From the NCBI RefSeq assembly GCF_019303495.1, contig NZ_JAEVFI010000015.1, positions 92,434 to 156,433 on the forward strand: a stretch of 64,000 nt of DNA. Reading direction: 5' to 3'. The position numbers and the translations under genes are program-made. The notes under the pieces were generated by a model. The model saw nothing but the letters and a program-made list of their open reading frames with translations. It did not search any database and was not told the DNA's origin. Origin of the DNA: Streptomyces sp. JJ66. GTDB lineage: Bacteria; Actinomycetota; Actinomycetes; Streptomycetales; Streptomycetaceae. Of the stretch, positions 1 through 64,000 are shown in pieces; within the stretch, counting starts at the first letter, position 1, and the number at the start of each line of letters is the position of its first letter.

Positions 1-543
1 GAGAACTGGCAGCGCCTGCACCGCTTTTGCTCCCGCTGCGGAGAACGCACGGTGATCGCCGCCGCCGGGCACATCCGGCGCTGCCCGGCCTGCGGAGCCG
101 AGCACTACCCGCGCACCGACCCGGCCGTCATCATGCTCGTCACCGACGACCAGGACCGGGCGCTGCTCGGCCGCCAGGTGCACTGGCCCAAGGGCCGCTT
201 CTCCACCCTCGCGGGCTTCGTCGAACCCGGGGAGTCGCTGGAGAACGCGGTGCGCCGCGAGGTCTTCGAGGAAGCGGGCCTGCCCGTCGGCGAGGTGGAG
301 TACCTCGCCAGCCAGCCGTGGCCCTTCCCCTCCAGCCTCATGCTCGGCTTCACCGCGCAGGCCACCACCTCACGGCTTCAGGTGGACGGCGAGGAGATCG
401 AGGAGGCCCGCTGGTTCTCGCGCGAGGAGCTGCGGGCCGCCATCGAGGCAGGGGAGGTGCTGCCCCTCACCGGCATCTTCATCGCGACCCGCCTCGTCGA
501 ACGCTGGTACGGCGGCCCCCTCCCGAAGGCCCCCGCAGCCTGA
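1..543 (+). CDS. nudC: NAD(H) diphosphatase NudC, 3' part
   Basis: The N-terminal part lies before the window; the frame is already open at base 1. NudC-type Nudix enzymes hydrolyse NAD(H) to NMN(H) and AMP, and remove NAD caps from RNA. The visible part starts with a four-cysteine zinc ribbon (CSRC then CPAC, residues 10-30 of the visible part). A textbook Nudix box follows (GFVEPGES to REVFEEAGL, bases about 217-285). The SQPWPFPSS signature comes next; it separates NADH pyrophosphatases from other Nudix enzymes. The stop is at 541-543. The gene converges on the mycoredoxin gene, 104 bases away. The neighbourhood nudC-mycoredoxin-uvrD2-whiB7 is also seen in mycobacteria. Confidence 0.93.
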   Translation, partial: ENWQRLHRFCSRCGERTVIAAAGHIRRCPACGAEHYPRTDPAVIMLVTDDQDRALLGRQVHWPKGRFSTLAGFVEPGESLENAVRREVFEEAGLPVGEVEYLASQPWPFPSSLMLGFTAQATTSRLQVDGEEIEEARWFSREELRAAIEAGEVLPLTGIFIATRLVERWYGGPLPKAPAA

Positions 544-620
544 CACACCGCGCCCCGGCACCAGCGCGCCCAGCGCCAGCGTGCCACAGCGCCAGCGCCC
601 GCCACGGCACCGCACCTCAC

Positions 621-647
621 GGCGTCAACGCACCGCGCGCTGACGCC
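621..647. terminator. Inverted repeat between convergent nudC and mycoredoxin
   Basis: GGCGTCA at 621-627 is repeated in inverse at 641-647, with a 13-base loop. It ends one base before the mycoredoxin stop codon. A short stem of this kind between converging genes could act as a bidirectional terminator, but no T-run follows. Confidence 0.35.
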
Positions 648-905
648 TCACGCGGCGAGTGCCTGCTTGACCTGCGCCAGGCTCGGGTTCGTCATGACGA
701 CCTCCGAGCCGCCACCCTCGGGCACCACCAGCACCGTCGGCACCGTCTGGTTGCCGCCGTTCGCCTTCTCCACGAAGGCAGCCGACTGAGGGTCCTGCTC
801 GATGTTGATCTCGGTGTACGCGATGCCCTCGCGGTCCATCTGCCCCTTCAGACGGCGGCAGTAGCCACACCAGGTGGTGCTGTACATCGTCACGGTTCCC
901 GCCAT
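648..905 (-). CDS. mrx1: Mycoredoxin (glutaredoxin-like)
   Basis: This 85-residue thioredoxin-fold protein has the redox motif CGYC at residues 13-16 (TTWCGYCRRLK) and the cis-proline stretch TVPTVLV. That is the mycoredoxin pattern. Mycoredoxins reduce mycothiol mixed disulfides in the cytoplasm, using mycothiol in place of glutathione. The ATG at 905 has AAGGAG about 10 bases upstream. A SigR-type promoter lies 44-71 bases upstream of the ATG (949-976), which fits membership of the thiol-stress regulon run by sigR in this window. The gene is divergent from uvrD2, as in mycobacteria. Function by family is secure; symbol is by homology. Confidence 0.93.
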   Translation of the reverse strand: MAGTVTMYSTTWCGYCRRLKGQMDREGIAYTEINIEQDPQSAAFVEKANGGNQTVPTVLVVPEGGGSEVVMTNPSLAQVKQALAA

Positions 906-948
906 GGGCCCGGCGCTCCTTCACGTAGTCGGACGTTGCCACCCTGAC

Positions 949-976
949 CAACGCGACCGGCCCCACCCAGATTCCC
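949..976 (-). promoter_or_regulatory. SigR-type promoter of mycoredoxin
   Basis: On the minus strand: -35 GGGAAT (976 to 971), exactly 18 bases, then -10 GTTG (952 to 949). This matches the known SigR consensus GGGAAT-N18-GTT. The predicted start of transcription is near 942, giving a leader of about 37 bases. Confidence 0.8.
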
Positions 977-1052
977 GGCCCCGGTATGACGATTCGCACG
1001 CCCTGTGGACCACCAGCACCAGCCCCACGCGGGGACCTGGCAGCATGGCGGG

Positions 1053-3332
1053 GTGACAGCGACGCACTCCACCCTCTTCCCGCCGGTGCCCGACACGGCC
1101 GACGCGGTGCTTGACGGGCTTGACCCCGAGCAGCGCGAGGTCGCCACCGCCTTGCACGGCCCGGTGTGCGTCCTGGCCGGGGCGGGCACGGGCAAAACGC
1201 GCGCGATCACCCACCGCATCGCCTACGGGGTCCGCTCCGGCGTGCTGCCCCCGGCCGCCGTGCTCGCCGTCACCTTCACCAACCGCGCCGCCGGAGAGAT
1301 GCGCGGACGGCTGCGCCAGCTCGGCGCCGACGGCGTCCAGGCCCGCACCTTCCACTCCGCCGCCCTGCGCCAGCTCCAGTACTTCTGGCCCCGCGCCGTC
1401 GGCGGCGAGCTGCCCCAGCTGGTGGACCGCAAAGCCTCGCTCGTCGCCGAGGCAGCCACCCGCACCGGCCTGCGGCTGGACCGCGCCGAACTGCGCGACG
1501 TCACCAGCGAGATCGAGTGGGCCAAGGTCACCCAGATCATCCCCGACGACTACCCGGCCGCAGCGGCCCGCGCCGCCCGCCAGCTGCCCCGCGACGCCGC
1601 CGAGACCTCCGGCGTCTACGCCGCCTACGAGGACCTCAAACGCGAGACGGGCCGGATCGACTTCGAAGACGTACTCCTGCTGACCGTCGGCATCCTCCAG
1701 GACCGTCCGGACGTCGCCGAGCGCGTCCGCGCCCAGTACCAGCACTTCGTGGTGGACGAATACCAGGACGTCAGCCCCCTCCAGCAACGCCTGCTGGAGC
1801 TGTGGCTGGGGGAGCGCGACACCCTGTGCGTCGTGGGCGACGCCAGCCAGACGATCTACTCCTTTACCGGCGCCAGCCCCGACCACCTGCTCGACTTCCG
1901 CACCCGCCACCCGGCCGCCACCGTGGTGCGCCTGGTACGCGACTACCGCTCCACGCCCCAGGTGGTTCACCTGGCCAACGGCCTGCTGGCTCACGCTACC
2001 GGCCGCGCCGCCCAGCACCGGCTGGAGCTGGTCTCCCAGCGCGAACCGGGCCCCGAACCCACCTACGCCGAGTACACCGACGAGCCGGGTGAGGCCCAGG
2101 ACACCGCGCGCCACATCCGCGACCTCATCGCCTCCGGCGTCCCCGCCAGCCAGATCGCCATCCTCTACCGCATCAACGCCCAGTCCGAGGTCTACGAGCA
2201 GGCCCTCACCGACGCTGGCGTGCCCTACCAGGTACACGGAGCCGAGCGCTTCTTCGACCGGCCGGAAATCCGCCAGGCCGGAGTGCTGCTGCGCGGCGCC
2301 GCCCGGGCGGGGGCCAACGACCCGCGGCTGGCCGCGGCCGAGGGCCTGGCCGCCCAGGTGCGCGCAGTGCTCGGCGGGGCCGGCTGGGAACCGAGGCCGC
2401 CAGCGGGCTCGGGCACCGCCCGGGACCGCTGGGAGTCGCTGGCCGCCCTGGTCCGGCTGGCCGAGGAGGTGGCCAAGGCCCGCCCGAGCGCCACCCTGAC
2501 CGACTTCGTCGCCGAACTGTCCCAGCGCGCCGCCGCCCAGCACGCCCCGACCGTGGAGGGCGTCACCCTGGCCTCCCTGCACGCCGCCAAGGGCCTGGAG
2601 TGGGACGCCGTCTTCCTCGTCGGCCTGGCCGACGGGGTGCTGCCGATCAGCCACGCCCGCACGCCCGCGCAGGTGGAGGAGGAACGGCGGCTGCTGTACG
2701 TCGGCGTCACCCGGGCCCGGCGGCTGCTGCGGCTGTCGTGGCCGCTGGCCCGCACCCCCGGCGGCCGCCCCCCGCGCGAGCCCAGCCGCTTCCTGGCAGG
2801 GCTGCGCCCGGGCTCGGCGGCGGCCCACCCCCGCCCGGGCACCGCGCCGGGCAGCGGCGGGGTGGAGCGCGGCCCGGTGCCCCGCCCGGCGCGGCGCCGC
2901 TCGGTGGTGCGCTGCCGGGTATGTGGCCGCACGCTGACGGACGCGGGCGAGGTCAAGCTGACCCGCTGCGAGAGCTGCCCGTCCGACCTCGATGAGGAGC
3001 TGTACGAGCGGCTGCGCGCCTGGCGCGCCCGCCAGGGCCGGCTCATCGGCCAGCCCGAGTACTGCGTTTTCACCGACAAGACACTCATGGCCATCGCCGA
3101 GGCCGTGCCCGGTGACGCGTCCGGGCTGCGCGCCATCGCCGGGGTCACCGCCCGCAAGATCCGTGCCTTCGGCCCCGAGGTCCTGGCCCTGTGCGCGGGC
3201 GAGACCATCGGCGGGGAACCGGACGCCGGGACTGACGCTGCGGCCCCCACCGGGACCGAGGTCAAGCCGGGTGCCGGCCCGGACGGCGGCCAGGGTGCGG
3301 AACCGGCAGGCCAGGACGAGGACGCGGCCTGA
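1053..3332 (+). CDS. uvrD2: ATP-dependent DNA helicase UvrD2
   Basis: Superfamily I 3'-5' helicase of about 759 residues. Motifs in order: Q-motif (LDPEQREV), Walker A (AGAGTGKT), Walker B (VDEYQDVSPLQQ), motif III (GDASQTIYSFTGA), motif IV (RDYRSTPQVV), motif V (SLHAAKGLEWDAVFLVGL) and motif VI (RRLLYVGVTRARR). After the motor comes a tetracysteine module (CRVCG, then CESC) and a C-terminal HRDC domain (GQPEYCVFTDKTLMAIAEA region). That architecture is specific to UvrD2 rather than UvrD1. UvrD2 is a DNA-repair/replication helicase. A GTG at 1053 is chosen because family similarity begins just after it; an in-frame GTG at 1005 is possible but would run into the divergent promoter. The last 50 residues are low-complexity. 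Confidence 0.93.
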   Translation: MTATHSTLFPPVPDTADAVLDGLDPEQREVATALHGPVCVLAGAGTGKTRAITHRIAYGVRSGVLPPAAVLAVTFTNRAAGEMRGRLRQLGADGVQARTFHSAALRQLQYFWPRAVGGELPQLVDRKASLVAEAATRTGLRLDRAELRDVTSEIEWAKVTQIIPDDYPAAAARAARQLPRDAAETSGVYAAYEDLKRETGRIDFEDVLLLTVGILQDRPDVAERVRAQYQHFVVDEYQDVSPLQQRLLELWLGERDTLCVVGDASQTIYSFTGASPDHLLDFRTRHPAATVVRLVRDYRSTPQVVHLANGLLAHATGRAAQHRLELVSQREPGPEPTYAEYTDEPGEAQDTARHIRDLIASGVPASQIAILYRINAQSEVYEQALTDAGVPYQVHGAERFFDRPEIRQAGVLLRGAARAGANDPRLAAAEGLAAQVRAVLGGAGWEPRPPAGSGTARDRWESLAALVRLAEEVAKARPSATLTDFVAELSQRAAAQHAPTVEGVTLASLHAAKGLEWDAVFLVGLADGVLPISHARTPAQVEEERRLLYVGVTRARRLLRLSWPLARTPGGRPPREPSRFLAGLRPGSAAAHPRPGTAPGSGGVERGPVPRPARRRSVVRCRVCGRTLTDAGEVKLTRCESCPSDLDEELYERLRAWRARQGRLIGQPEYCVFTDKTLMAIAEAVPGDASGLRAIAGVTARKIRAFGPEVLALCAGETIGGEPDAGTDAAAPTGTEVKPGAGPDGGQGAEPAGQDEDAA

Positions 3333-3403
3333 GCGGGAAACGGAAGGAAAGCCTCCGGGCGAGCCCTCAGCCACCGCCCCAAAACTTCCCACAGAACTTC
3401 CCG

Positions 3404-3442
3404 GAAAATAGTTTGCGCGCGCTGCCACCAGCGCCATAGCCT
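3404..3442 (+). promoter_or_regulatory. Probable WhiB7-autoregulated promoter
   Basis: A -35-like TTGCGC (3413-3418) and a -10-like TAGCCT (3437-3442) are 18 bases apart. An AT-rich block (GGAAAATAG, 3403-3411) lies directly upstream of the -35. In known WhiB7 promoters such a block is bound by the WhiB7 AT-hook while WhiB7 contacts the housekeeping sigma factor. In GC-rich surroundings the block stands out. Confidence 0.55.
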
Positions 3443-3563
3443 TCCAGACGTGGAGAGACGGGGCTTCCCGCTCCAGTCGCTTCATGCTGCACTCAACCCT
3501 GAACATGTTCGGGCCCGGCTCTGCCGGATCACCCGACCGAGACGCCGAGAGGAGGCGAGACCA

Positions 3564-3836
3564 GTGATCGGAACGCTCAACACCACCAACGCAGTGACCG
3601 AGCGCTCGGTCGTTGCCTCCTGCCTGCTCGGCGGCTCGCTGTGCGGCACCGGCCTGTCCGGCGTCCGCATCAGCGATGAGCGACCGACCCAGGCACCCGC
3701 AGTAGCAGCGACGGCACAGGCCAACGCCTATGTCTTCACCGCCGCGGCAGCGGGTGCCGGCCTTGGTCGCCAGAAGAAGCAGCACCACACGATGTGGGCC
3801 TTCCGTGGGCCTGAACCCTGGAGAGATCCAGCCTGA
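3564..3836 (+). CDS. Leader ORF upstream of whiB7 (possible regulatory uORF)
   Basis: A 90-codon frame with GTG start and GGAGG about 8 bases upstream (AGAGGAGGCGAGACCA). The product has no recognised domain and ends in a basic stretch (GRQKKQHH) followed by MWAFRGPEPWRDPA. It lies wholly inside the long whiB7 leader. Its stop codon (3834-3836) falls within one hairpin, and it ends 25 bases before an intrinsic terminator. Known whiB7 leaders contain a translated uORF whose translation state decides termination, so I read this as the attenuator ORF. Whether the full 90 codons or a shorter internal frame (ATG at 3792) is translated cannot be decided from sequence. Confidence 0.55.
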   Translation: MIGTLNTTNAVTERSVVASCLLGGSLCGTGLSGVRISDERPTQAPAVAATAQANAYVFTAAAAGAGLGRQKKQHHTMWAFRGPEPWRDPA

Positions 3837-3848
3837 TCGGCGATCAGG
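3832..3848 (+). promoter_or_regulatory. Hairpin over the leader-ORF stop codon
   Basis: CCTGATC (3832-3838) pairs with GATCAGG (3842-3848) around a 3-base loop. The TGA of the leader ORF (3834-3836) is inside the left arm, so a ribosome terminating or stalled there would prevent this hairpin. It ends 13 bases before the terminator stem. Confidence 0.5.
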
Positions 3849-3861
3849 TCGGCACCTTCCA

Positions 3862-3902
3862 GGGCCGCGGAACCCACACCGGGTACCGCGGCCCTTCTGT
3901 TT
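3862..3902 (+). terminator. Intrinsic terminator in whiB7 leader (attenuator)
   Basis: A perfect 9-base stem GGGCCGCGG (3862-3870) / CCGCGGCCC (3886-3894) continues inside as ACCC/GGGT after one A/A mismatch. TTCTGTTT (3895-3902) follows. It stands 56 bases before the whiB7 start, so most basal transcripts should stop here. It is a typical whiB7 attenuator arrangement. Confidence 0.8.
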
Positions 3903-3957
3903 GCCCAAGCAGCCCGGTCACCAGCCGGACCGACAACGACAGACGAGGAAGTCACCC

Positions 3958-4314
3958 GTGCAGACGCAGACGCACACCCCGTCACAGACCGACCTGAACC
4001 CGCCCGATACCCCGGAGGACTCCTTGTTCCCCCTCACCACCCTCACCGAGCTGGACGACGCCATCGACCGGCTCGGCGCCGCCGTACCGTGCCGCTCGTA
4101 CGACCCGGAGGTCTTCTTCGCCGAGGCCCCGGCCGACGTCGAGTACGCCAAGTCCCTGTGCCAGACCTGCCCGCTGCGGGAGGCATGCCTCGCCGGCGCC
4201 AAGGACCGGCGTGAGCCCTGGGGCGTGTGGGGCGGCGAGCTGTTCGTCCAGGGGGTCGTCGTCCCTCGCAAGCGGCCGCGTGGCCGCCCGCGCAAGAACC
4301 CGGTCACGGCATGA
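3958..4314 (+). CDS. whiB7: WhiB7/WblC-family transcription factor
   Basis: 118 residues. Four conserved cysteines bind an iron-sulfur cluster (one in VPCRSYDP, then LCQTCPLREAC). The turn motif GVWGG follows, and the C-terminus carries an AT-hook (RGRPRK) within a basic tail. The AT-hook is diagnostic for WhiB7 among Wbl proteins. WhiB7 binds the housekeeping sigma factor and turns on intrinsic resistance genes (efflux, ribosome protection, rRNA methylation) when ribosome-targeting antibiotics are present. The GTG start at 3958 has GAGGAAG 7 bases upstream. Expression is probably controlled by the upstream autoregulated promoter and the leader attenuator. The Streptomyces name is wblC. Confidence 0.95.
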   Translation: MQTQTHTPSQTDLNPPDTPEDSLFPLTTLTELDDAIDRLGAAVPCRSYDPEVFFAEAPADVEYAKSLCQTCPLREACLAGAKDRREPWGVWGGELFVQGVVVPRKRPRGRPRKNPVTA

Positions 4315-4448
4315 ACACGCCAGGCACGATCGACCGTCCGTCCGCACACGGACCCGCCCAGCAGGACTCCATGACCGCCACACTCTTTCCCGTGGCCCGG
4401 CCCGGCACGCCCGAACGCTCGGCCACACCGCAGAACAGGAACCGAGAC

Positions 4449-4619
4449 ATGCAACTCATGCCAGAAACCCTGAGCCGTGCCCGAATGCAGGATTTCCTGC
4501 GCGAGGTGGACTCCGAGCGGGTCGCCCGCCGAGTGGTGACCGCCCGGCGGATGCAGCGCAAGGCCGAACGCGCCTCGTTGCGCGCCCGGCGCGCCCTGGC
4601 CAGGACCGTCATGTACTAG
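4449..4619 (+). CDS. Small basic protein downstream of whiB7
   Basis: A 56-residue protein, strongly helical and arginine-rich (VARRVVTARRMQRKAERASLRARRA). It has no recognised domain. Small proteins of this type occur often in Streptomyces, but their role is unknown to me. The ATG at 4449 has ACAGGAAC upstream. The same frame is open from an ATG at 4311 that overlaps the whiB7 stop (ATGA), giving 102 residues; the shorter start is preferred because the extra part is low-complexity. Either way it is likely cotranscribed with whiB7. Confidence 0.5.
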   Translation: MQLMPETLSRARMQDFLREVDSERVARRVVTARRMQRKAERASLRARRALARTVMY

Positions 4620-4714
4620 AAGAGAGCAGGAGATGTTCGTGATCCGGCGCCGTCGCAACGGTGACGACGGCCACGCGACCTGACCGCAGCCGCGACCTCA
4701 CCACACCCATCCAC

Positions 4715-6088
4715 TCAGGAGCCGGGGCCCCGCGCCCCGGCTCCACCGTGTGCGGCCACCTGTTCCGCCTGCTCCTCCCCGGCCGTGAATCCCGGGAGCC
4801 AGCCCGCCAGTTCGTGCCGCATGCGCACCCGGGCGCCGAGCTGGCACAGCACACCGATAGTGCTCAGCGTGACCCGGTGGATCAGCAGGTAGGAGGGCGG
4901 CAGATTGAGCTGCTTGCCCAACTGGTGTGCTGGCGAGCGCGGGTCGGCTATCCGTGCGCCCTGCTCCCGTATCCACTCCCGGGAGAAGTGGAACTCCTCC
5001 TCCTGGGCCGGTTCGATCATCGGCAGCAGGTACTCAAGTACCGCTCCCGGCTCCAGCTCGGTGTCCGGCTTGATGAACCCCTCCTCGCACAGCAGGGTGT
5101 ACACGTCGTCGGCTTGTCCCTCCAGCGTCATCCGCAGCGTGACGCCGATGGGCTCCGGCAACCCGTCCGGCAACCGGTTCACCGTGCCGAAGTCCATGAC
5201 CCCCAGCCGGCCGTCGGCCAGCATCCTGAAGTTCCCGGGGTGCGGGTCGGCGTGCAGCAGGCCGGTGCGGGAGGTGCCGCTGAACAGGAACCGGGCCAGC
5301 AGCTGCCCCGCGCGGTCCCGCTCGCTCTGGCTGCCGTCGCGTATGACCTCGGCCAGCGGTGTGCCCGTCATCCACTCGGTGACCAGCACCCGCTCGTACT
5401 GGTGCACCACCTGCGGCACCCGCACGTCCGGGTCGTCGGCGAACTCCGTGGCGTAGACGCGCTGCGCCGTGGCCTCCAGACCGTAATCCAGTTCCTCGGC
5501 CACCCGGTCGCGCAGCTCGGTGATGAGCGGCTTGACGTCCATACCGGGGACCAGCGGACCCAGCACTCTCGCGAACCGGCTCAGCTGGGCCAGGTCCGAC
5601 AGCAGTGCCTCGCCGGCGCCCGGGTACTGGACCTTCACCGCCACCTCGCGGCCGTCATGCCACACCGCACGGTGCACCTGGCCTATGGACGCCGCGGCGG
5701 CGGGCTTATCACTGAACTCGGTGAACAGCTCGCGCCAGCCCTCGCCCAGCTGCTCGGTGAGCACTTGGTGCACCGTGGCCGACGGCATCGGGGGAGCGGC
5801 GTCCTGCAGCTTGGTGAGCGCCGCCCGGTACGGCCCCGCCACCTCCTCCGGCAACGCCGACTCGAACACCGACAGCGCCTGTCCGAACTTCATCGCCCCG
5901 CCCTTGAGGGACCCCAGCGTGGCGAACAGCTGCTCGGCCGTGCGCTGTTGCAGCTCGCTGGCGATCATCTCGGCCGGACGGCCGCCGATGCGTTTACCGA
6001 TGCCGAGCGCCGTCCGGCCCGCGAAGCCCAGGGGCAGCGCGGCCAGCTTGGCCGTCCGGGTCACGGCCTTGCGCGGAAGATCCGACAT
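4715..6088 (-). CDS. ABC1/UbiB-family protein kinase-like ATPase
   Basis: 457 residues of the ABC1/AarF/UbiB family. Visible: the KxGQ-type helix (LKGGAMKFGQALS), the alanine-rich nucleotide loop (AAAASIGQVHRA), the ATP-binding lysine (VAVKVQYPG), the catalytic loop (LLHADPHPGNF) and the metal-binding DFG (VMDFGTVNRLPD). Family members are atypical kinase-like ATPases linked to isoprenoid quinone biosynthesis or lipid handling; the substrate here is unknown. The gene lies next to whiB7 in mycobacteria too, where the neighbour belongs to the WhiB7 regulon. Here it is convergent with whiB7. ATG at 6088 is preferred over 6100 because GGAGGGG lies just upstream. Confidence 0.88.
   Translation of the reverse strand: MSDLPRKAVTRTAKLAALPLGFAGRTALGIGKRIGGRPAEMIASELQQRTAEQLFATLGSLKGGAMKFGQALSVFESALPEEVAGPYRAALTKLQDAAPPMPSATVHQVLTEQLGEGWRELFTEFSDKPAAAASIGQVHRAVWHDGREVAVKVQYPGAGEALLSDLAQLSRFARVLGPLVPGMDVKPLITELRDRVAEELDYGLEATAQRVYATEFADDPDVRVPQVVHQYERVLVTEWMTGTPLAEVIRDGSQSERDRAGQLLARFLFSGTSRTGLLHADPHPGNFRMLADGRLGVMDFGTVNRLPDGLPEPIGVTLRMTLEGQADDVYTLLCEEGFIKPDTELEPGAVLEYLLPMIEPAQEEEFHFSREWIREQGARIADPRSPAHQLGKQLNLPPSYLLIHRVTLSTIGVLCQLGARVRMRHELAGWLPGFTAGEEQAEQVAAHGGAGARGPGS
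4718..4744. terminator. Bidirectional terminator at the ABC1 3' end
   Basis: GGAGCCGGGGC (4718-4728) and GCCCCGGCTCC (4734-4744) form a perfect 11-base stem with a 5-base loop. It separates the convergent whiB7 and ABC1 units. It overlaps the last codons of the ABC1 gene, whose stop is at 4715-4717, so the ABC1 C-terminal ARGPGS residues are encoded by the stem. Confidence 0.65.
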
Positions 6089-6136
6089 GCACCCCTCCAA
6101 CTTGCGGACAACTCACCTGGCTCCACGCCGACGCAG

Positions 6137-7252
6137 CTAGGACGCCACGGTCGCCGGCGAGGCGGACCCCGACGGCGTCCGTGCGCCGGGTCCACCGGCA
6201 GCGGCACCGCACGGACACGTGCTATACGGTCGCACAGCCTCCTCTTCCCGGCGCAGCCCGGGGAGGACGAAGGAGGTGCGCACACCGGCCTGCGCCGCAC
6301 CGTCCCCGTCGAGAAAACTCAGTACCAACGACGCCGTGGCCCCGGCCACCACCGCGGCCAGCGCACCGTCGCACGCGACCGCACCCGTGCGCCGGGCCTG
6401 CCGCCACTGCCCCACCATCAGCGGCCACGCCGGCTCCCGCACGGTGCGCTCCAGCAGCGCGCACTCCGCGCAGGCCGAGACCCCCGGGAGGACCAGCGGC
6501 CCCACGAACCCGGTGGCCTCCACCACCCCGGTGTACAGGTGCGGCCGGCCGGCACGGACCAGCTCGCGCGTCGCCTCCGGGTCGGGAGCGTAGGCGGCGA
6601 GCCCGTCCCGTGGGGCGAACACCACCAGGCCCGGGTCCTCGCCGGCCGCACGAGGCGGGGCCGCCGGGCGCCGCGCCCACGGTCTGACCCGGCGCACCAC
6701 CTTGCGCAGCGCCGCGTCCCGGCGTTCCCCGACCTGGTCACCGCGCAGGCCGCCCGGTGCCGTGTCCGCCGCTGTCACACAGCCGCCATCGACCGTCTCC
6801 ACCGTGCCCACCCCGGCCGCCGAGAGCAGGGCCGCCAGCGTTCCACCCACGCGCCCGGCACCGCGGACCTGCACCCGCGCCGCACGGCGCGCCGCGAGGA
6901 TACGGGCCGCGGCACCGGGTTCGGGGTGCAGGACCGACAGCGAGCCCAGGTCGGGACGGAGCCGCTCGCCCGCCGCGGAGACCACCGACCGCTGTGCCGT
7001 GACGTCGTCCACCAGGCCCGCCCGGCTCAGCTGCCGCACCAGCCGGTCGGCCGTCGCGGCGCCGAGGCCGATGACGTGGGCCGCCTCCCGCAGCTGCGCC
7101 ATGCTGCGCGTGCCGTCCAGCAGGTCGAAGAAGCTGCCCGTCGGTTCGTCCACCGGGCCCAGGAGCACCGCGTGCGCGGGCGCCACCCCGTACTGCACGG
7201 TGTCCCGGTCCCGCCAGCTCCGGCGCAGCGCCGGTTTGATCGTCGGATGCAT
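6137..7252 (-). CDS. E1-like (ThiF-family) protein with leader-binding-like N-terminus
   Basis: 371 residues. The first ~85 residues (HPTIKPALRRSW, then LLDGTRSMAQLREAAHVIGL) look like the small winged-helix module found in RiPP cyclodehydratase partners, which bind precursor leaders. A Rossmann segment follows (VRGAGRVGGTLAALLSAAG). Two zinc-type cysteine pairs are present (SACAECALLE and CPCG), as in E1-like proteins. Annotated relatives are called ThiF-family or TOMM leader-binding proteins. No YcaO partner, precursor peptide or cysteine-rich small ORF is visible nearby, so the substrate is unknown. ATG at 7252 has GAGGGGGC upstream. It is divergent from the metallopeptidase at 7490 and 48 bases upstream of the ABC1 gene on the same strand, so the two may form an operon. 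Confidence 0.75.
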   Translation of the reverse strand: MHPTIKPALRRSWRDRDTVQYGVAPAHAVLLGPVDEPTGSFFDLLDGTRSMAQLREAAHVIGLGAATADRLVRQLSRAGLVDDVTAQRSVVSAAGERLRPDLGSLSVLHPEPGAAARILAARRAARVQVRGAGRVGGTLAALLSAAGVGTVETVDGGCVTAADTAPGGLRGDQVGERRDAALRKVVRRVRPWARRPAAPPRAAGEDPGLVVFAPRDGLAAYAPDPEATRELVRAGRPHLYTGVVEATGFVGPLVLPGVSACAECALLERTVREPAWPLMVGQWRQARRTGAVACDGALAAVVAGATASLVLSFLDGDGAAQAGVRTSFVLPGLRREEEAVRPYSTCPCGAAAGGPGARTPSGSASPATVAS

Positions 7253-7394
7253 GTCCGAGCCCCCTCGGGTCGTGAAACGTCTCGTGTGGAACCTCGCGCG
7301 CCGGGCGCGACGCGGCTCAGCCGCCACAGGCGGTGATGGTGTGGTCACCGGCGACGGACCAAGCATCGGGGAAATCCGCGCGCCGTGCGTTGAG

Positions 7395-7403
7395 TTGTCC
7401 ACA
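7395..7403 (+). other. Perfect DnaA box
   Basis: TTGTCCACA, the preferred Streptomyces DnaA box, occurs once in the 237-base divergent gap 7253-7489. A single isolated box has no proven role. It could be a DnaA-responsive promoter element, or chance. Confidence 0.35.
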
Positions 7404-7489
7404 GGGGGTGGGTGATCGTCGGATGAGCGGACTGCGTGGTGCCGCTGGGCCTCTCGGCAGTCCACCCCGCGGGCCGGTACCGTCATGCC

Positions 7490-8137
7490 GTGTCCGCCGA
7501 ATCCCTGAACAGCGCTCCGCCCTCCGCCCCGACGAGCACGCCGGGTGCCGGGGCCGCCGATGCCGGGCTTCCTGCCCGGTCCGTTCCGCCCACGGCCGAC
7601 GCCGGGCCGGGACGGCACGGACCGGTCGAGGTGCGGCGCAGCGCCCGGCGTCGCCGCACCGTCTCCGCCTACCGGGAGAACGGGCGGACGATCGTGCTCC
7701 TCCCGGAGCGCATGTCGGCCGCGGACGAACGGCACTGGGTGGGCGTGATGCTGGACAAACTCGCCGCGCAGGAGAGCCGCCGCCTGCTGGCGCGGGGCGA
7801 GCTGGCGGACCGCGCCGTGCGGCTGTCGCAGGAGTACCTTCAGGGCCACGCCCGTCCCGCGTCGGTGCGCTGGGTCACCAACCAGAACACCCGCTGGGGT
7901 TCGTGCACCCCGGCCGACGGCACCATCCGGCTCTCCCACCGGTTGCAGGGCATGCCGGACTACGTGATCGACTACGTCCTGCTGCACGAGTTGGCGCACC
8001 TGCTCGTGCCCGGTCACGGCCCGGACTTCTGGCGCCTGCTGGAGTCCTACCCGCGCACCGAACGGGCCCGCGGGTACCTCGAAGGAGTGGCGTCGGCACC
8101 GCGACTGCCACCGACCCGTGACCCCCGCGGCGGCTGA
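7490..8137 (+). CDS. YgjP/M48-like zinc metallopeptidase
   Basis: 215 residues. Residues about 120-200 match the YgjP-like (DUF45/WLM) metallopeptidase fold: RWVTNQNTRWGSCTP, then the zinc site HELAHLLVPGHGPDFW (HExxH plus a third His). The N-terminal 45 residues are low-complexity (Ala/Pro/Ser), with no signal peptide, so the enzyme is probably cytoplasmic. Its substrate is unknown. A GTG start at 7490 is chosen; other in-frame starts upstream give only low-complexity sequence. The gene is 69 bases from the TerD-AIM24 operon on the same strand and divergent from the E1-like gene. Confidence 0.8.
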   Translation: MSAESLNSAPPSAPTSTPGAGAADAGLPARSVPPTADAGPGRHGPVEVRRSARRRRTVSAYRENGRTIVLLPERMSAADERHWVGVMLDKLAAQESRRLLARGELADRAVRLSQEYLQGHARPASVRWVTNQNTRWGSCTPADGTIRLSHRLQGMPDYVIDYVLLHELAHLLVPGHGPDFWRLLESYPRTERARGYLEGVASAPRLPPTRDPRGG

Positions 8138-8206
8138 CTTCCCTCCCCCAGCCGTTAGCCTGACGCGCAGCAAGCTCCAGCCACGGATGGGGGACGTGCG
8201 TCACGT

Positions 8207-9778
8207 ATGGCCAGGCAATTCCAGCGCGGTCACAAGGCCAAGCTCAGCGACCTCACAGCAGGAACGGATCTGTACGTCGGCGTGCGGATCGGCGGACCCA
8301 CACTGACCTTCGACATCAGCTGTTTCGGGCTCGACGCCGACGAGAAGCTCTCCGACGACCGCTACTTCGTCTTCTACAACCAGCCGAAGTCCCCCGAGGA
8401 GGCGATCCAGCAACTCGGTGCCCAGGCGGGCGACACCGAGTCGTTCCGGGTCACCTTCGACCGCGTGCCCCAGCACGTGCACCGGCTGTCCTTCACCGCG
8501 ACGCTTGACGGCGAGGGGCAGATGTCGCAGATCGGTCCCGGCTACCTGCGCATCGTGGCCGGTGGCGAAGAGGTCGCGCGCTACACCTTCGACGGGTCGG
8601 AGTTCACCACCGAGCGCGCCGTGATGCTCGGGGACTTCTACGTCAAGGACGGCTGGCGGTTCGCCGCGATCGGGCAGGGCTTCGACGGCGGTCTGGCCGC
8701 GCTGCTGCGGCACTTCGGCGGCGAGGTCGCCGAGGAGGAGACGCCACCGGCCGCGCCACCGGCCCCCGCTGCCCCGGGGTTCGCCCCGCCCGCCGACGCG
8801 CCGCCCGCTTTCGCGCCTCCCGCGTTCTCGCCCCCCGGCGGACAGCCGCCACCCCCCACCGCCCCGCACGCTCCGCCCCCGGCGCCCCAGCCGACGCACT
8901 CCGCGCCGACCATGGCCGCACCGCTGAGCCCTCCGGCGGCCCCGCCCGCCCCGCCGCAGCAGCCGCCCGGCCCCTACGCCCCGCCCCCCGTGCCGCAGCA
9001 GACGGCCCCGCCCGGCTACACCCAGCCGCCCGGTGCCCCGTTCGGCGCCCCGCACGCTCCCGGCGCACCGCCTGCCCCGGGTGGCGGCCCGGCCTACGGC
9101 GTGCCGCAACAGGGCGGGAGCGGCCTGCGCGTCAGCCTGGAGAAGTACCGTGAGGCCCCGGTGGGGCAGCGCTGGACGGCGCAGAACCACCAGCTGGTGC
9201 GCGCGGACCTCGGCACCGGCCAGCAGCCCGTGCTGGCCCGCCAGGGCAGCATGGTGCTCTACCAGGGCGAGGTGGACTTCGGCTACAAGGGCGCCGGGCT
9301 CGTCGGCCGCGTCGTCGGCAACGCCACCGGTCAAGAGATGCGGCTCATGCGCTGCACGGGCCGTGGCCAGGTGTTCTTCGCCGACCAGAGCAGCTACCTG
9401 CACCCCATCGAGCTGCAGGGCGACGCGATCTGCGTGTCCGCCCAGAACGTGCTCGCCTTCGACGAGTCGCTGAGCTACGAGGTGCGCCGCATCGAAGGGC
9501 ACGGCATCCCCGGCGGTGTGATGTTCACGTTGCGGTTCCAGGGCACCGGCACCGTCGTCGTCACCACGCGGGGCACCCCCGTGGTGCTGCCGGTCACGCC
9601 GATGACCTTCGCCGACGCGCAGGCCGTGGTCGCCTGGTCGGCGGCCGCGCAGGTCATCGTCTCCACGCAGGTGCGGTTGCGGCGTCACGCCTACCCGGGG
9701 CACAGCGGAGAGAGCGTGAACCTCCAGTTCCGTGGCGCCCCGGGAAACTTCATCGTCGTCCAGCCCTACGAGGTTTGA
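8207..9778 (+). CDS. TerD-AIM24 fusion protein
   Basis: 523 residues in three parts. Residues 1-180 are a TerD domain (GTDLYVGVRIGGPTLTFDIS, DDRYFVFYNQPKSPE, GDFYVKDGWRFAAIGQGF). TerD proteins are calcium-binding and tied to tellurite and phage resistance, and to differentiation in Streptomyces. Residues 185-305 are a Pro/Ala-rich linker. Residues 310-523 are an AIM24 domain (a TRAP-like beta fold named after a mitochondrial protein, AIM24). No signal peptide is visible. It is the first gene of three, with the next start 11 bases after its stop. The usual role of the fusion is unknown; calcium-responsive scaffolding is only a guess. Confidence 0.85.
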   Translation: MARQFQRGHKAKLSDLTAGTDLYVGVRIGGPTLTFDISCFGLDADEKLSDDRYFVFYNQPKSPEEAIQQLGAQAGDTESFRVTFDRVPQHVHRLSFTATLDGEGQMSQIGPGYLRIVAGGEEVARYTFDGSEFTTERAVMLGDFYVKDGWRFAAIGQGFDGGLAALLRHFGGEVAEEETPPAAPPAPAAPGFAPPADAPPAFAPPAFSPPGGQPPPPTAPHAPPPAPQPTHSAPTMAAPLSPPAAPPAPPQQPPGPYAPPPVPQQTAPPGYTQPPGAPFGAPHAPGAPPAPGGGPAYGVPQQGGSGLRVSLEKYREAPVGQRWTAQNHQLVRADLGTGQQPVLARQGSMVLYQGEVDFGYKGAGLVGRVVGNATGQEMRLMRCTGRGQVFFADQSSYLHPIELQGDAICVSAQNVLAFDESLSYEVRRIEGHGIPGGVMFTLRFQGTGTVVVTTRGTPVVLPVTPMTFADAQAVVAWSAAAQVIVSTQVRLRRHAYPGHSGESVNLQFRGAPGNFIVVQPYEV

Positions 9779-9789
9779 GGGAGCCCGTC

Positions 9790-10473
9790 ATGAACCAGTC
9801 ACCGCTCGCGGGTTTCGCCCCGACCGCCCCGGCCACGCGCATGGAGAACCACGGCGCGCACATGGTGAAGATCGCCATGGCCAGTGGCCAGGACGTTCTC
9901 GCCCGCACCGGATCGATGATCGCCTACGAGGGCTTCGTGCAGTACGAGCCCAACCCGCCGGCCGTGCGGCAACAGGCCGCGCAGTGGCTCACCGGAGAGG
10001 GCGCGCCGCTGATGCGCTGCCACGGCGACGGACTGCTGTACCTCGCCGACTACGGAGCCGACGTCGTCATCCTGCACCTGGCCGAGGACTCCCTGTCGGT
10101 CAACGGCACCAACGTGCTCGCCTTCGACGCGCACCTGAGGTGGGGTGTCGAGCGGGTCAAGGGCCTGGCCAAGTTCTCCGGACAGGGCCTGTTCAACGTC
10201 ACCCTCGCCGGTACCGGCTGGGTGGCGCTCACCTCGCGCGGGCTGCCCGTCGTCGTTGACTGCGGCCGGGGCGAGGACGAGACGTACGTGGACCCGGACG
10301 CACTCGTGGCCTGGTCAACCCAGCTGAAGGTCAAGGGCAAGCGCAGCTTCACCGCGTCCGCACTGATCGGGCGCGGCAGCGGTGAGGCGTACCAGCTCGG
10401 CTTCTCGGGGCAGGGCTTCGTCGTCGTCCAGCCCAGCGAGGACAGCGCCGACCGGCTGCGCGTGCGCGGCTGA
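9790..10473 (+). CDS. AIM24-family protein
   Basis: 227 residues, all one AIM24-type beta domain (MVKIAMASGQDVLARTGSMIAYEG, LMRCHGDGLLYLADYG, NVLAFDAHLRWGVERVKG, GQGFVVVQPSE). It is clearly a paralogue of the C-terminal domain of the preceding gene and of the next one. ATG at 9790 is chosen because GAGGGAG is 5 bases upstream; the upstream ATG at 9775 overlaps the previous stop. It is cytoplasmic by sequence. Function is unknown. Confidence 0.85.
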   Translation: MNQSPLAGFAPTAPATRMENHGAHMVKIAMASGQDVLARTGSMIAYEGFVQYEPNPPAVRQQAAQWLTGEGAPLMRCHGDGLLYLADYGADVVILHLAEDSLSVNGTNVLAFDAHLRWGVERVKGLAKFSGQGLFNVTLAGTGWVALTSRGLPVVVDCGRGEDETYVDPDALVAWSTQLKVKGKRSFTASALIGRGSGEAYQLGFSGQGFVVVQPSEDSADRLRVRG

Positions 10474-10487
10474 AGGGGAGAAACACC

Positions 10488-11225
10488 ATGCAGAGCCCAC
10501 TTTTCGCCCACACCGAGGCGCAGACGGCCGAGCCGTTCGCGCTGCAGAACGACCAGCTGCTGCGCGTACAGCTCAGCGGTCACCGCGACGTGCTGGCCCG
10601 CAAGGGCGCCATGGTCGCCTACCAGGGCCGGGTCGGCTTCGACGCCGAGTACCGGCCGCGCGGCTCCCGCGCCCGGGGCGGCCACGACGCGCTGGACCTG
10701 ATGCGCTGCACCGGGGAGGGCACCGTCTTCCTCGCCAACCTCGCCCAGGACGTGCACATCGTCGATGTCCCCCACGAAGGGCTGACCGTTGACAGCGCGT
10801 ACGTGCTGGCGCTGGACTCCGCGCTGCACTGGGAAGTCATCAGCGTTGACAGCCAGTACGGCATCTCCGGCACCGGCAAGTACAGCCTGCTGATCACCGG
10901 GCAGGGGCAGATCGCGCTCATGACCTCCGGCAAGCCGCTGATGCTGCGGGTGACGCCCGAACGCTACGTCAGCGTGGACTCCGACGCCGTCGTCGCCTGG
11001 TCCACCGGCCTCACCGTGCAGCTGCAGGCGCAGACCTCCAGCTCCGGCGTGTGGCGCAGGCGCGGCAACACCGGCGAGGGCTGGGAGCTGAACTTCATGG
11101 GCACCGGCTTCGCCCTCGTCCAGCCCAGCGAGCTGCTGCCGCCGCAGAACGCGCAGCTCGGCGGCGGGGTGCGGGGCCAGTTCGGGATGGACCGGCCCAC
11201 CGGTGGCACCATCTTCACCAACTGA
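10488..11225 (+). CDS. AIM24-family protein
   Basis: 245 residues, the third AIM24 protein of the operon (VQLSGHRDVLARKGAMVAYQG, LMRCTGEGTVFLANLAQD, YVLALDSALHWEVISVDSQ, FMGTGFALVQPSELLPP). GGGGAG lies 7 bases before the ATG, and the gap from the previous stop is 14 bases. The three copies have diverged in loops but keep the G..VLAR.G.M..Y.G and MRC.G.G core. That suggests they assemble together, perhaps as a hetero-oligomer. This is inference. Confidence 0.85.
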   Translation: MQSPLFAHTEAQTAEPFALQNDQLLRVQLSGHRDVLARKGAMVAYQGRVGFDAEYRPRGSRARGGHDALDLMRCTGEGTVFLANLAQDVHIVDVPHEGLTVDSAYVLALDSALHWEVISVDSQYGISGTGKYSLLITGQGQIALMTSGKPLMLRVTPERYVSVDSDAVVAWSTGLTVQLQAQTSSSGVWRRRGNTGEGWELNFMGTGFALVQPSELLPPQNAQLGGGVRGQFGMDRPTGGTIFTN

Positions 11226-11262
11226 AGACCGGCAACACGGCCGGACTCAAGCCGGGTCGCGG

Positions 11263-11790
11263 CTACAGCAGCGCCCGGGCCCGCTCCGCCAGCCGCACCA
11301 CCGAGGCGTCGGCGACGTCGGCCACCTGCCCGAAGCCGAACCAGCGCACCTCAAGCGACTCCTCACTGGCCGCTTCCACCGCGTTTGGCGGCGCCAGCGC
11401 CACGTACTGGGCGTCCAGGTGCCACGCGCACGGAGTGAGGTGCTGGTCCAGCCGGGCCGGGCCGCCCGGCAGCAGCTCCAGGCCGACGACGCCGGACTCC
11501 TCGGTGGCCTCCCGCAGCGCGGCCCCGGCGAGCGTGGCGTCCTGCGGCTCACAGTGGCCGCCGGTCTGCAGCCACCTGCGCAGCTTGCGGTGCAGCGTCA
11601 GCAGTACGCGCCCGCCAGCGGGGTCCACGACCAGGGCACTGGCGGTCAGGTGGCCCGGTGCGCAGCTGCGCCACATCGCGTCGCGGTGGCCCAAGAGGTG
11701 GTCGAGGTAGGCGTGGCGCAGGGCGTCCTGGCCAGGGTGCGGTGCGGACCACTGCCGGAGCGACCGCACCGCGTCCGCGTGCAGGCTCAC
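11263..11790 (-). CDS. Nudix hydrolase
   Basis: 175 residues. The Nudix helix is GGHCEPQDATLAGAALREATEESG. The REATEESG catalytic half is intact; the early glutamate of the classical box is shifted or replaced (QDAT), as in a known subgroup of actinobacterial Nudix enzymes. The substrate is unknown. The GTG start (11788-11790) overlaps the stop of the upstream protease gene (GTGA), so translation is probably coupled. It converges on the AIM24 operon with a 37-base gap. Confidence 0.85.
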   Translation of the reverse strand: MSLHADAVRSLRQWSAPHPGQDALRHAYLDHLLGHRDAMWRSCAPGHLTASALVVDPAGGRVLLTLHRKLRRWLQTGGHCEPQDATLAGAALREATEESGVVGLELLPGGPARLDQHLTPCAWHLDAQYVALAPPNAVEAASEESLEVRWFGFGQVADVADASVVRLAERARALL

Positions 11791-13376
11791 GCGTCCCCGT
11801 CCCGGCCGCCACGGCCCCGGTCGTCGTCCCGGCCGCCACGGCCCCCCTCGTCGTCCCGGCCGCCGTCGCCGGGCACGGAGCCGTCCGCTGGGGAGCCCTC
11901 CGCTGGGGAGCCGCCCTCCCGGGAGCTGTCCGGCGCGGCACCGTCCTGCGCGTCACCGCGTCCGGCGGCGGCCCCGGGGGCGTCATCCCCCAAGGCCCCG
12001 GGGCGCTTCCCGCCCTGGGCCGCGTCACCGAGCATCCTGTCCAGCTCCGAGAAGTCCACCTCCTGCTCGCGGTGGACGAAGCCGTCCGGATCGTCCAGGT
12101 CGGCGGCCGTCGGCAGCATGTCCGGGTGCTCCCACAGGCCGTCGCGGCCCTCGGCGCCCCGGGCGTCGGCCAGCGACGCCCACAGCCGCGAGGCGTCCCG
12201 CAGGCGGCGCGGACGCAGCTCCAGGCCGATCAGCGTGGCGAACGTCTGCTCCGCGGGACCGCCGGTCGCCCGGCGGCGGCGCAGCGTCTCGCGCAGCGCG
12301 TCGGCCGACGGCAGGTGCGGCGCGGCGGCGGCGTGCACCACCGCGTCCACCCAGCCCTCGACCAGCGCGAGCGCCGTCTCCAGCCGGGCGAGGGCGGCCT
12401 TCTGCTCCGGGGTGTCCTCCGGCTGGAACATGCCCTGTTGCAGCTTCTCCTGCAGCTCCTCCGGCCGCGTCGGATCGAGCTGCCCGACGACGTCCTCCAG
12501 CTTCGCGGTGTCCACCGCGATGCCCCGCGCGTAACCCTCGACCGCGCCGAACAGGTGCGAGCGCAGCCACGGCACGTGCGTGAACAGCCGCTGGTGCGCG
12601 GCCTCGCGCAGCGCCAGGTACAGCCGCACCTCCTCCTGCGGCACCCCCAGACCCTCACCGAACACCGCGATGTTGCGCGGCAGCAGCGCGGCCTTGCCCG
12701 CCGGGCCGAGCGGCAGACCAACGTCGGTGGAGCCGACGACCTCGCCGGCCAGCACACCGAGCGCCTGCCCGATCTGCGTGCCGAACATCGCGCCGCCCAT
12801 CGAGCGCATCATGCCCAGCAGCGGCCCGGCCATGGCCTGCATCTCCTCGGGCAGCACCTCGCCCATGGCAGCGCCCACCCGCTCGGCCACCGGGTCCACC
12901 AGCTCCTGCCACACCGGCAGCGTCGCCTCGACCCACTCCGCGCGGCTCCACGCCACCGTCGCGGCGGCGCCGGAGGGCAGTGAGGTGGCGCCGTCCAGCC
13001 ACAGGTCGGCCAGGCGCAGCGCCTCCTCGACCTGCGCCCGCTCCTGCGCGCCGACGCTGGCGTCCTTGGTGCCCCCGGGCGTGCCCTGCGCCACCGTCTG
13101 CCGCGCGATGTCCTTGGCCATGTCCCAGTTGACCGGGCCGCCCTCGAAACTGAGCATCTGGCCCAGGCGCTGGAAGGCCGCGCCCAGGTCGCCGGGGTTC
13201 ATCCCGCCGGGGCCGCCGCCCAGCGAGCCGAACATCGCGGCCAGCGGGTTGTCCGCGCCGCCCGCCCCGCCGAAGCCGAACGGGTCGCCCCCGCCGCCGT
13301 GGCGCTTTTGCTGGGCCTCGTCGCCGTCCTCCGGCTCCTCCGGCGGAAGGCCGAATCCGAATGGGGTGTCACTCAC
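11787..13376 (-). CDS. DUF2342 zinc-dependent metalloprotease-like protein
   Basis: 529 residues, a family widespread in actinobacteria (DUF2342, annotated zinc-dependent metalloprotease). Glycine-rich N-terminus (FGFGGAGGADNPLAAMFGSLGGG), then the conserved core with LYLALREAAHQRLFTHVPWLR and LALVEGWVDAVV. The expected HExxH is replaced by REAAHxRLF, so protease activity rests on family annotation. The last 75 residues are acidic and repetitive (GGRDDEGGRGGRDDDRG) and encoded by a 27-base tandem repeat. It is divergent from the SDR gene. In mycobacteria the homologue sits beside PDZ-Lon and UPF0182 genes, as here. Confidence 0.85.
   Translation of the reverse strand: MSDTPFGFGLPPEEPEDGDEAQQKRHGGGGDPFGFGGAGGADNPLAAMFGSLGGGPGGMNPGDLGAAFQRLGQMLSFEGGPVNWDMAKDIARQTVAQGTPGGTKDASVGAQERAQVEEALRLADLWLDGATSLPSGAAATVAWSRAEWVEATLPVWQELVDPVAERVGAAMGEVLPEEMQAMAGPLLGMMRSMGGAMFGTQIGQALGVLAGEVVGSTDVGLPLGPAGKAALLPRNIAVFGEGLGVPQEEVRLYLALREAAHQRLFTHVPWLRSHLFGAVEGYARGIAVDTAKLEDVVGQLDPTRPEELQEKLQQGMFQPEDTPEQKAALARLETALALVEGWVDAVVHAAAAPHLPSADALRETLRRRRATGGPAEQTFATLIGLELRPRRLRDASRLWASLADARGAEGRDGLWEHPDMLPTAADLDDPDGFVHREQEVDFSELDRMLGDAAQGGKRPGALGDDAPGAAAGRGDAQDGAAPDSSREGGSPAEGSPADGSVPGDGGRDDEGGRGGRDDDRGRGGRDGDA
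11801..11870. repeat. 27-base tandem repeat in the DUF2342 gene
   Basis: The unit starting CCCGGCCGCCACGGCCCC begins at 11801 and 11828, with a partial third copy at 11855. It encodes a 9-residue GGRDD-type repeat on the minus strand at the C-terminus of the protease-like protein. Copy number is likely to vary between strains. Confidence 0.7.
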
Positions 13377-13572
13377 GGAAATTCCTCGGCTCTGTCGGTG
13401 GGCGGATGGTCTGACGGGGCGCCGCGCCGGACGGTACGGACCGTTATCGGCCGACTCGCGCCGGTACGGAACGGACCTGCCCGTTTTCCGGGCGCTTCCC
13501 CCAGCCTAGACACCGGTCAGGCAGGATGGGGCACTGCGCATCCGTACCTGAGACAACCACTGGAGCAGCCCG

Positions 13573-14691
13573 GTGAGTTCCCCCGAGCCGAACGTTCGCG
13601 CAGCGCGAAACGGCGCTGCGGGCCCCGTCGTCGCCGTCACCGGCGCCGCGAGCGGGATCGGCGCGCTGCTCACCGCGCGCCTGGCCGCGTCCCCCGAGAT
13701 CCGGCAGGTCATCGGGCTCGACGAGGAACGCGGCGACGTGGACGGCGTCCAGTGGCACACGCTGGACGTGCGCGACCCGGCGCTCGCCGAGCGGCTGCGC
13801 CCGGTGAGCGAGACCGCCGCCCCCGTCGAGGTCGTCGTGCACCTCGCCCTCGACCTGGACCTGGAGTCCGACGCCGCCGCCCGCACCGCCTACAACGTGC
13901 GCGGCACCCAGACGGTGCTCACCGCGGCGGCGGCCGCCGGGGTGCGCCGCGTCGTGCTGTGCACCTCGGCGATGGTCTACGGGGCCCTGCCCGACAACGA
14001 CGTGCCGCTGGCCGAGGACGCGGAACTGCGCGCCACCGAGGAGGCCACCGGCGTCGGTGACCTGCTGGAGATCGAGCGGCTGGCCGAGCGTGCCCCGCGC
14101 GCCCACCCCGGGCTCAATGTCACCGTCGTCCGCCCGGCCGTGCTCGTCGGCGGCATGGACACCGCGCTGACCCGCTATTTCGAGTCACCGCGCCTGCTGG
14201 TGGTGTCCGGCTCGCGGCCGTGCTGGCAGTTCTGCCACGTGGAGGACCTGGTCAGCGCGCTGGAGTTCGCCGCGCTGGAGAAGGCCGACGGGGAGCTGGC
14301 CGTGGGCTGCGACGGCTGGCTGGAACAGGAGGAGGTCGAGGAATTGTCCGGCATCCGGCGCATGGAGCTGCCCTCGGCCGTCGCGCTCGGCGCCGCGTCC
14401 CGGCTGCACCGGCTGGGCCTGACGCCCTCCCCGGCCGGAGACCTCGCGTACACCATGCACCCCTGGGTGGTCAGCGGCTCGCGGCTGCACGACGCGGGCT
14501 GGCGGCCGAAGTGGACCAACGAGGAGGTGCTCGCCGAACTGCTCGCCGAGGCCGAGGGCCGCCACACCGTCGCCGGACGCCGGCTGGGGCGCAAGGACGC
14601 CGCCACCACGCTCGGAGCGGCCGGGGCCACCGTCGCCCTCGTCGGCACCGCCGCCCTCGTCCGCCGGGCGCGCAGACGGCGCGGCCGGTAA
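13573..14691 (+). CDS. Extended SDR / NAD-dependent epimerase-like membrane-anchored protein
   Basis: 372 residues. The Rossmann start is VVAVTGAASGIGALL. NVRGTQTVLTAAAAAGVRRVVLCTSAMVYGA is the SDR beta4-beta5 core and LNVTVVRPAVLVGG the extended-SDR region. The catalytic YxxxK pair is not visible: where YxxxK is expected the sequence reads ATGVGDLLEIERLAE. The C-terminus has one membrane segment (TTLGAAGATVALVGTAALV) followed by RRARRRRGR, so it is likely tail-anchored facing the cytoplasm. It may be a binding protein or sensor, not an oxidoreductase. GTG start at 13573. Confidence 0.8.
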   Translation: MSSPEPNVRAARNGAAGPVVAVTGAASGIGALLTARLAASPEIRQVIGLDEERGDVDGVQWHTLDVRDPALAERLRPVSETAAPVEVVVHLALDLDLESDAAARTAYNVRGTQTVLTAAAAAGVRRVVLCTSAMVYGALPDNDVPLAEDAELRATEEATGVGDLLEIERLAERAPRAHPGLNVTVVRPAVLVGGMDTALTRYFESPRLLVVSGSRPCWQFCHVEDLVSALEFAALEKADGELAVGCDGWLEQEEVEELSGIRRMELPSAVALGAASRLHRLGLTPSPAGDLAYTMHPWVVSGSRLHDAGWRPKWTNEEVLAELLAEAEGRHTVAGRRLGRKDAATTLGAAGATVALVGTAALVRRARRRRGR

Positions 14692-14779
14692 CGGCACCCT
14701 GGCCGACCCGGCACACCGGACGGGGCCACGGGGTGGAAGGAGCTTTCCGAAACCGCCCCCGTGCGGCAGCATGAGAGCC

Positions 14780-15247
14780 ATGGCACAGACGCACGACAGG
14801 CCGGACCACCCCGGCGAGCAGGGCGCCGCCGACCCGATCCGGCTGCTGGCGGTCCGCGACACCCCGCTTTCCCTCGACGAGGTCTTCACCGCCGTCGGTG
14901 ACGACGCGGCCGGCGGCACCGCCCTGTTCGTCGGCACCGTGCGCGACCACGACGTCGGCACCGACGTCGCCCGCCTCGGCTACTCCGCGCACCCCACGGT
15001 GGAGGCGGAGATGCGCCGCGTCGCGCGGCAGGTGGCCGCCGACTTCCCCGTCCGCGCGCTCGCCGCCGTCCACCGCGTCGGCGACCTCGCCGTCGGTGAC
15101 CTGGCCGTGGTCGCCGCCGTCTCCTGCCCGCACCGGGCGGAAGCCTTCGCCGCCTGCCGCCGCCTGATCGACGACCTCAAACACGCGGTACCGATCTGGA
15201 AGCACCAGACCTTCGCCGACGGCACGGACGAATGGGTCGGCACGTAA
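14780..15247 (+). CDS. moaE: Molybdopterin synthase catalytic subunit MoaE
   Basis: 155 residues. MoaE transfers sulfur from MoaD thiocarboxylate to cyclic pyranopterin phosphate to make molybdopterin. Signatures seen: GGTALFVGTVRDHD near the start, AVHRVGDLAVGDLAVVAAVSCPHRAEAF, and the C-terminal KHAVPIWKHQTFADGTDEWV. The usual lysine in the WKKE motif is His here (WKHQ), while the preceding Lys is kept. The in-frame ATG at 14771 is possible, but GAGAG sits just upstream of 14780. No other moa gene is nearby. Confidence 0.88.
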   Translation: MAQTHDRPDHPGEQGAADPIRLLAVRDTPLSLDEVFTAVGDDAAGGTALFVGTVRDHDVGTDVARLGYSAHPTVEAEMRRVARQVAADFPVRALAAVHRVGDLAVGDLAVVAAVSCPHRAEAFAACRRLIDDLKHAVPIWKHQTFADGTDEWVGT

Positions 15248-15598
15248 CCCCCGCCGCGCCGAACTCCCGAGCCGCCGCGCCCCGCGGGTCGGGCGGGACC
15301 CCCGCCGCGCCGAACGCCCGGCCCGGCCGCGCATCCGGCGGTACCACCGCGTGCCGTGGCGTTCGCGTCGGGGACGCCCCGACCCTGACGGCCCGATGGC
15401 CCCGCGAATAGCGGTACGCATGCGATCACGCGGCGTGGGCAAGCGAGGAGATACGCCGCTCCCCACCCGGCCGCCCTGACCCGGCTGCCCCGGACGGGCG
15501 GCGCCCGGTTGCGTGACCCGGGGGGTCATCCGACCGTTGATATCGCCGGAAGGTCATCTTTTCCCGACGCGTCCGCGCGCGGGGTCAGGAGGTCGGAC
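15248..15598 (+). other. Intergenic region with a short direct repeat
   Basis: No gene is supported in these 351 bases. A 17-base direct repeat (CCCCCGCCGCGCCGAAC) occurs at 15248-15264 and 15299-15315. The 3' end carries the ribosome binding site of the small membrane protein (AGGAGG). I see no clear promoter. Confidence 0.5.
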
Positions 15599-15832
15599 AT
15601 GGCGGCGCTCGCCTGGCTCGTCATACCCCTGCTGGGGACGATATGCGCAGTCACCTGGGCCCTGTGGGCGGCCCGGCAGAGCAGCGAGAAAGGGACGGGG
15701 GACGCGGCCGGTGTCGCCGGGTACGACGCCTTCCGCGCCGCGATGGAGAAGCAGGGCACGCGGCGCCTGCGGACGGCCACGCAGACGACGGCCCACATAG
15801 CCCCGGACGGACCGTCCCGAGGGGCTGAGTGA
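15599..15832 (+). CDS. Small single-pass membrane protein
   Basis: 77 residues with one membrane helix (residues 4-23: LAWLVIPLLGTICAVTWALW), then a hydrophilic tail (AGYDAFRAAMEKQGTRRLRT). The ATG has AGGAGG 7 bases upstream. The stop is 25 bases before the PDZ-Lon protease gene, so they are probably cotranscribed, but no partner role can be deduced. Function unknown. Confidence 0.7.
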   Translation: MAALAWLVIPLLGTICAVTWALWAARQSSEKGTGDAAGVAGYDAFRAAMEKQGTRRLRTATQTTAHIAPDGPSRGAE

Positions 15833-15857
15833 CAGCCCCATCCCGTAGTGTCAAGGC

Positions 15858-16952
15858 ATGTCTCGCCGCCACGCCACGATCCTGGCATCCGTGCTGCTCC
15901 TGATAGGCATGCTCAGCGCGGTGGCAGTGGTCCGCATCCCCTACTCCGAGCTGTCCCCGGGGCCCACGGTGAACACGCTCGGTGAGTATGGCGGCGAGCC
16001 GGTGCTCAGCATCGACGGCCGCGAGTCGTTCGACACCACCGGCCATCTCAACATGACGACCGTGCGCGTCACCAGCGCGGACTACCGCATGACGCTCGGT
16101 GAGGCGCTGTACGGCTGGCTGGCGGACGACGCCGCCGTCGTCCCGCACGACTCCCTCTACCCCGACGGCACGACGGCCGAGGAGGCGGAGGAGGAGAACG
16201 CCGAGGAGTTCAGCCGGTCCCAGGAGAGTGCCAAGGTGGCCGCCCTGGGCGAGCTGGACATCCCGGTGGAGACGCGCACCGTGGTGCAGGCCGTGATCAA
16301 GGACGGCCCGGCGGAGGGCACCCTGCGCGCGGGGGACGTGATCAAGACCGTGGACGGCACCCCGGTCCAGGCACCGGCGGACGTGGCCAAGCTGGTCACG
16401 GAGCACGAACCGGGCGAGCAGGTGATCTTCACCGTCGTGCCGGTCAAGACGGCGACGGCCGCGGAGGAGGCCGGGGAGGACCCGGCGGAAGGCGCCACGC
16501 GCGAGGTCACCGTCACCACGACGGCCGCCGAAGAGGACGGGCGGGCCCTCGTCGGTATCCAGGCCGGGACGGCGCACACCTTCCCCTTCGACATCGACAT
16601 CCAGCTCGCCGACGTCGGCGGTCCCAGCGCCGGGCTGATGTTCGCCCTCGGCATCGTGGACAAGCTGACCCCCGAGGACCTGACGGGCGGCACGTTCGTC
16701 GCGGGCACGGGCACGATCAACGGCCAGGGTGAGGTCGGCCCGATCGGCGGCATCACGATGAAGACGCGGGCAGCCGAGGAAGCCGGCGCACGCTACTTCC
16801 TGACGCCCGCCGCGAACTGCGCCACGGCCGCGGCCGACCGGCCGGGGAACCTGACGCTGGTCAAGGTCGGCAGCATGGACGACGCGATGGCCGCGCTCAA
16901 GGACATCCGCGAGGACACCACGGACGCCCTGCCCCGGTGCGCGGCGAACTGA
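15858..16952 (+). CDS. PDZ and Lon-like secreted/membrane serine protease (YlbL family)
   Basis: 364 residues. An N-terminal signal anchor (TILASVLLLIGMLSAVAVV) places the rest outside the membrane. Residues about 115-210 form a PDZ domain (VVQAVIKDGPAEGTLRAGDVI, IKTVDGTPVQ). Residues about 240-350 are the Lon-type (S16) proteolytic domain, with the catalytic Ser in DVGGPSAGLMFAL and the catalytic Lys in PIGGITMKTRAAEEAGA. No ATPase domain is present. An insertion rich in Glu (EEAEEENAEEFS) lies before the PDZ. It is part of the conserved DUF2342, PDZ-Lon, UPF0182 neighbourhood. Confidence 0.9.
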   Translation: MSRRHATILASVLLLIGMLSAVAVVRIPYSELSPGPTVNTLGEYGGEPVLSIDGRESFDTTGHLNMTTVRVTSADYRMTLGEALYGWLADDAAVVPHDSLYPDGTTAEEAEEENAEEFSRSQESAKVAALGELDIPVETRTVVQAVIKDGPAEGTLRAGDVIKTVDGTPVQAPADVAKLVTEHEPGEQVIFTVVPVKTATAAEEAGEDPAEGATREVTVTTTAAEEDGRALVGIQAGTAHTFPFDIDIQLADVGGPSAGLMFALGIVDKLTPEDLTGGTFVAGTGTINGQGEVGPIGGITMKTRAAEEAGARYFLTPAANCATAAADRPGNLTLVKVGSMDDAMAALKDIREDTTDALPRCAAN

Positions 16953-17095
16953 CCCTGCGGTCTCCCGGCCGGGCCGCCTGTCGTCACCCGGATTACCGCA
17001 GCTACCGGGCCCACGCCGCTGCCCGTCCCGCTGCCCGGCCAACCCGCCCGCGTCGCGTGAGCCGCGGGCGTGCGGCCCACGCGCGTCCGGGCGCG

Positions 17096-17659
17096 TCAGC
17101 CGGAGAACGTCGCGGCCAGCGCCTGGGCCAGCCCGGGCACCAGATCGGGGCCGGTGAGCACCTCGGTCGCCGCGTCCTTCTCCCGCAGCCGCAGAGCCGA
17201 CTCGCGCGCGCCGTCGCGCAGCACGCCGACCGTCATGCGCACCTCCTGCCGCTGGGGATGCCGCGCGACCCACTCGGTGAGCCGCTCGTCCGTCAGCCCC
17301 TTTGGAAGCTGGGACTCCGCGTCCGGCGGCAGCATCTGGCGCTCCAGGGTGAGCGCACAGCCCGACACCGCCTCCGGCCACGCGATCGTGCCCAGAAACT
17401 CGTCCAGCGGTACGCCGCCGGGCAGCTCGTCCTGCTCGACGGGGGTGAGGGCGGCGGGCTGCGCGTCACCGTCAGCGCCGAGACCGAGCTGCTCAGCCAG
17501 CTCCGGCTCCTCAGCCCGCAGTCGGGCGGTATCGACCAGCGCGAACAGCCGGGCCGGCTGGTCCCAGCCCAGGCCGGCGGTGTACTCGTCGATCTCCAGT
17601 ACGGCACGGGTCAGGGGAGAGGCGGCCAGGGGCGCGCCGTCAAGGGGGAGGTTGCTCAT
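17096..17659 (-). CDS. PPA1309-family protein
   Basis: 187 residues, starting MSNLPLDGAPLAASPLTRAVLEIDEYTAGLGWDQPARLFALV. The actinobacterial PPA1309 family has no known function and no catalytic motif that I can see. ATG at 17659 is preferred over 17665. It converges on the PDZ-Lon gene and is divergent from the UPF0182 gene, with a 120-base gap that holds the SigR-type promoter of the latter. Confidence 0.85.
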   Translation of the reverse strand: MSNLPLDGAPLAASPLTRAVLEIDEYTAGLGWDQPARLFALVDTARLRAEEPELAEQLGLGADGDAQPAALTPVEQDELPGGVPLDEFLGTIAWPEAVSGCALTLERQMLPPDAESQLPKGLTDERLTEWVARHPQRQEVRMTVGVLRDGARESALRLREKDAATEVLTGPDLVPGLAQALAATFSG

Positions 17660-17691
17660 CCCCATATCGTGCCTTCAACGACCCCGGAAAC

Positions 17692-17719
17692 GGGAACTGG
17701 GTAAAGCTTGGTTAAGTTG
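17692..17719 (+). promoter_or_regulatory. Candidate SigR-type promoter of UPF0182 gene
   Basis: -35 GGGAAC (17692-17697), exactly 18 bases, then GTTG (17716-17719). The spacing and -10 equal those of the sigR and mycoredoxin promoters in this window; the -35 has C for T at the last base, a common SigR variant. Predicted start of transcription is near 17726, 54 bases before the TTG start. Confidence 0.5.
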
Positions 17720-17779
17720 ACTAGGTGAGCCCTGCGGTGCGGGGCATGCTCTGTCCCTGCGATATTCGAGGTGCGCACC

Positions 17780-20686
17780 TTGGCTTTCCAGATGCCGGAA
17801 CGGGGCTCGGGAGGTCCCTCCGGGCCACGCGTCAGAGTCGGCCAGCCGTCGCGGCGCGCCAAGACGCTGTTGATCACGGCGGGCGTGCTGGCGGTTCTGG
17901 CCATGTTGTTCGTCATGTTCGCCGGGTTCTGGACCGACTGGCTCTGGTACCGCTCGGTGGGCTTCACCAACGTGTTCTCCACCCAGCTGTGGACGAAGAT
18001 CGTCTTGTTCGCCGTCTTCGGCGTGTTCATGGCGCTCGTGGTCGGGTTCAACATCTGGCTGGCGCACCGGCTGCGGCCGCCGCTGAGCGCCATGTCGATG
18101 GAGCAGCAGAGCCTGGACCGCTACCGCATGGGCATCGCCCCGTACAAGAAGTGGCTGCTGCTGGGCGTCACCGCGCTCGTCGGCCTCATCGCGGGCGCCT
18201 CGGCCTCCGGCCAGTGGCGTACCTGGCTGATGTGGGTCAACGGCACGCCGTTCGGGGAGACGGACGCGCAGTTCGGCAAGGACATCTCGTTCTTCACCTT
18301 CGACCTGCCGTTCTACCGCTTCCTGCTGAGCTTCGGCTTCGCGGCCACGGTGCTGGCGCTGATCGCCGCCGCGCTGGTGCACTACCTGTACGGCGGGCTG
18401 CGCGTGACGACGCCGGGCGCGCGCGCCACGGCGCAGGCCACCGGACACCTGTCGGTGCTGCTCGGCGTCTTCGTGGCGCTCAAGGCCGTCGCCTACTGGC
18501 TGGACCGCTACGGCCTGGCGGTGAAGTCCAGCGACATCCGCGGCCAGGAAGACTGGACGGGGCTGCGCTTCACTGACGCCAACGCCTACCTGCCGGCGAA
18601 GACGATCCTGTTCTTCATCGCGATCATCTGCGCCGTCCTGTTCTTCGCGGCCCTGTGGCGGCGCACCTGGCAGCTGCCGGTGATCGGCCTCGGCCTGCTG
18701 GTGCTGTCGGCCATCCTGATCGGCGGGCTGTACCCGGCGATCGTGGAGCGCTTCCAGGTGCAGCCGAACCAGCAGGCCAAGGAGACGCCGTACATCGAGA
18801 AGAACATAAACGCCACCCGCCAGGCGTACGGCATCGACGACGCGGAGATCACCAACTACGAGGGCGCGGGCGACGAGGAGGGCGACGACGCGGCCGAGGC
18901 CCCGAAGAAGGAGTTGCAGGCCGCGCGCGACTCGGTGAACGACGCCGCCAGCATCCGCCTGCTCGACCCGAACGTCGTCTCCCCGGCGTTCCGGCAGACG
19001 CAGCAGGTGCGCGGCTACTACACCTTCCCGGACAACCTGGACGTGGACCGCTACGCGGACGCCGACGGCGTCGAGCGGGACACCGTGATCGGTCTGCGCG
19101 AGATCAACGTCGAGGGCGTGCCCGAGCGCAACTGGATCAACGACCACTTCAAGTACACCCACGGTTTCGGCGTGGTCACCGCGCTGGGCACCGAGGTGGA
19201 CTACGAGGAGGGCGGCGGCACCCCGGTCTTCACCGAGTCCGACCTGCCGCCCAAGGGCACGCTCCCGGACTACCAGCCGCGGGTCTACTACGGCGAGGAG
19301 ACGACCCGGTACTCGATCGTGGGCGGCCCGCAGCAGGAGCTGGACTACGTCGCCAACGACGAGGAGAAGCTGTACACCTACGAGGGCGACAGCGGCGTCG
19401 CGATCTCCGGCACGGTCAACCGGGCCGCGTACGCGCTGGCCTTCGGCGAGCCGAAGATCCTCTACTCCGGCGCGATCGGCGAGGGCTCGCGCATCCTGTA
19501 CAACCGGACGCCCAAGGAGCGCGTCGAGGCGGTCGCCCCGTGGCTGACGATCGACGGTGACCCCTACCCGGCCGCCGTGGACGGCAAGATCCAGTGGATC
19601 GTGGACGCCTACACCACCTCCAACGGCTACCCGTACTCCTCGCGCACCACGCTGGGGGACACCACGCAGGACGCGCTGACCGACGGCCAGCGCGCGGTGC
19701 TCGCCCAGCAGGACCAGGTCAACTACATCCGCAACTCGGTCAAGGCCACGGTGGACGCCTACACCGGTGAGGTGAAGCTCTACCAGTGGGACACCAAGGA
19801 CCCGGTGCTGAAGACCTGGATGAAGGCGTTCCCCGGAACCGTCGAGCCGCGCGGCGAGATCAGTGACACCCTGCTGGACCACCTGCGCTACCCGCAGGAC
19901 CTGTTCAAGGTGCAGCGGGAGCTGCTGACCCGCTACCACGTCACCGACCCGGGCCAGTTCTACAGCGGCAGTGAGCGCTGGGAGGTCCCGGGGGACCCGA
20001 CGAGCGCGGAGGACGAGCCGGTTCCGCCGTACTACCTGAGCCTGAAGATGCCGGGGCAGGACGAGAAGTCCTTCTCGCTCACCACCACCTTCACGCCGAA
20101 CAACCGGCAGACACTGGGCGCGTTCATGGCGGTGGAGTCCGACGCCACGGCCGAGGACTACGGGACGATCCGCCTGCTGAACGTCCCGGCGAGCAACTCG
20201 GTCTCCGGTCCGCAACAGGTGCAGAGCCGCTTCAACTCCGACCCCAGGATCGCCGAGTCCATCAACCTGCTGGAACGCGGCGACTCCGAGGTGGAGTACG
20301 GCAACCTGCTGACGATCCCGCTGGACGGCGGCATGCTCTACGTCGAGCCGCTGTACGTCCGTGGTGCCGACACCAACTACCCGCGCATGCGCAAGGTGCT
20401 GGCGTCCTACGGCGGTGAGATCGCCTACGAGGACACGCTGCAAGACGCGCTCAACGTCGTCTTCCAGATGGAGGAGTCGCAGGACCCGCCGGCTCAGGAG
20501 CCCCCGGGCGAGGAGCCGCAGGAGCCGCCGGCCGACCAGCCGGAGGAGGACCAGCCGGAGGAGGAGCAGCCCGATCTGAAGGAGCTTGAGGATGCCCTGC
20601 GGGACGCGCAGGATGCCCTCTCCGAGCTCCAGGACGCCCTGCGCCGCGCCGAGGAGTCCCAGGCCGACGGCGGCGGAGGGGAGTGA
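17780..20686 (+). CDS. UPF0182-family large membrane protein
   Basis: 968 residues. The first ~320 residues carry about seven membrane helices (for example [54 protein letters not shown]). Then comes a large extracytoplasmic part of about 600 residues with conserved motifs ([32 protein letters not shown]). The C-terminus is Pro/Glu-rich with a coiled coil ([19 protein letters not shown]). The family is universal in actinobacteria with no settled function. The TTG at 17780 is chosen because GAGG lies 8 bases upstream, while the GTG at 17771 has no such site. Confidence 0.88.
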
Positions 20687-20712
20687 ACCGAGCCCACCCC
20701 GCGCCGTGCTAG

Positions 20713-20808
20713 AGTGGTGCACACAACGGCGCGGGGTGGAGCAGCTCGGTAGCTCGCTGGGCTCATAACCCAGAGGTCGCAGGTTCAAATCCTGTCCCCG
20801 CTACTGAA
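20713..20808 (+). repeat. Direct repeat, copy 1, containing initiator tRNA
   Basis: A 96-base identical segment covers the tRNA gene plus 17 bases upstream (AGTGGTGCACACAACGG) and 5 bases downstream. The second copy is at 22790-22885. The two flank the Sel1-repeat gene. Confidence 0.85.
20730..20803 (+). tRNA. tRNA-fMet (anticodon CAT), initiator, copy 1
   Basis: 74 bases. The acceptor stem CGCGGGG / CCCCGCT leaves the first pair mismatched (C1 and T72), a mark of initiator tRNA. The anticodon loop CTCATAA sits on a stem with three GGG:CCC pairs (CTGGG / CCCAG), also typical of initiators. GGTTCAAATCC is the T arm. CCA is not encoded. A -10-like TAGAGT lies at 20710-20715. Confidence 0.95.
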
Positions 20809-20810
20809 GA

Positions 20811-20845
20811 CGAAGGGCCCGGAGTATTCAACTCCGGGTCCTTCG
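20811..20845 (+). terminator. Terminator of tRNA-fMet copy 1
   Basis: CGAAGGGCCCGGAGT (20811-20825) pairs with ACTCCGGGTCCTTCG (20831-20845) over 15 bases with one G-T pair and a 5-base loop. It starts 8 bases after the tRNA. Confidence 0.85.
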
Positions 20846-20976
20846 TGCTGTCTGCGCCAACTCCCCCTCGAACGAACGAGTTTGAGCACCCGCCAGGTCG
20901 GGAAGTCGATAAAACGCCGAAGAGACCTCACGGGCTGCGGTATACCAGGTGTACCCGGGTGGCAGGTGGTGCGACG

Positions 20977-22737
20977 ATGGACCTTATGGGGGAGATGACA
21001 ACCATTGACGACGCCACGTACCGGGATGCCCGAGATCGCCGTGTCCCGGGGAAAGGGCCGGAGGACGAACACAGCCAGGCCCAGGGGTGGGGGCAGGACA
21101 CCGCGGCGCTCAGCCGCCTGGGCGCCTCGCTGCTGCGCCGGGGGGACCTGGAGGGCGCCGAGCCGTACCTGCGCACCGCCGCTGCCGCCGGTGACCGGGC
21201 GGCGGCCAACAACCTGGGTGTCCTGCTGTACCAGCTCCAGCGGCCCGAAGAGGCTGCCCAGTGGTGGCGCACCGCGGCCGTGGCCGGCTCCGCCTCGGCG
21301 GCGCACGCGCTCGGCCGCCACCACCGCGAGCGCGGTGACGAGACGGCGGCGGTTTACTGGCTGCGGCAGTCCGCCGAGGCCGGGCACACCCTTGGCGCCC
21401 ACGCGCTGGCCGACCTGCTCGATCACCGCGGCGAGGCCGGGGCCGAGCAGTGGTTCCGCGCCGCGGCCGACGGCGGGCACCGGGAAGCCGCCTACCGGCT
21501 CGGCCTGCTGACGCTGCGGCGGACCGGGGACGGCACGCCCCAGGCGGCCGAGCGCTGGTTCCGGCAGGCCGCTGCCCGGGGCCACCAGAAAGCCGCGCTG
21601 CGGCTGGGTGCCCTGCTGGAGGAGCGCGGCGAGCTGCGCGAGGCCGGACGCTGGTACCTGATCGCCGCCAACGCGGGGGACGCGCGGGCCGCCTGCGCCC
21701 TGGGCTTCCTGCTGCGCGACGCCGGGAACACGGAGGCCGCCGAGCAGTGGTGGCTGCGCGCCGCCCGCGTTGGCGACGGCAACGCCGCCAACGCGCTCGG
21801 CGCGCTGCACGCCGACCGGGGTGAGCGGCAGACCGCCGAGCGCTGGTACCGGGCCGCCCTGGACGCGGGCGACATCAACGGCGCCTTCAACCTGGGCCTG
21901 CTGTGCGCCGCGCGGGACCGTACCGCGCAGGCGGAGCAGTGGTACCGCAAGGCCGCCTACGCCGGTCACACCGAGGCCGCCAACGCGCTCGCCGTTCTCC
22001 TGCTCCAGCGCGGGGACGCACAGGGGGCCGAGCCCTGGTTCTCCAAGGCCGCCGAAGGGGGCAGCGTGGACGCCGCGTTCAACCTCGGCATCCTCCACGC
22101 GGGCCGGGGCGCGCAGGCCGAGGCGCTGACCTGGTACCGCCGGGCCGCTGAGGCCGGTCACCCCGAGGCCGCGCTCCAGGTCGGCAGCGCACTGCTGCGC
22201 GAGGGCTCCGAGGAGGCCGCCGAGCGCGTCCTGCGCCGCGCGGCCGAGGGCGGCAGCGTGGAGGGGGCCTTCCGGCTGGCCTCCTGCCTGGGGCGCCACA
22301 GCGCGACCGCGCCTAAGGAGCCGGGGTCGGACGGCGAGGTATCGGAGGCCGAGCACTGGTACCTGGTCGCGGCCCGCGCCGGACACCGGCGGGCCCAGGT
22401 GCGGGCGGGCATGTGCGCGGCCGCGCGCGGTGAGGTCGTCGAGGCCGCCCGCTGGTACCGGACGGCGGCCGAGGCGGGCAGCGGCAACGGCGCTTTCAAC
22501 CTTGGCCTCCTGCTGGCCCGGGAGGGCGCCGAACCCGAGGCGGCACTGTGGTGGACGCAGGCGGCCGAGGCCGGACACGGCCGCGCCGCCCTGCACCTGG
22601 CCCTGCTCGCCTCCCGCCGCAACGAGCTGGCCGAGGCCCAGCACTGGTGTGCCCGCGCGGTGGACCTCGGTCCCGAGGCTGTGACCGAGCGCGCGTCCCG
22701 CCTGAGCGAGGCCCTGCACGCCGAGCTCACGGCGTGA
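20977..22737 (+). CDS. Sel1-repeat/TPR protein
   Basis: 586 residues, almost entirely Sel1-like repeats of about 36 residues (A..LG.L...RGD...AE.W...AA..G), roughly fifteen copies. Such solenoids bind other proteins. A loop of about 17 residues (ATAPKEPGSDGEVSE) interrupts the array near residue 450. There is no signal peptide or membrane segment, so a cytoplasmic scaffold is likely; partners are unknown. ATG at 20977 is the first start after non-coding leader; in-frame ATGs at 20986 and 20995 are alternatives. The gene is bracketed by two identical initiator tRNA genes, each with its own terminator. Confidence 0.85.
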   Translation: MDLMGEMTTIDDATYRDARDRRVPGKGPEDEHSQAQGWGQDTAALSRLGASLLRRGDLEGAEPYLRTAAAAGDRAAANNLGVLLYQLQRPEEAAQWWRTAAVAGSASAAHALGRHHRERGDETAAVYWLRQSAEAGHTLGAHALADLLDHRGEAGAEQWFRAAADGGHREAAYRLGLLTLRRTGDGTPQAAERWFRQAAARGHQKAALRLGALLEERGELREAGRWYLIAANAGDARAACALGFLLRDAGNTEAAEQWWLRAARVGDGNAANALGALHADRGERQTAERWYRAALDAGDINGAFNLGLLCAARDRTAQAEQWYRKAAYAGHTEAANALAVLLLQRGDAQGAEPWFSKAAEGGSVDAAFNLGILHAGRGAQAEALTWYRRAAEAGHPEAALQVGSALLREGSEEAAERVLRRAAEGGSVEGAFRLASCLGRHSATAPKEPGSDGEVSEAEHWYLVAARAGHRRAQVRAGMCAAARGEVVEAARWYRTAAEAGSGNGAFNLGLLLAREGAEPEAALWWTQAAEAGHGRAALHLALLASRRNELAEAQHWCARAVDLGPEAVTERASRLSEALHAELTA

Positions 22738-22762
22738 GGCCCGCCCCGCGTCGCGTAAGGAT

Positions 22763-22792
22763 TTGCGCTGGTCGGCGCGGTGCGTCTACAGT
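22763..22792 (+). promoter_or_regulatory. Promoter of tRNA-fMet copy 2
   Basis: -35-like TTGCGC (22763-22768), an 18-base spacer and -10-like TACAGT (22787-22792). The tRNA begins 15 bases further on. Copy 1 shares the -10 region but has no equally good -35. Confidence 0.6.
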
Positions 22793-22885
22793 GGTGCACA
22801 CAACGGCGCGGGGTGGAGCAGCTCGGTAGCTCGCTGGGCTCATAACCCAGAGGTCGCAGGTTCAAATCCTGTCCCCGCTACTGAA
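22790..22885 (+). repeat. Direct repeat, copy 2, containing initiator tRNA
   Basis: Identical to 20713-20808. Recombination between the copies would remove one tRNA and the whole Sel1-repeat gene. Confidence 0.85.
22807..22880 (+). tRNA. tRNA-fMet (anticodon CAT), initiator, copy 2
   Basis: Base-for-base identical to the gene at 20730-20803, with the same initiator marks (C1/T72 mismatch, three GC pairs in the anticodon stem). Confidence 0.95.
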
Positions 22886-22887
22886 AC

Positions 22888-22926
22888 CCGAAGGTCCCCG
22901 GAGTCCAAGACTCCGGGGACCTTCGG
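22888..22926 (+). terminator. Terminator of tRNA-fMet copy 2
   Basis: CCGAAGGTCCCCGGAGT (22888-22904) pairs perfectly with ACTCCGGGGACCTTCGG (22910-22926), a 17-base stem with loop CCAAG. It resembles, but is not identical to, the terminator of copy 1. Confidence 0.88.
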
Positions 22927-22997
22927 CGTCCGCGCACACCTATCGTCCGGTCCGGGAGTGCGGGCTGGGGGAACCCGGCCCGCACTCCCGGAGCTTT

Positions 22998-23423
22998 TTA
23001 CCGGCCGTCACCCTGCTGGCAGGCCGCGCACAGCCCCCGGTAGATCACCGACGCCTCCGCCACGGAGAACCCGTACCGCTCGCTCTCCGGCAGCGAGGCC
23101 AGTGGATCAGCCGTGGGCCGGACGTCCCGGATCGTGCCGCACCGCGAACACACCAGGTGCTGGTGGCTGTGGTGCGCGTTGGGGTCGTAGCGCTTGGCCC
23201 GCCCGTCCGTGCTCACCTCGATGACCTCGCCGAGGGCGACGAGTTCGCTGAGCGTGTTGTAGACGGTCGCCCTGGCGATTTCCGGCAGCCGCGCGGCCGC
23301 GCGCGCGTGCACTTCGTCGGCGGTGTAGTGCACGTGGTCACCGTCGAGGACCTCGGCGACGACGCGGCGCTGCGCGGTCAGCCGCCAGCCGCGGTCACGC
23401 AGTCGTTCCAGCAGGTCGCTCAT
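22998..23423 (-). CDS. catR: Fur/PerR-family repressor (CatR-like)
   Basis: 141 residues. The winged helix is MSDLLERLRDRGWRLTAQRRVV, with the recognition region IARATVYNTLSELV. Metal sites: a histidine cluster (NAHHSHQHLVC), then CSRCG and CAAC, the two CxxC pairs of the structural zinc site. It is divergently placed to a catalase gene with a PerR/CatR-type palindrome between, which points to a peroxide-sensing repressor of catalase. ATG at 23423 is preferred over 23432. The symbol is by context and family. Confidence 0.88.
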   Translation of the reverse strand: MSDLLERLRDRGWRLTAQRRVVAEVLDGDHVHYTADEVHARAAARLPEIARATVYNTLSELVALGEVIEVSTDGRAKRYDPNAHHSHQHLVCSRCGTIRDVRPTADPLASLPESERYGFSVAEASVIYRGLCAACQQGDGR

Positions 23424-23505
23424 TCGTTCCACCCATCGTTACCGGTAGCGCCAGCCTAACAAGCGACGCTTCCCGGCCAGATCGTGTACGGGGTTCGTTC
23501 TCATC

Positions 23506-23533
23506 TTGACTTGGACTAAGTCTAATGTAGGGT
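23506..23533 (+). promoter_or_regulatory. Catalase promoter with CatR/PerR box
   Basis: -35 TTGACT (23506-23511), a 16-base spacer, -10 TAGGGT (23528-23533). Inside the spacer is a 7-1-7 palindrome TTGGACT-A-AGTCTAA (23511-23525), the Fur/PerR box form with one mismatch. A bound repressor would block RNA polymerase, giving peroxide induction. The catR gene could share this control. Confidence 0.8.
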
Positions 23534-23580
23534 CGGCTGTGGCGACAGCCCATGGACAGGACACCCAGCAGGAGGCGAAC

Positions 23581-25047
23581 GTGACTGCTCAGCCCGAGAC
23601 GACCGGTCCGCTGACCACGGAAGCCGGTGCTCCGGTAGCGGACAACCAGAACAGCGAGACGGCGGGAGTCGGCGGTCCGGTCCTCGTTCAGGACCAGCTC
23701 CTGCTGGAGAAGCTCGCCCACTTCAACCGGGAGCGCATTCCGGAGCGCATCGTGCACGCGCGCGGCGCCGGGGCGTACGGCACGTTCACCGTCACTGCCG
23801 ACGTGACCCCCTACACCCGCGCCGCGTTCCTCTCCGAGATCGGCAAGGAGACCGAGGTCTTCCTGCGCTTCTCCACGGTGGCCGGCAACCTCGGTTCGGC
23901 CGACGCCGTGCGGGACCCGCGCGGGTTCGCGCTGAAGTTCTACACCGAGGAGGGCAACTACGACCTCGTCGGCAACAACACCCCGGTGTTCTTCATCAAG
24001 GACGCCATCAAGTTCCCCGACTTCATCCACACCCAAAAGCGCGACCCGTACACCGGCTCGCAGGAGGCCGACAACGTCTGGGACTTCTGGGGCCTGTCGC
24101 CAGAGGCCACCCACCAGGTGACCTGGCTGTTCGGTGACCGTGGCATCCCGGCGTCCTACCGCCACATGGACGGTTTCGGCTCGCACACCTTCCAGTGGAA
24201 CAACGAGGACGGCGAGGTCTTCTGGGTCAAGTACCACTTCAAGACCGACCAGGGCGTCAAATGCCTGACCCAGGACGAGGCCGACAGCCTGGCGGGCCAG
24301 GACCCCGACAGCCACCAGCGTGACTTGCGCGAGTCCATCGAGCGCGGCGACTTCCCGACGTGGACGGTGTACGTCCAGATCATGCCGGCGGCCGAGGCGG
24401 CGAACTACCGCTTCAACCCGTTCGACCTCACCAAGGTGTGGCCGCACGCGGACTACCCGCGTATCGAGATCGGCAAGCTGGAACTCAACCGCAACCCGGA
24501 GAACATCTTCGCCGAGGTCGAGCAATCGATCTTCTCCCCGCACCACTTCGTGCCGGGGATCGGCCCCTCCCCGGACAAGATGCTCCAGGGCCGCCTCTTC
24601 GGCTACGGCGACGCACACCGCTACCGCGTCGGCATCAACGCCGACCACCTGCCGGTGAACCAGCCGAAGGCGGGCCAGGCACGCACCCACGGCCGCGACG
24701 GCGTGATGTACGACGGCCGCCACGGGCGGGCGAAGAACTACGAGCCGAACAGTTTCGGCGGTCCGGCCGAGACCGGCCGCCCGCTGTGGCAGCCGCTGCC
24801 GGTTTCCGGCCCCACCGGTGACCACGAGACGCCCCGGCACGCCGAGGACGACGACTTCGTCCAGGCGGGCAACCTCTACCGCCTGATGTCGGAGGAGGAG
24901 AAGGAGCGCCTGATCGCCAACCTGTCCGGGTTCATCGCCAAGGTCTCGCGGGACGACATCGCCCAGCGCGCGATCGAGAACTTCCGCAAGGCGGACGCGG
25001 ACTACGGCAAGCGCCTGGAGGCCGCCGTCCAGGCTCTGCGCGGCTGA
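23581..25047 (+). CDS. katA: Monofunctional haem catalase
   Basis: 488 residues, the usual length of small-subunit catalases, which turn H2O2 into water and oxygen. Seen: the active-site histidine stretch ([14 protein letters not shown]), the distal Ser/Asn region ([33 protein letters not shown]) and the haem-tyrosine motif [14 protein letters not shown]. There is no signal peptide. GTG at 23581 follows GGAGGCGAAC. Regulation by the divergent CatR is strongly indicated by the box in the promoter. A strong terminator lies at 25161-25200. Confidence 0.95.
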
Positions 25048-25160
25048 CGGCCGCCCCGCTCTTCCCGGGGAGGGCGGGCCACCTGGAAAAGCTGCGGTGG
25101 GCGGTTCATCCGCCGCGGTCAAGGCCCTGCGCGGCCGATGACCGCCCGCCGCGACGGACC

Positions 25161-25200
25161 CCGCAGGGGCCGGACGCCGACAGGGCTCCGGCCCCTGCGG
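25161..25200 (+). terminator. Catalase terminator
   Basis: CCGCAGGGGCCGGA (25161-25174) pairs with TCCGGCCCCTGCGG (25187-25200), a perfect 14-base stem with a 12-base loop. Confidence 0.75.
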
Positions 25201-25272
25201 CGCGTTCGGCGCCGGGCACCCGGCGCGGGGGCGCGCCGGGCCACGCCCCCGCTACCGAACTCTTGCTCAGTG

Positions 25273-25520
25273 CTCCACCCTTCAGGGTGGAGGTGCAGGG
25301 CATCCTTGCGTCGGCGGCCCGGAGGGGCGCAGCGCCACTGCTAACTTGTCCGACAACAAAGTTGTCGGACCTACCGCCGGACGGGCGGGAGGTAAAGCCT
25401 GTGGAGACCTGGTAAGGCCGCTTCTCACCGAGCGGCACGGGTCCGTGAAGCAGGAACCCGCGGTGGCACCGCGTAGCGGTGCGGACCGGAATCGTCGCCC
25501 CTTCAGGGCGACGAGGACGT
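25273..25520 (+). mobile_element. IS200/IS605-type remnant with TnpB-associated RNA end
   Basis: Two hairpins with the same CCCTTCAGGG core stand about 220 bases apart: CTCCACCC/GGGTGGAG (25273-25292) and TCGTCGCCC/GGGCGACGA (25492-25514). The right part (about 25380-25520: GGAACCCGCGGTGGCACCGCG, then GGAATCGTCGCCC and GACGTCAA) closely resembles the 3' end of Streptomyces tnpB genes, which also encodes the omega RNA. No tnpA or tnpB frame remains. It is best read as a non-autonomous palindrome-ended derivative. Left boundary is uncertain. Its right edge abuts and supplies the stop codon of the CBS gene. Confidence 0.6.
25346..25370. promoter_or_regulatory. Nested palindrome inside the IS remnant
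   Basis: GTCCGACAAC (25348-25357) and GTTGTCGGAC (25361-25370) form a perfect 10-base stem with loop AAA. The left part is also TTGTC-C-GACAA (25346-25356), which fits the TNGTNNNACNA operator form of FadR-type GntR repressors. It may be a relic operator or an RNA hairpin. Confidence 0.5.
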
Positions 25521-25957
25521 CAAACGGTGACGGCTCCGGTGCCGCGCGGCGCGGGCGGGACGCCGGTGAGCGTCCAGCAGCGCACGATGTCGCGGACGGA
25601 GACGATGCCGACCGGTTCCCGGTCGTCGAGCACGATCAGGTGACGGAAGCCGCCGTGCGTCATCGCCGCGGCGGCCTCCAGCAGCGTCCAGTCGGGAGCG
25701 GCGAAGACCACGTCGGTGGTGGTGTGGGCGTGCGCGGTCTCCCGGTCCGGGTCCTGGCCGCTGCCGAGGGAGTTCAGCACGTCGCGCTCGGTGAGGATGC
25801 CGAGGCCGCTGGTGTCGGCGTCGAGGACGACGGCCGCGCCGACGCGGCGGGCCGCCATGAGGCAGGCCGCCTGCCGCAGGGTGTGGGTGGGGCCGATGGT
25901 GAGGACCACGGTGGACATGGCGTCGCGTACGAGTTCCGGGCGTCGGGGCTCGGGCAT
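25520..25957 (-). CDS. CBS-domain pair protein
   Basis: 145 residues with two CBS motifs: VRDAMSTVVLTIGPTHTLRQA.. and TTDVVFAAPDWTLLEAAAAM..GIVSVRDIVRCW. Stand-alone CBS pairs bind adenine nucleotides and regulate partners; none is identifiable here. ATG at 25957 is chosen because AAGGAGGTG is 9 bases upstream. The C-terminus (PRGTGAVTV) is low in conservation, and its stop codon lies in the right end of the IS605-type remnant, so the natural end may have been altered by the insertion. Confidence 0.88.
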   Translation of the reverse strand: MPEPRRPELVRDAMSTVVLTIGPTHTLRQAACLMAARRVGAAVVLDADTSGLGILTERDVLNSLGSGQDPDRETAHAHTTTDVVFAAPDWTLLEAAAAMTHGGFRHLIVLDDREPVGIVSVRDIVRCWTLTGVPPAPRGTGAVTV

Positions 25958-26104
25958 GTCAGGTGCCACCTCCTTAGGTGAACCAGTGAAAGGCTTCACA
26001 AGCTCACAAGCGGGTGAGTCTCCATCGTCACACGCGTCCGCTGCGGAGGGTAGACCGCGTGCGGAGCCCTCCCGTCCCCTTCCCGGCGCGGGCCCGGGCT
26101 TCGC

Positions 26105-26926
26105 CTACGCGCGGGCCGGGGCCGAGGGGGCCGGATCGCCGACGTAGCCCAGCAGGGCCTCGTGCAGCAGGCCGTTGGACGCCGCCGCGTTGCCGCTGTG
26201 CGGGCCGGGGCGGCCGTCAAGACCGGTGAACGTGCCGCCCGCCTCCTGGACCACGAGGGCACAGGCGGCCATGTCCCACAGGGACAGCTCCGGCTCGGCG
26301 CAGAGGTCCACCGCGCCCTCGGCCACCATCATGTACGGCCAGAAGTCGCCGTAGGCCCGGGTGCGCCAGACGTTGCGGGTGAGGTCGAGGAAGCCGCCGA
26401 GCTTGCCTTGCTCCTCCCAGCCGGTGAGGGAGGAGTAGGCGAAGGAGGCGTCCTGGAGGCGGGAGACGCGCGAGACGTGCAGCCGGGTCGCCGAGGACAG
26501 GCTGCGGCCGGTGTAGGCGCCGCTGCCGAGCCCGGCCCACCAGCGCCGGTTCAGCGCGGGCGCGGAGACCACGCCGACGACCGGGCGGTCGCCGTCTGGG
26601 CCGCGTTCCATCAGCGCGATGAGGGTCGCCCAGACCGGCACGCCGCGGACGTAGTTCTTGGTGCCGTCAATCGGGTCGATGATCCAGCGCCGTGGGCCGT
26701 GGCCCTCGGTGCCGTACTCCTCGCCGAGTACGGCGTCACGCGGCCGGGCCCGCCGCAGCGAGGTCCGGATCACGTCCTCGGCGTTCTTGTCGGCCTCGCT
26801 CACCGGAGTCATGTCGGGCTTGGTCTCGACCTTCAGGTCGAGCGCCTTGAACCGCTCCATGGTCGCGGCGTCGGCGGCGTCGGCCAGTACGTGGGCGAGA
26901 CGCAGATCATCGTGGTAGTCCGGCAT
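26105..26926 (-). CDS. hisN: Histidinol-phosphatase (inositol monophosphatase family)
   Basis: 273 residues. Metal and substrate motifs of the family: GEEYGTEG, then WIIDPIDGTKNYVRGVPVWATLIAL, and the second metal site LSLWDMAACALVVQEAGG. The full pattern is that of HisN, which removes phosphate from L-histidinol phosphate in histidine synthesis. Other inositol-phosphatase activities are hard to exclude. No other his gene is in the window. ATG at 26926 begins the conserved MPDYHDDLRLAHVLADAAD. Confidence 0.85.
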   Translation of the reverse strand: MPDYHDDLRLAHVLADAADAATMERFKALDLKVETKPDMTPVSEADKNAEDVIRTSLRRARPRDAVLGEEYGTEGHGPRRWIIDPIDGTKNYVRGVPVWATLIALMERGPDGDRPVVGVVSAPALNRRWWAGLGSGAYTGRSLSSATRLHVSRVSRLQDASFAYSSLTGWEEQGKLGGFLDLTRNVWRTRAYGDFWPYMMVAEGAVDLCAEPELSLWDMAACALVVQEAGGTFTGLDGRPGPHSGNAAASNGLLHEALLGYVGDPAPSAPARA

Positions 26927-26980
26927 GATCAGACAGTATCCACCGGGTCCGGCACTGGCCACATGAGCGGGCCGCCGCTG

Positions 26981-27006
26981 GTATGCGCGAGTGTATTTTT
27001 TCATAC
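26981..27006. promoter_or_regulatory. Inverted repeat in AT-rich hisN/TetR gap
   Basis: GTATG (26981-26985) and CATAC (27002-27006) enclose a run containing TGTATTTTTT. This is the most AT-rich spot between hisN and the divergent TetR gene, and a candidate operator for the TetR protein. The arms are short. Confidence 0.3.
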
Positions 27007-27093
27007 GAACGGACTTGACAGACTTCTCCATCCCCTCGATCCTGTGCCGCACACCTGTCGGGCCGTCAGGCGCACGGCGCGGGGGAGGAGCGC

Positions 27094-27660
27094 ATGCCCA
27101 CCGCACGCGAGGCCCTGCTGAGCGCCGCCCGTCAGGCGCTGACGGGCCAGCCCTGGGCGACCGTGCGCATGGTGGAGGTAGCCGCGGCGGCCAAAGTGTC
27201 CCGGCAGACCCTCTACAACGAGTTCGGCTCCAAGGAGGGCCTGGGCGCCGCGCTGGTGGTGCGGCAGGTCGAGGACTTCGTCGCCGGAGCGGCCGCCTCC
27301 GCCACCGCCGCGCGCGACGGCGGAGGCGGCCCGGGGGTGTGCTGCGCGGCGGCCGCGCGGTGGGTGCTGTGCCGGGCGCGGGAGGAACCGCTGGTACGGG
27401 CCGCGCTGACCGGCACCTGGAACACCCGGCTGCCGACGCCACCGCCCGGACGTCCGCCCCGCTACGTTCTCGACCGGCTGTGCGCCCAGGTGGGGGCCGC
27501 CGTGCCCGGCGGGGAGAGCGTCCAGGTACGGCGCGCCTGCGAGGTGGGGTTGCGGCTGGCCCTGTCCTACGCCCTCGCGCCGCCCGGGGAGGACGATATC
27601 CCGGCCCGCCTCGTACACGTCGTGGAAGCGCTGCTGGCCGCGCGGCCCGGCACCGGCTGA
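27094..27660 (+). CDS. TetR-family regulator
   Basis: 188 residues. The helix-turn-helix is VRMVEVAAAAKVSRQTLYNEFGSKEGL, the typical TetR N-terminal DNA-binding domain. The rest is a ligand/dimer domain (about residues 60-185) with two adjacent cysteines (GVCCAAAARW) that could sense oxidants, though this is only a suggestion. GGGGGAGGAG precedes the ATG. It is divergent from hisN, and its stop is 4 bases from the convergent rsgA stop. Ligand and targets unknown. Confidence 0.87.
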   Translation: MPTAREALLSAARQALTGQPWATVRMVEVAAAAKVSRQTLYNEFGSKEGLGAALVVRQVEDFVAGAAASATAARDGGGGPGVCCAAAARWVLCRAREEPLVRAALTGTWNTRLPTPPPGRPPRYVLDRLCAQVGAAVPGGESVQVRRACEVGLRLALSYALAPPGEDDIPARLVHVVEALLAARPGTG

Positions 27661-27664
27661 ACGC

Positions 27665-28657
27665 TCAGTCGCCCTCGCGGCGTTCGCGGGTGGCCAGCAG
27701 GCGGCGCAGGGAGTCCAGGCGGGCGGGGTCGGCGTGGCCGCTGGTGACCCAGGTGTCCAGCGCGCAGTCCGGCTCGTCGTGGCCGCACGCGCGCGGACAC
27801 TCCACGGTGCCCGGCTCCAGGTCGGGGAAGGCATGGATGACGCGGCCCGGATCGACGTGGTGCAGACCGAAGGAGCGCACGCCCGGGGTGTCGATGACCC
27901 AGCCGTCGCCGTCCGGCAGCGGCACCGCCAGCGCGGAGGTGGTGGTGTGCCGCCCGCGTCCGGTGACGGTGTTGACGTGGCCGGTGGCCCGGCTGCGCTC
28001 CGGCACCAGCGCGTTGACCAGCGTCGTCTTGCCCACCCCGGAGTGGCCGACGAACGCCGTGGTGTGCCCGGCCAGCAGGTCGCGCACGGCGGCCACCGGC
28101 TCGTCGTGCCGGGCGGCGACCGCGCGCACCCCCAGCGGCGCGTACCGCTGAAGCAGCGGCTCGGCCGGGGAGAGGTCGGCCTTGGTGAGGACGAGCAGCG
28201 GCTCCAGCCCGCCGTCGTAGGCGGCCACCAGGCAGCGGTCGATCAACCGTGGCCGGGGCTCGGGGTCAGCGAGCGCGGTGACGATGGCGAGCTGGTCCGC
28301 GTTGGCGACGACGACGCGCTCGTAGGGGTCGTCGTCGTCCGCGGTGCGGCGCAGCACCGAGGTGCGCTCCTCGACGCGGACGACGCGCGCGAGCGTGTCC
28401 TTCTCCCCGGAGAGGTCACCGACCACGGCGACCCGGTCGCCCACCACCACGCCCTTGCGGCCCAGCTCGCGGGCCTTCATAGCCAGCACGGTACGGCCCT
28501 CGACCAGCGTGGTGATCCGGCCTCGGTCCACGGTGAGGACGAAGCCTTCGGCCGCGTCGTCGTGCTTGGGGCGGTTGCGGGTGCGCGGGCGGCTGCCCCG
28601 GCGTCCGGGTCGGATGCGGATGTCGTCCTCGTCGGTGTGCTTGCCGTAGCGGCGCAT
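27665..28657 (-). CDS. rsgA: Ribosome small-subunit GTPase RsgA
   Basis: 330 residues. An OB-fold N-terminus (GFVLTVDRGRITTLVEGRTVLA) is followed by a circularly permuted GTPase domain: G4 (LTKADL) comes before G1 (GHSGVGKTTLVN) and G3 (IDTPGVRSFGL). The C-terminal zinc knuckle is CPRACGHDEPDC. RsgA checks maturation of the 30S subunit. The start at 28657 (MRRYGKHTDEDD) lies 10 bases after the aroA stop, so the two are an operon, as in other actinobacteria. Confidence 0.93.
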   Translation of the reverse strand: MRRYGKHTDEDDIRIRPGRRGSRPRTRNRPKHDDAAEGFVLTVDRGRITTLVEGRTVLAMKARELGRKGVVVGDRVAVVGDLSGEKDTLARVVRVEERTSVLRRTADDDDPYERVVVANADQLAIVTALADPEPRPRLIDRCLVAAYDGGLEPLLVLTKADLSPAEPLLQRYAPLGVRAVAARHDEPVAAVRDLLAGHTTAFVGHSGVGKTTLVNALVPERSRATGHVNTVTGRGRHTTTSALAVPLPDGDGWVIDTPGVRSFGLHHVDPGRVIHAFPDLEPGTVECPRACGHDEPDCALDTWVTSGHADPARLDSLRRLLATRERREGD

Positions 28658-28667
28658 GAGGACGCTC

Positions 28668-29981
28668 TCAGGACTCCGTGCCGAGCATGGCCTGCCACAG
28701 TTCGGGGAAGTCTGGCAGCGTCTTGGCCGTCGTCGCGACGTTCTCCACCTCCACGCCGGGCACGGCCAGGCCCAGCACGGCACCGGCGGTGGCCAGCCGG
28801 TGGTCGTCGTAGGTGTGGAAGACGCCGCGCTGGAGCGGGCGCGGGCGGATGCGCAGACCGTCGGCGGTCTCGGTGACGTCGCCGCCGAGGCCGTTGATCT
28901 CCTTGGTGAGCGCCGCCAGCCGGTCCGTCTCGTGCAGCCGCAGGTGGGCCACGCCGCGCAGCACCGACTCGGAGTCGGCGAGCGCCGCGACGGCGGCGAT
29001 GCCGGGCGTCAGCTCGCCGACGTCGCCGAGATCGACGTCGATGCCGCGCACGCGGCCGGTGCCGGTGAGCGTCAGGCCACGCTCGTCCAGCTCGCAGCTG
29101 CCGCCCATGGCGGTGAAGATCTCCCGCAGCGCGTCACCCGGCTGGGTGGTCTGCCGTGGCCAGTCCGGGATGGTGACGCGGCCGCCGGTGATCAGGGCGG
29201 CGGCCAGGAAGGGCTGGGCGTTGGACAGGTCCGGCTCCACCACCAGATCCCGTCCCAGCAGGGCGCCGGGCGTCACCCGCCACACGTTCGGCTCGCCGCC
29301 GGCCTCCGGGGTGTCCACCTGCGCCCCGGCCGCGCGCAGCATGTCCACCGTCATCCGGATGTGCGGCATCGAGGGCAGCGTGGCACCGGTGTGGCGCACC
29401 TCCACGCCCTGGTTGAAGCGCGGCCCGGACAGCAGCAGGGCGCTGACGAACTGGCTGGAGGAGGAGGCGTCCACCTCCACCGGGCCGCCGGTCAGGGAGC
29501 CGCCGCCGTGCACGGTCAGCGGCAGCGCGCCGCGCCCGTCGTCGTCGATGCGGGCGCCCAGGCCGCGCAGCGCGTCGATGACGCCGTGCAGCGGGCGCTC
29601 GTGGGAGCGGGGGTCGCCGTCGAAGCGGACCGGTCCGTCGGCCAGCGCCGCGACCGGCGGCAGGAAGCGCATCACCGTGCCCGCGTTACCGACGTCCACC
29701 GCCGCCGGGCCGTGCAGCCCGGCCGGGATGACGCGCCACGCCTCACCGGTGCCGTCGGGGCCGACGCCCTCCTCGATGCCCACGCCCAGCGCCCGCAGCG
29801 CGTCGGCCATGAGCACGGTGTCGCGGGACCGCAGCGGCCGGCGCAGCCAGCCGGGCTCAAAGGCCAGCGCGGCGAGGACGAGCGCGCGGTTGGTGACCGA
29901 CTTGGAACCGGGCACGGTGACGGTCGCGTCGATGGGTCCGGACGCGGTGGGAGCCGGCCAGTGGGCAGCGGTGGCGGTCAT
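28668..29981 (-). CDS. aroA: EPSP synthase AroA
   Basis: 437 residues. AroA joins shikimate 3-phosphate and phosphoenolpyruvate in aromatic amino-acid synthesis. Motifs: [63 protein letters not shown], and the C-terminal [13 protein letters not shown] and [15 protein letters not shown]. The family's glutamate/aspartate active-site residues appear intact. ATG at 29981 is preferred over GTG at 29990. A -10-like TACAGT on the minus strand at 29992-29987 may drive it. Confidence 0.94.
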
Positions 29982-30071
29982 GGCTCTCACTGTAGTGCGT
30001 GGCCGCCCGCCACCGGATCGCGGCGGAAGGCGCCGCGAACGCCCGGTGCCGCCGCCCGCGCCGTGTGCGCG

Positions 30072-30785
30072 TCACAGCCCGAGCAGGCGGCTGCCGCCGC
30101 CGATCAGCGAGCACAGCGTGACGGCGTGGAAGAGCAGCAGCCAGCCCAGCGGCGGCACGTTGGTGAGCCGGTACAGCTGGTCCGCGTCGCTGTCCGGGGC
30201 CTCGCCCGTGCGCCGCTTGCGCTGGAGCTCGAAGACCGGCCGCACCCCGCCCAGCAGCAGGAACCACACCACCGCGTAGGCGAACAGCGCCTGCACCTCG
30301 GCGGGCGTCAGCCAGGAGACGAGGAGGAACGCCGCTCCGGTCACCACCACGCTGAGTACGCCGTAGGCGTTGCGCACCATCACCAGCAGCGCGAGCAGCA
30401 GTGCCGTCGCACCCCACAGCAGCGCCGTGATGTGCCCGGCCGCCAGCAGCCAGGCCCCGCCCAGACCCAGCAGCGAGGGCGCCGGATAGCCGGCGGCGGC
30501 GGTGAGGACCATGCCCACCCCGGTGGGTTTGCCGCGCGAGACGGTCAGCCCGGAGGTGTCGGAATGCAGCCTGATGCCGTCGAGTTGACGCCCGGTTACC
30601 AGGGCGGTCAGGCCGTGCCCGCCCTCGTGGGCGATCGTTATCGCGTTGCGGGCCAGCCGCCAGGGCGCGCGCAGCGCCACCACGGCGCACGCCAGCACGC
30701 CGGTCGCGATGATCAGCCACAGCCCGGGCCCCGGCTGGGTCCCGGTGACCCGGTCCCACACGTCGGTGATGTCGTCAGTGCCCAT
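30072..30785 (-). CDS. M50-family membrane metallopeptidase
   Basis: 237 residues with about five to six membrane helices. The zinc motif is HEGGH (NAITIAHEGGHGLTALVTG) in the first half. A conserved aspartate partner would be expected in a later helix; it is not clearly identifiable. Related M50 proteins are intramembrane proteases. Start at ATG 30785 with CAGGAACG upstream. The stop is 90 bases before aroA on the same strand. It is divergent from the glycosyltransferase gene. Confidence 0.8.
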   Translation of the reverse strand: MGTDDITDVWDRVTGTQPGPGLWLIIATGVLACAVVALRAPWRLARNAITIAHEGGHGLTALVTGRQLDGIRLHSDTSGLTVSRGKPTGVGMVLTAAAGYPAPSLLGLGGAWLLAAGHITALLWGATALLLALLVMVRNAYGVLSVVVTGAAFLLVSWLTPAEVQALFAYAVVWFLLLGGVRPVFELQRKRRTGEAPDSDADQLYRLTNVPPLGWLLLFHAVTLCSLIGGGSRLLGL

Positions 30786-30983
30786 GCGTTCCTGCCGTTT
30801 GGGTGAGCGTACAACCATGGCATGCCGATGTGAGTCTGGGGTGAGAGAGGTGCGGGGCGCGAAGGGGTGCCCGTGCCGGTATGCACTTTTTGGGGCGGGT
30901 ACGATGATCCGTCGACCATCAGTGTGCGCTTGGCCGGGAGCTGTCCGTGAGGGCCCGCAGCAGCCACTCAGGAAAGGTGTGAC

Positions 30984-33140
30984 GTGAATATCGCGTTCTT
31001 GTTGTACAACGCGTACGGGATCGGGGGGACGATCCGGTCAACGGCCAACCTCAGCGCGGCCCTGGCGGCGGCGGGTCACTCGGTCCAGATCACGTCGGTG
31101 TACCGCTCCCGGGACGAACCACGCCTCAGCTTCGGCCGCGGAGTGAGGATCCACTCGCTCATCGACTGGCGCAAGAACTCTCCGGGATACGACGGCGCTC
31201 ACCCCCACCAGGCCGAGGACAGCGTCCTGTGGGAGGACCACGGGGTGAGCAAGAGCGAGATCGCGCCGACCCGGCTGACGGACGAGCGGGTGGCCGCGTA
31301 CCTGCGGGAGACCGACGCGGACGTGGTGATCGGCACCCGGCCCATCCTCAACGGCTACCTCGACCGCTACGGGGAGAACCGTTACCTGCGCCTGGGCCAG
31401 GAGCACGTCAGTCTCGCCACGCACAACGCCGAGCTGGCCGCCGACCAGAACGCGGCGCTCGCCAGCCTGGACGCCTTCGTCACCGTCTCCGAGGCGGACG
31501 CGCGGCACTACCGCGCGACCCTGCCCGAGGTGACCACGCGCATCCTGTGCATCCCCAACGCCGTGCCAGCGCCGGAGGTCAGGGCCTCCGACCAGTCCTC
31601 GAAGACCATCGTCGCCGCCGGCCGCCTCATCCCCATCAAGCGCTACGACCGCCTCATCCGGGCCTTCGCCAAGGTGGCGGCCGAGCGCCCCGACTGGAAC
31701 CTGCGCCTGTACGGCCGGGGCCGCAAGAGCGAGGAGCTGCGGCAGCTGATCGAGGAGCTGGGCCTGTACAACCGGGCCCGGCTCATGGGGGCCGTCACGC
31801 CGATCGAGACCGAGTGGGCCAAGGGCGCCATCGCCGCCGTCTCCTCCGACAAGGAGTCCTTCGGCATGACGATCGTTGAGGCCATGCACTGCGGCGTGCC
31901 GGTGGTGGCCACCGACTGCCCCTACGGTCCCGGCGAGATCATCACGCACGGCGAGGACGGGCTGCTGGTGCCGCTGGAGGGCGGCGAGGACGCCTTCGCC
32001 GACGCTCTGATCCGGCTCATCGACGACGAGGAGCGCCGCCGGGAGATGGGGCGCGCGGCCCTGCGGACCGTCCGGCAGTACGAGCCCGCCACGATCGCCG
32101 AGCGCTACCTCAGCCTGATCGCGGAACTCGCCGCCGCCCGCGGAATGAGCCTGACGAGCGTTCCGCGCGAGCAGCCGGGGCAGCGCGAGCAGCCGAAGAC
32201 GCTGGGGGAGCGGCTGCGGGCGGCGCTGCGCCGCAGACTGCGTCCGGGCCGCCGAGGGTCCGCCCCCACGGCCGGGGCAGCGAAGCCCCGGCCGCGCTGG
32301 GTGCCCCGCGCGCACGCGGAGGCCACCGGCGACGGCGGCCTTGCGGTGCGCATCGACGCCACGGGCATGCCGAACCGGGCGCACGAACTGGTGCTGCGGC
32401 TGCGTAACGACGAGGAGCGCCGCGCCGTCCGGGTGCCCCTGCCGGACAAGGCGCAGGCGGTCGGCGGGCGCGTCGAGACCGTCGTGGAACGCGCCGCGCA
32501 CACCCTCGCCGAAGGCCGCTGGGACGCGTACGTGGTGCCCAGCGGCGGCCAGGGCCGGGGCCGCCGGGTCGCCGCCGACCTGGTGGAGACCGCCGCGCTG
32601 GTGACGCTGCCGCCGCAGCCGGGCGCCGGGGGCACCACGTCCTGGGTGCCCTACACGACCGCCGAGGGCAACCTCAGCCTGCGCACCTGGCTGCGGCCGC
32701 GGCATGCCGAGGTGGACCAGGTGGTGGTGGGGGAGGCCGCGGCGACCGTCACCGCGATCCTGTACGGCGTCGAGGTGGGGCCCGAGGCCGTTGTCGTCGC
32801 CGTCTCCCGCGAGAACGCGGCCCACGACGTGGAGGTGCCGGCCCAGACCCTGCCGGACGGCCGGCTGACCGCGACGGTGCCCTACGCCGAGCTGATGGCG
32901 CGGCGCACCGTGGAGCACGACCTGTGGGACCTGTGCCTGGTGGCGGCCCCCGGAGCCGGACGGGTCCCGCTGGCCCGGATCGGCGGAGACGTGGCCGACC
33001 GCCGCAAGTCCGACAAGTTCCCGCCGCTGGTGCTGGCCCACCCCGAGCGCGGCGCCACCCGCGTCGTGCCCTACCTCACGTTCCGGAGCGAACTGGCCCT
33101 CAGCGCCCGCGACCTGGCCGCGCGGGAGGACGAGGACTGA
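30984..33140 (+). CDS. GT4-type glycosyltransferase with C-terminal extension
   Basis: 718 residues. Residues 1-390 form a GT-B glycosyltransferase: GGTIRSTANLSAALAAAGHSVQI at the N-lobe, then AAGRLIPIKRYDRLIRAFA, and the donor site ESFGMTIVEAMHCGVPVVATDCPYGPGEI (EX7E). A basic low-complexity linker follows (residues about 395-435). Residues 436-718 look like repeated beta modules (LVLRLRNDEERRAVRVPL, LSLRTWLRPRHAEVDQVVV), of unknown function. The GTG start has AGGAAAGG upstream. A role in cell-wall glycopolymer synthesis is likely but not shown. Confidence 0.82.
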   Translation: MNIAFLLYNAYGIGGTIRSTANLSAALAAAGHSVQITSVYRSRDEPRLSFGRGVRIHSLIDWRKNSPGYDGAHPHQAEDSVLWEDHGVSKSEIAPTRLTDERVAAYLRETDADVVIGTRPILNGYLDRYGENRYLRLGQEHVSLATHNAELAADQNAALASLDAFVTVSEADARHYRATLPEVTTRILCIPNAVPAPEVRASDQSSKTIVAAGRLIPIKRYDRLIRAFAKVAAERPDWNLRLYGRGRKSEELRQLIEELGLYNRARLMGAVTPIETEWAKGAIAAVSSDKESFGMTIVEAMHCGVPVVATDCPYGPGEIITHGEDGLLVPLEGGEDAFADALIRLIDDEERRREMGRAALRTVRQYEPATIAERYLSLIAELAAARGMSLTSVPREQPGQREQPKTLGERLRAALRRRLRPGRRGSAPTAGAAKPRPRWVPRAHAEATGDGGLAVRIDATGMPNRAHELVLRLRNDEERRAVRVPLPDKAQAVGGRVETVVERAAHTLAEGRWDAYVVPSGGQGRGRRVAADLVETAALVTLPPQPGAGGTTSWVPYTTAEGNLSLRTWLRPRHAEVDQVVVGEAAATVTAILYGVEVGPEAVVVAVSRENAAHDVEVPAQTLPDGRLTATVPYAELMARRTVEHDLWDLCLVAAPGAGRVPLARIGGDVADRRKSDKFPPLVLAHPERGATRVVPYLTFRSELALSARDLAAREDED

Positions 33141-33215
33141 ACCGCCGTACCCCCACCGCACCGGAACCCTGCCGCGCCGTACCGGCTGTCAGCGCGGCGT
33201 GGCAGGGTGGCACTC

Positions 33216-34040
33216 ATGTGCGGTAGGTACGCGTCCAGCCGGAGCCCCGAGGACCTGGTGGGGCTGTTCGATGTGCACACGTGGGAGCCCAGGGAGACGC
33301 TGGCACCCGACTACAACGTGGCACCGACCAAAGACGTCTTCGCGGTGCTGGACCGGCCGCTGAAGGGGGAAGAGCGCACCGAGCCGGTGCGGCAACTGCG
33401 CGTGCTGCGCTGGGGTCTGGTGCCGTCGTGGGCGAAGTCGCCGGAGCTGGGCGTGAAGATGATCAACGCCCGGGCGGAGACGGCGCACGAGAAGGCCGCT
33501 TTCCGCCGCGCCTTCACCTCCCGGCGCTGCCTGCTCCCCGCCGACGGCTACTTCGAGTGGGTGACGGGCAAGGGCGAGCTGGACCTGGAGCAGCGGGGGC
33601 GCCGCAAGCGCGCCCGCAAGCAGCCCTACTTCGTCACGCCCGCCGACGGCTCGGTGATGGCGCTGGCCGGGCTGTACGAGTTCTGGCGCGATGGCACCCG
33701 TCCCGAGGGGGACCCGCGCGCCTGGTGGGTGACGTGCACGGTGCTCACCACCGAGGCCGAGACGGCCGCGCTGCCGGACGCGGGCGCGCACGGCGCGGAC
33801 GGGCCGCGTTCGCTGGCCGACATCCACCCGCGCATGCCCATCGCGCTGCCCCCCGAGCGCTGGGACGCCTGGCTCGACCCGGCGCGCACGGACGAGGGCG
33901 AACTGCGCGACCTGCTCAGCGGCCTGCCCACCGGGCGGCACCGCGCGTACCCGGTCAGCACCGAGGTGAGCAACGTGCGCAACAACTCCCCGCAGCTGCT
34001 GCGGGAACTGGCGGAGCCGGAGGAGAAGACGCTGTTCTGA
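33216..34040 (+). CDS. yedK: SRAP protein (YedK/HMCES), abasic-site shield
   Basis: 274 residues. It begins MCGRYASS, so Cys2 becomes the N-terminal nucleophile that crosslinks to abasic sites in single-stranded DNA after Met removal. Other conserved parts: NVAPTKDV, RWGLVPSWAK, MINARAETAHEK, ADGYFEW, and the histidine in DIHPRMPIAL. The start must be at 33216, not the upstream in-frame codons, because Cys2 has to be next to Met. In mycobacteria the homologue lies close to aroA and rsgA. Confidence 0.93.
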   Translation: MCGRYASSRSPEDLVGLFDVHTWEPRETLAPDYNVAPTKDVFAVLDRPLKGEERTEPVRQLRVLRWGLVPSWAKSPELGVKMINARAETAHEKAAFRRAFTSRRCLLPADGYFEWVTGKGELDLEQRGRRKRARKQPYFVTPADGSVMALAGLYEFWRDGTRPEGDPRAWWVTCTVLTTEAETAALPDAGAHGADGPRSLADIHPRMPIALPPERWDAWLDPARTDEGELRDLLSGLPTGRHRAYPVSTEVSNVRNNSPQLLRELAEPEEKTLF

Positions 34041-34078
34041 CGCCGGGCCCGCCCGCGTTCTCTGGCAGCCTGACGTCC

Positions 34079-34726
34079 ATGAGCAGCCCCACACCGCAGA
34101 CCGTCCCCACCCCAGCCGGCGACGCCCGCGTCACCTGGCATTCCGCGCCCGGCGCCCGCGCCGTCCTCGCCCTCGGCCACGGCGCCGGCGGCGGCATCGA
34201 GGCCCGCGACCTGATGGCGCTGGCCGCCGCGCTGCCCGCGCACGGCGTCACCGTCGCCCTCGTCGAGCAGCCCTGGCGGGTGGCCGGACGCAAGGTGGCG
34301 CCCGCGCCGAAGACGCTGGACGCCGCCTGGCGGGCGCTGTGGCCCGCGCTCACCGCGCCCGGGGTGCCGGTGGTCGCCGGGGGGCGCAGCGCGGGGGCCC
34401 GGGTGGCCTGCCGCACCGCCGCCGAGCTGGGCGCCGCGGGCGTGCTCGCGCTGGCGTTCCCGCTGCACCCGCCGGGGCGGCCCGCCTCGTCGCGGGCGGC
34501 GGAGCTGGCGGGGGCCGGGGTGCCGGTCCGTGTCGTCCAGGGCGGCCGGGACCCCTTCGGGCGGCCCGGCGAGTTCCCGTCCGGCACTGACCTGGTGCCC
34601 GTACCGGACGCCGACCACGGCTTCGCCGTGCCCCAGCGCGCCGACACCACCCAGGAGGCGGCGCTGGCGGCGGTCGTGGCCGCCGTCACGCACTGGGTGC
34701 CACGCCTGGGGCTGGCGCGGGAATGA
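34079..34726 (+). CDS. Alpha/beta hydrolase (KANL3/Tex30-like)
   Basis: 215 residues. GHGAGGGIEARDL forms the oxyanion region; the nucleophile elbow is GGRSAGARVA; VRVVQGGRDPFG holds the acid residue and PDADHGFAVP the histidine. So the Ser-Asp-His triad is complete. Substrate unknown. Start ATG at 34079. Its stop (34724-34726) overlaps the -35 of the sigR promoter. Confidence 0.82.
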   Translation: MSSPTPQTVPTPAGDARVTWHSAPGARAVLALGHGAGGGIEARDLMALAAALPAHGVTVALVEQPWRVAGRKVAPAPKTLDAAWRALWPALTAPGVPVVAGGRSAGARVACRTAAELGAAGVLALAFPLHPPGRPASSRAAELAGAGVPVRVVQGGRDPFGRPGEFPSGTDLVPVPDADHGFAVPQRADTTQEAALAAVVAAVTHWVPRLGLARE

Positions 34727-34746
34727 ATGCGCGGGTGCGGCTGTTG
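34719..34746 (+). promoter_or_regulatory. SigR-autoregulated promoter of sigR
   Basis: -35 GGGAAT (34719-34724), 18 bases, -10 GTTG (34743-34746): an exact match to the SigR consensus. It overlaps the stop codon of the hydrolase gene. Transcripts would start near 34753 and include the longer sigR reading frame from 34842. Confidence 0.85.
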
Positions 34747-35015
34747 TGCATCGGTGCCGGGGGCTGAACGCATGACGCACCGGCCGCACGAGCATACGGA
34801 TGACGACACGACGCACACGCGTGACGAAAGGGAGCCGCCCCATGGGTTCTGTCGCCTGCCCGCAGCGTCCCCGGGCCATTGACGTGGACTGGGCCACGCT
34901 CGCGCTGGCCGGTGCCCGGACGATGGACGCGGCGGATGAGGTGCGATCCGGTCCGGGTCGTCTATCCTCCGGTTCGAGTGGGCCCGGCCCCGGGCCCACC
35001 GCCGCAACGCAGGAG

Positions 35016-35696
35016 GTGGGTCCGGTCACCGGCACCGAGGACAGTCAGCAGCGCGCATCGCGGGAGACCGACGCCGAGCGCACCGCACGCTTTGAGCGCG
35101 ACGCCCTCGGCTACCTGGACCAGATGTACTCGGCCGCCCTGCGCATGACGCGCAACCCGGCCGACGCCGAAGACCTGGTGCAGGAGACGTACGCCAAGGC
35201 GTATGGCTCGTTCCACCAGTTCCGCGAGGGCACCAACCTCAAGGCGTGGCTCTACCGCATCCTGACCAACACGTTCATCAACTCCTACCGCAAGAAGCAG
35301 CGCGAACCGCAGCGCAGCGCGGCGGAGGAGATCGAGGACTGGCAGCTGGCCCGCGCCGAGTCGCACATGTCAACCGGCCTGCGCTCCGCGGAGTCGCAGG
35401 CGCTGGACCACCTGCCGGACACCGACGTGAAGGAGGCCCTGCAGGCGATCCCCGAGGAGTTCCGCATCGCGGTCTACCTCGCGGACGTCGAGGGGTTTGC
35501 CTACAAGGAGATCGCCGACATCATGGGGACGCCGATCGGCACCGTGATGTCACGGCTGCACCGAGGCCGCCGCCAGCTGCGCGGCATGCTGGAGGACTAC
35601 GCCCGCGAGCGCGGGCTCGTCCCGGCAGGCGCGGCGGCCAATGCGGCCAGTTCCGGGGGGTTCGACGAGGCGCACGACCGGAAGGGCTCGGACTGA
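35016..35696 (+). CDS. sigR: Thiol-oxidative-stress sigma factor SigR
   Basis: 226 residues from the GTG at 35016. Region 2: [38 protein letters not shown]; region 4: [44 protein letters not shown]. The sequence is nearly that of S. coelicolor SigR, as I recall it. An in-frame ATG at 34842 with AAGGGAG upstream would add 58 residues; S. coelicolor also makes a longer unstable form (SigR') from the inducible promoter. Control is by the SigR promoter (34719-34746) and by RsrA, encoded next with a TGATG overlap. Confidence 0.95.
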
Positions 35697-36118
35697 TGAG
35701 CTGCGGAGAGCCGCACGAGACAGACTGCTCCGAGGTCCTGGACCACCTGTACGAATACCTGGACCAGGAGATGCCCGAAACAGACCGCGAAAAGCTCGCG
35801 GAGCACTTCGACGAGTGCTCGCCCTGCCTGGAGAAGTACGGGCTGGAGCAGGCGGTGAAGAAGCTGGTCAAGCGGTGCTGCGGGCACGACGACGTCCCCA
35901 CGGACCTGCGTTCGAAGGTGATGGGGCGCATCGACCTCATCCGCGCGGGGGAGCAGGTGCCCGACCAGGCGGTGCTGGACACCTCCGGCTACTCCCACGG
36001 CGACCCGTCCGCACAGCCCGGGCAGGCCCCGGCCACCGCCGCCGCCCCCCCGCCGCCGTCCGCCGAGGAGCCCGGCGGCTCCGGCCCGGCGGCCTCCGTT
36101 CGCCGTACCGTCCGCTGA
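35696..36118 (+). CDS. rsrA: Anti-sigma factor RsrA (zinc redox switch)
   Basis: 140 residues. The ZAS motif HFDECSPC (H-x3-C-x2-C) with Cys11 (HETDCSEV) forms the zinc site whose oxidation to a disulfide releases SigR. The first ~80 residues match known RsrA closely ([38 protein letters not shown]). Recalled S. coelicolor RsrA is about 105 residues; this one carries an extra Pro/Ala-rich tail ending VRRTVR. ATG overlaps the sigR stop by one base, so coupling is likely. Confidence 0.94.
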   Translation: MSCGEPHETDCSEVLDHLYEYLDQEMPETDREKLAEHFDECSPCLEKYGLEQAVKKLVKRCCGHDDVPTDLRSKVMGRIDLIRAGEQVPDQAVLDTSGYSHGDPSAQPGQAPATAAAPPPPSAEEPGGSGPAASVRRTVR

Positions 36119-36428
36119 GCGGGCTCCCGCCACCGCCGCCCCGTTCAGCCCGGTCCCCATGCCACCGCCCCGCCCCCTGCCCGTCCGCCCCCGGGTCCCG
36201 TCGTGTCGCGCCCTGCGGGCGCCTGTCGCAAGCTGACCCTGTAAGGGGCTGGTACAGCCGCACGGAACGGTCCGGCACCCGGGTCTTGAGCACACCCGGG
36301 AGCGGGCATGGTTGGATGCGAGGGCAGAGCACGGTAAGCGGACCCCCAGGGCACCCCCACGCGCCGCAGACGGCGCGCTCGACCGGGTACACGCCACCAT
36401 CGACAGGCGGGAATCAGGCGGGAGCATC
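36119..36428 (+). other. Intergenic region after rsrA
   Basis: No gene is supported in these 310 bases. CCCGGGT (36278-36284) and ACCCGGG (36294-36300) make a 7-base stem with a 9-base loop, a possible terminator or operator. GAGCATC precedes the TPR-gene start at 36429. I could not find a confident promoter, and no SigR-type motif has correct spacing here. Confidence 0.45.
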
Positions 36429-37445
36429 GTGAGGATCTTCGGCAAGGCACGGCACCGGCCGTCCACCGACTGGCGGCTGGCCACCGATCGGGCCTTCACC
36501 CTGATCGGCGACGGACGGTACGAGGACGCCGGAGAGCTGCTGACGCGGGCCGCGGACCTGGAGCCATGGCGCTCGGAGTCCTGGTTCAACCTGGCGCTGC
36601 TGCACAAGTTCCGCCACGACTGGGAGCAGGCGCGCACTACCGGGCTGCGGGCCGTCGCCCTGCTGGAGCGCGCCGCCGGGGCTCCCGACTGGTGGAACGT
36701 CGGCATCGCCGCCACCGCCCTGCAGGACTGGCCGCTGGCCCGCCGCGCCTGGCAGGCGTACGGGCTGAAGGTGCCCACCGACGCCGCGGGCGGCACCGGC
36801 ACGGGTGAGCCGCTGGGGATGCGGCTGGGCAGCGCCGCCGTCCGGCTGTCCCCGGAGGGCGAGTCCGAGGTGGTCTGGGGCCGTCGGCTGGACCCGGCCC
36901 GCATAGCCGTGCAGTCCATCCCGCTGCCGTCCTCCGGGCGCCGCTGGGGCGAGGTGGTCCTGCACGACGGCGTCCCGCACGGCGAGCGCACGGTCTCCGG
37001 CGGGTCGCGGCCCGCCGCCTTCCCCGTCTTCGACGAGATAGAACTCTGGGCGCCCTCGCCGGTGCCGACCTGGGTGGTGCTGCTGGAGGCCGCCACCGAG
37101 AGCGACCGCGAGGCGCTGGAACACCTGGCGGCCGAGGCGGGCTTCGCCGCCGAGGACTGGTCCTCCTCGGTGCGGCTGCTGTGCCGCTCCTGCTCGGAGT
37201 CCCGGATGCCCAGCGACGAGGGCGACGGCACCGCGCCCCGGCACGACCCGCACGATCACAGTGAACCCGGCCAGCCCGGGCCGCTGGGCCACATGACCGC
37301 GGGCGGCGGCCCGGACCAGGTGTGGACGCCCGAGCGGGAGTGCGGACTGGCCGCGCCCGCCTCGCTGGTCCGCGGCCTGCTGGACGGCTGGGTCGCCGAC
37401 AGCCCCGACACCCGCGAGTGGCGGGATCTGGAAGAGGTCTGCTGA
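36429..37445 (+). CDS. TPR-containing protein
   Basis: 338 residues. Residues 25-120 are tetratricopeptide-like (FTLIGDGRYEDAGELLTRAADLEPWRSESWFNLALLHKFRHDWEQA). The middle is a beta-rich region of unknown type (EVVWGRRLDPARIAVQSIPLPSSGRRWGEVVL). The C-terminus has CRSCSES and a His-rich loop (RHDPHDHSE) that could bind a metal. GTG at 36429. Its stop is 110 bases before def. Function unknown; the position after sigR-rsrA is recurrent in Streptomyces as I recall. Confidence 0.78.
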   Translation: MRIFGKARHRPSTDWRLATDRAFTLIGDGRYEDAGELLTRAADLEPWRSESWFNLALLHKFRHDWEQARTTGLRAVALLERAAGAPDWWNVGIAATALQDWPLARRAWQAYGLKVPTDAAGGTGTGEPLGMRLGSAAVRLSPEGESEVVWGRRLDPARIAVQSIPLPSSGRRWGEVVLHDGVPHGERTVSGGSRPAAFPVFDEIELWAPSPVPTWVVLLEAATESDREALEHLAAEAGFAAEDWSSSVRLLCRSCSESRMPSDEGDGTAPRHDPHDHSEPGQPGPLGHMTAGGGPDQVWTPERECGLAAPASLVRGLLDGWVADSPDTREWRDLEEVC

Positions 37446-37555
37446 CCCGCGCCCGTCTCCCGGCGCCTGGCCACCGGCCCCGGGCCGTCGCCGCCGCCCG
37501 GAGCCTTACCCTGTAGGGCGACCCCCAGCAGCAGTCGAGGAAGGCGTACGGCGGC

Positions 37556-38206
37556 ATGGCCCAGCAGCAACAGACCGGTGAGGCGCGCACCGACGCGGCC
37601 GACGCGGAGTTCATCCTCGACACCGAGGACTGCGAGGCACGCGAGAGCGCGCACCGGGAGCGCGGCACCGCCCGCCCCATCACCGTGGTGGGCAACCCGG
37701 TGCTGCACCGCGAGTGCCGGGACGTCACCGAGTTCGGCCCCGAGCTGGCGGCCCTGGTGGACGACATGTTCGCCTCGCAGCGTGCCGCCGAGGGCGTCGG
37801 GCTCGCCGCCAACCAGATCGGCATCGACCTGAAGGTGTTCGTCTACGACTGTCCGGACGACGACGGTGTGCGGCACGTCGGCGTGGTGTGCAACCCGGTG
37901 CTGGAGGAACTGCCCGCCGAGCGCCGCGTGCTGGACGACAGCAACGAGGGCTGCCTGTCCGTCCCCGGCGCCTACTGCGAACTCGCCCGGCCCGACTACG
38001 CCGTCGTCACCGGCCAGGACACCGACGGCAAGCCGATCAGGGTGCGCGGCACCGGCTACTTCGCCCGCTGCCTCCAGCACGAGACGGACCACCTGTACGG
38101 GCGGCTGTACATCGACCGCCTGTCCAAGCGGGAGCGCAAGGACGTCCTGCGGCAGATGGCCGAGTCCACCCCGCGCTATGAGACGGTGCCAGGCCCCCAG
38201 TCTTGA
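37556..38206 (+). CDS. def: Peptide deformylase
   Basis: 216 residues. PDF removes the formyl group from nascent N-terminal formyl-Met. All three metal-enzyme motifs are present: [18 protein letters not shown] and QHETDHLYG (the HExxH pair). The N-terminal ~40 residues ([20 protein letters not shown]) are extra compared with standard bacterial PDF. ATG at 37556. It is tail-to-tail with the ybdD-cstA unit, 10 bases apart. Confidence 0.94.
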
Positions 38207-38216
38207 GTTCCGTGCC

Positions 38217-38423
38217 CTAGCAGCAGCGGAAGCCCTCGCGGGGGTCCGCCTCGCGGGCGTCGGTGCGACGGCGTTCGAACGCGCGGCGGCTGAGCACCGG
38301 CGCCGCCTGGTCGTGGCGGCGGGCGTGTGCCACGTACCGGTCGTAGGCGGCCTCGCCCGTCGCCTCGCGCCACAGCCAGCGCACGCGGGCGGCGGCCGTG
38401 CGGAGTCGGCGGCCCCGCGTCAC
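38217..38423 (-). CDS. ybdD: YbdD/YjiX-family small protein
   Basis: 68 residues (RLRTAAARVRWLWREATGEAAYDRYVAHARRHD, ending GFRCC). This small family almost always follows cstA-type pyruvate transporters and is needed with them. GTG start (38421-38423) overlaps the cstA stop (TGA at 38420-38422), so translation is coupled. It lacks membrane segments. Confidence 0.85.
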   Translation of the reverse strand: MTRGRRLRTAAARVRWLWREATGEAAYDRYVAHARRHDQAAPVLSRRAFERRRTDAREADPREGFRCC

Positions 38424-40636
38424 GACCGCACACCGGCTGACGGCTCGGGGCTCTCGCCGTCGCGCCCGGCGGTGAGAGCGGCCAGTTCCGCCTTCTCCTC
38501 CTTCGTCGGGATGAGCCCGGCCGGTGCGACCAGCTTCGAGCGCTCGTAGGGTGCCTCGTGCAGCGTGACCGTCTGCGGCGCGTGTACGGCCTTCCAGCAC
38601 ATCCGGCCCGCGTCCGCGATGACGATGATGATGAGCGCGGCGAACAGGGCGGCGAGCACACCGTCCACGGTGGAGTTGGTGACGACGGTGTGCATCTCGC
38701 CCATGGTGCTCGCCGGTGCCAGGACCTCGCCGCGTTCGATCGCCTCCTGGTAGACGCGGCGCTGGGTGAAGAAGCCCAGGGCCGGGTCGGAGGAGAAGAT
38801 CTTCTGCCAGCTCGCCGTGAGCGTCACGGCGACGTCCCAGGCCAGCGGTACCGCTGTCACCCAGGCCCACTTCAGGCGTCCGGACTTCACCAGCAGCGTG
38901 GTGCACACCGCCAGCGCGACGGCCGCCAGCAGCTGGTTGGCGATGCCGAACAGCGGGAACAGCTGGTTGATGCCGCCGAGTGGGTCGTGCACCCCGACCC
39001 ACAGGAAGTAGCTCCAGCCGCCCACCACCAGCGCGCTGGCCAGCCACACGCCGGGCTTCCAGCTGACGTCCTTCATCGGCTTGAAGACGTTGCCGAGGGT
39101 GTCCTGGAGCATGAAGCGGCCGACGCGGGTTCCGGCGTCCAGGGTGGTGAGGATGAACAGTGCCTCGAACATGATCGCGAAGTGATACCAGAACGCCTTC
39201 ATGGCGGCGCCGCCGATCACCGCCGAGAAGATCTCGGACATGCCCAGGGCGAAGGTCGGCGCGCCACCGGTGCGGGAGAGCAGGCTCTCCTCCTCCACGG
39301 AGGCGGCCGCGGCGGCCAGCGTCTCCGGGGAGATGGAGAACCCGAGGTCGGCCACCGCCCGGGACGCCGACTCCACCGTCTCGCCGAGGACGCCGGCCGG
39401 GGAGTTGACCGCGAAGAACAGGCCCGGGTCGATGATGCAGGCGGTGATCATCGCCATCACGGCGACGAACGACTCCGTCAGCATCGCGCCGTAGCCGACC
39501 ATGCGGACCTGTGTCTCCTTCTGGATCATCTTCGGCGTGGTGCCGGAGGAGACCAGGGCGTGGAAGCCGGAGAGCGCCCCGCAGGCGATGGTGATGAAGA
39601 CGAACGGGAAGAGCGAACCGGCGAAGACGGGGCCGTCGCCGCGCGCGGCGAACTCGGTGACGGCGGGCATCTTCAGCGTCGGCAGCGCGATGACCACGCC
39701 GAGGGCGAGCAGCGCGATCGTGCCGACCTTCATGAACGTGGACAGGTAGTCGCGCGGCGCCAGCAGCATCCACACCGGCAGCACCGAGGCGACGAAGCCG
39801 TAGGCCGCCATCCACACCACCAGCGTGCCCGGCGCCAGGGTGAAGGCGTCGGCGTAGGCAGACTCCGCCACCCAGCCCCCCGCCACGATCGCGAGCAGCA
39901 GCAGCGCGACGCCGATGACGGACACCTCGGTCACCCGGCCAGGCCGCAGCACCCGCAGGTAGAAGCCCATGAACAGGGCGATCGGGATCGTCATCGCGAT
40001 CGAGAACACGCCCCACGGGGAGTGCGCGAGGGCGTTGACGATCACCAGTGCCAGCACCGCGAGCAGGATGATCATGATGGCGAAGACGGCGACGAGCGCG
40101 GCGGCGCCGCCGAACGGCCCGATCTCATCGCGCGCCATCTGCCCCAGCGAGCGGCCGTTGCGCCGGGTGGAGAAGAACAGCGTGACCATGTCCTGCACAG
40201 CCCCGGCGAAGATGACGCCGACGATGATCCAGATCGTCCCGGGCAGATAGCCCATCTGCGCGGCGAGCACCGGGCCGACGAGGGGCCCCGCCCCGGCGAC
40301 CGCGGCGAAGTGGTGCCCGAACAGCACGCGCCGGTCGGTGGGGTGGAAGTCGACGCCGTTGTCGAGCCGTTCGGCGGGGGTGGCGCGGGTCTTGTCCACC
40401 CGCAGGACGCGGTAGGCGATGAAGCGCGCGTAGAAGCGGTGGCCGATCGCGTAGCTGCCGAGTGCGGCGGCCACCATCCAGGCGGCGGAGACTTCCTCGC
40501 CCCGGGAGAGCGCGAGCACGGCCCAGCTGACGGCACCGACGAGGGCCACGGCCGTCCACACCGCGATCGTCTTCGGCGACGGGCCGCCGCGTCCCGTCCG
40601 GCCCCCGGTTCCGGCTGCTGCTGCGGGTTCGGTCAT
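38420..40636 (-). CDS. cstA: CstA-family pyruvate/peptide transporter
   Basis: 738 residues with about 16-18 membrane helices. Conserved segments: RRVLFGHHFAAVAGAGPLVGPVLAAQMGYLPG near the start, MITACIIDPGLFFAVNSP, GGAPTFALGMSEIFS, GINQLFPLFGIANQLLAAVAL. CstA proteins take up pyruvate, with YbdD-like partners. The C-terminal tail (TKEEKAELAALTAGRDGESPE) is cytoplasmic. ATG at 40636. Substrate is inferred from family. Confidence 0.9.
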   Translation of the reverse strand: MTEPAAAAGTGGRTGRGGPSPKTIAVWTAVALVGAVSWAVLALSRGEEVSAAWMVAAALGSYAIGHRFYARFIAYRVLRVDKTRATPAERLDNGVDFHPTDRRVLFGHHFAAVAGAGPLVGPVLAAQMGYLPGTIWIIVGVIFAGAVQDMVTLFFSTRRNGRSLGQMARDEIGPFGGAAALVAVFAIMIILLAVLALVIVNALAHSPWGVFSIAMTIPIALFMGFYLRVLRPGRVTEVSVIGVALLLLAIVAGGWVAESAYADAFTLAPGTLVVWMAAYGFVASVLPVWMLLAPRDYLSTFMKVGTIALLALGVVIALPTLKMPAVTEFAARGDGPVFAGSLFPFVFITIACGALSGFHALVSSGTTPKMIQKETQVRMVGYGAMLTESFVAVMAMITACIIDPGLFFAVNSPAGVLGETVESASRAVADLGFSISPETLAAAAASVEEESLLSRTGGAPTFALGMSEIFSAVIGGAAMKAFWYHFAIMFEALFILTTLDAGTRVGRFMLQDTLGNVFKPMKDVSWKPGVWLASALVVGGWSYFLWVGVHDPLGGINQLFPLFGIANQLLAAVALAVCTTLLVKSGRLKWAWVTAVPLAWDVAVTLTASWQKIFSSDPALGFFTQRRVYQEAIERGEVLAPASTMGEMHTVVTNSTVDGVLAALFAALIIIVIADAGRMCWKAVHAPQTVTLHEAPYERSKLVAPAGLIPTKEEKAELAALTAGRDGESPEPSAGVRS

Positions 40637-40784
40637 GCCCGACTCACTCCGTTCCTGCAGGTGGTTGCTCTGCCGCGCGGAGGAAATCTAGGTCAGCGGT
40701 GCGGTGGGCGTCACTTGGTGTCAAGAACGCGGGAGGCCGAACGGTCGAGTTCTGCGGTGAACGGCCGTGGGCGGGCGCCCGGGG

Positions 40785-41552
40785 TCAGTCCGCCGGGCGG
40801 CGGAGGCGGGCTACGAACTTGTAGCGGTCGCCACGGTAGACGGAACGGACCCACTCGACGGGCTCGCCGTCGCGGTCGTAGGAGTGGCGGGAGAGCATCA
40901 GCATCGGCAGGCCGACGTCGGTACCGAGCAGGCCCGCCTCACGGGGCGAGGCGAGCGCGGTCTCGATCGTCTCCTCGGCCTCCGCCAGCTGGACGTCGTA
41001 GACCTCCGACAGCGCCGTGTAGAGCGAGGCGTACTTCATCAGGCTGCGCCGCAGCGCCGGGAAGCGCTTCTGGGACAGGTGCGTGGTCTCGATGGCCATC
41101 GGCTCGCCGCTGGCCAGCCGCAGCCGCTCGATGCGCAGCACGCGCCCGCCCGCTGGCACGTCCAGCAGACCGGCCAGCCGGTCGTCGGCGGTAACGTAGC
41201 CGATGTCGAGCAGCTGGGACGTCGGCTCCAGCCCCTGCGCGCGCATGTCCTCGGTGTAGGAGGTCAGCTGCAGCGCCTGCGAGACCTTCGGCTTGGCGAC
41301 GAAGGTGCCCTTGCCCTGGATGCGTTCGAGCCGTCCCTCGACGACCAGCTCCTGCAGCGCCTGCCGCACGGTGGTGCGCGAGGTGTCGAACTCGGTGGCC
41401 AGCGTGCGCTCCGGCGGCACGGGGGTACCGGGGGGCATGGTTTCGGTCATCTCCAGCAGGTGGCGCTTGAGACGGTAATACTTGGGTACACGCGCCGTCC
41501 GCGACGCGGCCCCGCCCGAGCCGTTGTCGCTGACACCCTCGGGTGTGCTCAC
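40785..41552 (-). CDS. dasR: DasR, GntR/HutC-family N-acetylglucosamine regulator
   Basis: 255 residues. Winged helix: [41 protein letters not shown]; then the UTRA effector domain ([41 protein letters not shown]). Near-identical to S. coelicolor DasR as recalled. DasR represses chitin/GlcNAc uptake and links it to antibiotic control; GlcNAc-6-P and GlcN-6-P release it. GTG at 41552 ([10 protein letters not shown]) is chosen to match family N-termini. Two dre boxes lie in the 306-base gap to dasA. Confidence 0.95.
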
Positions 41553-41721
41553 GTGTCGTCCTGCTGCCGTCACCGGCTTCCTCCGACTCCCTTAGCGTGA
41601 CCTGTCCGGCCGACCGGCTGGGCACTTTCGGCCCCACATCCTGGCACGGGGCGCGCGGGCGGCTGCCGTCCGGTACAGATGTCGGTCCGGTAACGGACGG
41701 GGCCGCCCCTCTTATACACCC

Positions 41722-41750
41722 TTGACACCCCTATAGGTCTAGGCCAAGCT
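41722..41750 (+). promoter_or_regulatory. Probable dasA promoter
   Basis: -35 TTGACA (41722-41727), 17 bases, -10-like CAAGCT (41745-41750, weak). The first dre box lies across the spacer and -10, so DasR would block RNA polymerase. Confidence 0.5.
41733..41748 (+). promoter_or_regulatory. dre box 1 (DasR-binding)
   Basis: ATAGGTCTAGGCCAAG: agrees with the core GGTCTAG.CCA of the dre consensus ACTGGTCTAGACCACT at most positions. Confidence 0.65.
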
Positions 41751-41756
41751 GCGGGA

Positions 41757-41772
41757 ACTGGTCTAAACCATT
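41757..41772 (+). promoter_or_regulatory. dre box 2 (DasR-binding)
   Basis: ACTGGTCTAAACCATT: differs from the dre consensus in only two positions. It is 24 bases downstream of box 1, on the same face of the helix or close to it, in the dasA leader. Confidence 0.82.
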
Positions 41773-41858
41773 AAAGGCCAATCCCAGTCCCACGGGCACT
41801 ACTTCGCACGTATGTCCTCGCGGTGGGCGGGAGGTTTCTGCATCCCGAGGAGGGTGAC

Positions 41859-43133
41859 GTGAGGCGCAAGCTCATAGCGGCCATCGGTGTGGCGGCGATG
41901 ATGGGAGTCGCGGCGTGCGGTTCCGGCGGCGAGGACACGCTGAGTACCGACGGTGACCAGAAGCTCACCGTGTGGGTAATGGACGGCTCCGCTCCCGAGG
42001 AGTGGGTCACCGAGCTCAACAAGGAGTTCGAGGCGGCCCACGAGGGCGTGACCGTGGACGTCCAGGAACAGCAGTGGAACGGCATCCAGGAGAGGATCAC
42101 CACCTCGCTGTCCGAGGACGCGCCGCCGGACATCCTGGAACTCGGCAACACCCAGACCGCCGGTTACGCGGTCACCGGCGGCCTGGCCGACCTCACCGGC
42201 CTGAAGGACGAGCTGGGCTATGACAGCTGGAACGAGGGCATGCTGCCCTCGGCCGAGCTGGACGGCAAGCTCTACGCCGCCCCGTGGTACGCGGCCAACC
42301 GCGCCGTGATCTACGACAAGAGCATCTTCGAGGACGCCGGGGTCGAGGTGCCCCAGACCCGCGAGGAGTGGGTCGAGGGGCTGCGGAAGATCGACGAGAA
42401 GACCGACGCCCAGCCCATCTACCTGCCGGGCCAGAGCTGGTACGTCTACGCCGGTTTCCTGTGGGACGAGGGCGGGAAGCTCGCGGTGGAGGACGGCGAC
42501 CAGTGGAAGGGCACGCTGGCCACCCCGGAGGGCGAGGCGGCCATGAACTTCTACGAGGAGCTGCAGTCCTTCTCCACCGCGCCCAAGGACACCGACGAGG
42601 CCACCCCGCAGCAGTCCACCGACATCGTGCCCAAGGGTGACGTCGCCTCCTGGATCGGGCTCGGCTGGGAAGCGGGCGGCGCCATCGCCGCGATCGAGGA
42701 GGCCGGCGGCGAGGCCGACTTCGGCTACTTCCCGATCCCCGGCAAGACCGCCGACCAGCCCGGCCACGTCTTCTTCGGCGGCTCCAACCTCGCCGTCTCC
42801 GAGCGGTCCCAGAACAAGGAGCTGGCGCAGGAGTGGCTGAAGCTGGCCACCTCCGAGAAGTGGATGAAGAAGTACGCCGAGGCCACCGGCGGCGCGCTGC
42901 TGCCCAACTCGGAGGCCGCGCAGGTCACCCCGGAACCCGGCTCGTTCGCCGAGGCCATGGTCAAGGCAGCCGACGTCGGCCGCATCACCCCCGTCACCCC
43001 GGGCTGGGCCAACGTCGAGACCGACCCGAACCCGATCAAGCAGTACCTGACCAACGCGCTGAACGGAACGGACCCGCAGAAAGCCGGTGACCAGGCCGAC
43101 GAGGTCATCACCGAGCGCATCAACCAGGGCTGA
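41859..43133 (+). CDS. dasA: DasA, chitobiose/GlcNAc-binding lipoprotein
   Basis: 424 residues. Signal peptide with lipobox (IGVAAMMGVAACGSGG), Cys at residue 20, so it is a lipid-anchored substrate-binding protein of the CUT1 class. Fold features: LTVWVMDGSAPEEWVTELNKEFE, PPDILELGNTQTAGYA, LYAAPWYAANRAVIYDK. It delivers N,N'-diacetylchitobiose to DasBC. GTG at 41859 after GAGGAGGG. It is the first gene of the das operon and under DasR control. Confidence 0.93.
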   Translation: MRRKLIAAIGVAAMMGVAACGSGGEDTLSTDGDQKLTVWVMDGSAPEEWVTELNKEFEAAHEGVTVDVQEQQWNGIQERITTSLSEDAPPDILELGNTQTAGYAVTGGLADLTGLKDELGYDSWNEGMLPSAELDGKLYAAPWYAANRAVIYDKSIFEDAGVEVPQTREEWVEGLRKIDEKTDAQPIYLPGQSWYVYAGFLWDEGGKLAVEDGDQWKGTLATPEGEAAMNFYEELQSFSTAPKDTDEATPQQSTDIVPKGDVASWIGLGWEAGGAIAAIEEAGGEADFGYFPIPGKTADQPGHVFFGGSNLAVSERSQNKELAQEWLKLATSEKWMKKYAEATGGALLPNSEAAQVTPEPGSFAEAMVKAADVGRITPVTPGWANVETDPNPIKQYLTNALNGTDPQKAGDQADEVITERINQG

Positions 43134-43145
43134 GCCCCCGGGCGT

Positions 43146-43182
43146 GCCCGCCCCGGCCCGCGTCACCAGGGCCGGGGCGGGC
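43146..43182 (+). promoter_or_regulatory. Stem-loop between dasA and dasB
   Basis: GCCCGCCCCGGCCC (43146-43159) and GGGCCGGGGCGGGC (43169-43182) form a perfect 14-base stem with a 9-base loop in the 135-base gap. Such a hairpin can protect the dasA mRNA end and reduce read-through, so more binding protein than permease is made. Confidence 0.7.
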
Positions 43183-43268
43183 CCCGCCACCCCCGCCGGT
43201 ACGGCACCGGCCCGTGGCCGTGCCGTACGGCTCGGCGAAGGCTCGACGAAGGTCCGAGGAAGAAGACC

Positions 43269-44264
43269 ATGACCGTGCAGACCACCGAGGGCGCGACCCC
43301 GGTCCCCAAGGAGCCGCCGCCCAGCGGCCCGGACTTCCGCCCCCCGGCGCCGGCCGCCCCCCACGGCAGACGGTCCCTGCCCACCGGCTGGCTGCCGTAC
43401 CTGCTGATCGCCCCCGCCGTGTTCGCGCTGGCGGTGTTCCTGGGCTATCCGCTGGTCCGCAACGTGCTGGTCTCCTTCCAGCAGCTCGGCCGGACCGAGA
43501 TGATCTCCCGGGCCACCGTGTGGACCGGCTTCGACAACTACCTCGAACTCCTCCGCGACGACGCCTTCTGGGCCGTCGTCGTGCGCACCTTCGTCTTCAT
43601 GGCGGTCAACGTCGCACTGATCATGGTGTGCGGCACCCTCATCGGGCTGCTGCTGAACCGGCTCGGCAAGAAGATGCGGCTGGTGCTCTCGCTGTCCCTG
43701 GTGATGGCCTGGGCCATGCCGATCGTCGCCTCCGCGACCGTCTTCCGCTGGCTGTTCGACACCCAGTTCGGCGTCATGAACTGGGTGATGCGCAGCCTCG
43801 GCTTCGCCGGGTACGAGCAGCACAACTGGTTCGAGACCGGCTTCTCGACGCTGGCCATCGTCACGCTGCTCGTCGTCTGGGCGTCCATCCCGTTCGTCGC
43901 GCTGAACATGTACGCCGGTCTGACGATGATCAGCGGAGAGCTGTACGAGGCCGCGCGCATGGACGGCGCCTCGAACTGGCGGATCTTCCGCTCGGTGGTC
44001 TTCCCGCTGCTCAAGCCGTTCTTCCTGATCACCACGTTCCTGGAGATCATCTGGGTCTTCAAGGCGTTCGCGCAGATCTACGCCCTCAACCAGGGCGGCC
44101 CGAACCGCGCATCCGAGACGCTGCCGGTCTTCGCCTACGTCGAGGGCATGAGCCAGATGCAGTTCGGCATCGCGGCCGCCGCGTCCGTGCTGACGATCCT
44201 CGCCTTGCTGATCGCGATGTCGTTCTACTTCCGCCTGATCCTCAAGCAGGAGGACGAGCAGTGA
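43269..44264 (+). CDS. dasB: DasB, ABC sugar permease
   Basis: 331 residues, six membrane helices (LPYLLIAPAVFALAVFLGYPL ... SVLTILALLIAMSFYF). The EAA loop that contacts the ATPase is ELYEAARMDGASNWRIFRSVVFPLLKP. The partner ATPase is not in the window; DasBC-type permeases use the shared ATPase MsiK encoded elsewhere, as known for Streptomyces. ATG at 43269 with GAGGAAGA upstream. Confidence 0.92.
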   Translation: MTVQTTEGATPVPKEPPPSGPDFRPPAPAAPHGRRSLPTGWLPYLLIAPAVFALAVFLGYPLVRNVLVSFQQLGRTEMISRATVWTGFDNYLELLRDDAFWAVVVRTFVFMAVNVALIMVCGTLIGLLLNRLGKKMRLVLSLSLVMAWAMPIVASATVFRWLFDTQFGVMNWVMRSLGFAGYEQHNWFETGFSTLAIVTLLVVWASIPFVALNMYAGLTMISGELYEAARMDGASNWRIFRSVVFPLLKPFFLITTFLEIIWVFKAFAQIYALNQGGPNRASETLPVFAYVEGMSQMQFGIAAAASVLTILALLIAMSFYFRLILKQEDEQ

Positions 44265-45181
44265 GCAACACCACCCTGGCCGGACCGGCCGGCGCGCCGA
44301 ACGCCGTCGCACCCCGCCCCCCGCGCGCCCCCGACCGTGCCGCGAGCCGGGCCAGACGCCGCCGCACGCTCGGGCGGATCTGGCCGAACGTCCTCGCCCT
44401 CGCGCTCGTCGCGTTCTTCGTCTTCCCCGTCTACTGGATGTTCTCCACGTCCTTCAAACCGGCGGCCGAGGTCCTGACCAAGACGCCCACCTTCCTCTTC
44501 ACGCCCACCTTCGAGCACTACGGCACAGCCACCGAGGTCGAGCTGTTCTGGACGTTCGTGCGCAACAGCGTGACCGCCACCGTGGGCGCGGTGCTCATCG
44601 CGCTCGCGGTGGCCCTCGCGGCGAGCTTCGCCATCGTCCGGATGAAGTTCAAGGGCCGCAAGGGGCTCGTGCTCGCGGTGATGATGGCCCAGCTCGCGCC
44701 CTGGGAAGTCATGGTCATCGTGATGTACCTGATCGCCCGGGACGCGCAGGTGCTCAACAGCATCGGCTTTTTGACCCTCATCTACTTCGTCATGGTCCTG
44801 CCCTTCACCATCTGGACACTGCGAGGCTTCATCGCCGCCGTGCCCAAGGAACTGGAGGAGGCGGCCATGATCGACGGCTGCACCCGCACCCAGGCGTTCT
44901 TCCGGGTGATCTTCCCGCTGCTCGCGCCGGGCCTGATGTCCACCTCGCTGTTCGGGTTCATCACCGCGTGGAACGAGTTCGCCATGGTGCTGGTCCTCAA
45001 CAAGGAGCCCGAGGCGTACACGCTCCCGCTGTGGCTGACCCAGTTCCAGTCCGCCTTCGGCAACGACTGGGGCGCCACCATGGCCGCCTCCTCGCTCTTC
45101 GCGATCCCCGTCCTGCTGCTGTTCCTCTTCCTCCAGCGTCGTGCCGTCGGCGGCCTCAGCGCCGGCGCGGTGAAGGGATGA
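44261..45181 (+). CDS. dasC: DasC, ABC sugar permease
   Basis: 306 residues with six membrane helices (NVLALALVAFFVFPVYWMFS first). EAA loop: ELEEAAMIDGCTRTQAFFRVIFPLLAP. It pairs with DasB. GTG start (44261-44263) overlaps the dasB stop (TGA 44262-44264) by two bases, so the genes are translationally coupled. Confidence 0.92.
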   Translation: MSNTTLAGPAGAPNAVAPRPPRAPDRAASRARRRRTLGRIWPNVLALALVAFFVFPVYWMFSTSFKPAAEVLTKTPTFLFTPTFEHYGTATEVELFWTFVRNSVTATVGAVLIALAVALAASFAIVRMKFKGRKGLVLAVMMAQLAPWEVMVIVMYLIARDAQVLNSIGFLTLIYFVMVLPFTIWTLRGFIAAVPKELEEAAMIDGCTRTQAFFRVIFPLLAPGLMSTSLFGFITAWNEFAMVLVLNKEPEAYTLPLWLTQFQSAFGNDWGATMAASSLFAIPVLLLFLFLQRRAVGGLSAGAVKG

Positions 45182-45189
45182 CGTAACCG

Positions 45190-46731
45190 ATGACCACGCT
45201 CGCGCACGAGTCCGGCACGCTGGTGCGGGACGCCCTGGCCGTGCTCCAGCCCGGCTTCACCGGCACCGCCGCCCCCGCGTGGCTGCTGCGCCAGCTCGAC
45301 CAGGGGCTGACGTCCGTCGGCCTGTTCGGGCGCAACATCGCCTCCGCTGACCAGCTCGCCGCGCTCACCGCAGAACTGCGCGTGGTACGGCCCGGCGTGC
45401 TGGTCGCCGTCGATGAGGAGGGCGGCGACGTCACCCGGCTGGAGGCGCGCACCGGCTCCTCCTTCCCCGGCAACCTGGCGCTCGGCACCATCGACGACCC
45501 CACGCTCACCCGCGCCGTCGCCCGCGAGCTGGGCCGGCGGCTGGCCGCGTGCGGCGTCAACCTCAACTGGGCGCCGTCCGCCGACGTCAACTCCAACCCG
45601 GCCAACCCCGTGATCGGGGTGCGCTCCTTCGGCCCCGAACCCGAGCGCGTCGCCCGGCACACCGCCGCCTACGTCGAGGGCCTTCAGGCCGCCGGGGTGG
45701 CCGCCTGCACCAAGCACTTCCCCGGGCACGGCGACACCTGCGTTGACTCCCACCACGCGCTGCCGCGCATCGACGTCGATCTCGACACCCTCGCCGCGCG
45801 CGAACTCGTCCCGTTCCGCGCGGCGGTCGCGGCCGGGAGCAAGGTCGTCATGAGCGCGCACATCCTGCTGCCCGCGCTCGACGCGAAGCTGCCTGCCACG
45901 CTCAGCCCCGCCGCCCTCACCGGCCTGCTGCGGGCACCCGTCGCCGCGGGCGGGCTCGGCTTCGACGGGCTGATCGTCACCGACGCCGTGGAGATGAAGG
46001 CCATCGCGCAGACCCACGGCATCGAGCGCGGCGCGGTGCTGGGCATCGCGGCCGGGGCGGACGCCGTGTGCGTCGGCGGCGGCCTCGCGGACGAGGACAC
46101 CGTGCTGCGGCTGCGCGACGCGCTGGTACGGGCGGTGCGCGACGGCGAGCTGTCCGCCGAGCGGCTGGGCGACGCCGCCGAGCGGGTCCGCGCGCTGGCC
46201 CGCTGGACGGCTGAGCAGGCCGACGCGGTGCGCGGCGCCCCGGGAGACGAGGGCGTCGGCCTGGCCGCCGCCCGCCGCGCCCTGCGCGTCACCCCGGCCG
46301 ACGGGTCCTACCAGCCGCCTGCCACGCCGCCGTACGTGGCCGCCCTCACCCCGGTGGCGAACATCGCCGTCGGCGACGAGACACCCTGGGGCGTGGGCGC
46401 CGAACTGGCCCGCCTGCTGCCCGGCACCACCACCGGCTCCTTTGGCCGCACCGACGCCGAGACGGACGGCGCCGCCGCCCTGAGCGCGCGGGTGCTCGCC
46501 GAGGCGGGGGACCGTAGGATCGTCGCCGTGGTCCGCGACGTGCACCGGCACCCGTGGATGGCCGCCGCGCTGGACGCCCTGCTCGCCGCCCGCCCGGACA
46601 CCGTGGTGGTGGAGATGGGGCTGCCGCAGGCGCCGCCCGCCGGGTCGCCGCACATCGCGACCCACGGTGCCGCACGCGTCTGCGGCCGAGCCGCGGCCGA
46701 AGTCATCGCCGGCCGGCGTACCGACGGCTGA
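45190..46731 (+). CDS. dasD: GH3 beta-N-acetylhexosaminidase
   Basis: 513 residues. Motifs of the NagZ branch of glycoside hydrolase family 3: CTKHFPGHGDTCVDSHHALPRID holds the catalytic His/Asp loop and LIVTDAVEMKAIAQTHG the Asp nucleophile. There is no signal peptide, so it cleaves imported chito-oligosaccharides in the cytoplasm. It starts 8 bases after dasC, so it is part of the das operon. The equivalent gene in S. coelicolor follows dasC too, as I recall. A C-terminal domain of about 150 residues has no clear catalytic motif. Confidence 0.87.
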   Translation: MTTLAHESGTLVRDALAVLQPGFTGTAAPAWLLRQLDQGLTSVGLFGRNIASADQLAALTAELRVVRPGVLVAVDEEGGDVTRLEARTGSSFPGNLALGTIDDPTLTRAVARELGRRLAACGVNLNWAPSADVNSNPANPVIGVRSFGPEPERVARHTAAYVEGLQAAGVAACTKHFPGHGDTCVDSHHALPRIDVDLDTLAARELVPFRAAVAAGSKVVMSAHILLPALDAKLPATLSPAALTGLLRAPVAAGGLGFDGLIVTDAVEMKAIAQTHGIERGAVLGIAAGADAVCVGGGLADEDTVLRLRDALVRAVRDGELSAERLGDAAERVRALARWTAEQADAVRGAPGDEGVGLAAARRALRVTPADGSYQPPATPPYVAALTPVANIAVGDETPWGVGAELARLLPGTTTGSFGRTDAETDGAAALSARVLAEAGDRRIVAVVRDVHRHPWMAAALDALLAARPDTVVVEMGLPQAPPAGSPHIATHGAARVCGRAAAEVIAGRRTDG

Positions 46732-46770
46732 GCGCAGCCCTAGCACACCCGTATCCTGGAGGCCCCCAGC

Positions 46771-47820
46771 ATGACCGCCCCGACCGGTCAGATCATGTCC
46801 GGCGAGATGGCTGAACAGCCCGCCGTCTGGCGCCGCATCCTCGCCGAGGGTGCGCCGCGCATCCGTGAGGTCGCCGAGCAGATCGCCGCGCGGCAGCCGC
46901 GCTTCGTCCTGCTCACCGCGCGCGGCACCTCCGACAACGCGGCGCTGTACGCCAAGTACCTGATCGAGGTGCTGCTGGGCAAGCCGTGTGGCCTGACGTC
47001 GATGTCCACGACGACGGCCTACCACGCGCGGCAGGACCTGACCGACTGCCTGGTCATCACCGTCAGCCAGTCCGGCGGCTCCCCGGACCTGGTCGCCTCC
47101 ACCCAGGCGGCGCGCGAGGCCGGTGCCCTCACCCTCGCCGTCACCAACAACGCCGACTCGCCGCTCGCGGAGGTCAGCGAATACCACATCGACGTGCTGG
47201 CCGGGCCGGAGAAGGCGCTGCCCGCGACGAAGACCTACACCGCGGAGCTGCTCGCGCTGTACCTGTTCGTCGACGGACTGCGCGGCGGCAACGGCGCCGA
47301 CGAGGCGAAGGCGCTGCCGGAGCTGGCCGAGCAGATCCTCGCCCGGTCCGGTGAGGTGCGCGCGCTGGCGGGCCGCTACCGGTTCGCCGAGCGCATGGTG
47401 CTGACCTCGCGCGGCTACGGCTATCCGACGGCCAAGGAAGCCGCGCTCAAGCTCATGGAGACGAGTTACATTCCAGCGCTGTCCTACTCGGGCGCGGACC
47501 TGCTGCACGGGCCGCTGGCCATGGTGGACAACGTCTCGCCGGTCATCGCCATCGTCACCGCGGGCAAGGGCGGCGAGGCGCTACAGCCGGTGCTGGACCG
47601 GCTGCGCGACCGGGGCGCGGACCTGGTCGTCATCGGCCCGCGCGCGCAGGTCGAGGCGGCGTCGGCCGGGTTCGTGCTGCCCGTCGACGGGCTCGCGGAG
47701 GAACTGCAGCCGATCCTGGAGATCATCCCGCTGCAGCTGCTGGCCTACGAGGTGACGATCGCCCGTGGCCAGAACCCCGACGCGCCCCGGGCGCTGGCCA
47801 AGGTGACCGAGACCCGCTAG
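46771..47820 (+). CDS. SIS-domain GlmS-like isomerase/deaminase
   Basis: 349 residues with two SIS domains: LLTARGTSDNAALYAKYLIE and VITVSQSGGSPDLVAS in the first, TSRGYGYPTAKEAALKLMETSYIPAL in the second. It resembles the isomerase half of GlmS without the glutamine amidotransferase, like AgaS or GlcN-6-P deaminase types. The operon context suggests amino-sugar phosphate metabolism downstream of chitobiose uptake. Start ATG at 46771 with CTGGAGG. The gap from the GH3 stop is 39 bases. Confidence 0.85.
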   Translation: MTAPTGQIMSGEMAEQPAVWRRILAEGAPRIREVAEQIAARQPRFVLLTARGTSDNAALYAKYLIEVLLGKPCGLTSMSTTTAYHARQDLTDCLVITVSQSGGSPDLVASTQAAREAGALTLAVTNNADSPLAEVSEYHIDVLAGPEKALPATKTYTAELLALYLFVDGLRGGNGADEAKALPELAEQILARSGEVRALAGRYRFAERMVLTSRGYGYPTAKEAALKLMETSYIPALSYSGADLLHGPLAMVDNVSPVIAIVTAGKGGEALQPVLDRLRDRGADLVVIGPRAQVEAASAGFVLPVDGLAEELQPILEIIPLQLLAYEVTIARGQNPDAPRALAKVTETR

Positions 47821-47849
47821 TGCCGTGTCCGTCATGGAGGTACGCCGGC

Positions 47850-47878
47850 TTCCGTCCTCCCCGCACAGGAGGGCGGAA
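47850..47878 (+). terminator. Terminator of the das operon
   Basis: TTCCGTCCTCC (47850-47860) and GGAGGGCGGAA (47868-47878) form an 11-base stem with one G-T pair and a 7-base loop, 30 bases after the SIS gene. Confidence 0.65.
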
Positions 47879-48054
47879 TGCGAGATCCCGGGCGCTTGCC
47901 GCCTCGGCGGCGCCGGGGTCTCCGCCTCGCTCCGGGCTGCGGTGCCGGGTGGGCTGAGGGTCCCGCCCAGGCGCCGCGGCCCGTAGTGTGTCCCGTGCGT
48001 CCGGGCCCTGACCAGGCCGGTGAGCCCGCGCCCGCCCCGGGATACGCTCACGGC

Positions 48055-49542
48055 GTGCCCTCCATGAACGACCTCGTACGCCAGCACACCGCCCTCGGCG
48101 AGGCAGACCTCGACTGGCTGCACCTGCTGGTCTCCGAATGGCAGCTGCTGTCGGACCTCTCCTTCGCCGACCTGGTGCTGTGGGTGCCCACGCGGGACGG
48201 CACGCGGTACGTCTCCGTCGCCCAGATGCGCCCGAACACCGGCCCGACGTCCTACCAGGACGACATGGTGGGCCACCTCGTGCCGCGCGGGCGCCGCCCG
48301 CTGCTGGACTCCGCGCTGGACGAGGGCCGCATCGTCCGCGAGGGCGACCCGGAGTGGCGCGAGGAGGTGCCGGTGCGCGTCGAGTCGATTCCGGTGTGGC
48401 GGGAGGGCCGGGTCCTGGGCGTCATCGCGCGCAACACCAACCTGCTGACCGTCCGCACGCCGAGCCGGCTGGAGCTGACGTACCTCCAGAGCGCGTCGGA
48501 CCTGGCGCAGATGATCGCCGCGGGCGCGTTCCCCTTCCCCGGGCAGCAGGGCGACATGGACGTCTCCCCGCGCGTCGGCGACGGGCTGATCCGGCTGGAC
48601 GCCGAGGGACATGTGCAGTACGCCAGCCCCAACGCCCTGTCCGCCTACCACCGCCTGGGCCTGGCCGCTGACCTGGTCGGCCTGCACCTGGGGCAGACGA
48701 CGGCCGACCTGGCGCCGGCCCGCGGCGCGGTGGACGAGTCGCTGGTGAAACTGGCCAGCGGGTGGGCGCCGCGCGAGGCGGAGATCGAGGGCGACGCGTG
48801 TGTGGTGCAACTGCGCGCCATCCCGCTCAAGCCCAAAGGTACGCGCATCGGCTCGCTCGTCCTGCTGCGTGACGTCACCGAAGTGCGCCGCCGGGAGCGG
48901 GAACTGATCACCAAGGACGCCACCATCCGGGAGATCCACCACCGGGTGAAGAACAACTTGCAGACGGTCGCGGCGCTGCTGCGGCTCCAGGCCCGGCGCA
49001 TCGGCGCGAGCGGTGACAACCGGGCGCGCGAGGCGCTGGAGGAGGCGGTGCGCCGGGTCGGCTCGATCGCGATCGTGCACGAGACGCTCTCCCAGAACCT
49101 GGACGAGCGGGTGGACTTCGACGAGATCGCCGATCGGGTGCTGGCGATGGTCGCCGAGATCGCGCCCGGCAAGGTGACCGGCCGCCGCACCGGCCGCTTC
49201 GGCATCCTGCCCGCCGAGGTGGCCACTCCGCTGTCGATGGTGCTGACCGAGGTGCTGCAAAACGCGCTGGAGCACGGGTACGGGCCGGGGGAGCACGGTG
49301 CGCTGGAAGTCGGCGCGGTGCGCGGACCGGATGGGGGCGAGCCACGCCTGCTGGTCACCGTCCAGGACGACGGGCGCGGGCTGCCCGAGGGCTTCGACGT
49401 GCGCACCTCCGGCAACCTGGGATTGCAGATCGTGCGCACGCTGGTGGAAGGCGAGTTGGGGGGCACGTTCGACATGGTGCCGGCGGGGGAGCGGGGCACC
49501 CGGGTGCTGTTCGACCTGCCGGTACCGGGGGAGAAGCGGTAA
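48055..49542 (+). CDS. PdtaS-like sensor histidine kinase
   Basis: 495 residues. Residues 1-160 form a GAF-type sensor (SFADLVLWVPTRDGTRYVSVAQMRP). Residues 175-280 resemble a PAS domain (GLIRLDAEGHVQYASPNALSAYH). The HisKA_2 region carries the phospho-accepting His (IREIHHRVKNNLQTVAALLRLQARR). The ATP lid is TEVLQNALEHGYG and VQDDGRGLPEGFD. Mycobacterial PdtaS signals to an antiterminator, PdtaR; no cognate regulator is in the window. The gene adjoins a whiB1-type gene in mycobacteria too. GTG at 48055; ATG at 48064 is an alternative. Confidence 0.9.
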   Translation: MPSMNDLVRQHTALGEADLDWLHLLVSEWQLLSDLSFADLVLWVPTRDGTRYVSVAQMRPNTGPTSYQDDMVGHLVPRGRRPLLDSALDEGRIVREGDPEWREEVPVRVESIPVWREGRVLGVIARNTNLLTVRTPSRLELTYLQSASDLAQMIAAGAFPFPGQQGDMDVSPRVGDGLIRLDAEGHVQYASPNALSAYHRLGLAADLVGLHLGQTTADLAPARGAVDESLVKLASGWAPREAEIEGDACVVQLRAIPLKPKGTRIGSLVLLRDVTEVRRRERELITKDATIREIHHRVKNNLQTVAALLRLQARRIGASGDNRAREALEEAVRRVGSIAIVHETLSQNLDERVDFDEIADRVLAMVAEIAPGKVTGRRTGRFGILPAEVATPLSMVLTEVLQNALEHGYGPGEHGALEVGAVRGPDGGEPRLLVTVQDDGRGLPEGFDVRTSGNLGLQIVRTLVEGELGGTFDMVPAGERGTRVLFDLPVPGEKR

Positions 49543-49684
49543 CCCGTTCCCGGCGCGGGCAGGCTCGCCTGGCCAGTGGGTCCCGGTGCGCGGGGGGCGG
49601 ACGGGTGGAGCCAGGGGCGCGCGGGCGCGCGCCGGGTGGCACGGGGGCGCCCGCACCGGGGCACGGTGTGGGTCCGGAATGCGT

Positions 49685-49730
49685 CGAGCCCCGCGCCGGT
49701 CCGGAGGAACTCCGGTCGGTACGGGGCTCG
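49685..49730. terminator. Terminator between kinase and wblE
   Basis: CGAGCCCCG (49685-49693) and CGGGGCTCG (49722-49730) form the outer stem; CCGGAG (49701-49706) and CTCCGG (49710-49715) an inner one. It lies between convergent genes and may serve both. Confidence 0.7.
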
Positions 49731-49811
49731 TGCGACGTGCTGCGTGCTAGCGGCGGTGGGTAACCGGCACTGCGTGCTGCGGCTCGGGGCAGCGGGCGGC
49801 CCGGGCGTGCG

Positions 49812-50069
49812 TCAGGCGGTGGCCTTACGCGCGCGGTTGCGGGCTGCGCGGCGCTTCATCGCGCGACGCTCGTCCTCGCTGAGGCCGCCCCAGACACCGG
49901 AGTCCTGGCCGGACTCCAGGGCCCACTGCAGGCACTGCTCCTGAACGGGGCAGCGACGGCAGACGGCCTTGGCTTCCTCGATCTGCAGCAGCGCAGGACC
50001 GGTGTTGCCGATGGGGAAGAAGAGCTCGGGGTCTTCCTCGCGGCAAACGGCGTTGTGACGCCAGTCCAT
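49812..50069 (-). CDS. wblE: WhiB1/WblE-family iron-sulfur regulator
   Basis: 85 residues. Cys9 (AVCREED) plus CRRCPVQEQC supply the four cysteine ligands; SGVWGGLSEDERR is the family turn; the tail is basic (RRAARNRARKATA). No AT-hook is present, unlike WhiB7. The protein resembles WhiB1, essential in mycobacteria, which binds the housekeeping sigma factor. ATG at 50069 with GGAGATGGAG upstream. The symbol follows the S. coelicolor homologue. Confidence 0.93.
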   Translation of the reverse strand: MDWRHNAVCREEDPELFFPIGNTGPALLQIEEAKAVCRRCPVQEQCLQWALESGQDSGVWGGLSEDERRAMKRRAARNRARKATA

Positions 50070-50385
50070 GGCTGCTCCATCTCCTACGCGGTGTACGTGG
50101 CTTGTGAATGTGAACGCTTTCACGAATCCTCCGGCAACGGAAGGGCCGACCAGCGGATGTGATGCGGGTCCCATATGTTGAGGGAGGGGATTCGGGCGGT
50201 TCCGGGAGCCCGCTGTGCAGCGGCTGTCCCGATCGCCAGGAAGAGACTCGCAAACCTCAGCGGTGGATACAACCCCTTCCGGCAATCTTTTTTTGATTCC
50301 TTGGTGTCGCTTGGCTCACAGCCGTACTTCTAGTGGGTGGATGCTGGTCTAAACGTTCGAGTGGAAGGACTTTCGACCCTTCTAC
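50070..50385 (-). other. wblE upstream region
   Basis: 316 bases with no gene. Near wblE is a palindrome GTGAA (50110-50114) / TTCAC (50119-50123), about 40 bases upstream of the start. Further up is an AT-rich run with seven Ts (50288-50294) flanked by CAATC and GATTC. I could not fix a -35/-10 pair. The distal end holds the terminator of the lipid kinase. Confidence 0.45.
50361..50385 (-). terminator. Terminator of the diacylglycerol-kinase gene
   Basis: GTGGAAGG (50361-50368) and CCTTCTAC (50378-50385) form an 8-base stem (one G-T pair). It starts directly after the kinase stop codon on the minus strand. Confidence 0.6.
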
Positions 50386-51354
50386 TTACACAATCACACG
50401 CAGTGCACGGCGAACGCCTGTGAAGCTGACGCTGTTGCGCAGCCCCAGGTGGTCACCGTCCATCTGAAACGGCAGCGGCACCTGCGAATGCAAGGTGAAG
50501 GCCACCACATCGTGCAGTGACACGACATGCTTGCCGCGTGGTCCGCGCTCCGGCGAGGACGTCAGCAGCTGGGTGCCGTAGCGGGTCACCGCTCCCGGCG
50601 AGAGCCGGGCGAGCCCCAGCACGTCGAGTGCCGTGTCGAACGACGCGGCCGGCGCCGCGTACACCGGTTTGTTGCCCAGAAACGTCCACGGTGAGGTGTT
50701 GCAGACTATGGACGCCACCAGCTCTTCGACTGGTTCCCCGCCCGGCTGTTCCAAAACGATGGTTCCGCGCCTGCGGTGTGGATCACCCAGCAACTGCCGG
50801 AGTACCTGGCGCATGTAGAGGGCGTGCGTGGAGCGTTTGCCGCGCTCGCGCTGCTGCTCCACACGCCCCACCACGCCCGCGTCGAAGCCGAAACCGGCAC
50901 AGAAGGTGAACCAGCGGCCCGGGACCTCGGCGTCCTCGGTGTCCGGGGTGCCGCCCGCGAAACCGAGACCGACGGTGCGGCTGTTCCCGGACTCCAGCGC
51001 GTTCAGCAAGGCGCCCGTCGCCTCCACGGCGTCATTCGGCAGGCCGAGCGCGCGGGCGAAGACGTTGGTGGAGCCGCCGGGCACGACGGCGAGACTCGGC
51101 AGGCCCTCCGGGTCCGGCCCATGGTGCAGCAGGCCGTTGGCCACCTCGTTGACTGTGCCGTCGCCGCCGAGCGCGATCACGAGTTCCACCTGGCCGTCTT
51201 CGGCGGCCTGCCGGGCGAGGTCCCGGGCGTGACCCCGGTGCGTGGTGCTGACGACGTCGAGCTTGAGATCGCTGGCCAGGGCGTGGGTCAGCACATCGCG
51301 GGTGCGCGCGCTGGTGCTGGTCGCCTTCGGGTTCACCACGAGGAGTGCGCGCAT
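50386..51354 (-). CDS. Diacylglycerol kinase-family lipid kinase
   Basis: 322 residues. MRALLVVNPKATSTSARTRDVL begins the DAGK catalytic fold; GGDGTVNEVANGLLHHG is the nucleotide loop; VPGGSTNVFARALGLP follows. FCAGFGFDAGVVGRVEQQRERGKR and MDGDHLG are conserved in the C-half. Such enzymes phosphorylate diacylglycerol or related lipids (sphingosine, undecaprenol-like). ATG at 51354 is chosen because similarity starts there. The gene precedes wblE on the same strand, with a terminator between. Confidence 0.88.
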   Translation of the reverse strand: MRALLVVNPKATSTSARTRDVLTHALASDLKLDVVSTTHRGHARDLARQAAEDGQVELVIALGGDGTVNEVANGLLHHGPDPEGLPSLAVVPGGSTNVFARALGLPNDAVEATGALLNALESGNSRTVGLGFAGGTPDTEDAEVPGRWFTFCAGFGFDAGVVGRVEQQRERGKRSTHALYMRQVLRQLLGDPHRRRGTIVLEQPGGEPVEELVASIVCNTSPWTFLGNKPVYAAPAASFDTALDVLGLARLSPGAVTRYGTQLLTSSPERGPRGKHVVSLHDVVAFTLHSQVPLPFQMDGDHLGLRNSVSFTGVRRALRVIV

Positions 51355-51447
51355 GCTGTGCAGGTTACCGACTCCCGGTAACGACCCCGCCCCCGAGCCG
51401 GGGGCAGCACCCCGGGGGAGAGCAGGAGGCACCGTTAGGCTGGCGGG

Positions 51448-51867
51448 GTGAGTGAAGTACGGGAGAGTGGGGAACGGCCGACGCGGGTGGGTGTGGCCGC
51501 CGGGCTGGTCGCGGCCGAAGGCGTCACCGTGGCGGGATTCGGCGTCAGCATGCTCGTGCTGACGGTCACCGGCTCACCGGACGGCCTCACGCAGGCGCTG
51601 ACCGGGGCCGTCACCGTGCTCGTGCTCGCCCTGCTGCCGCTGATCACCGCGCGCGGGCTGTGGCGGCTGCGCCGCTGGAGCCGGGGGCCCGCGATCTTCA
51701 CGCAACTGCTGGCGCTGCCCGTCGGCTGGCAGATGGCGTCCGGCACCGGCGCCTGGGTGCCGGGCGGGCTGGCCGTCGCTGCGGTCGCCATCGCGGTGCT
51801 GGTGTGCCTGTTCCACGCCAAGGCCGCCGCCGCGCTCGGGGTAGCGACGGGCCGCCGGGCCGCCTGA
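51448..51867 (+). CDS. Four-helix integral membrane protein
   Basis: 139 residues. Hydrophobic segments lie at about residues 17-40 (GLVAAEGVTVAGFGVSMLVL), 52-68, 82-98 (IFTQLLALPVGWQMASG) and 104-125 (VPGGLAVAAVAIAVLVCLF). No known domain. GTG start. It converges on sigH, 16 bases apart. This is conserved in the equivalent Streptomyces position as far as I recall; function unknown. Confidence 0.75.
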   Translation: MSEVRESGERPTRVGVAAGLVAAEGVTVAGFGVSMLVLTVTGSPDGLTQALTGAVTVLVLALLPLITARGLWRLRRWSRGPAIFTQLLALPVGWQMASGTGAWVPGGLAVAAVAIAVLVCLFHAKAAAALGVATGRRAA

Positions 51868-51883
51868 CGGTCGCGGCGCGCGC

Positions 51884-53014
51884 TCAGTCCTCCACGAGCA
51901 GCTTGTCCCGGAGCTGGGCCAGCGTGCGGGCCAGCAGGCGGGAAACGTGCATCTGCGAGATCCCGACCTCCTGCGCGATCTGGGACTGGGTCATGTTGCC
52001 GAAGAAGCGCAGCAGCAGGATCTTCTTCTCCCGTGGCGGCAGCTGCTCCAGCAGCGGCTTGAGCGACTCCCGGTACTCCACGCCCTCCAGCGCGTCGTCC
52101 TCGGCGCCGAGGGTGTCGGCGACGGCGGGGGACTCGTCGTCGGTGTCGGGCACGTCCAGCGACAGTGTGCTGTAGGCGTTGGCGGACTCCAGGCCCTCCA
52201 GCACGTCTTCCTCGGAGATCGACAGCCGCTGCGCCAGCTCGTGCACGGTCGGTGCGCGGCCGTGTTGCTGGGACAGCTCCGCCGTCGCCGTGGACAGCGA
52301 AAGACGCAGCTCCTGGAGCCGGCGCGGGACGCGCACGGCCCAGCCCTTGTCCCGGAAGTGCCGCTTGATCTCGCCGACGACCGTGGGCGTGGCGTAGGTG
52401 GAGAACTCCACGCCGCGGTCGGGGTCGAACCGGTCCACCGACTTGATCAGCCCGATGGTGGCCACTTGCGTGAGGTCGTCCAGCGGCTCGCCGCGGTTGC
52501 GGAACCGGCGGGCCAGGTGCTCGACGAGCGGCAGGTGCATGCGCACCAGCGTGTCGCGCAGCCGCGCCCGCTCGGGTGCGTCGTCGGGCAGGTCGCGCAG
52601 GCGCACGAACAGCTCGCGCGCCCCGGCCCGCTCCTGCGCCTGGGCGGGTGGTCTGGCCGCCGGGCCGTGCCCGTTAGCGCGTTCTGCCGCCGCGTGCCCC
52701 TCTGCCACAGGGCCGTCCGCCGCGTGCCCTTCCGTCCCAGCGCCGTCCGCCGCGTGCCCGGCCGTCACCGGACCGGCCGCCACCGGACCGGCCGCCCCGG
52801 GCTCCACCGGGGCGTGCTCACGGGTTTGCCCGGGTTCTCCGGGCTGACCGCGCCCGGGTTCCGCGCCCGCCACCCCCGCCGTGGCCCCGCGCCGCGGCTG
52901 CTCCGCGGGCTGGCCGGGGTCGGCCGGGTGTGGCCGGGCCTGCTGTTCGGGGATCGCCGTATCCGCCGCCATGTCATGACGGCCGACCGGCGCGTTTGAC
53001 TCCAGGTCGTTCAT
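51884..53014 (-). CDS. sigH: SigB/SigF-type stress and development sigma factor SigH
   Basis: 376 residues. The sigma part starts near residue 132: ELFVRLRDLPDDAPERARLRDTLVRMHLPLVEHLARRFRNRG (region 2), DRGVEFSTYATPTVVGEIKRHFRDKGWAVRVPRR, and region 4 MTQSQIAQEVGISQMHVSRLLARTL. The N-terminal 130 residues are low-complexity with 10-residue GHAADG-type repeats. S. coelicolor SigH also has a long N-terminus and several forms. The gene follows its anti-sigma factor with a 38-base gap. The symbol rests on the arrangement wblE, lipid kinase, membrane protein, sigH, anti-sigma. Confidence 0.88.
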   Translation of the reverse strand: MNDLESNAPVGRHDMAADTAIPEQQARPHPADPGQPAEQPRRGATAGVAGAEPGRGQPGEPGQTREHAPVEPGAAGPVAAGPVTAGHAADGAGTEGHAADGPVAEGHAAAERANGHGPAARPPAQAQERAGARELFVRLRDLPDDAPERARLRDTLVRMHLPLVEHLARRFRNRGEPLDDLTQVATIGLIKSVDRFDPDRGVEFSTYATPTVVGEIKRHFRDKGWAVRVPRRLQELRLSLSTATAELSQQHGRAPTVHELAQRLSISEEDVLEGLESANAYSTLSLDVPDTDDESPAVADTLGAEDDALEGVEYRESLKPLLEQLPPREKKILLLRFFGNMTQSQIAQEVGISQMHVSRLLARTLAQLRDKLLVED

Positions 53015-53052
53015 ACCGGCCCCCTCATCCCGGGCCGGCCCGTGGGGATCGG

Positions 53053-53472
53053 TCACGATGCCCCGGGACCGGCGCCGCGCTTCTTGTGCAGGCTGATGCT
53101 GACCGTGCGATCCTCGGCGACTGCCGAGTCCACTTCGCCGGCCAGCGCGGAGAGCACCGTCCAGGCGAAGGTGTCGCGCTCGGGGGCGCGACCGTCCGTC
53201 GTGGGGGCCGCGACCGTCACTCTCAGTGAGTCTCCGACCAGGCTGAAGACGCAGCTGAGGACGGACCCCGGAACCGCTTGCTGGAGGAGGATCGCGCACG
53301 CCTCATCCACGGCGATGCGCAGGTCCTCGATCTCGTCGAGGGTGAAATCCAGCCGGGCCGCGAGCCCGGCGGTGGCCGTCCGCAGCACGGACAGGTAGGC
53401 ACCCGCCGCGGGCAGCCGGACCTCGACGAAGTCCTGCTCCGCACCTACGATCTGGGACACCCTCACCTCCAT
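53053..53472 (-). CDS. rshA: Anti-sigma factor for SigH (RsbW-like kinase fold)
   Basis: 139 residues. GHKL-type serine kinase fold of RsbW/SpoIIAB proteins: FVEVRLPAAGAYLSVLRTATAGLAARLDFTLDEIEDLRIAVDEACAILL carries the N-box (DEACAILL), with the catalytic Asn replaced by Ile/Leu-type residues. DSLRVTVAAPTTDG follows. It should bind and hold SigH. ATG at 53472 with CACC upstream. It is the first gene of the operon. In S. coelicolor the protein is called RshA/UshX. Confidence 0.85.
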   Translation of the reverse strand: MEVRVSQIVGAEQDFVEVRLPAAGAYLSVLRTATAGLAARLDFTLDEIEDLRIAVDEACAILLQQAVPGSVLSCVFSLVGDSLRVTVAAPTTDGRAPERDTFAWTVLSALAGEVDSAVAEDRTVSISLHKKRGAGPGAS

Positions 53473-53630
53473 GGTGATGCACACTGGTTGGGCTGCCACG
53501 CCCGCTGCCGGGTGCCCCCGGGGGCCGGGGACGCCTGACGGGCGCGAGCTGATGGTTCCGCCTGCGACGCTATCGCGATCCGTGGCATGCTGTCCCCAGG
53601 ATGCCTGCGCGCCGCCCCACACCACTGACG

Positions 53631-53643
53631 TAACCCATCGTAA
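53631..53643. promoter_or_regulatory. BldD-like box upstream of the rshA-sigH operon
   Basis: TAACCCATCGTAA fits the BldD consensus TNACNC(A/T)GNGTNA at all fixed positions but one. BldD is known to bind the sigH promoter in S. coelicolor. It overlaps a second palindrome, ACCCAT (53633-53638) / ATGGGT (53648-53653). The distance to rshA is 159 bases. Confidence 0.6.
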
Positions 53644-53696
53644 ACACATGGGTACTGTCTGTGGCTAGGGGGGAGGCGGTATCAATTCCGGGAAAA

Positions 53697-53906
53697 TTAC
53701 GCTGCGTTGCTGTCAGGGTAGCGCTCGGCGTGGCTGGCGGCGTGGCGGTCGGCCAGGACGCCAGCCGTGTGGGCCCGCGCCAGGGTGCGCAGCGGGTCGC
53801 CGGTCAGCCGGAACACGGTCCATTCGTCCAGAGGCTCGGCGCCCGGCGAGCGGTAGAAGCCGATCGACGGCTCGTGCACGTCGGCGGGGGTGGCGGCTCG
53901 GATCAT
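53697..53906 (-). pseudogene. GNAT acetyltransferase, internally deleted
   Basis: 69 codons. The first 11 residues (MIRAATPADVH) are the typical N-terminus of GNAT acetyltransferases. They run directly into the typical C-terminal end (PSIGFYRSPGAEPLDEWTVFRLTGDPLRTLA), skipping about 90 residues that hold the acetyl-CoA site. Thus the catalytic core is missing, and the join is in frame. I call it a pseudogene. It could still be translated as a small protein. Confidence 0.7.
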
Positions 53907-53970
53907 GGGGCAAAGGTTAACCGGACGGCGCCCGGCACCGGACCACGCGATCACACAGTGGACGCGGGTG

Positions 53971-54852
53971 CTACCCGGTGATCACGGCGGCGACGGTGGT
54001 ACCGGGGGCGAAGGCTCCCTCACGGGCCAGCATGGTGAGGCCGAACAGCAGCTTGGCCACGTACACCCGGTCCACCGCCAGGGCGTGCCGCTGCTCGAAG
54101 TCCGCCGCGAAACGCTCCAGCTCCGGCGGGACGCGGGCGTACCCGCCGCCGTGAAAGCGCTCCTCCAGCCACCAGGAGCCGCGCGGCCCGCCGAACGCCT
54201 CCTGGTGCAGCCGGGTCACCTCGGCGCCGAGGAAGCCGCCTGCCAGCACGGGAAAGCCGATCACCGGCGGCCCGCCCGCCGCGAGGCCCGCCAGCGTTCC
54301 GCCGGTGCCCACGGCCACGGCGGCGACGTCCGCCCGCCCGGCCAGTTCCCGGCCCAGCCCCGCACAGCCGTACACGGCGCGGGCGTTGCTGCCGCCCTCG
54401 GGGAGGACGTAGCAGTCGCCGAACCGCTCGCGCAGGCCGGCCAGGTACCGCGGCTCCGCCCGGCGCCGGTACGCGGCCCGGGTGACGAAGTGCAGCCGCA
54501 TGCCGTCGGCGCGGCAGCGGGCCAGGGAGGCGTTGAGCGGGCGGTCGGCCAGCTCATGGCCCCGGACGACGCCGATGGTGGCCAGGCCCAGCAGGCGTCC
54601 GGCCGCGGCGGTGGCGCGCAGGTGGTTGGAGTAGGCCCCGCCGAACGTCAGCAGGGTGGCGTGCCCGGCGTCCCGGGCCGCCAGCAGGTTCGGCACGAGC
54701 TTGCGCCACTTGTTGCCGGGCAGCGCGGAGTGCAGCAGGTCGTCCCGCTTGAGCAGCAGCCGCAGCCCGTGCGCGGTGAACCGCTCGTCGGCGCACTCGG
54801 TCAGTGGTGAGGGCAGCCGGGCGGTGAGCGCGGGCGGGAGCGGAGAGGTCAC
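53971..54852 (-). CDS. PLP-dependent ACC deaminase/D-cysteine desulfhydrase family enzyme
   Basis: 293 residues of fold-type II PLP enzymes. The PLP lysine is in LPGNKWRKL; TFGGAYSNHLRATAAAG binds the substrate/PLP ring; VGTGGTLAGLAAG binds the phosphate. The family splits D-cysteine or 1-aminocyclopropane-1-carboxylate; which one cannot be told without active-site comparison. ATG at 54852. It lies 64 bases from the GNAT remnant on the same strand. Confidence 0.85.
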   Translation of the reverse strand: MTSPLPPALTARLPSPLTECADERFTAHGLRLLLKRDDLLHSALPGNKWRKLVPNLLAARDAGHATLLTFGGAYSNHLRATAAAGRLLGLATIGVVRGHELADRPLNASLARCRADGMRLHFVTRAAYRRRAEPRYLAGLRERFGDCYVLPEGGSNARAVYGCAGLGRELAGRADVAAVAVGTGGTLAGLAAGGPPVIGFPVLAGGFLGAEVTRLHQEAFGGPRGSWWLEERFHGGGYARVPPELERFAADFEQRHALAVDRVYVAKLLFGLTMLAREGAFAPGTTVAAVITG

Positions 54853-54942
54853 GCCGTCATTGTCGCCGGTCGCGCACTGCGCCGGTCGTGCCCGGCTGGG
54901 GTGCGCACCGGGGCGGCGGCCGGGGCGGCAGCCGGGCAGGCG

Positions 54943-55533
54943 TCAGGTCAGGCGCTTGCGGATGCGCGCGCGCATCGCGTCCATGGTGAAGCCCACTGGG
55001 TCGATCTTGTGGTGCGTCCACTCGCGGTGTCCGATCACCGACCACTCGTTCCAGCGGTGGCGGCGGCACACGGCCGCCGCCACGCGTTCGATGGCCTCCA
55101 GCTGGGCGGCGGGCCACGGGTCGCGGCCGTCGCCGAGGTTCTCGCATTCGAAGCCGTAGAAGCGGCGGTTGCCGTCGGTGTTGCGCTCGTTTGGCGGGGG
55201 TGTCCGCCGTTCGGCGATGACGGCGCGCAGTACGTCATCGTCGCCGAGCCCGGCGTGGTTCGTTCGCCCGTGGCCGATGAGGTGGACGCGGCCGTCCTTG
55301 GTGATCACGCCGTGGCACAGCGGTCCGGGCAGGCCCGGATAGCCGTTCCGGCACAGCTCGACGGTGCGCCGGGAGCCGCTGGTGACGGTGTGGTGGATCA
55401 TCACACCGTTCACCGGGCCCCACGGACCCCGGTGGTTGCGGTTGTGGGTGCGCCAGTTGCCCACCTGGACCACGGTGCAGCCTTCCCGGCGCAGCGCGGT
55501 GAGGAGGGAGCTGGCGGTGAGAGGAGTCGCCAT
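54943..55533 (-). CDS. N-acetylmuramoyl-L-alanine amidase (amidase_2/PGRP-like)
   Basis: 196 residues. The zinc site uses HH in GVMIHHTVTSG and the His of WSVIGHREWTHHKIDPVGF; GFECENLGDGRDPW is the family stretch. No signal peptide is visible (MATPLTASSLLTALRREG), so export is unclear; holin-like or regulated release are alternatives. No phage genes surround it. It looks like a chromosomal cell-wall enzyme or a domesticated endolysin. ATG at 55533. Confidence 0.87.
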   Translation of the reverse strand: MATPLTASSLLTALRREGCTVVQVGNWRTHNRNHRGPWGPVNGVMIHHTVTSGSRRTVELCRNGYPGLPGPLCHGVITKDGRVHLIGHGRTNHAGLGDDDVLRAVIAERRTPPPNERNTDGNRRFYGFECENLGDGRDPWPAAQLEAIERVAAAVCRRHRWNEWSVIGHREWTHHKIDPVGFTMDAMRARIRKRLT

Positions 55534-55547
55534 ACTGGCTTTTTACC

Positions 55548-55562
55548 CAAGGTAGTTCCTTG
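55548..55562. promoter_or_regulatory. Inverted repeat before the amidase
   Basis: CAAGG (55548-55552) and CCTTG (55558-55562), 5-base spacer, 15 bases upstream of the amidase ATG in an AT-rich patch. Confidence 0.3.
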
Positions 55563-55609
55563 ATTACTACTCGTCATATTGTCGGATTGAGGCACGTGGC
55601 GGGACGCAC

Positions 55610-55627
55610 CCCGGGCACGTGCCCGGG
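55610..55627. promoter_or_regulatory. Perfect 18-base palindrome
   Basis: CCCGGGCACGTGCCCGGG, centred on CACGTG. A second CACGTG lies at 55593-55598 in GGCACGTGGC. Both are in the 220-base divergent gap between the amidase and the methyltransferase, so a shared regulator is conceivable. Confidence 0.5.
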
Positions 55628-55753
55628 CGCCGCCCGCGCGCACCCGGCTGCCCGTGCGCCCCGGGTCGCACGACCGCTCCGAGGCCCAGCGCGGGTACCC
55701 GACCGCCCCGGCCCGCACAAACCGCTGTCTCGCCGCTGGATAGGGTTCCCGGT

Positions 55754-56905
55754 ATGGACGTCCTTCCCCTCGGCCCCGGCGGGCCCGCGCTGGGCTGGCG
55801 GTCGGAGTCGGGAGCGCCGGTGCCACGGCGCGTGGTGGACGCCGACGATGCTTTGCGCGCCGACGACGCCTTCCGCCGCGTCTGTGAGGGCACCGCCCTG
55901 CTGTGGCGCGGCGACTACCACGGCGCCCGCCAGCTGCTGACGGCGCTCGCCCGCCGCGCCGACCGCACCCCGCGCCGCCGCACCGGGCAGCCGGAGCCCG
56001 CGCCGACCCCGTACGACGCCTTCCACCGGCACCGGCAGGCGCAGGGCCGCCGCGCCCGCCTGCTCGGCATGCTGCTCGTGCCGCTCACCCCGGACCCGGA
56101 CGGCTGGACGGTGCCGCTGCGCCGCGCCCCGGACGTGCGCGCCGCCTGCGCCGAGGCGTACGGCCCACCGGACGCCGACGCCGCGCCGTGCGCCGTCGCC
56201 CTGCGGGAACTGCTCGGCGTCCTCGGGGCGCACGAGTGGCGCCGCAAGGGGGTGCCGATCCCGGCACTGGGCGGGGATCGGGTGCACCCGCACTACGGCG
56301 TCTTCTCACCGGTGCGGGGCGAGTACGTGGACCTGGTGGCGCGCGCCCCGCTGCCTGCCGACCGGTCCCGCGCGCAGGACGTCGGCACCGGCACCGGCGT
56401 GCTCGCCGCGGTGCTGGCGCGGCGCGGAGTCGCCCGCGTGCTGGCCACCGACCAGGACCCGCGGGCGCTGGCGTGCGCGCGGGAGAACGCCGCGCGCCTG
56501 GGCCTGGCCGACCGTGTCGAGATCGTCGCCGCTGACCTGTTCGCGCCCACCCGGGTGCCGCTGGCGGTCTGCAACCCGCCCTGGCTGCCCGCCAAACCCA
56601 CCTCACCGGTGGAGGCCGCCGTCTACGATCCGGGAAGCTGCATGCTGCGCGGCTTCCTGACCGGCCTGCCCGGCGCGCTCACCGACGGCGGCGAGGGCTG
56701 GCTGATCCTGTCCGACCTCGCCGAACACCTCGGCCTGCGTCCGCGTGCGGAACTGCTCGACCTGCTCGACGCCGCCGGGCTCACCGTCCTCGACCGCCTC
56801 GACGCCCGCCCGGCCCACCCCAAGGCCACCGATCCGGCGGACCCCCTGCACGCCGCACGGGCGGCCGAGGTCACCTCGCTGTGGCGGCTGGCTCCCACCC
56901 GGTGA
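55754..56905 (+). CDS. Class I methyltransferase (PrmC/HemK-like)
   Basis: 383 residues. SAM motif I is RAQDVGTGTGVLAAVLARRG, motif II VLATDQDPRALACAREN, and the substrate loop is CNPPWLPAK. The NPPW form fits N5-glutamine or RNA methyltransferases. The N-terminal ~170 residues have no known domain. Target unknown. ATG at 55754. The last 35 bases overlap the convergent Nudix gene. Confidence 0.8.
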   Translation: MDVLPLGPGGPALGWRSESGAPVPRRVVDADDALRADDAFRRVCEGTALLWRGDYHGARQLLTALARRADRTPRRRTGQPEPAPTPYDAFHRHRQAQGRRARLLGMLLVPLTPDPDGWTVPLRRAPDVRAACAEAYGPPDADAAPCAVALRELLGVLGAHEWRRKGVPIPALGGDRVHPHYGVFSPVRGEYVDLVARAPLPADRSRAQDVGTGTGVLAAVLARRGVARVLATDQDPRALACARENAARLGLADRVEIVAADLFAPTRVPLAVCNPPWLPAKPTSPVEAAVYDPGSCMLRGFLTGLPGALTDGGEGWLILSDLAEHLGLRPRAELLDLLDAAGLTVLDRLDARPAHPKATDPADPLHAARAAEVTSLWRLAPTR

Positions 56906-57356
56906 GCAGCACCGCGCGCTCGCCCGCGCGGTAGCGGGTGACCGCTTCGCGGGTCGGCGCCACGGCGTCATGCGGCACCGCGTCCACCGGCGTCCAGTCC
57001 ACCGCCGCGTGCTTGTGCGGCTCGGCGTTGACCGGCTCGCCCTGCCACGTCCGCGCCGCGAAGACGACGGTCAGGTAGCCGTCGGGCGCCTGGACACCCC
57101 GGGCGCCGTGCACCACGTGCACCGGTTCCAGGTCCGCCGTCGCGACCAGCAGGCCGGTCTCCTCGCGCAGTTCGCGCACCGCGGCGTGGGTCACCGGCTC
57201 GCCCGGCTCGCACTTGCCCACCGGCAGGTCCCACCGTCCCCGCGCGAACCTGGCGTGCGGGCCGCGCCGCACCAGCAGGACGCGGTCGGCGCGGGCGTCG
57301 TGGACGATGACGGCTGCGCACAGCAGGGTCATGGACGGCGTGGCGGGCGGAGTCAC
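56871..57356 (-). CDS. Nudix hydrolase
   Basis: 161 residues with a canonical Nudix box (GKCEPGEPVTHAAVRELREETGL, bases 57223-57155). MTLLCAAVIVHDARADRVLLVRRG precedes it. The substrate is unknown. GTG at 57356 has GAGGGGGCG upstream; ATG at 57332 is a shorter option. The 3' end overlaps the methyltransferase gene by 35 bases (tail to tail). Confidence 0.85.
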   Translation of the reverse strand: MTPPATPSMTLLCAAVIVHDARADRVLLVRRGPHARFARGRWDLPVGKCEPGEPVTHAAVRELREETGLLVATADLEPVHVVHGARGVQAPDGYLTVVFAARTWQGEPVNAEPHKHAAVDWTPVDAVPHDAVAPTREAVTRYRAGERAVLLTGWEPAATAR

Positions 57357-58075
57357 GGGCGGACGCCCCCTCAACTGCTCGGCGGCAAGGGTGGTGGCCC
57401 CACCGTGTCAGCTTCGCCGCCCGCCACGCCACGGCATTTCCGCGCCCCGCGACGCGGGCGGCACCGTGGACCGCCCGTCCCCCTCGGACGGACGGCCCAC
57501 GGTGCCGGGGAGCCGTTCGGGGCGGCTCCTTCCCGCACCGGTCCCGGGGTGTGAGCGGGCCCCGGAGCCGGGCCGCCGGCCGGCTGGATGGCCGGAGGCG
57601 GCGGTCTGCGCGCGAGGCGGCCTGCGCTGTGTGCGGGGCGCCCCGCACCGCGCGAGATGGCCTGCGCCGCGTGTGAGGCGGCCCCCGCACGGCGCGCGAG
57701 GCGGCCCTACTTGTCGGCGCTTTCCTTGGCGAACGCCGACAGGGCGTAGGACCACCGTGGATACGGTCGTGGCGGGGACGGCGGCGACGGTCGCCACCAG
57801 CCCGAGCCCCCGTGCGGCCGAGCGGACTGTCCTGCTGTGCTGCATGGGGGTGTCCCTTCCTCCGGCGCGGACCCGGCCGCCCGCTGTGGGGTGGCGGCGA
57901 AAGGTGCGTGCCGGACATCGTGGTCGCAGCGAGTGTCGGGGACGTCGGGGGGACATGGCCACGGCAGTGGACTATTCCAGTCGGGCATAGGGCAGAGCTA
58001 TGCCGTCGCGAGGTGCGGCCCTTCGCGGCGGCACAGCTCTGGTGACGGCGCCGAACTCGCCGTTATCCTCCGTGC
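57357..58075. other. Gene-poor region between Nudix and LysR genes
   Basis: 719 bases without a confident gene. On the minus strand an ATG at 57845 would give MQHSRTVRSAARGLGLVATVAAVPATTVST, which looks like a signal peptide. The frame then continues as arginine-rich sequence. In another frame the tail WSYALSAFAKESADK ends at a TAG (57707-57709), so a frame-shifted small protein is possible. Three degenerate repeats lie at 57610-57704. Confidence 0.4.
57610..57704. repeat. Degenerate 40-44 base tandem repeat
   Basis: Units begin GCGCGAGGCGG at 57610, GCGCGAGATGG at 57650 and GCGCGAGGCGG at 57694. No coding meaning is apparent. Confidence 0.5.
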
Positions 58076-59053
58076 GTGGAGCTGGAAGTCAGGCACCTCC
58101 GGGCCCTGTGCGCCATCGCCGACGCCGGCAGCGTCCGCGCGGCGGCCCGGCAGCTCGGCATGACCCAGCCCTCGTTGACCACCCAGCTGCGGCGCATCGA
58201 ACACGCCTTAGGCGGGCGGCTGTTCGTCCGTGAGCGCAGCGGCAGCAGGCCCACCACGCTCGGGCGGACCGTGCTGAGCCGGGCCCGGCCCATCGTCGCC
58301 GAGATGGCCGCGCTCGTCACCGAGGCCCAGGAGACGGTGCGCCGGGACGGTGAGGCGCGGCTGCGGATCGGCAGCACCGGCAGCACCGGCACGCGAACCG
58401 TTGTCGGCTGGCTGCGCCGACTCCAGACCCGCTACCCGGAGGTGGACACCAGCCTCCACGTCGAGCCGTCCGCCAACGCCCTGCTCCAGCTGGTGGACGC
58501 CGGTCAGCTCGACGTCGTGTTCGTGCACGAGGTGGCCGGGTGCCCGCTGCGCGTCCCGCCCGGACTGGAGCAGCGCGTGCTGACCGACCGCGAACCGCAG
58601 TTCGTGGCGCTGTCCGCCGACCACCCGGCCGCGTCCGGCGACGGGCCGCTGAAGCTGGCCCACCTGGCCGGTGACCGCTGGATGGTCGATCCCGCCGCCG
58701 ACGGCGAGTGGGACGGCCTGCGCCGCGTCTTCGCCAGCGCCGGACTCAACCCAAAGGTGACCCTGGGCGACTACATGACCGGCTGGGAACTGCTCGCGGC
58801 CGGTGAGGTGGTCATCCCGTGCCAGCCCAGCACCCGGGAGCGTCCCGGCGTGCTGATCCGCCAGCTGGCCGGTGACCCGCTCAGCGTCCGGCTGTTCCTC
58901 GCCTCCCGCCCCGGCCCGGTGCCCGGCACCGACCTCGACATCGACATCGACGAGATCTTCACCGACCTGCGCGCCGAGTACGTGCGCGTGGCCCGCGAGT
59001 CACCGGCGTACAGCGCCTGGCTGACCGAGCACGGCAGCCCCTTGGTGGCCTGA
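58076..59053 (+). CDS. LysR-family transcription regulator
   Basis: 325 residues. N-terminal helix-turn-helix: LRALCAIADAGSVRAAARQLGMTQPSLTTQLRRIEHALGG. The rest is the periplasmic-binding-like effector domain (LRIGSTGSTGTRTVVGWLRRLQ, VFVHEVAGCPLRVP). GTG start. It is followed 133 bases later by the secreted subtilisin in the same direction, but has no divergent partner, so the target is not obvious. It also ends with an acidic region (LDIDIDEIF). Confidence 0.88.
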   Translation: MELEVRHLRALCAIADAGSVRAAARQLGMTQPSLTTQLRRIEHALGGRLFVRERSGSRPTTLGRTVLSRARPIVAEMAALVTEAQETVRRDGEARLRIGSTGSTGTRTVVGWLRRLQTRYPEVDTSLHVEPSANALLQLVDAGQLDVVFVHEVAGCPLRVPPGLEQRVLTDREPQFVALSADHPAASGDGPLKLAHLAGDRWMVDPAADGEWDGLRRVFASAGLNPKVTLGDYMTGWELLAAGEVVIPCQPSTRERPGVLIRQLAGDPLSVRLFLASRPGPVPGTDLDIDIDEIFTDLRAEYVRVARESPAYSAWLTEHGSPLVA

Positions 59054-59186
59054 ACCTCACTCGTACGAGTGGCCGGGCTCAAGGGAGAGCCGCGTCGCTG
59101 ACGAAAAGTCAGAAGAACGGCCGGTCGGGCGTGGCAGCGACAGGGCGCGTCCGGCCCGGCCGTGACCCCGCATGAGAGAGGCGCTG

Positions 59187-60506
<1,320 letters not shown>

Positions 60507-60882
60507 CCCCCCGCCGAGCCCGCCCCCACCACCCCGGGCCACCATCCCCGGGACGGGAAGGGGGCGGACGCCAGCCCCACCCGGGAGGGAGGAGCGCCGC
60601 AGCACATGACCGCTCCTCCCTCCCCACACCACGACCCCCGTGCCGGACCCCGAAACCCAGATCACGCCTCCGCGCTCATCGGCTGCGGTGTGAGCGTCAA
60701 ACAGGGGCAGTGCGTCCTCAGGCACGCGTCCGCCGTCATCACGTGCGGATTACGCGCACCTGCGGCCGGGGGAAGACAGACCGCACCCGGGCCGTCGTGG
60801 ACGCCGTGGTGGGCGGCCCGCGGACCGGGTGCGGACAGCTCAGCGGTCGGCCTGCGGAAGTGCAGGTCAAACCGCCTGGGGA
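60507..60882. other. Intergenic region after the subtilisin
   Basis: 376 bases. The first 120 hold the subtilisin terminator. The rest has an open frame (ATG at 60606) with no family resemblance and no ribosome binding site, which I do not call. CCTGC/GCAGG near 60849-60863 may be the weak end signal of sodN. Confidence 0.45.
60583..60624 (+). terminator. Subtilisin terminator
   Basis: GGGAGGGAGGAGCG (60583-60596) pairs perfectly with CGCTCCTCCCTCCC (60611-60624), 14-base stem, 14-base loop. Confidence 0.75.
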
Positions 60883-61278
60883 TCAAGCCTTCTTGGTCTC
60901 CCAGAAGATCTTGTCGATCTGGGCGATGTAGTCCAGGGCCTTCTGGCCGGTGGCCGGGTCGGCGGAGCCCTTGGCGGCGGACAGCGCCTTGAGGGCGTCG
61001 TTCACCAGCTGGTGCAGCTCCGGGTACTTCTCGAAGTGCGGCGGCTTGAAGTAGTCGCTCCACAGCACCGAGACGTGGTGCTTGGCGAGCTCCGCGCGCT
61101 CTTCCTTGATGGTGGTGGCCCGGGCCCGGTAGTGCGGGTCCTCGTTGGCCTGGTACTTCTCCTGGATGGCCTTGACGGACTCCGCCTCGATGCGGGCCTG
61201 GGCCGGGTCGTAGACGCCGCACGGCAGGTCGCAGTGGGCGCTGACCTTCACCGTCGGGGCGAACAGGCGGGAAAGCAT
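60883..61278 (-). CDS. sodN: Nickel superoxide dismutase SodN
   Basis: 131 residues. The first 14 (MLSRLFAPTVKVSA) are a leader removed to expose His1, which with Cys2 and Cys6 of HCDLPCGVYDP forms the nickel hook. The remainder is the four-helix bundle (AIQEKYQANEDPHYRARATTIKEERAELAKHH). The enzyme disproportionates superoxide in the cytoplasm. ATG at 61278 with GAGGAGG upstream. The maturation protease gene sodX is divergent, 123 bases away. Confidence 0.95.
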   Translation of the reverse strand: MLSRLFAPTVKVSAHCDLPCGVYDPAQARIEAESVKAIQEKYQANEDPHYRARATTIKEERAELAKHHVSVLWSDYFKPPHFEKYPELHQLVNDALKALSAAKGSADPATGQKALDYIAQIDKIFWETKKA

Positions 61279-61306
61279 GAAGCTGGGCCTCCTCGTGATC
61301 GTCTTC

Positions 61307-61322
61307 TCTCGTGCGAGATTAC
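61307..61322 (-). promoter_or_regulatory. sodN promoter element and palindrome
   Basis: On the minus strand a -10 TAATCT (61322 to 61317) overlaps a perfect palindrome TCTCG-TG-CGAGA (61307-61318), about 30-45 bases upstream of the ATG. The -35 is unclear. The nickel-regulator form TTGCAA-N5-TTGCAA is not seen. Confidence 0.4.
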
Positions 61323-61401
61323 TCCCTGAGGGGTTGGTTTTCTCGCGCGGGCCCGGGGGATTAGGGCGAAAGTCCGAGTACGGGGCCGGGGCGTTCGGAG
61401 G

Positions 61402-61803
61402 ATGAGACGGAAGGGCGGCGGAATCGTGGGGCGGATCGGGCTCGCGGAGGTGTCGAACCCGTCGATGCTGCCGACGCTGCGGCCAGGGGACCGGCTGCTG
61501 CTGCGGTACGGGGCGCCGGTGCGGCCCGGCCACGTGGTGGTGCTGCGGCACCCGTTCCAGCATGACCTGCTCATCGTCAAGCGGGCGGTGGAGCGGCGGG
61601 CGGACGGCTGGTGGGTGCGCGGTGACAATCCGCATGCGTCCAATGACAGCCGGGAGTTCGGGGTCGTGCCGGAGGAACTGGTGCTCGCGCGGGCGTCGCT
61701 GCGGCTGCGCTCGCCCCGTGGGGTTCAGCGCTCGCCCGGCTCGCTGGCGGGCTGGGCCTTCTCGGCGGTACGGCCGCTCTCCAGGCGCTTGCGGGCCCGG
61801 TAG
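61402..61803 (+). CDS. sodX: SodX, SodN maturation signal-peptidase-like protease
   Basis: 133 residues, S26 family without a membrane anchor. The catalytic Ser is in VSNPSMLPTLRPGD, the Lys in DLLIVKRAVERR. RGDNPHASNDSREFG is the family box. It removes the SodN leader. The ATG at 61402 has GGAGG directly abutting it, which is poorly spaced; GTG at 61426 (VGRIGLAEV) is an alternative. The 3' end overlaps the convergent CGNR gene by 79 bases. Confidence 0.9.
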   Translation: MRRKGGGIVGRIGLAEVSNPSMLPTLRPGDRLLLRYGAPVRPGHVVVLRHPFQHDLLIVKRAVERRADGWWVRGDNPHASNDSREFGVVPEELVLARASLRLRSPRGVQRSPGSLAGWAFSAVRPLSRRLRAR

Positions 61804-62336
61804 GCGGCGACGTTGGCGCGGGTGGCGCAGCGGTCGGAGCAGTAGCGCCGGGAACGGTTGGTGGAGGTGTCCAGGTAGGCGTGGCGGCACGGGTAGGCCT
61901 CGCACACCCCGAGCCGGTCCACGCCGAGGTCGGTGAGGCTGAACGCCAGGCCCATGGCGGCGACGGCGGCGTAGGCGGCGCCCGCGCTGGCGGCGTTGTC
62001 GGCGAGGTGCATGTGCCACTTGGGGTTGCCGTCCTCGTCGCGGTAGTCGTGCCCGGCGATCTGCGGGCTGCACGGGTACTCCATGAGCAGGGCGTTCAGC
62101 AGGTCCACCGCGCGCACCTCGTCGGTTTCGGCGGCGGCGGCGAAGACCGCGCGCAGCCGGGTGCGGACGCCGCGCAGCCGGGTCACGTCCGCGTCGGTGG
62201 CCCGGGCGGCCAGTTTGGTGGTGTCGGCGAGGAGTTCGCGCACGGCGTCCGCGGTGGTGAGGGTGTCGATGCCGCGCCGCGGTTCCTCGGTGTTGACGAG
62301 CCGCACAGCGAAGTCCGCGTAATAGGTCAGTTCCAC
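61725..62336 (-). CDS. CGNR zinc-finger regulator
   Basis: 203 residues. The N-terminal ABATE-type domain (YADFAVRLVNTEEPRRG, LRAVFAAAAETDEVRAVDLLN) and the C-terminal zinc finger (CEAYPCRHAYLDTSTNRSRRYCSDRCATRANVAAYRARK), with CATRANV in place of CGNR. Such proteins are thought to be DNA-binding regulators; the ligand is unknown. GTG start. It overlaps sodX by 79 bases at the 3' ends. Divergent from the methyltransferase at 62427. Confidence 0.83.
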   Translation of the reverse strand: MELTYYADFAVRLVNTEEPRRGIDTLTTADAVRELLADTTKLAARATDADVTRLRGVRTRLRAVFAAAAETDEVRAVDLLNALLMEYPCSPQIAGHDYRDEDGNPKWHMHLADNAASAGAAYAAVAAMGLAFSLTDLGVDRLGVCEAYPCRHAYLDTSTNRSRRYCSDRCATRANVAAYRARKRLESGRTAEKAQPASEPGER

Positions 62337-62426
62337 TTGTGATCCTTACGGCTCGGGAGGTACGGTGTGATCCGGTAACGGTAAGGGCTGCCTCTCGGTG
62401 CAGCCTATTACGCAGGGAGGGTAACC

Positions 62427-63200
62427 GTGGCGGAAACCGGAGCACGCACCGACTGGCAGACCTGGCAGCGCACCTGGGACCGGCAGCAGGAGTGGTACCT
62501 GCCGGACCGCGAGGAGCGCTTCCGCGTCATGCTCGACACCGTCGAAGCCCTCGGCGGCCCCCGGCCCCGCGTGCTGGACCTGGCCTGCGGCACCGGCAGT
62601 ATCTCCGATCGGCTGCTCACCCGCTTCCCCGAGGCGCGCAGCACCGGCGTCGATCTGGACCCCGCGCTGCTCACCATCGCGCGCGGCACGTTCGCCGGAG
62701 ACGGGCGGGTGGAGTTCGTCAGCGCGGACCTGCGGCAGCCGGACTGGACCGGGCGGCTGCCGCACCGCTCCTACGACGCCGTTCTCACCGCCACCGCCCT
62801 GCACTGGCTGCGCACGGACGAACTGGCCACGCTCTACGGCCAGTTGGCGGGCGTCGTGCGGGAAGGGGGCGTGTTCCTCAACGCCGACCACATGCCCGAC
62901 CCGGACACCCCGCGCATCGACGCCGCGATGCACGCCTTCGACAAGGCGCGGCGCGAGCGGGAGAAGGCGCGCGGGACCCAGGACTGGACGGGCTGGTGGC
63001 GCCAGGCCGCCGCCGACCCGGCGCTGGCTGACGCCGTCGCTGAGCGGGATCGCCTCTTCGGCGCCCCGGCCAGCGATCACAGCGACGGGCAGCTGCAGTC
63101 CCCGGCCTGGCACGCCCGCACCCTGCGGGACGCCGGTTTCGCCGAGGCCCGCACGGTCTGGGCCTCGCCCCACGACGCGATGGTCGCCGCGCTCCGTTAG
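62427..63200 (+). CDS. Class I SAM-dependent methyltransferase
   Basis: 257 residues. SAM motif VLDLACGTGSISDRLLTRFP, acidic residue in TGVDLDPALLTIARG, motif III region AVLTATALHWLRTDELA. Homologous to small-molecule methyltransferases; the substrate is unknown. GTG at 62427 with GGGAGGG upstream. Divergent from the CGNR regulator, which may control it. Confidence 0.85.
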   Translation: MAETGARTDWQTWQRTWDRQQEWYLPDREERFRVMLDTVEALGGPRPRVLDLACGTGSISDRLLTRFPEARSTGVDLDPALLTIARGTFAGDGRVEFVSADLRQPDWTGRLPHRSYDAVLTATALHWLRTDELATLYGQLAGVVREGGVFLNADHMPDPDTPRIDAAMHAFDKARREREKARGTQDWTGWWRQAAADPALADAVAERDRLFGAPASDHSDGQLQSPAWHARTLRDAGFAEARTVWASPHDAMVAALR

Positions 63201-63512
63201 CTCCAGTGTGCCGGGGCGGCCCCTCGCAGCCGCCGGAGCCTCGCCGCCAGGGTGCGCGTTGGCTTCAGGCACCCCTCGGCTGGGCCCTCGCCGGGCGGCG
63301 TTCGGGAAGGCGTGCCCCCTTCCCACGCTGCCCGGGGAGCTCGGCGCTTGACCAGGGGAGAAGTACCGGGAGGCCGGAGGGGCCGGGCGTAGTGGCCCGG
63401 CCCCTTCGGGGTGATGCTGTCCTGTGCCCGGGTTCCGCCGCGACGGCGGAGAACCGCGGCGGACCGGCGGGATGCCCGCGGGCACCCGCGGGTGCCTGCG
63501 CTGGCGGACGCG
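63201..63512. other. Intergenic region between methyltransferase and malic enzyme
   Basis: 312 bases without a gene. It holds one terminator (63376-63407) between the two convergent genes and otherwise no features I can support. Confidence 0.5.
63376..63407. terminator. Bidirectional terminator
   Basis: GGGGCCGGGC (63379-63388) pairs perfectly with GCCCGGCCCC (63395-63404); A-T, G-T and G-C pairs extend the stem on the outside. On the plus strand TTC follows. Confidence 0.65.
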
Positions 63513-64000
63513 CTACCGGCGGGCGACGCCCTCCAGCCGGGCGGCGGCGGCGACGGCGGCGGTGACGGCGGGCGCCACGCGCTCGTCGAACGGGGACGGG
63601 ATAACGCGGTCCGCGCTCAGCTCGTCGGCGACCACGGCGGCCAGTGCCTCGGCCGCGGCCAGCTTCATGCCCTCGGTGATGCTGGTCGCGCGCACCTGCA
63701 TGGCCCCGGCGAAGACGCCGGGGAAGGCCAGCACGTTGTTGATCTGGTTCGGGTAGTCGCTACGCCCCGTGGCCACCACGGCCGCGTGCTGGTGCGCGAC
63801 GTCCGGGTGGATCTCCGGGTTCGGGTTGGCCATGGCGAAGATGAACGCGCCCGGGGCCATCGTGGCCACCGCGGACTCGGGCACCGTGCCGCCGCTGACG
63901 CCGATGAACACGTTCGCGCCGTCCAGCGCCGTCTCCAGCGAGCCGCTCAGGTTCGCCCGGTTGGTGTACCCGGCCAGCTCGCGTTTGACGGAGTTCAGGT
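63513..64000 (-). CDS. NAD(P)-dependent malic enzyme, C-terminal part
   Basis: 162 visible codons; the N-terminus lies beyond base 64000. Seen: DGANVFIGVSGGTVPE, AFIFAMANPNPEIHPDVAHQHAAVVATGRSDYPNQINNVLAFPGVFAGAM, the conserved NAD-binding and C-terminal motifs of malate oxidoreductase (decarboxylating). It converts malate to pyruvate and CO2. The cofactor choice cannot be told from this part. Confidence 0.9.
   Translation of the reverse strand, partial: LNSVKRELAGYTNRANLSGSLETALDGANVFIGVSGGTVPESAVATMAPGAFIFAMANPNPEIHPDVAHQHAAVVATGRSDYPNQINNVLAFPGVFAGAMQVRATSITEGMKLAAAEALAAVVADELSADRVIPSPFDERVAPAVTAAVAAAARLEGVARR

Follow-up and report, generated by a model that had tools for sequence, protein, structure and literature searches.

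The locus and the element

The window, the whole 64,000-nt stretch of Streptomyces sp. JJ66 DNA that was analysed, is part of a single contig (C6) of a 4.84 Mb genome. Between a catalase gene (23506-25047) and a minus-strand gene for a CBS-domain protein (25520-25999) lies a non-autonomous element of 268 nt, at window positions 25256-25523, which follows a CTAC and ends in TCAA, the arrangement seen in IS608-type elements. Its features, in window coordinates, are:

25252-25255, plus strand: CTAC, the target tetranucleotide left of the element and presumed TAM of the empty site.
25256-25523, plus strand: the whole non-autonomous element, delimited by the sharp ends of the four copies in its own genome and of related copies.
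25273-25292, plus strand: left-end hairpin CTCCACCC-TTCA-GGGTGGAG, evident from the sequence.
25314-25330, plus strand: imperfect G+C inverted repeat GCGGCCCGGAGGGGCGC, conserved in aligned copies that retain the left end.
25342-25347, plus strand: TAACTT, a weak candidate -10 box directly 5' of the RNA, judged by eye.
25348-25523, plus strand: conserved omega-RNA-like scaffold (alignment, covariance model, pair counts and homology to tnpB-linked right ends).
25348-25370, plus strand: hairpin of 10 bp, the 5'-most in the conserved RNA (helix 1; 7 of 10 pairs changed on both sides).
25374-25388, plus strand: hairpin CCGCC-GGACG-GGCGG (helix 2; 98.8% of cells paired, no two-sided pair changes).
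25462-25487, plus strand: central covarying hairpin GGTGGCACCGC-GTA-GCGGTGCGGACC (helix 6; 98% of cells paired).
25489-25492, plus strand: GAAT, immediately 5' of the right hairpin, conserved in solo and in many tnpB-linked right ends.
25493-25513, plus strand: right-end hairpin CGTCGCCCCTTCAGGGCGACG (helix 7; 7 of 9 pairs changed on both sides).
25520-25523, plus strand: TCAA, right cleavage site and end of the element, the antisense of which gives the TGA stop of the CBS gene (25520-25522).
25520-25999, minus strand: CBS-domain gene (Pfam CBS), whose stop codon is the insertion site; relatives end a few residues past the domain.
25524-25539, plus strand: flanking host DNA, the would-be 16-nt guide ACGGTGACGGCTCCGG, placed directly after TCAA.

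The letters of the GAAT are identical to those of the right guide motif of IS608. At the position of the candidate -10 box, relatives carry TARGAT or TAGCAT and the window copy is 6 nt shorter; a sigma-70 scan of the element found no promoter.

An earlier, sequence-only reading had placed the element at 25273-25520. There is indeed an element there, but with its ends at 25256 and 25523 that range was slightly short. The two hairpins that it described as sharing CCCTTCAGGG were found again, the left at 25273-25292 and the right at 25493-25513, and its statement that no transposase gene remains agrees with the Pfam search: the two longest ORFs overlapping the element have no match, and thus no transposase or nuclease gene is left. 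It also took the guide from the bases after the right end, correctly as to place but with one A of the TCAA repeated: the right terminus reads GACGTCAA, and the first base after it is A25524, so that the guide reads ACGGTGACGGCTCCGG.

Copies, relatives and the empty site

Four copies, at 94-96%, are present in the element's own genome: besides the window copy there are one on contig C32 and two on C25, and beyond the element borders all four are unrelated in sequence. In multi-copy alignments, YTAC borders most copies at the left. Matches at E <= 1e-12 occur in 32 of 393 Streptomyces genomes. Of 296 genomes of the genus, 13 contain the left-end motif pattern and none the reversed pattern used as control. 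One genome (G283) has at least 8 copies, and since two of these, at unrelated sites, are 99.3% identical, the family has moved recently.

The empty site is known from one of the G283 copies (L182): when its flanks are joined, more than 20 relatives match the query without a break along all or nearly all of its length. The junction reads GCTACTTCG or ACTACTTCG in several relatives, and several empty alleles read CTACTTCG exactly at the element's CTAC / TTCG split point; target, ends and absence of duplication are thereby fixed for the family. No direct empty site for the window copy was found in relatives, where the alignment is confined to the CBS gene, because the intergenic flank is too diverged.

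Several traits expected of a PATE, a palindrome-associated transposable element of the IS200/IS605 family, are found together here: several copies that share their ends and lie at unrelated sites (4 in the own genome; in G283 at least 8), insertion at one short target that is not duplicated (the YTAC and TCAA borders and the L182 empty sites), subterminal palindromes at both ends (25273-25292 and 25493-25513), and no transposase or tnpB gene (Pfam on the ORFs; no TnpB near solo copies). Elsewhere, a plasmid collection gave no match to the element, a phage collection just one weak 75% match annotated as a transposase, and Rfam no family at gathering score for either the window region or its relatives.

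Some copies are altered. Four solo copies with internal or terminal deletions (L043, L082, L174, L187) represent decay stages of the family. At L003 (1501-1775) a copy splits an apparent single gene (DUF72-like by eye), the two parts of which do not join in frame, which suggests a deletion adjoining the insertion. Relatives lacking the left end were seen at two kinds of locus, each in two species. At L026 (1475-1659) and L078 (1500-1684) the RNA lies between two NlpC/P60-type genes (by eye) and is followed by a common terminator-like hairpin; the idea that it is a specially conserved regulatory RNA is weakened by the 89% identity of the whole locus. At L081 and L083 (1472-1656 in both), beside a WYL-type regulator gene (by eye), 25 of 26 would-be guide bases are held in common (ACACGTCACC[G/C]CCGACCCTGGCGGCGC), directly before the sequences diverge, making this pair a candidate for a fixed guide RNA.

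Placement at stop codons

Read in antisense, the CTAC at 25252-25255 is GTAG, with the lost TAG stop of the CBS gene: the joined flanks of the window copy read ...ACC GTG TAG, the protein end is unchanged, and TAG would have been the stop in the empty allele. The present TGA stop comes from the element itself, as the antisense of the TCA in GTCAA. A sister copy (L004) has made the same stop replacement in a THAP4-type heme-binding gene, where the last residue alone is altered.

This placement is very frequent in the family. Among 45 distinct solo right flanks screened, 18 have a clear coding signature entering the element from the right, and in 17 of these 18 the element's TGA is in phase as the stop of the antisense gene (binomial P about 1e-7); the tnpB-linked ends available for comparison are a small set, too few to be informative, with a coding flank in just 1 of 12. 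Two causes are likely: the antisense of YTAC is GTAR, which contains TAG or TAA, and selection removes insertions elsewhere in genes. Insertion at antisense stop codons is nearly harmless to the gene because the TTGA end of the element restores an in-frame stop, and this explains how such elements can persist without gene damage.

A conserved RNA fold

The region is more stable than dinucleotide shuffles of it (z = -4.8; 0 of 200). Across 33 solo RNAs, a structure of 46 pairs has 95% of cells paired, against 88% in shuffles, and two-sided changes affect 22 pairs in 115 cells, against 36 cells in shuffles. Slid versions of the structure reach at most 43% paired; since the structure was in part drawn from this alignment, that control favours it. 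The double changes and the surplus of the counts over shuffles weigh more, although the relatedness of the sequences has to be borne in mind. Helix 6 has four pairs with two-sided changes, and at one of these they occur in 15 of the 33 sequences. Covariation is seen not just in the terminal hairpin, which TnpA would require in DNA form, but also in internal helices (1, 4, 5 and 6). Compensatory changes preserve the RNA fold, internal helices included, and in its paired cells (95%) and two-sided pairs (22) it has the conserved structure to be expected of an omega-RNA. In three loci from different genomes (L046, L070, L071), the loop of the central hairpin carries a palindromic repeat, GGGGGTCCCCC...GAGCGAAG...CTGGGGGAG, at the same point.

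A lineage apart from tnpB-linked ends

The sequence-only reading had likened the right 140 or so bases to the omega-RNA end of tnpB elements, and alignment bears this out: along about 135 nt, the right part is 70-71% identical to each of two right ends of its own genome that are linked to tnpB. The stretch homologous to the 3' end of tnpB plus the right end, a further mark of an omega-RNA, spans about 25397-25523, and the pattern shared with tnpB-linked ends is GGAATC-hairpin-GAGGAYGTCAA. Together with the copies, their boundaries, the empty site of the sister copy and the covariation, this homology upholds the proposed identity as a non-autonomous IS605-type element.

A covariance model was built from an alignment of the 33 solo right parts. 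Above 100 bits it found 51 places in 25 genomes, and a TnpB gene adjoined none of them; below 100 bits, 62 of 69 places tested (61-83 bits) were beside TnpB, this lower class comprising at least 69 places among the matches listed and being thus a sample. Because solo sequences were used to define the high class, part of its high score follows from the way it was built; the informative point is that no tnpB-linked RNA in the genomes scored falls between the two classes. The solos score about 200 bits, the TnpB-linked RNAs of the own genome only 72-79. Among 247 genomes of the taxonomic class, matches outside the own genome reach only 81-98 bits, and no member of the solo class was found there outside Streptomyces, all 13 fetched matches having TnpB sequence alongside. 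A tblastn search with a TnpB query found no homologue in the flanks of solo copies, a search that a strongly diverged one could escape. Judged by sequence, the element belongs to a distinct lineage of solo omega-RNA elements and is not a recent deletion.

Possible partners in the same genome

Intact TnpBs are encoded on contigs C55 and C2 of the own genome (Pfam OrfB_IS605 and TNB domains shown for C55), and a tnpA adjoins the C2 copy. The right end of the autonomous element in the own genome is 70-71% similar (at C2 GGAATC-hairpin-GAGGATGTCAA, in the element GGAATC-hairpin-GAGGACGTCAA), and the left end is not shared. A search with the left-end pattern for an autonomous partner brought up solo copies, remnants and unrelated sequence, and no autonomous element.

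The tnpA genes of C2 and C32 are the likeliest mobilisers. In both (L017, L018) the reading frame is broken by an ambiguous N, at a position common to the two (GCACCGCNGCACCGC), which may be a fault of the assembly. An intact TnpA 40 kb to the left of the window, also on C6, was considered as mobiliser and set aside, the ends of its element being different. As to TnpB, the resident TnpBs have scaffolds very different from the solo ones, which makes compatibility uncertain, and genome G253 has a solo copy, yet no PF07282 protein and no TnpB like that of L005 was found in it.

Possible mechanism and alternatives

Our best explanation, which we regard as probable, is that window positions 25256-25523 are a PATE-like IS200/IS605 copy that has retained only the parts for mobility and for the guide RNA. 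Movement by a TnpA acting in trans seems very probable. That the guide RNA also functions in trans is an evenly balanced proposition; use by a TnpB is possible because the own genome has intact TnpBs with a related right end. By DNA position, the would-be guide flank matches a TAM-adjacent empty site (CTAC-TTCG of L182, in relatives), as the guide of an omega-RNA should.

Beyond the anatomy of the sequence, the steps of such a mechanism are modelled on ISDra2 and IS608. A Y1 transposase (TnpA) supplied in trans would excise a single strand between CTAC and TCAA, and the excised single-stranded DNA would go in behind a new YTAC. Transcription through the right end into host DNA would yield an RNA that ends in a guide for the empty site, here ACGGTGACGGCTCCGG; a TnpB in trans could then cut empty alleles next to CTAC, and repair would copy the element back. 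A bolder form of this proposal, which we advance tentatively, is that these are selfish trans-acting guide RNAs that parasitise both the TnpA and the TnpB of other elements, record every insertion site in their guide and home into empty alleles at the stop codons of host genes, with CTAC serving as both insertion site and TAM. If the RNA does work in trans, the element would be a minimal RNA-guided homing unit of 268 bp, gene-less and a parasite of TnpB, as well as a natural test of how much scaffold divergence TnpB tolerates. The question can already be put to the test, given how cleanly solo scaffolds separate from TnpB-linked ones and given the compensatory changes inside the RNA, in its internal helices.

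Another possibility is that only the DNA matters: the tnpB 3' segment would be a passenger in a miniature element whose right end folds as DNA for TnpA, the guide RNA being unused. TnpA requires hairpins at both ends in any case, the promoter scan was negative, and the G253 copy occurs where no TnpB was detected. Against it stand the covariation of helices 1, 4, 5 and 6, which lie as far as about 175 nt inward of the right end and thus far outside the terminal hairpin, and L081 and L083, which lack the left end and are immobile and still retain paired helices despite their sequence differences; we consider it rather unlikely. A host-adopted regulatory RNA (a TldR-like guide, an antisense RNA or a leader) in place of a selfish element is much less probable again. 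It would fit the relatives without a left end that are inherited with their flanks (L026/L078 and L081/L083), and at stop codons a solo RNA would be antisense to the 3' end of the gene; against it, the window copy has both ends, three sister copies at unrelated sites and a guide of its own, as befits a mobile element, and no TnpB-like gene was found beside the leaderless variants. Least credible, and already contradicted by sequence comparison, is recent origin by internal deletion from an autonomous element that the own genome still harbours. That genome does have tnpA/tnpB elements with a similar right end, but identity to them is just 70-71% and the left ends differ, the solo RNAs of different species fall into a single class of high scores (51 places, no TnpB), and in no case was tnpA or tnpB found next to the solo left end.

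Comparison with known systems

Among non-coding RNA families, Rfam HgcC (RF00062) gives a weak match at 25416-25536 (E = 0.03) that includes the CCUUCAGGG hairpin and the GAGGACGUCA end; at 22 bits, against a gathering score of 50, it is a lead only. TldRs are RNA-guided transcription factors derived from TnpB, and their guide RNAs are likewise of TnpB type and separated from an active tnpB. Unlike these, the Streptomyces element is mobile and multi-copy, and no TldR-like protein was found beside it. For IscB and TnpB elements, omega-RNAs that act in trans or stand alone have been proposed. The tnpB-linked elements of the own genome (C2, C55 and C29) have the right end GGAATC-hairpin-GAGGATGTCAA, with CTAC as left flank at C2 and C32; they differ from the solo copies in left end, in right-end sequence (70-71% identity) and in model score (72-79 against about 200 bits).

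The closest mechanistic models are ISDra2 and IS608, which insert 3' of a short target without duplication, as here (TTAC in IS608, YTAC in this family; PMC8612924). The ISDra2 TnpB takes a 16-nt guide from flanking DNA and cleaves next to the target motif, and the likeness extends to a right-end RNA of about 150 nt, a guide in the flank and a target motif that is also the TAM (PMC8612924). Unlike either, the Streptomyces element has neither tnpA nor tnpB, and its function in trans is a prediction.

In the open-licence literature, no description was found of a solo lineage that spans several species and has a diverged, covarying scaffold of its own, or of stop-codon placement of such elements. 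There is a precedent for the layout: a PATE-like element of Halanaerobium hydrogeniformans has a left-end hairpin, no tnpA, the last 58 nt of tnpB and an entire right end, and for PATEs, movement by a transposase supplied in trans is presumed (PMC7290912). The order of parts (left end, tnpB tail, full right end) is the same in the Streptomyces element. The Halanaerobium element is one copy in one genome, with no guide RNA analysed; the Streptomyces element belongs to a multi-species family, whose covarying RNA has diverged from all tnpB-linked ends tested. PATE-like IS605 derivatives are thus already known, and the Streptomyces family joins them as a variant.
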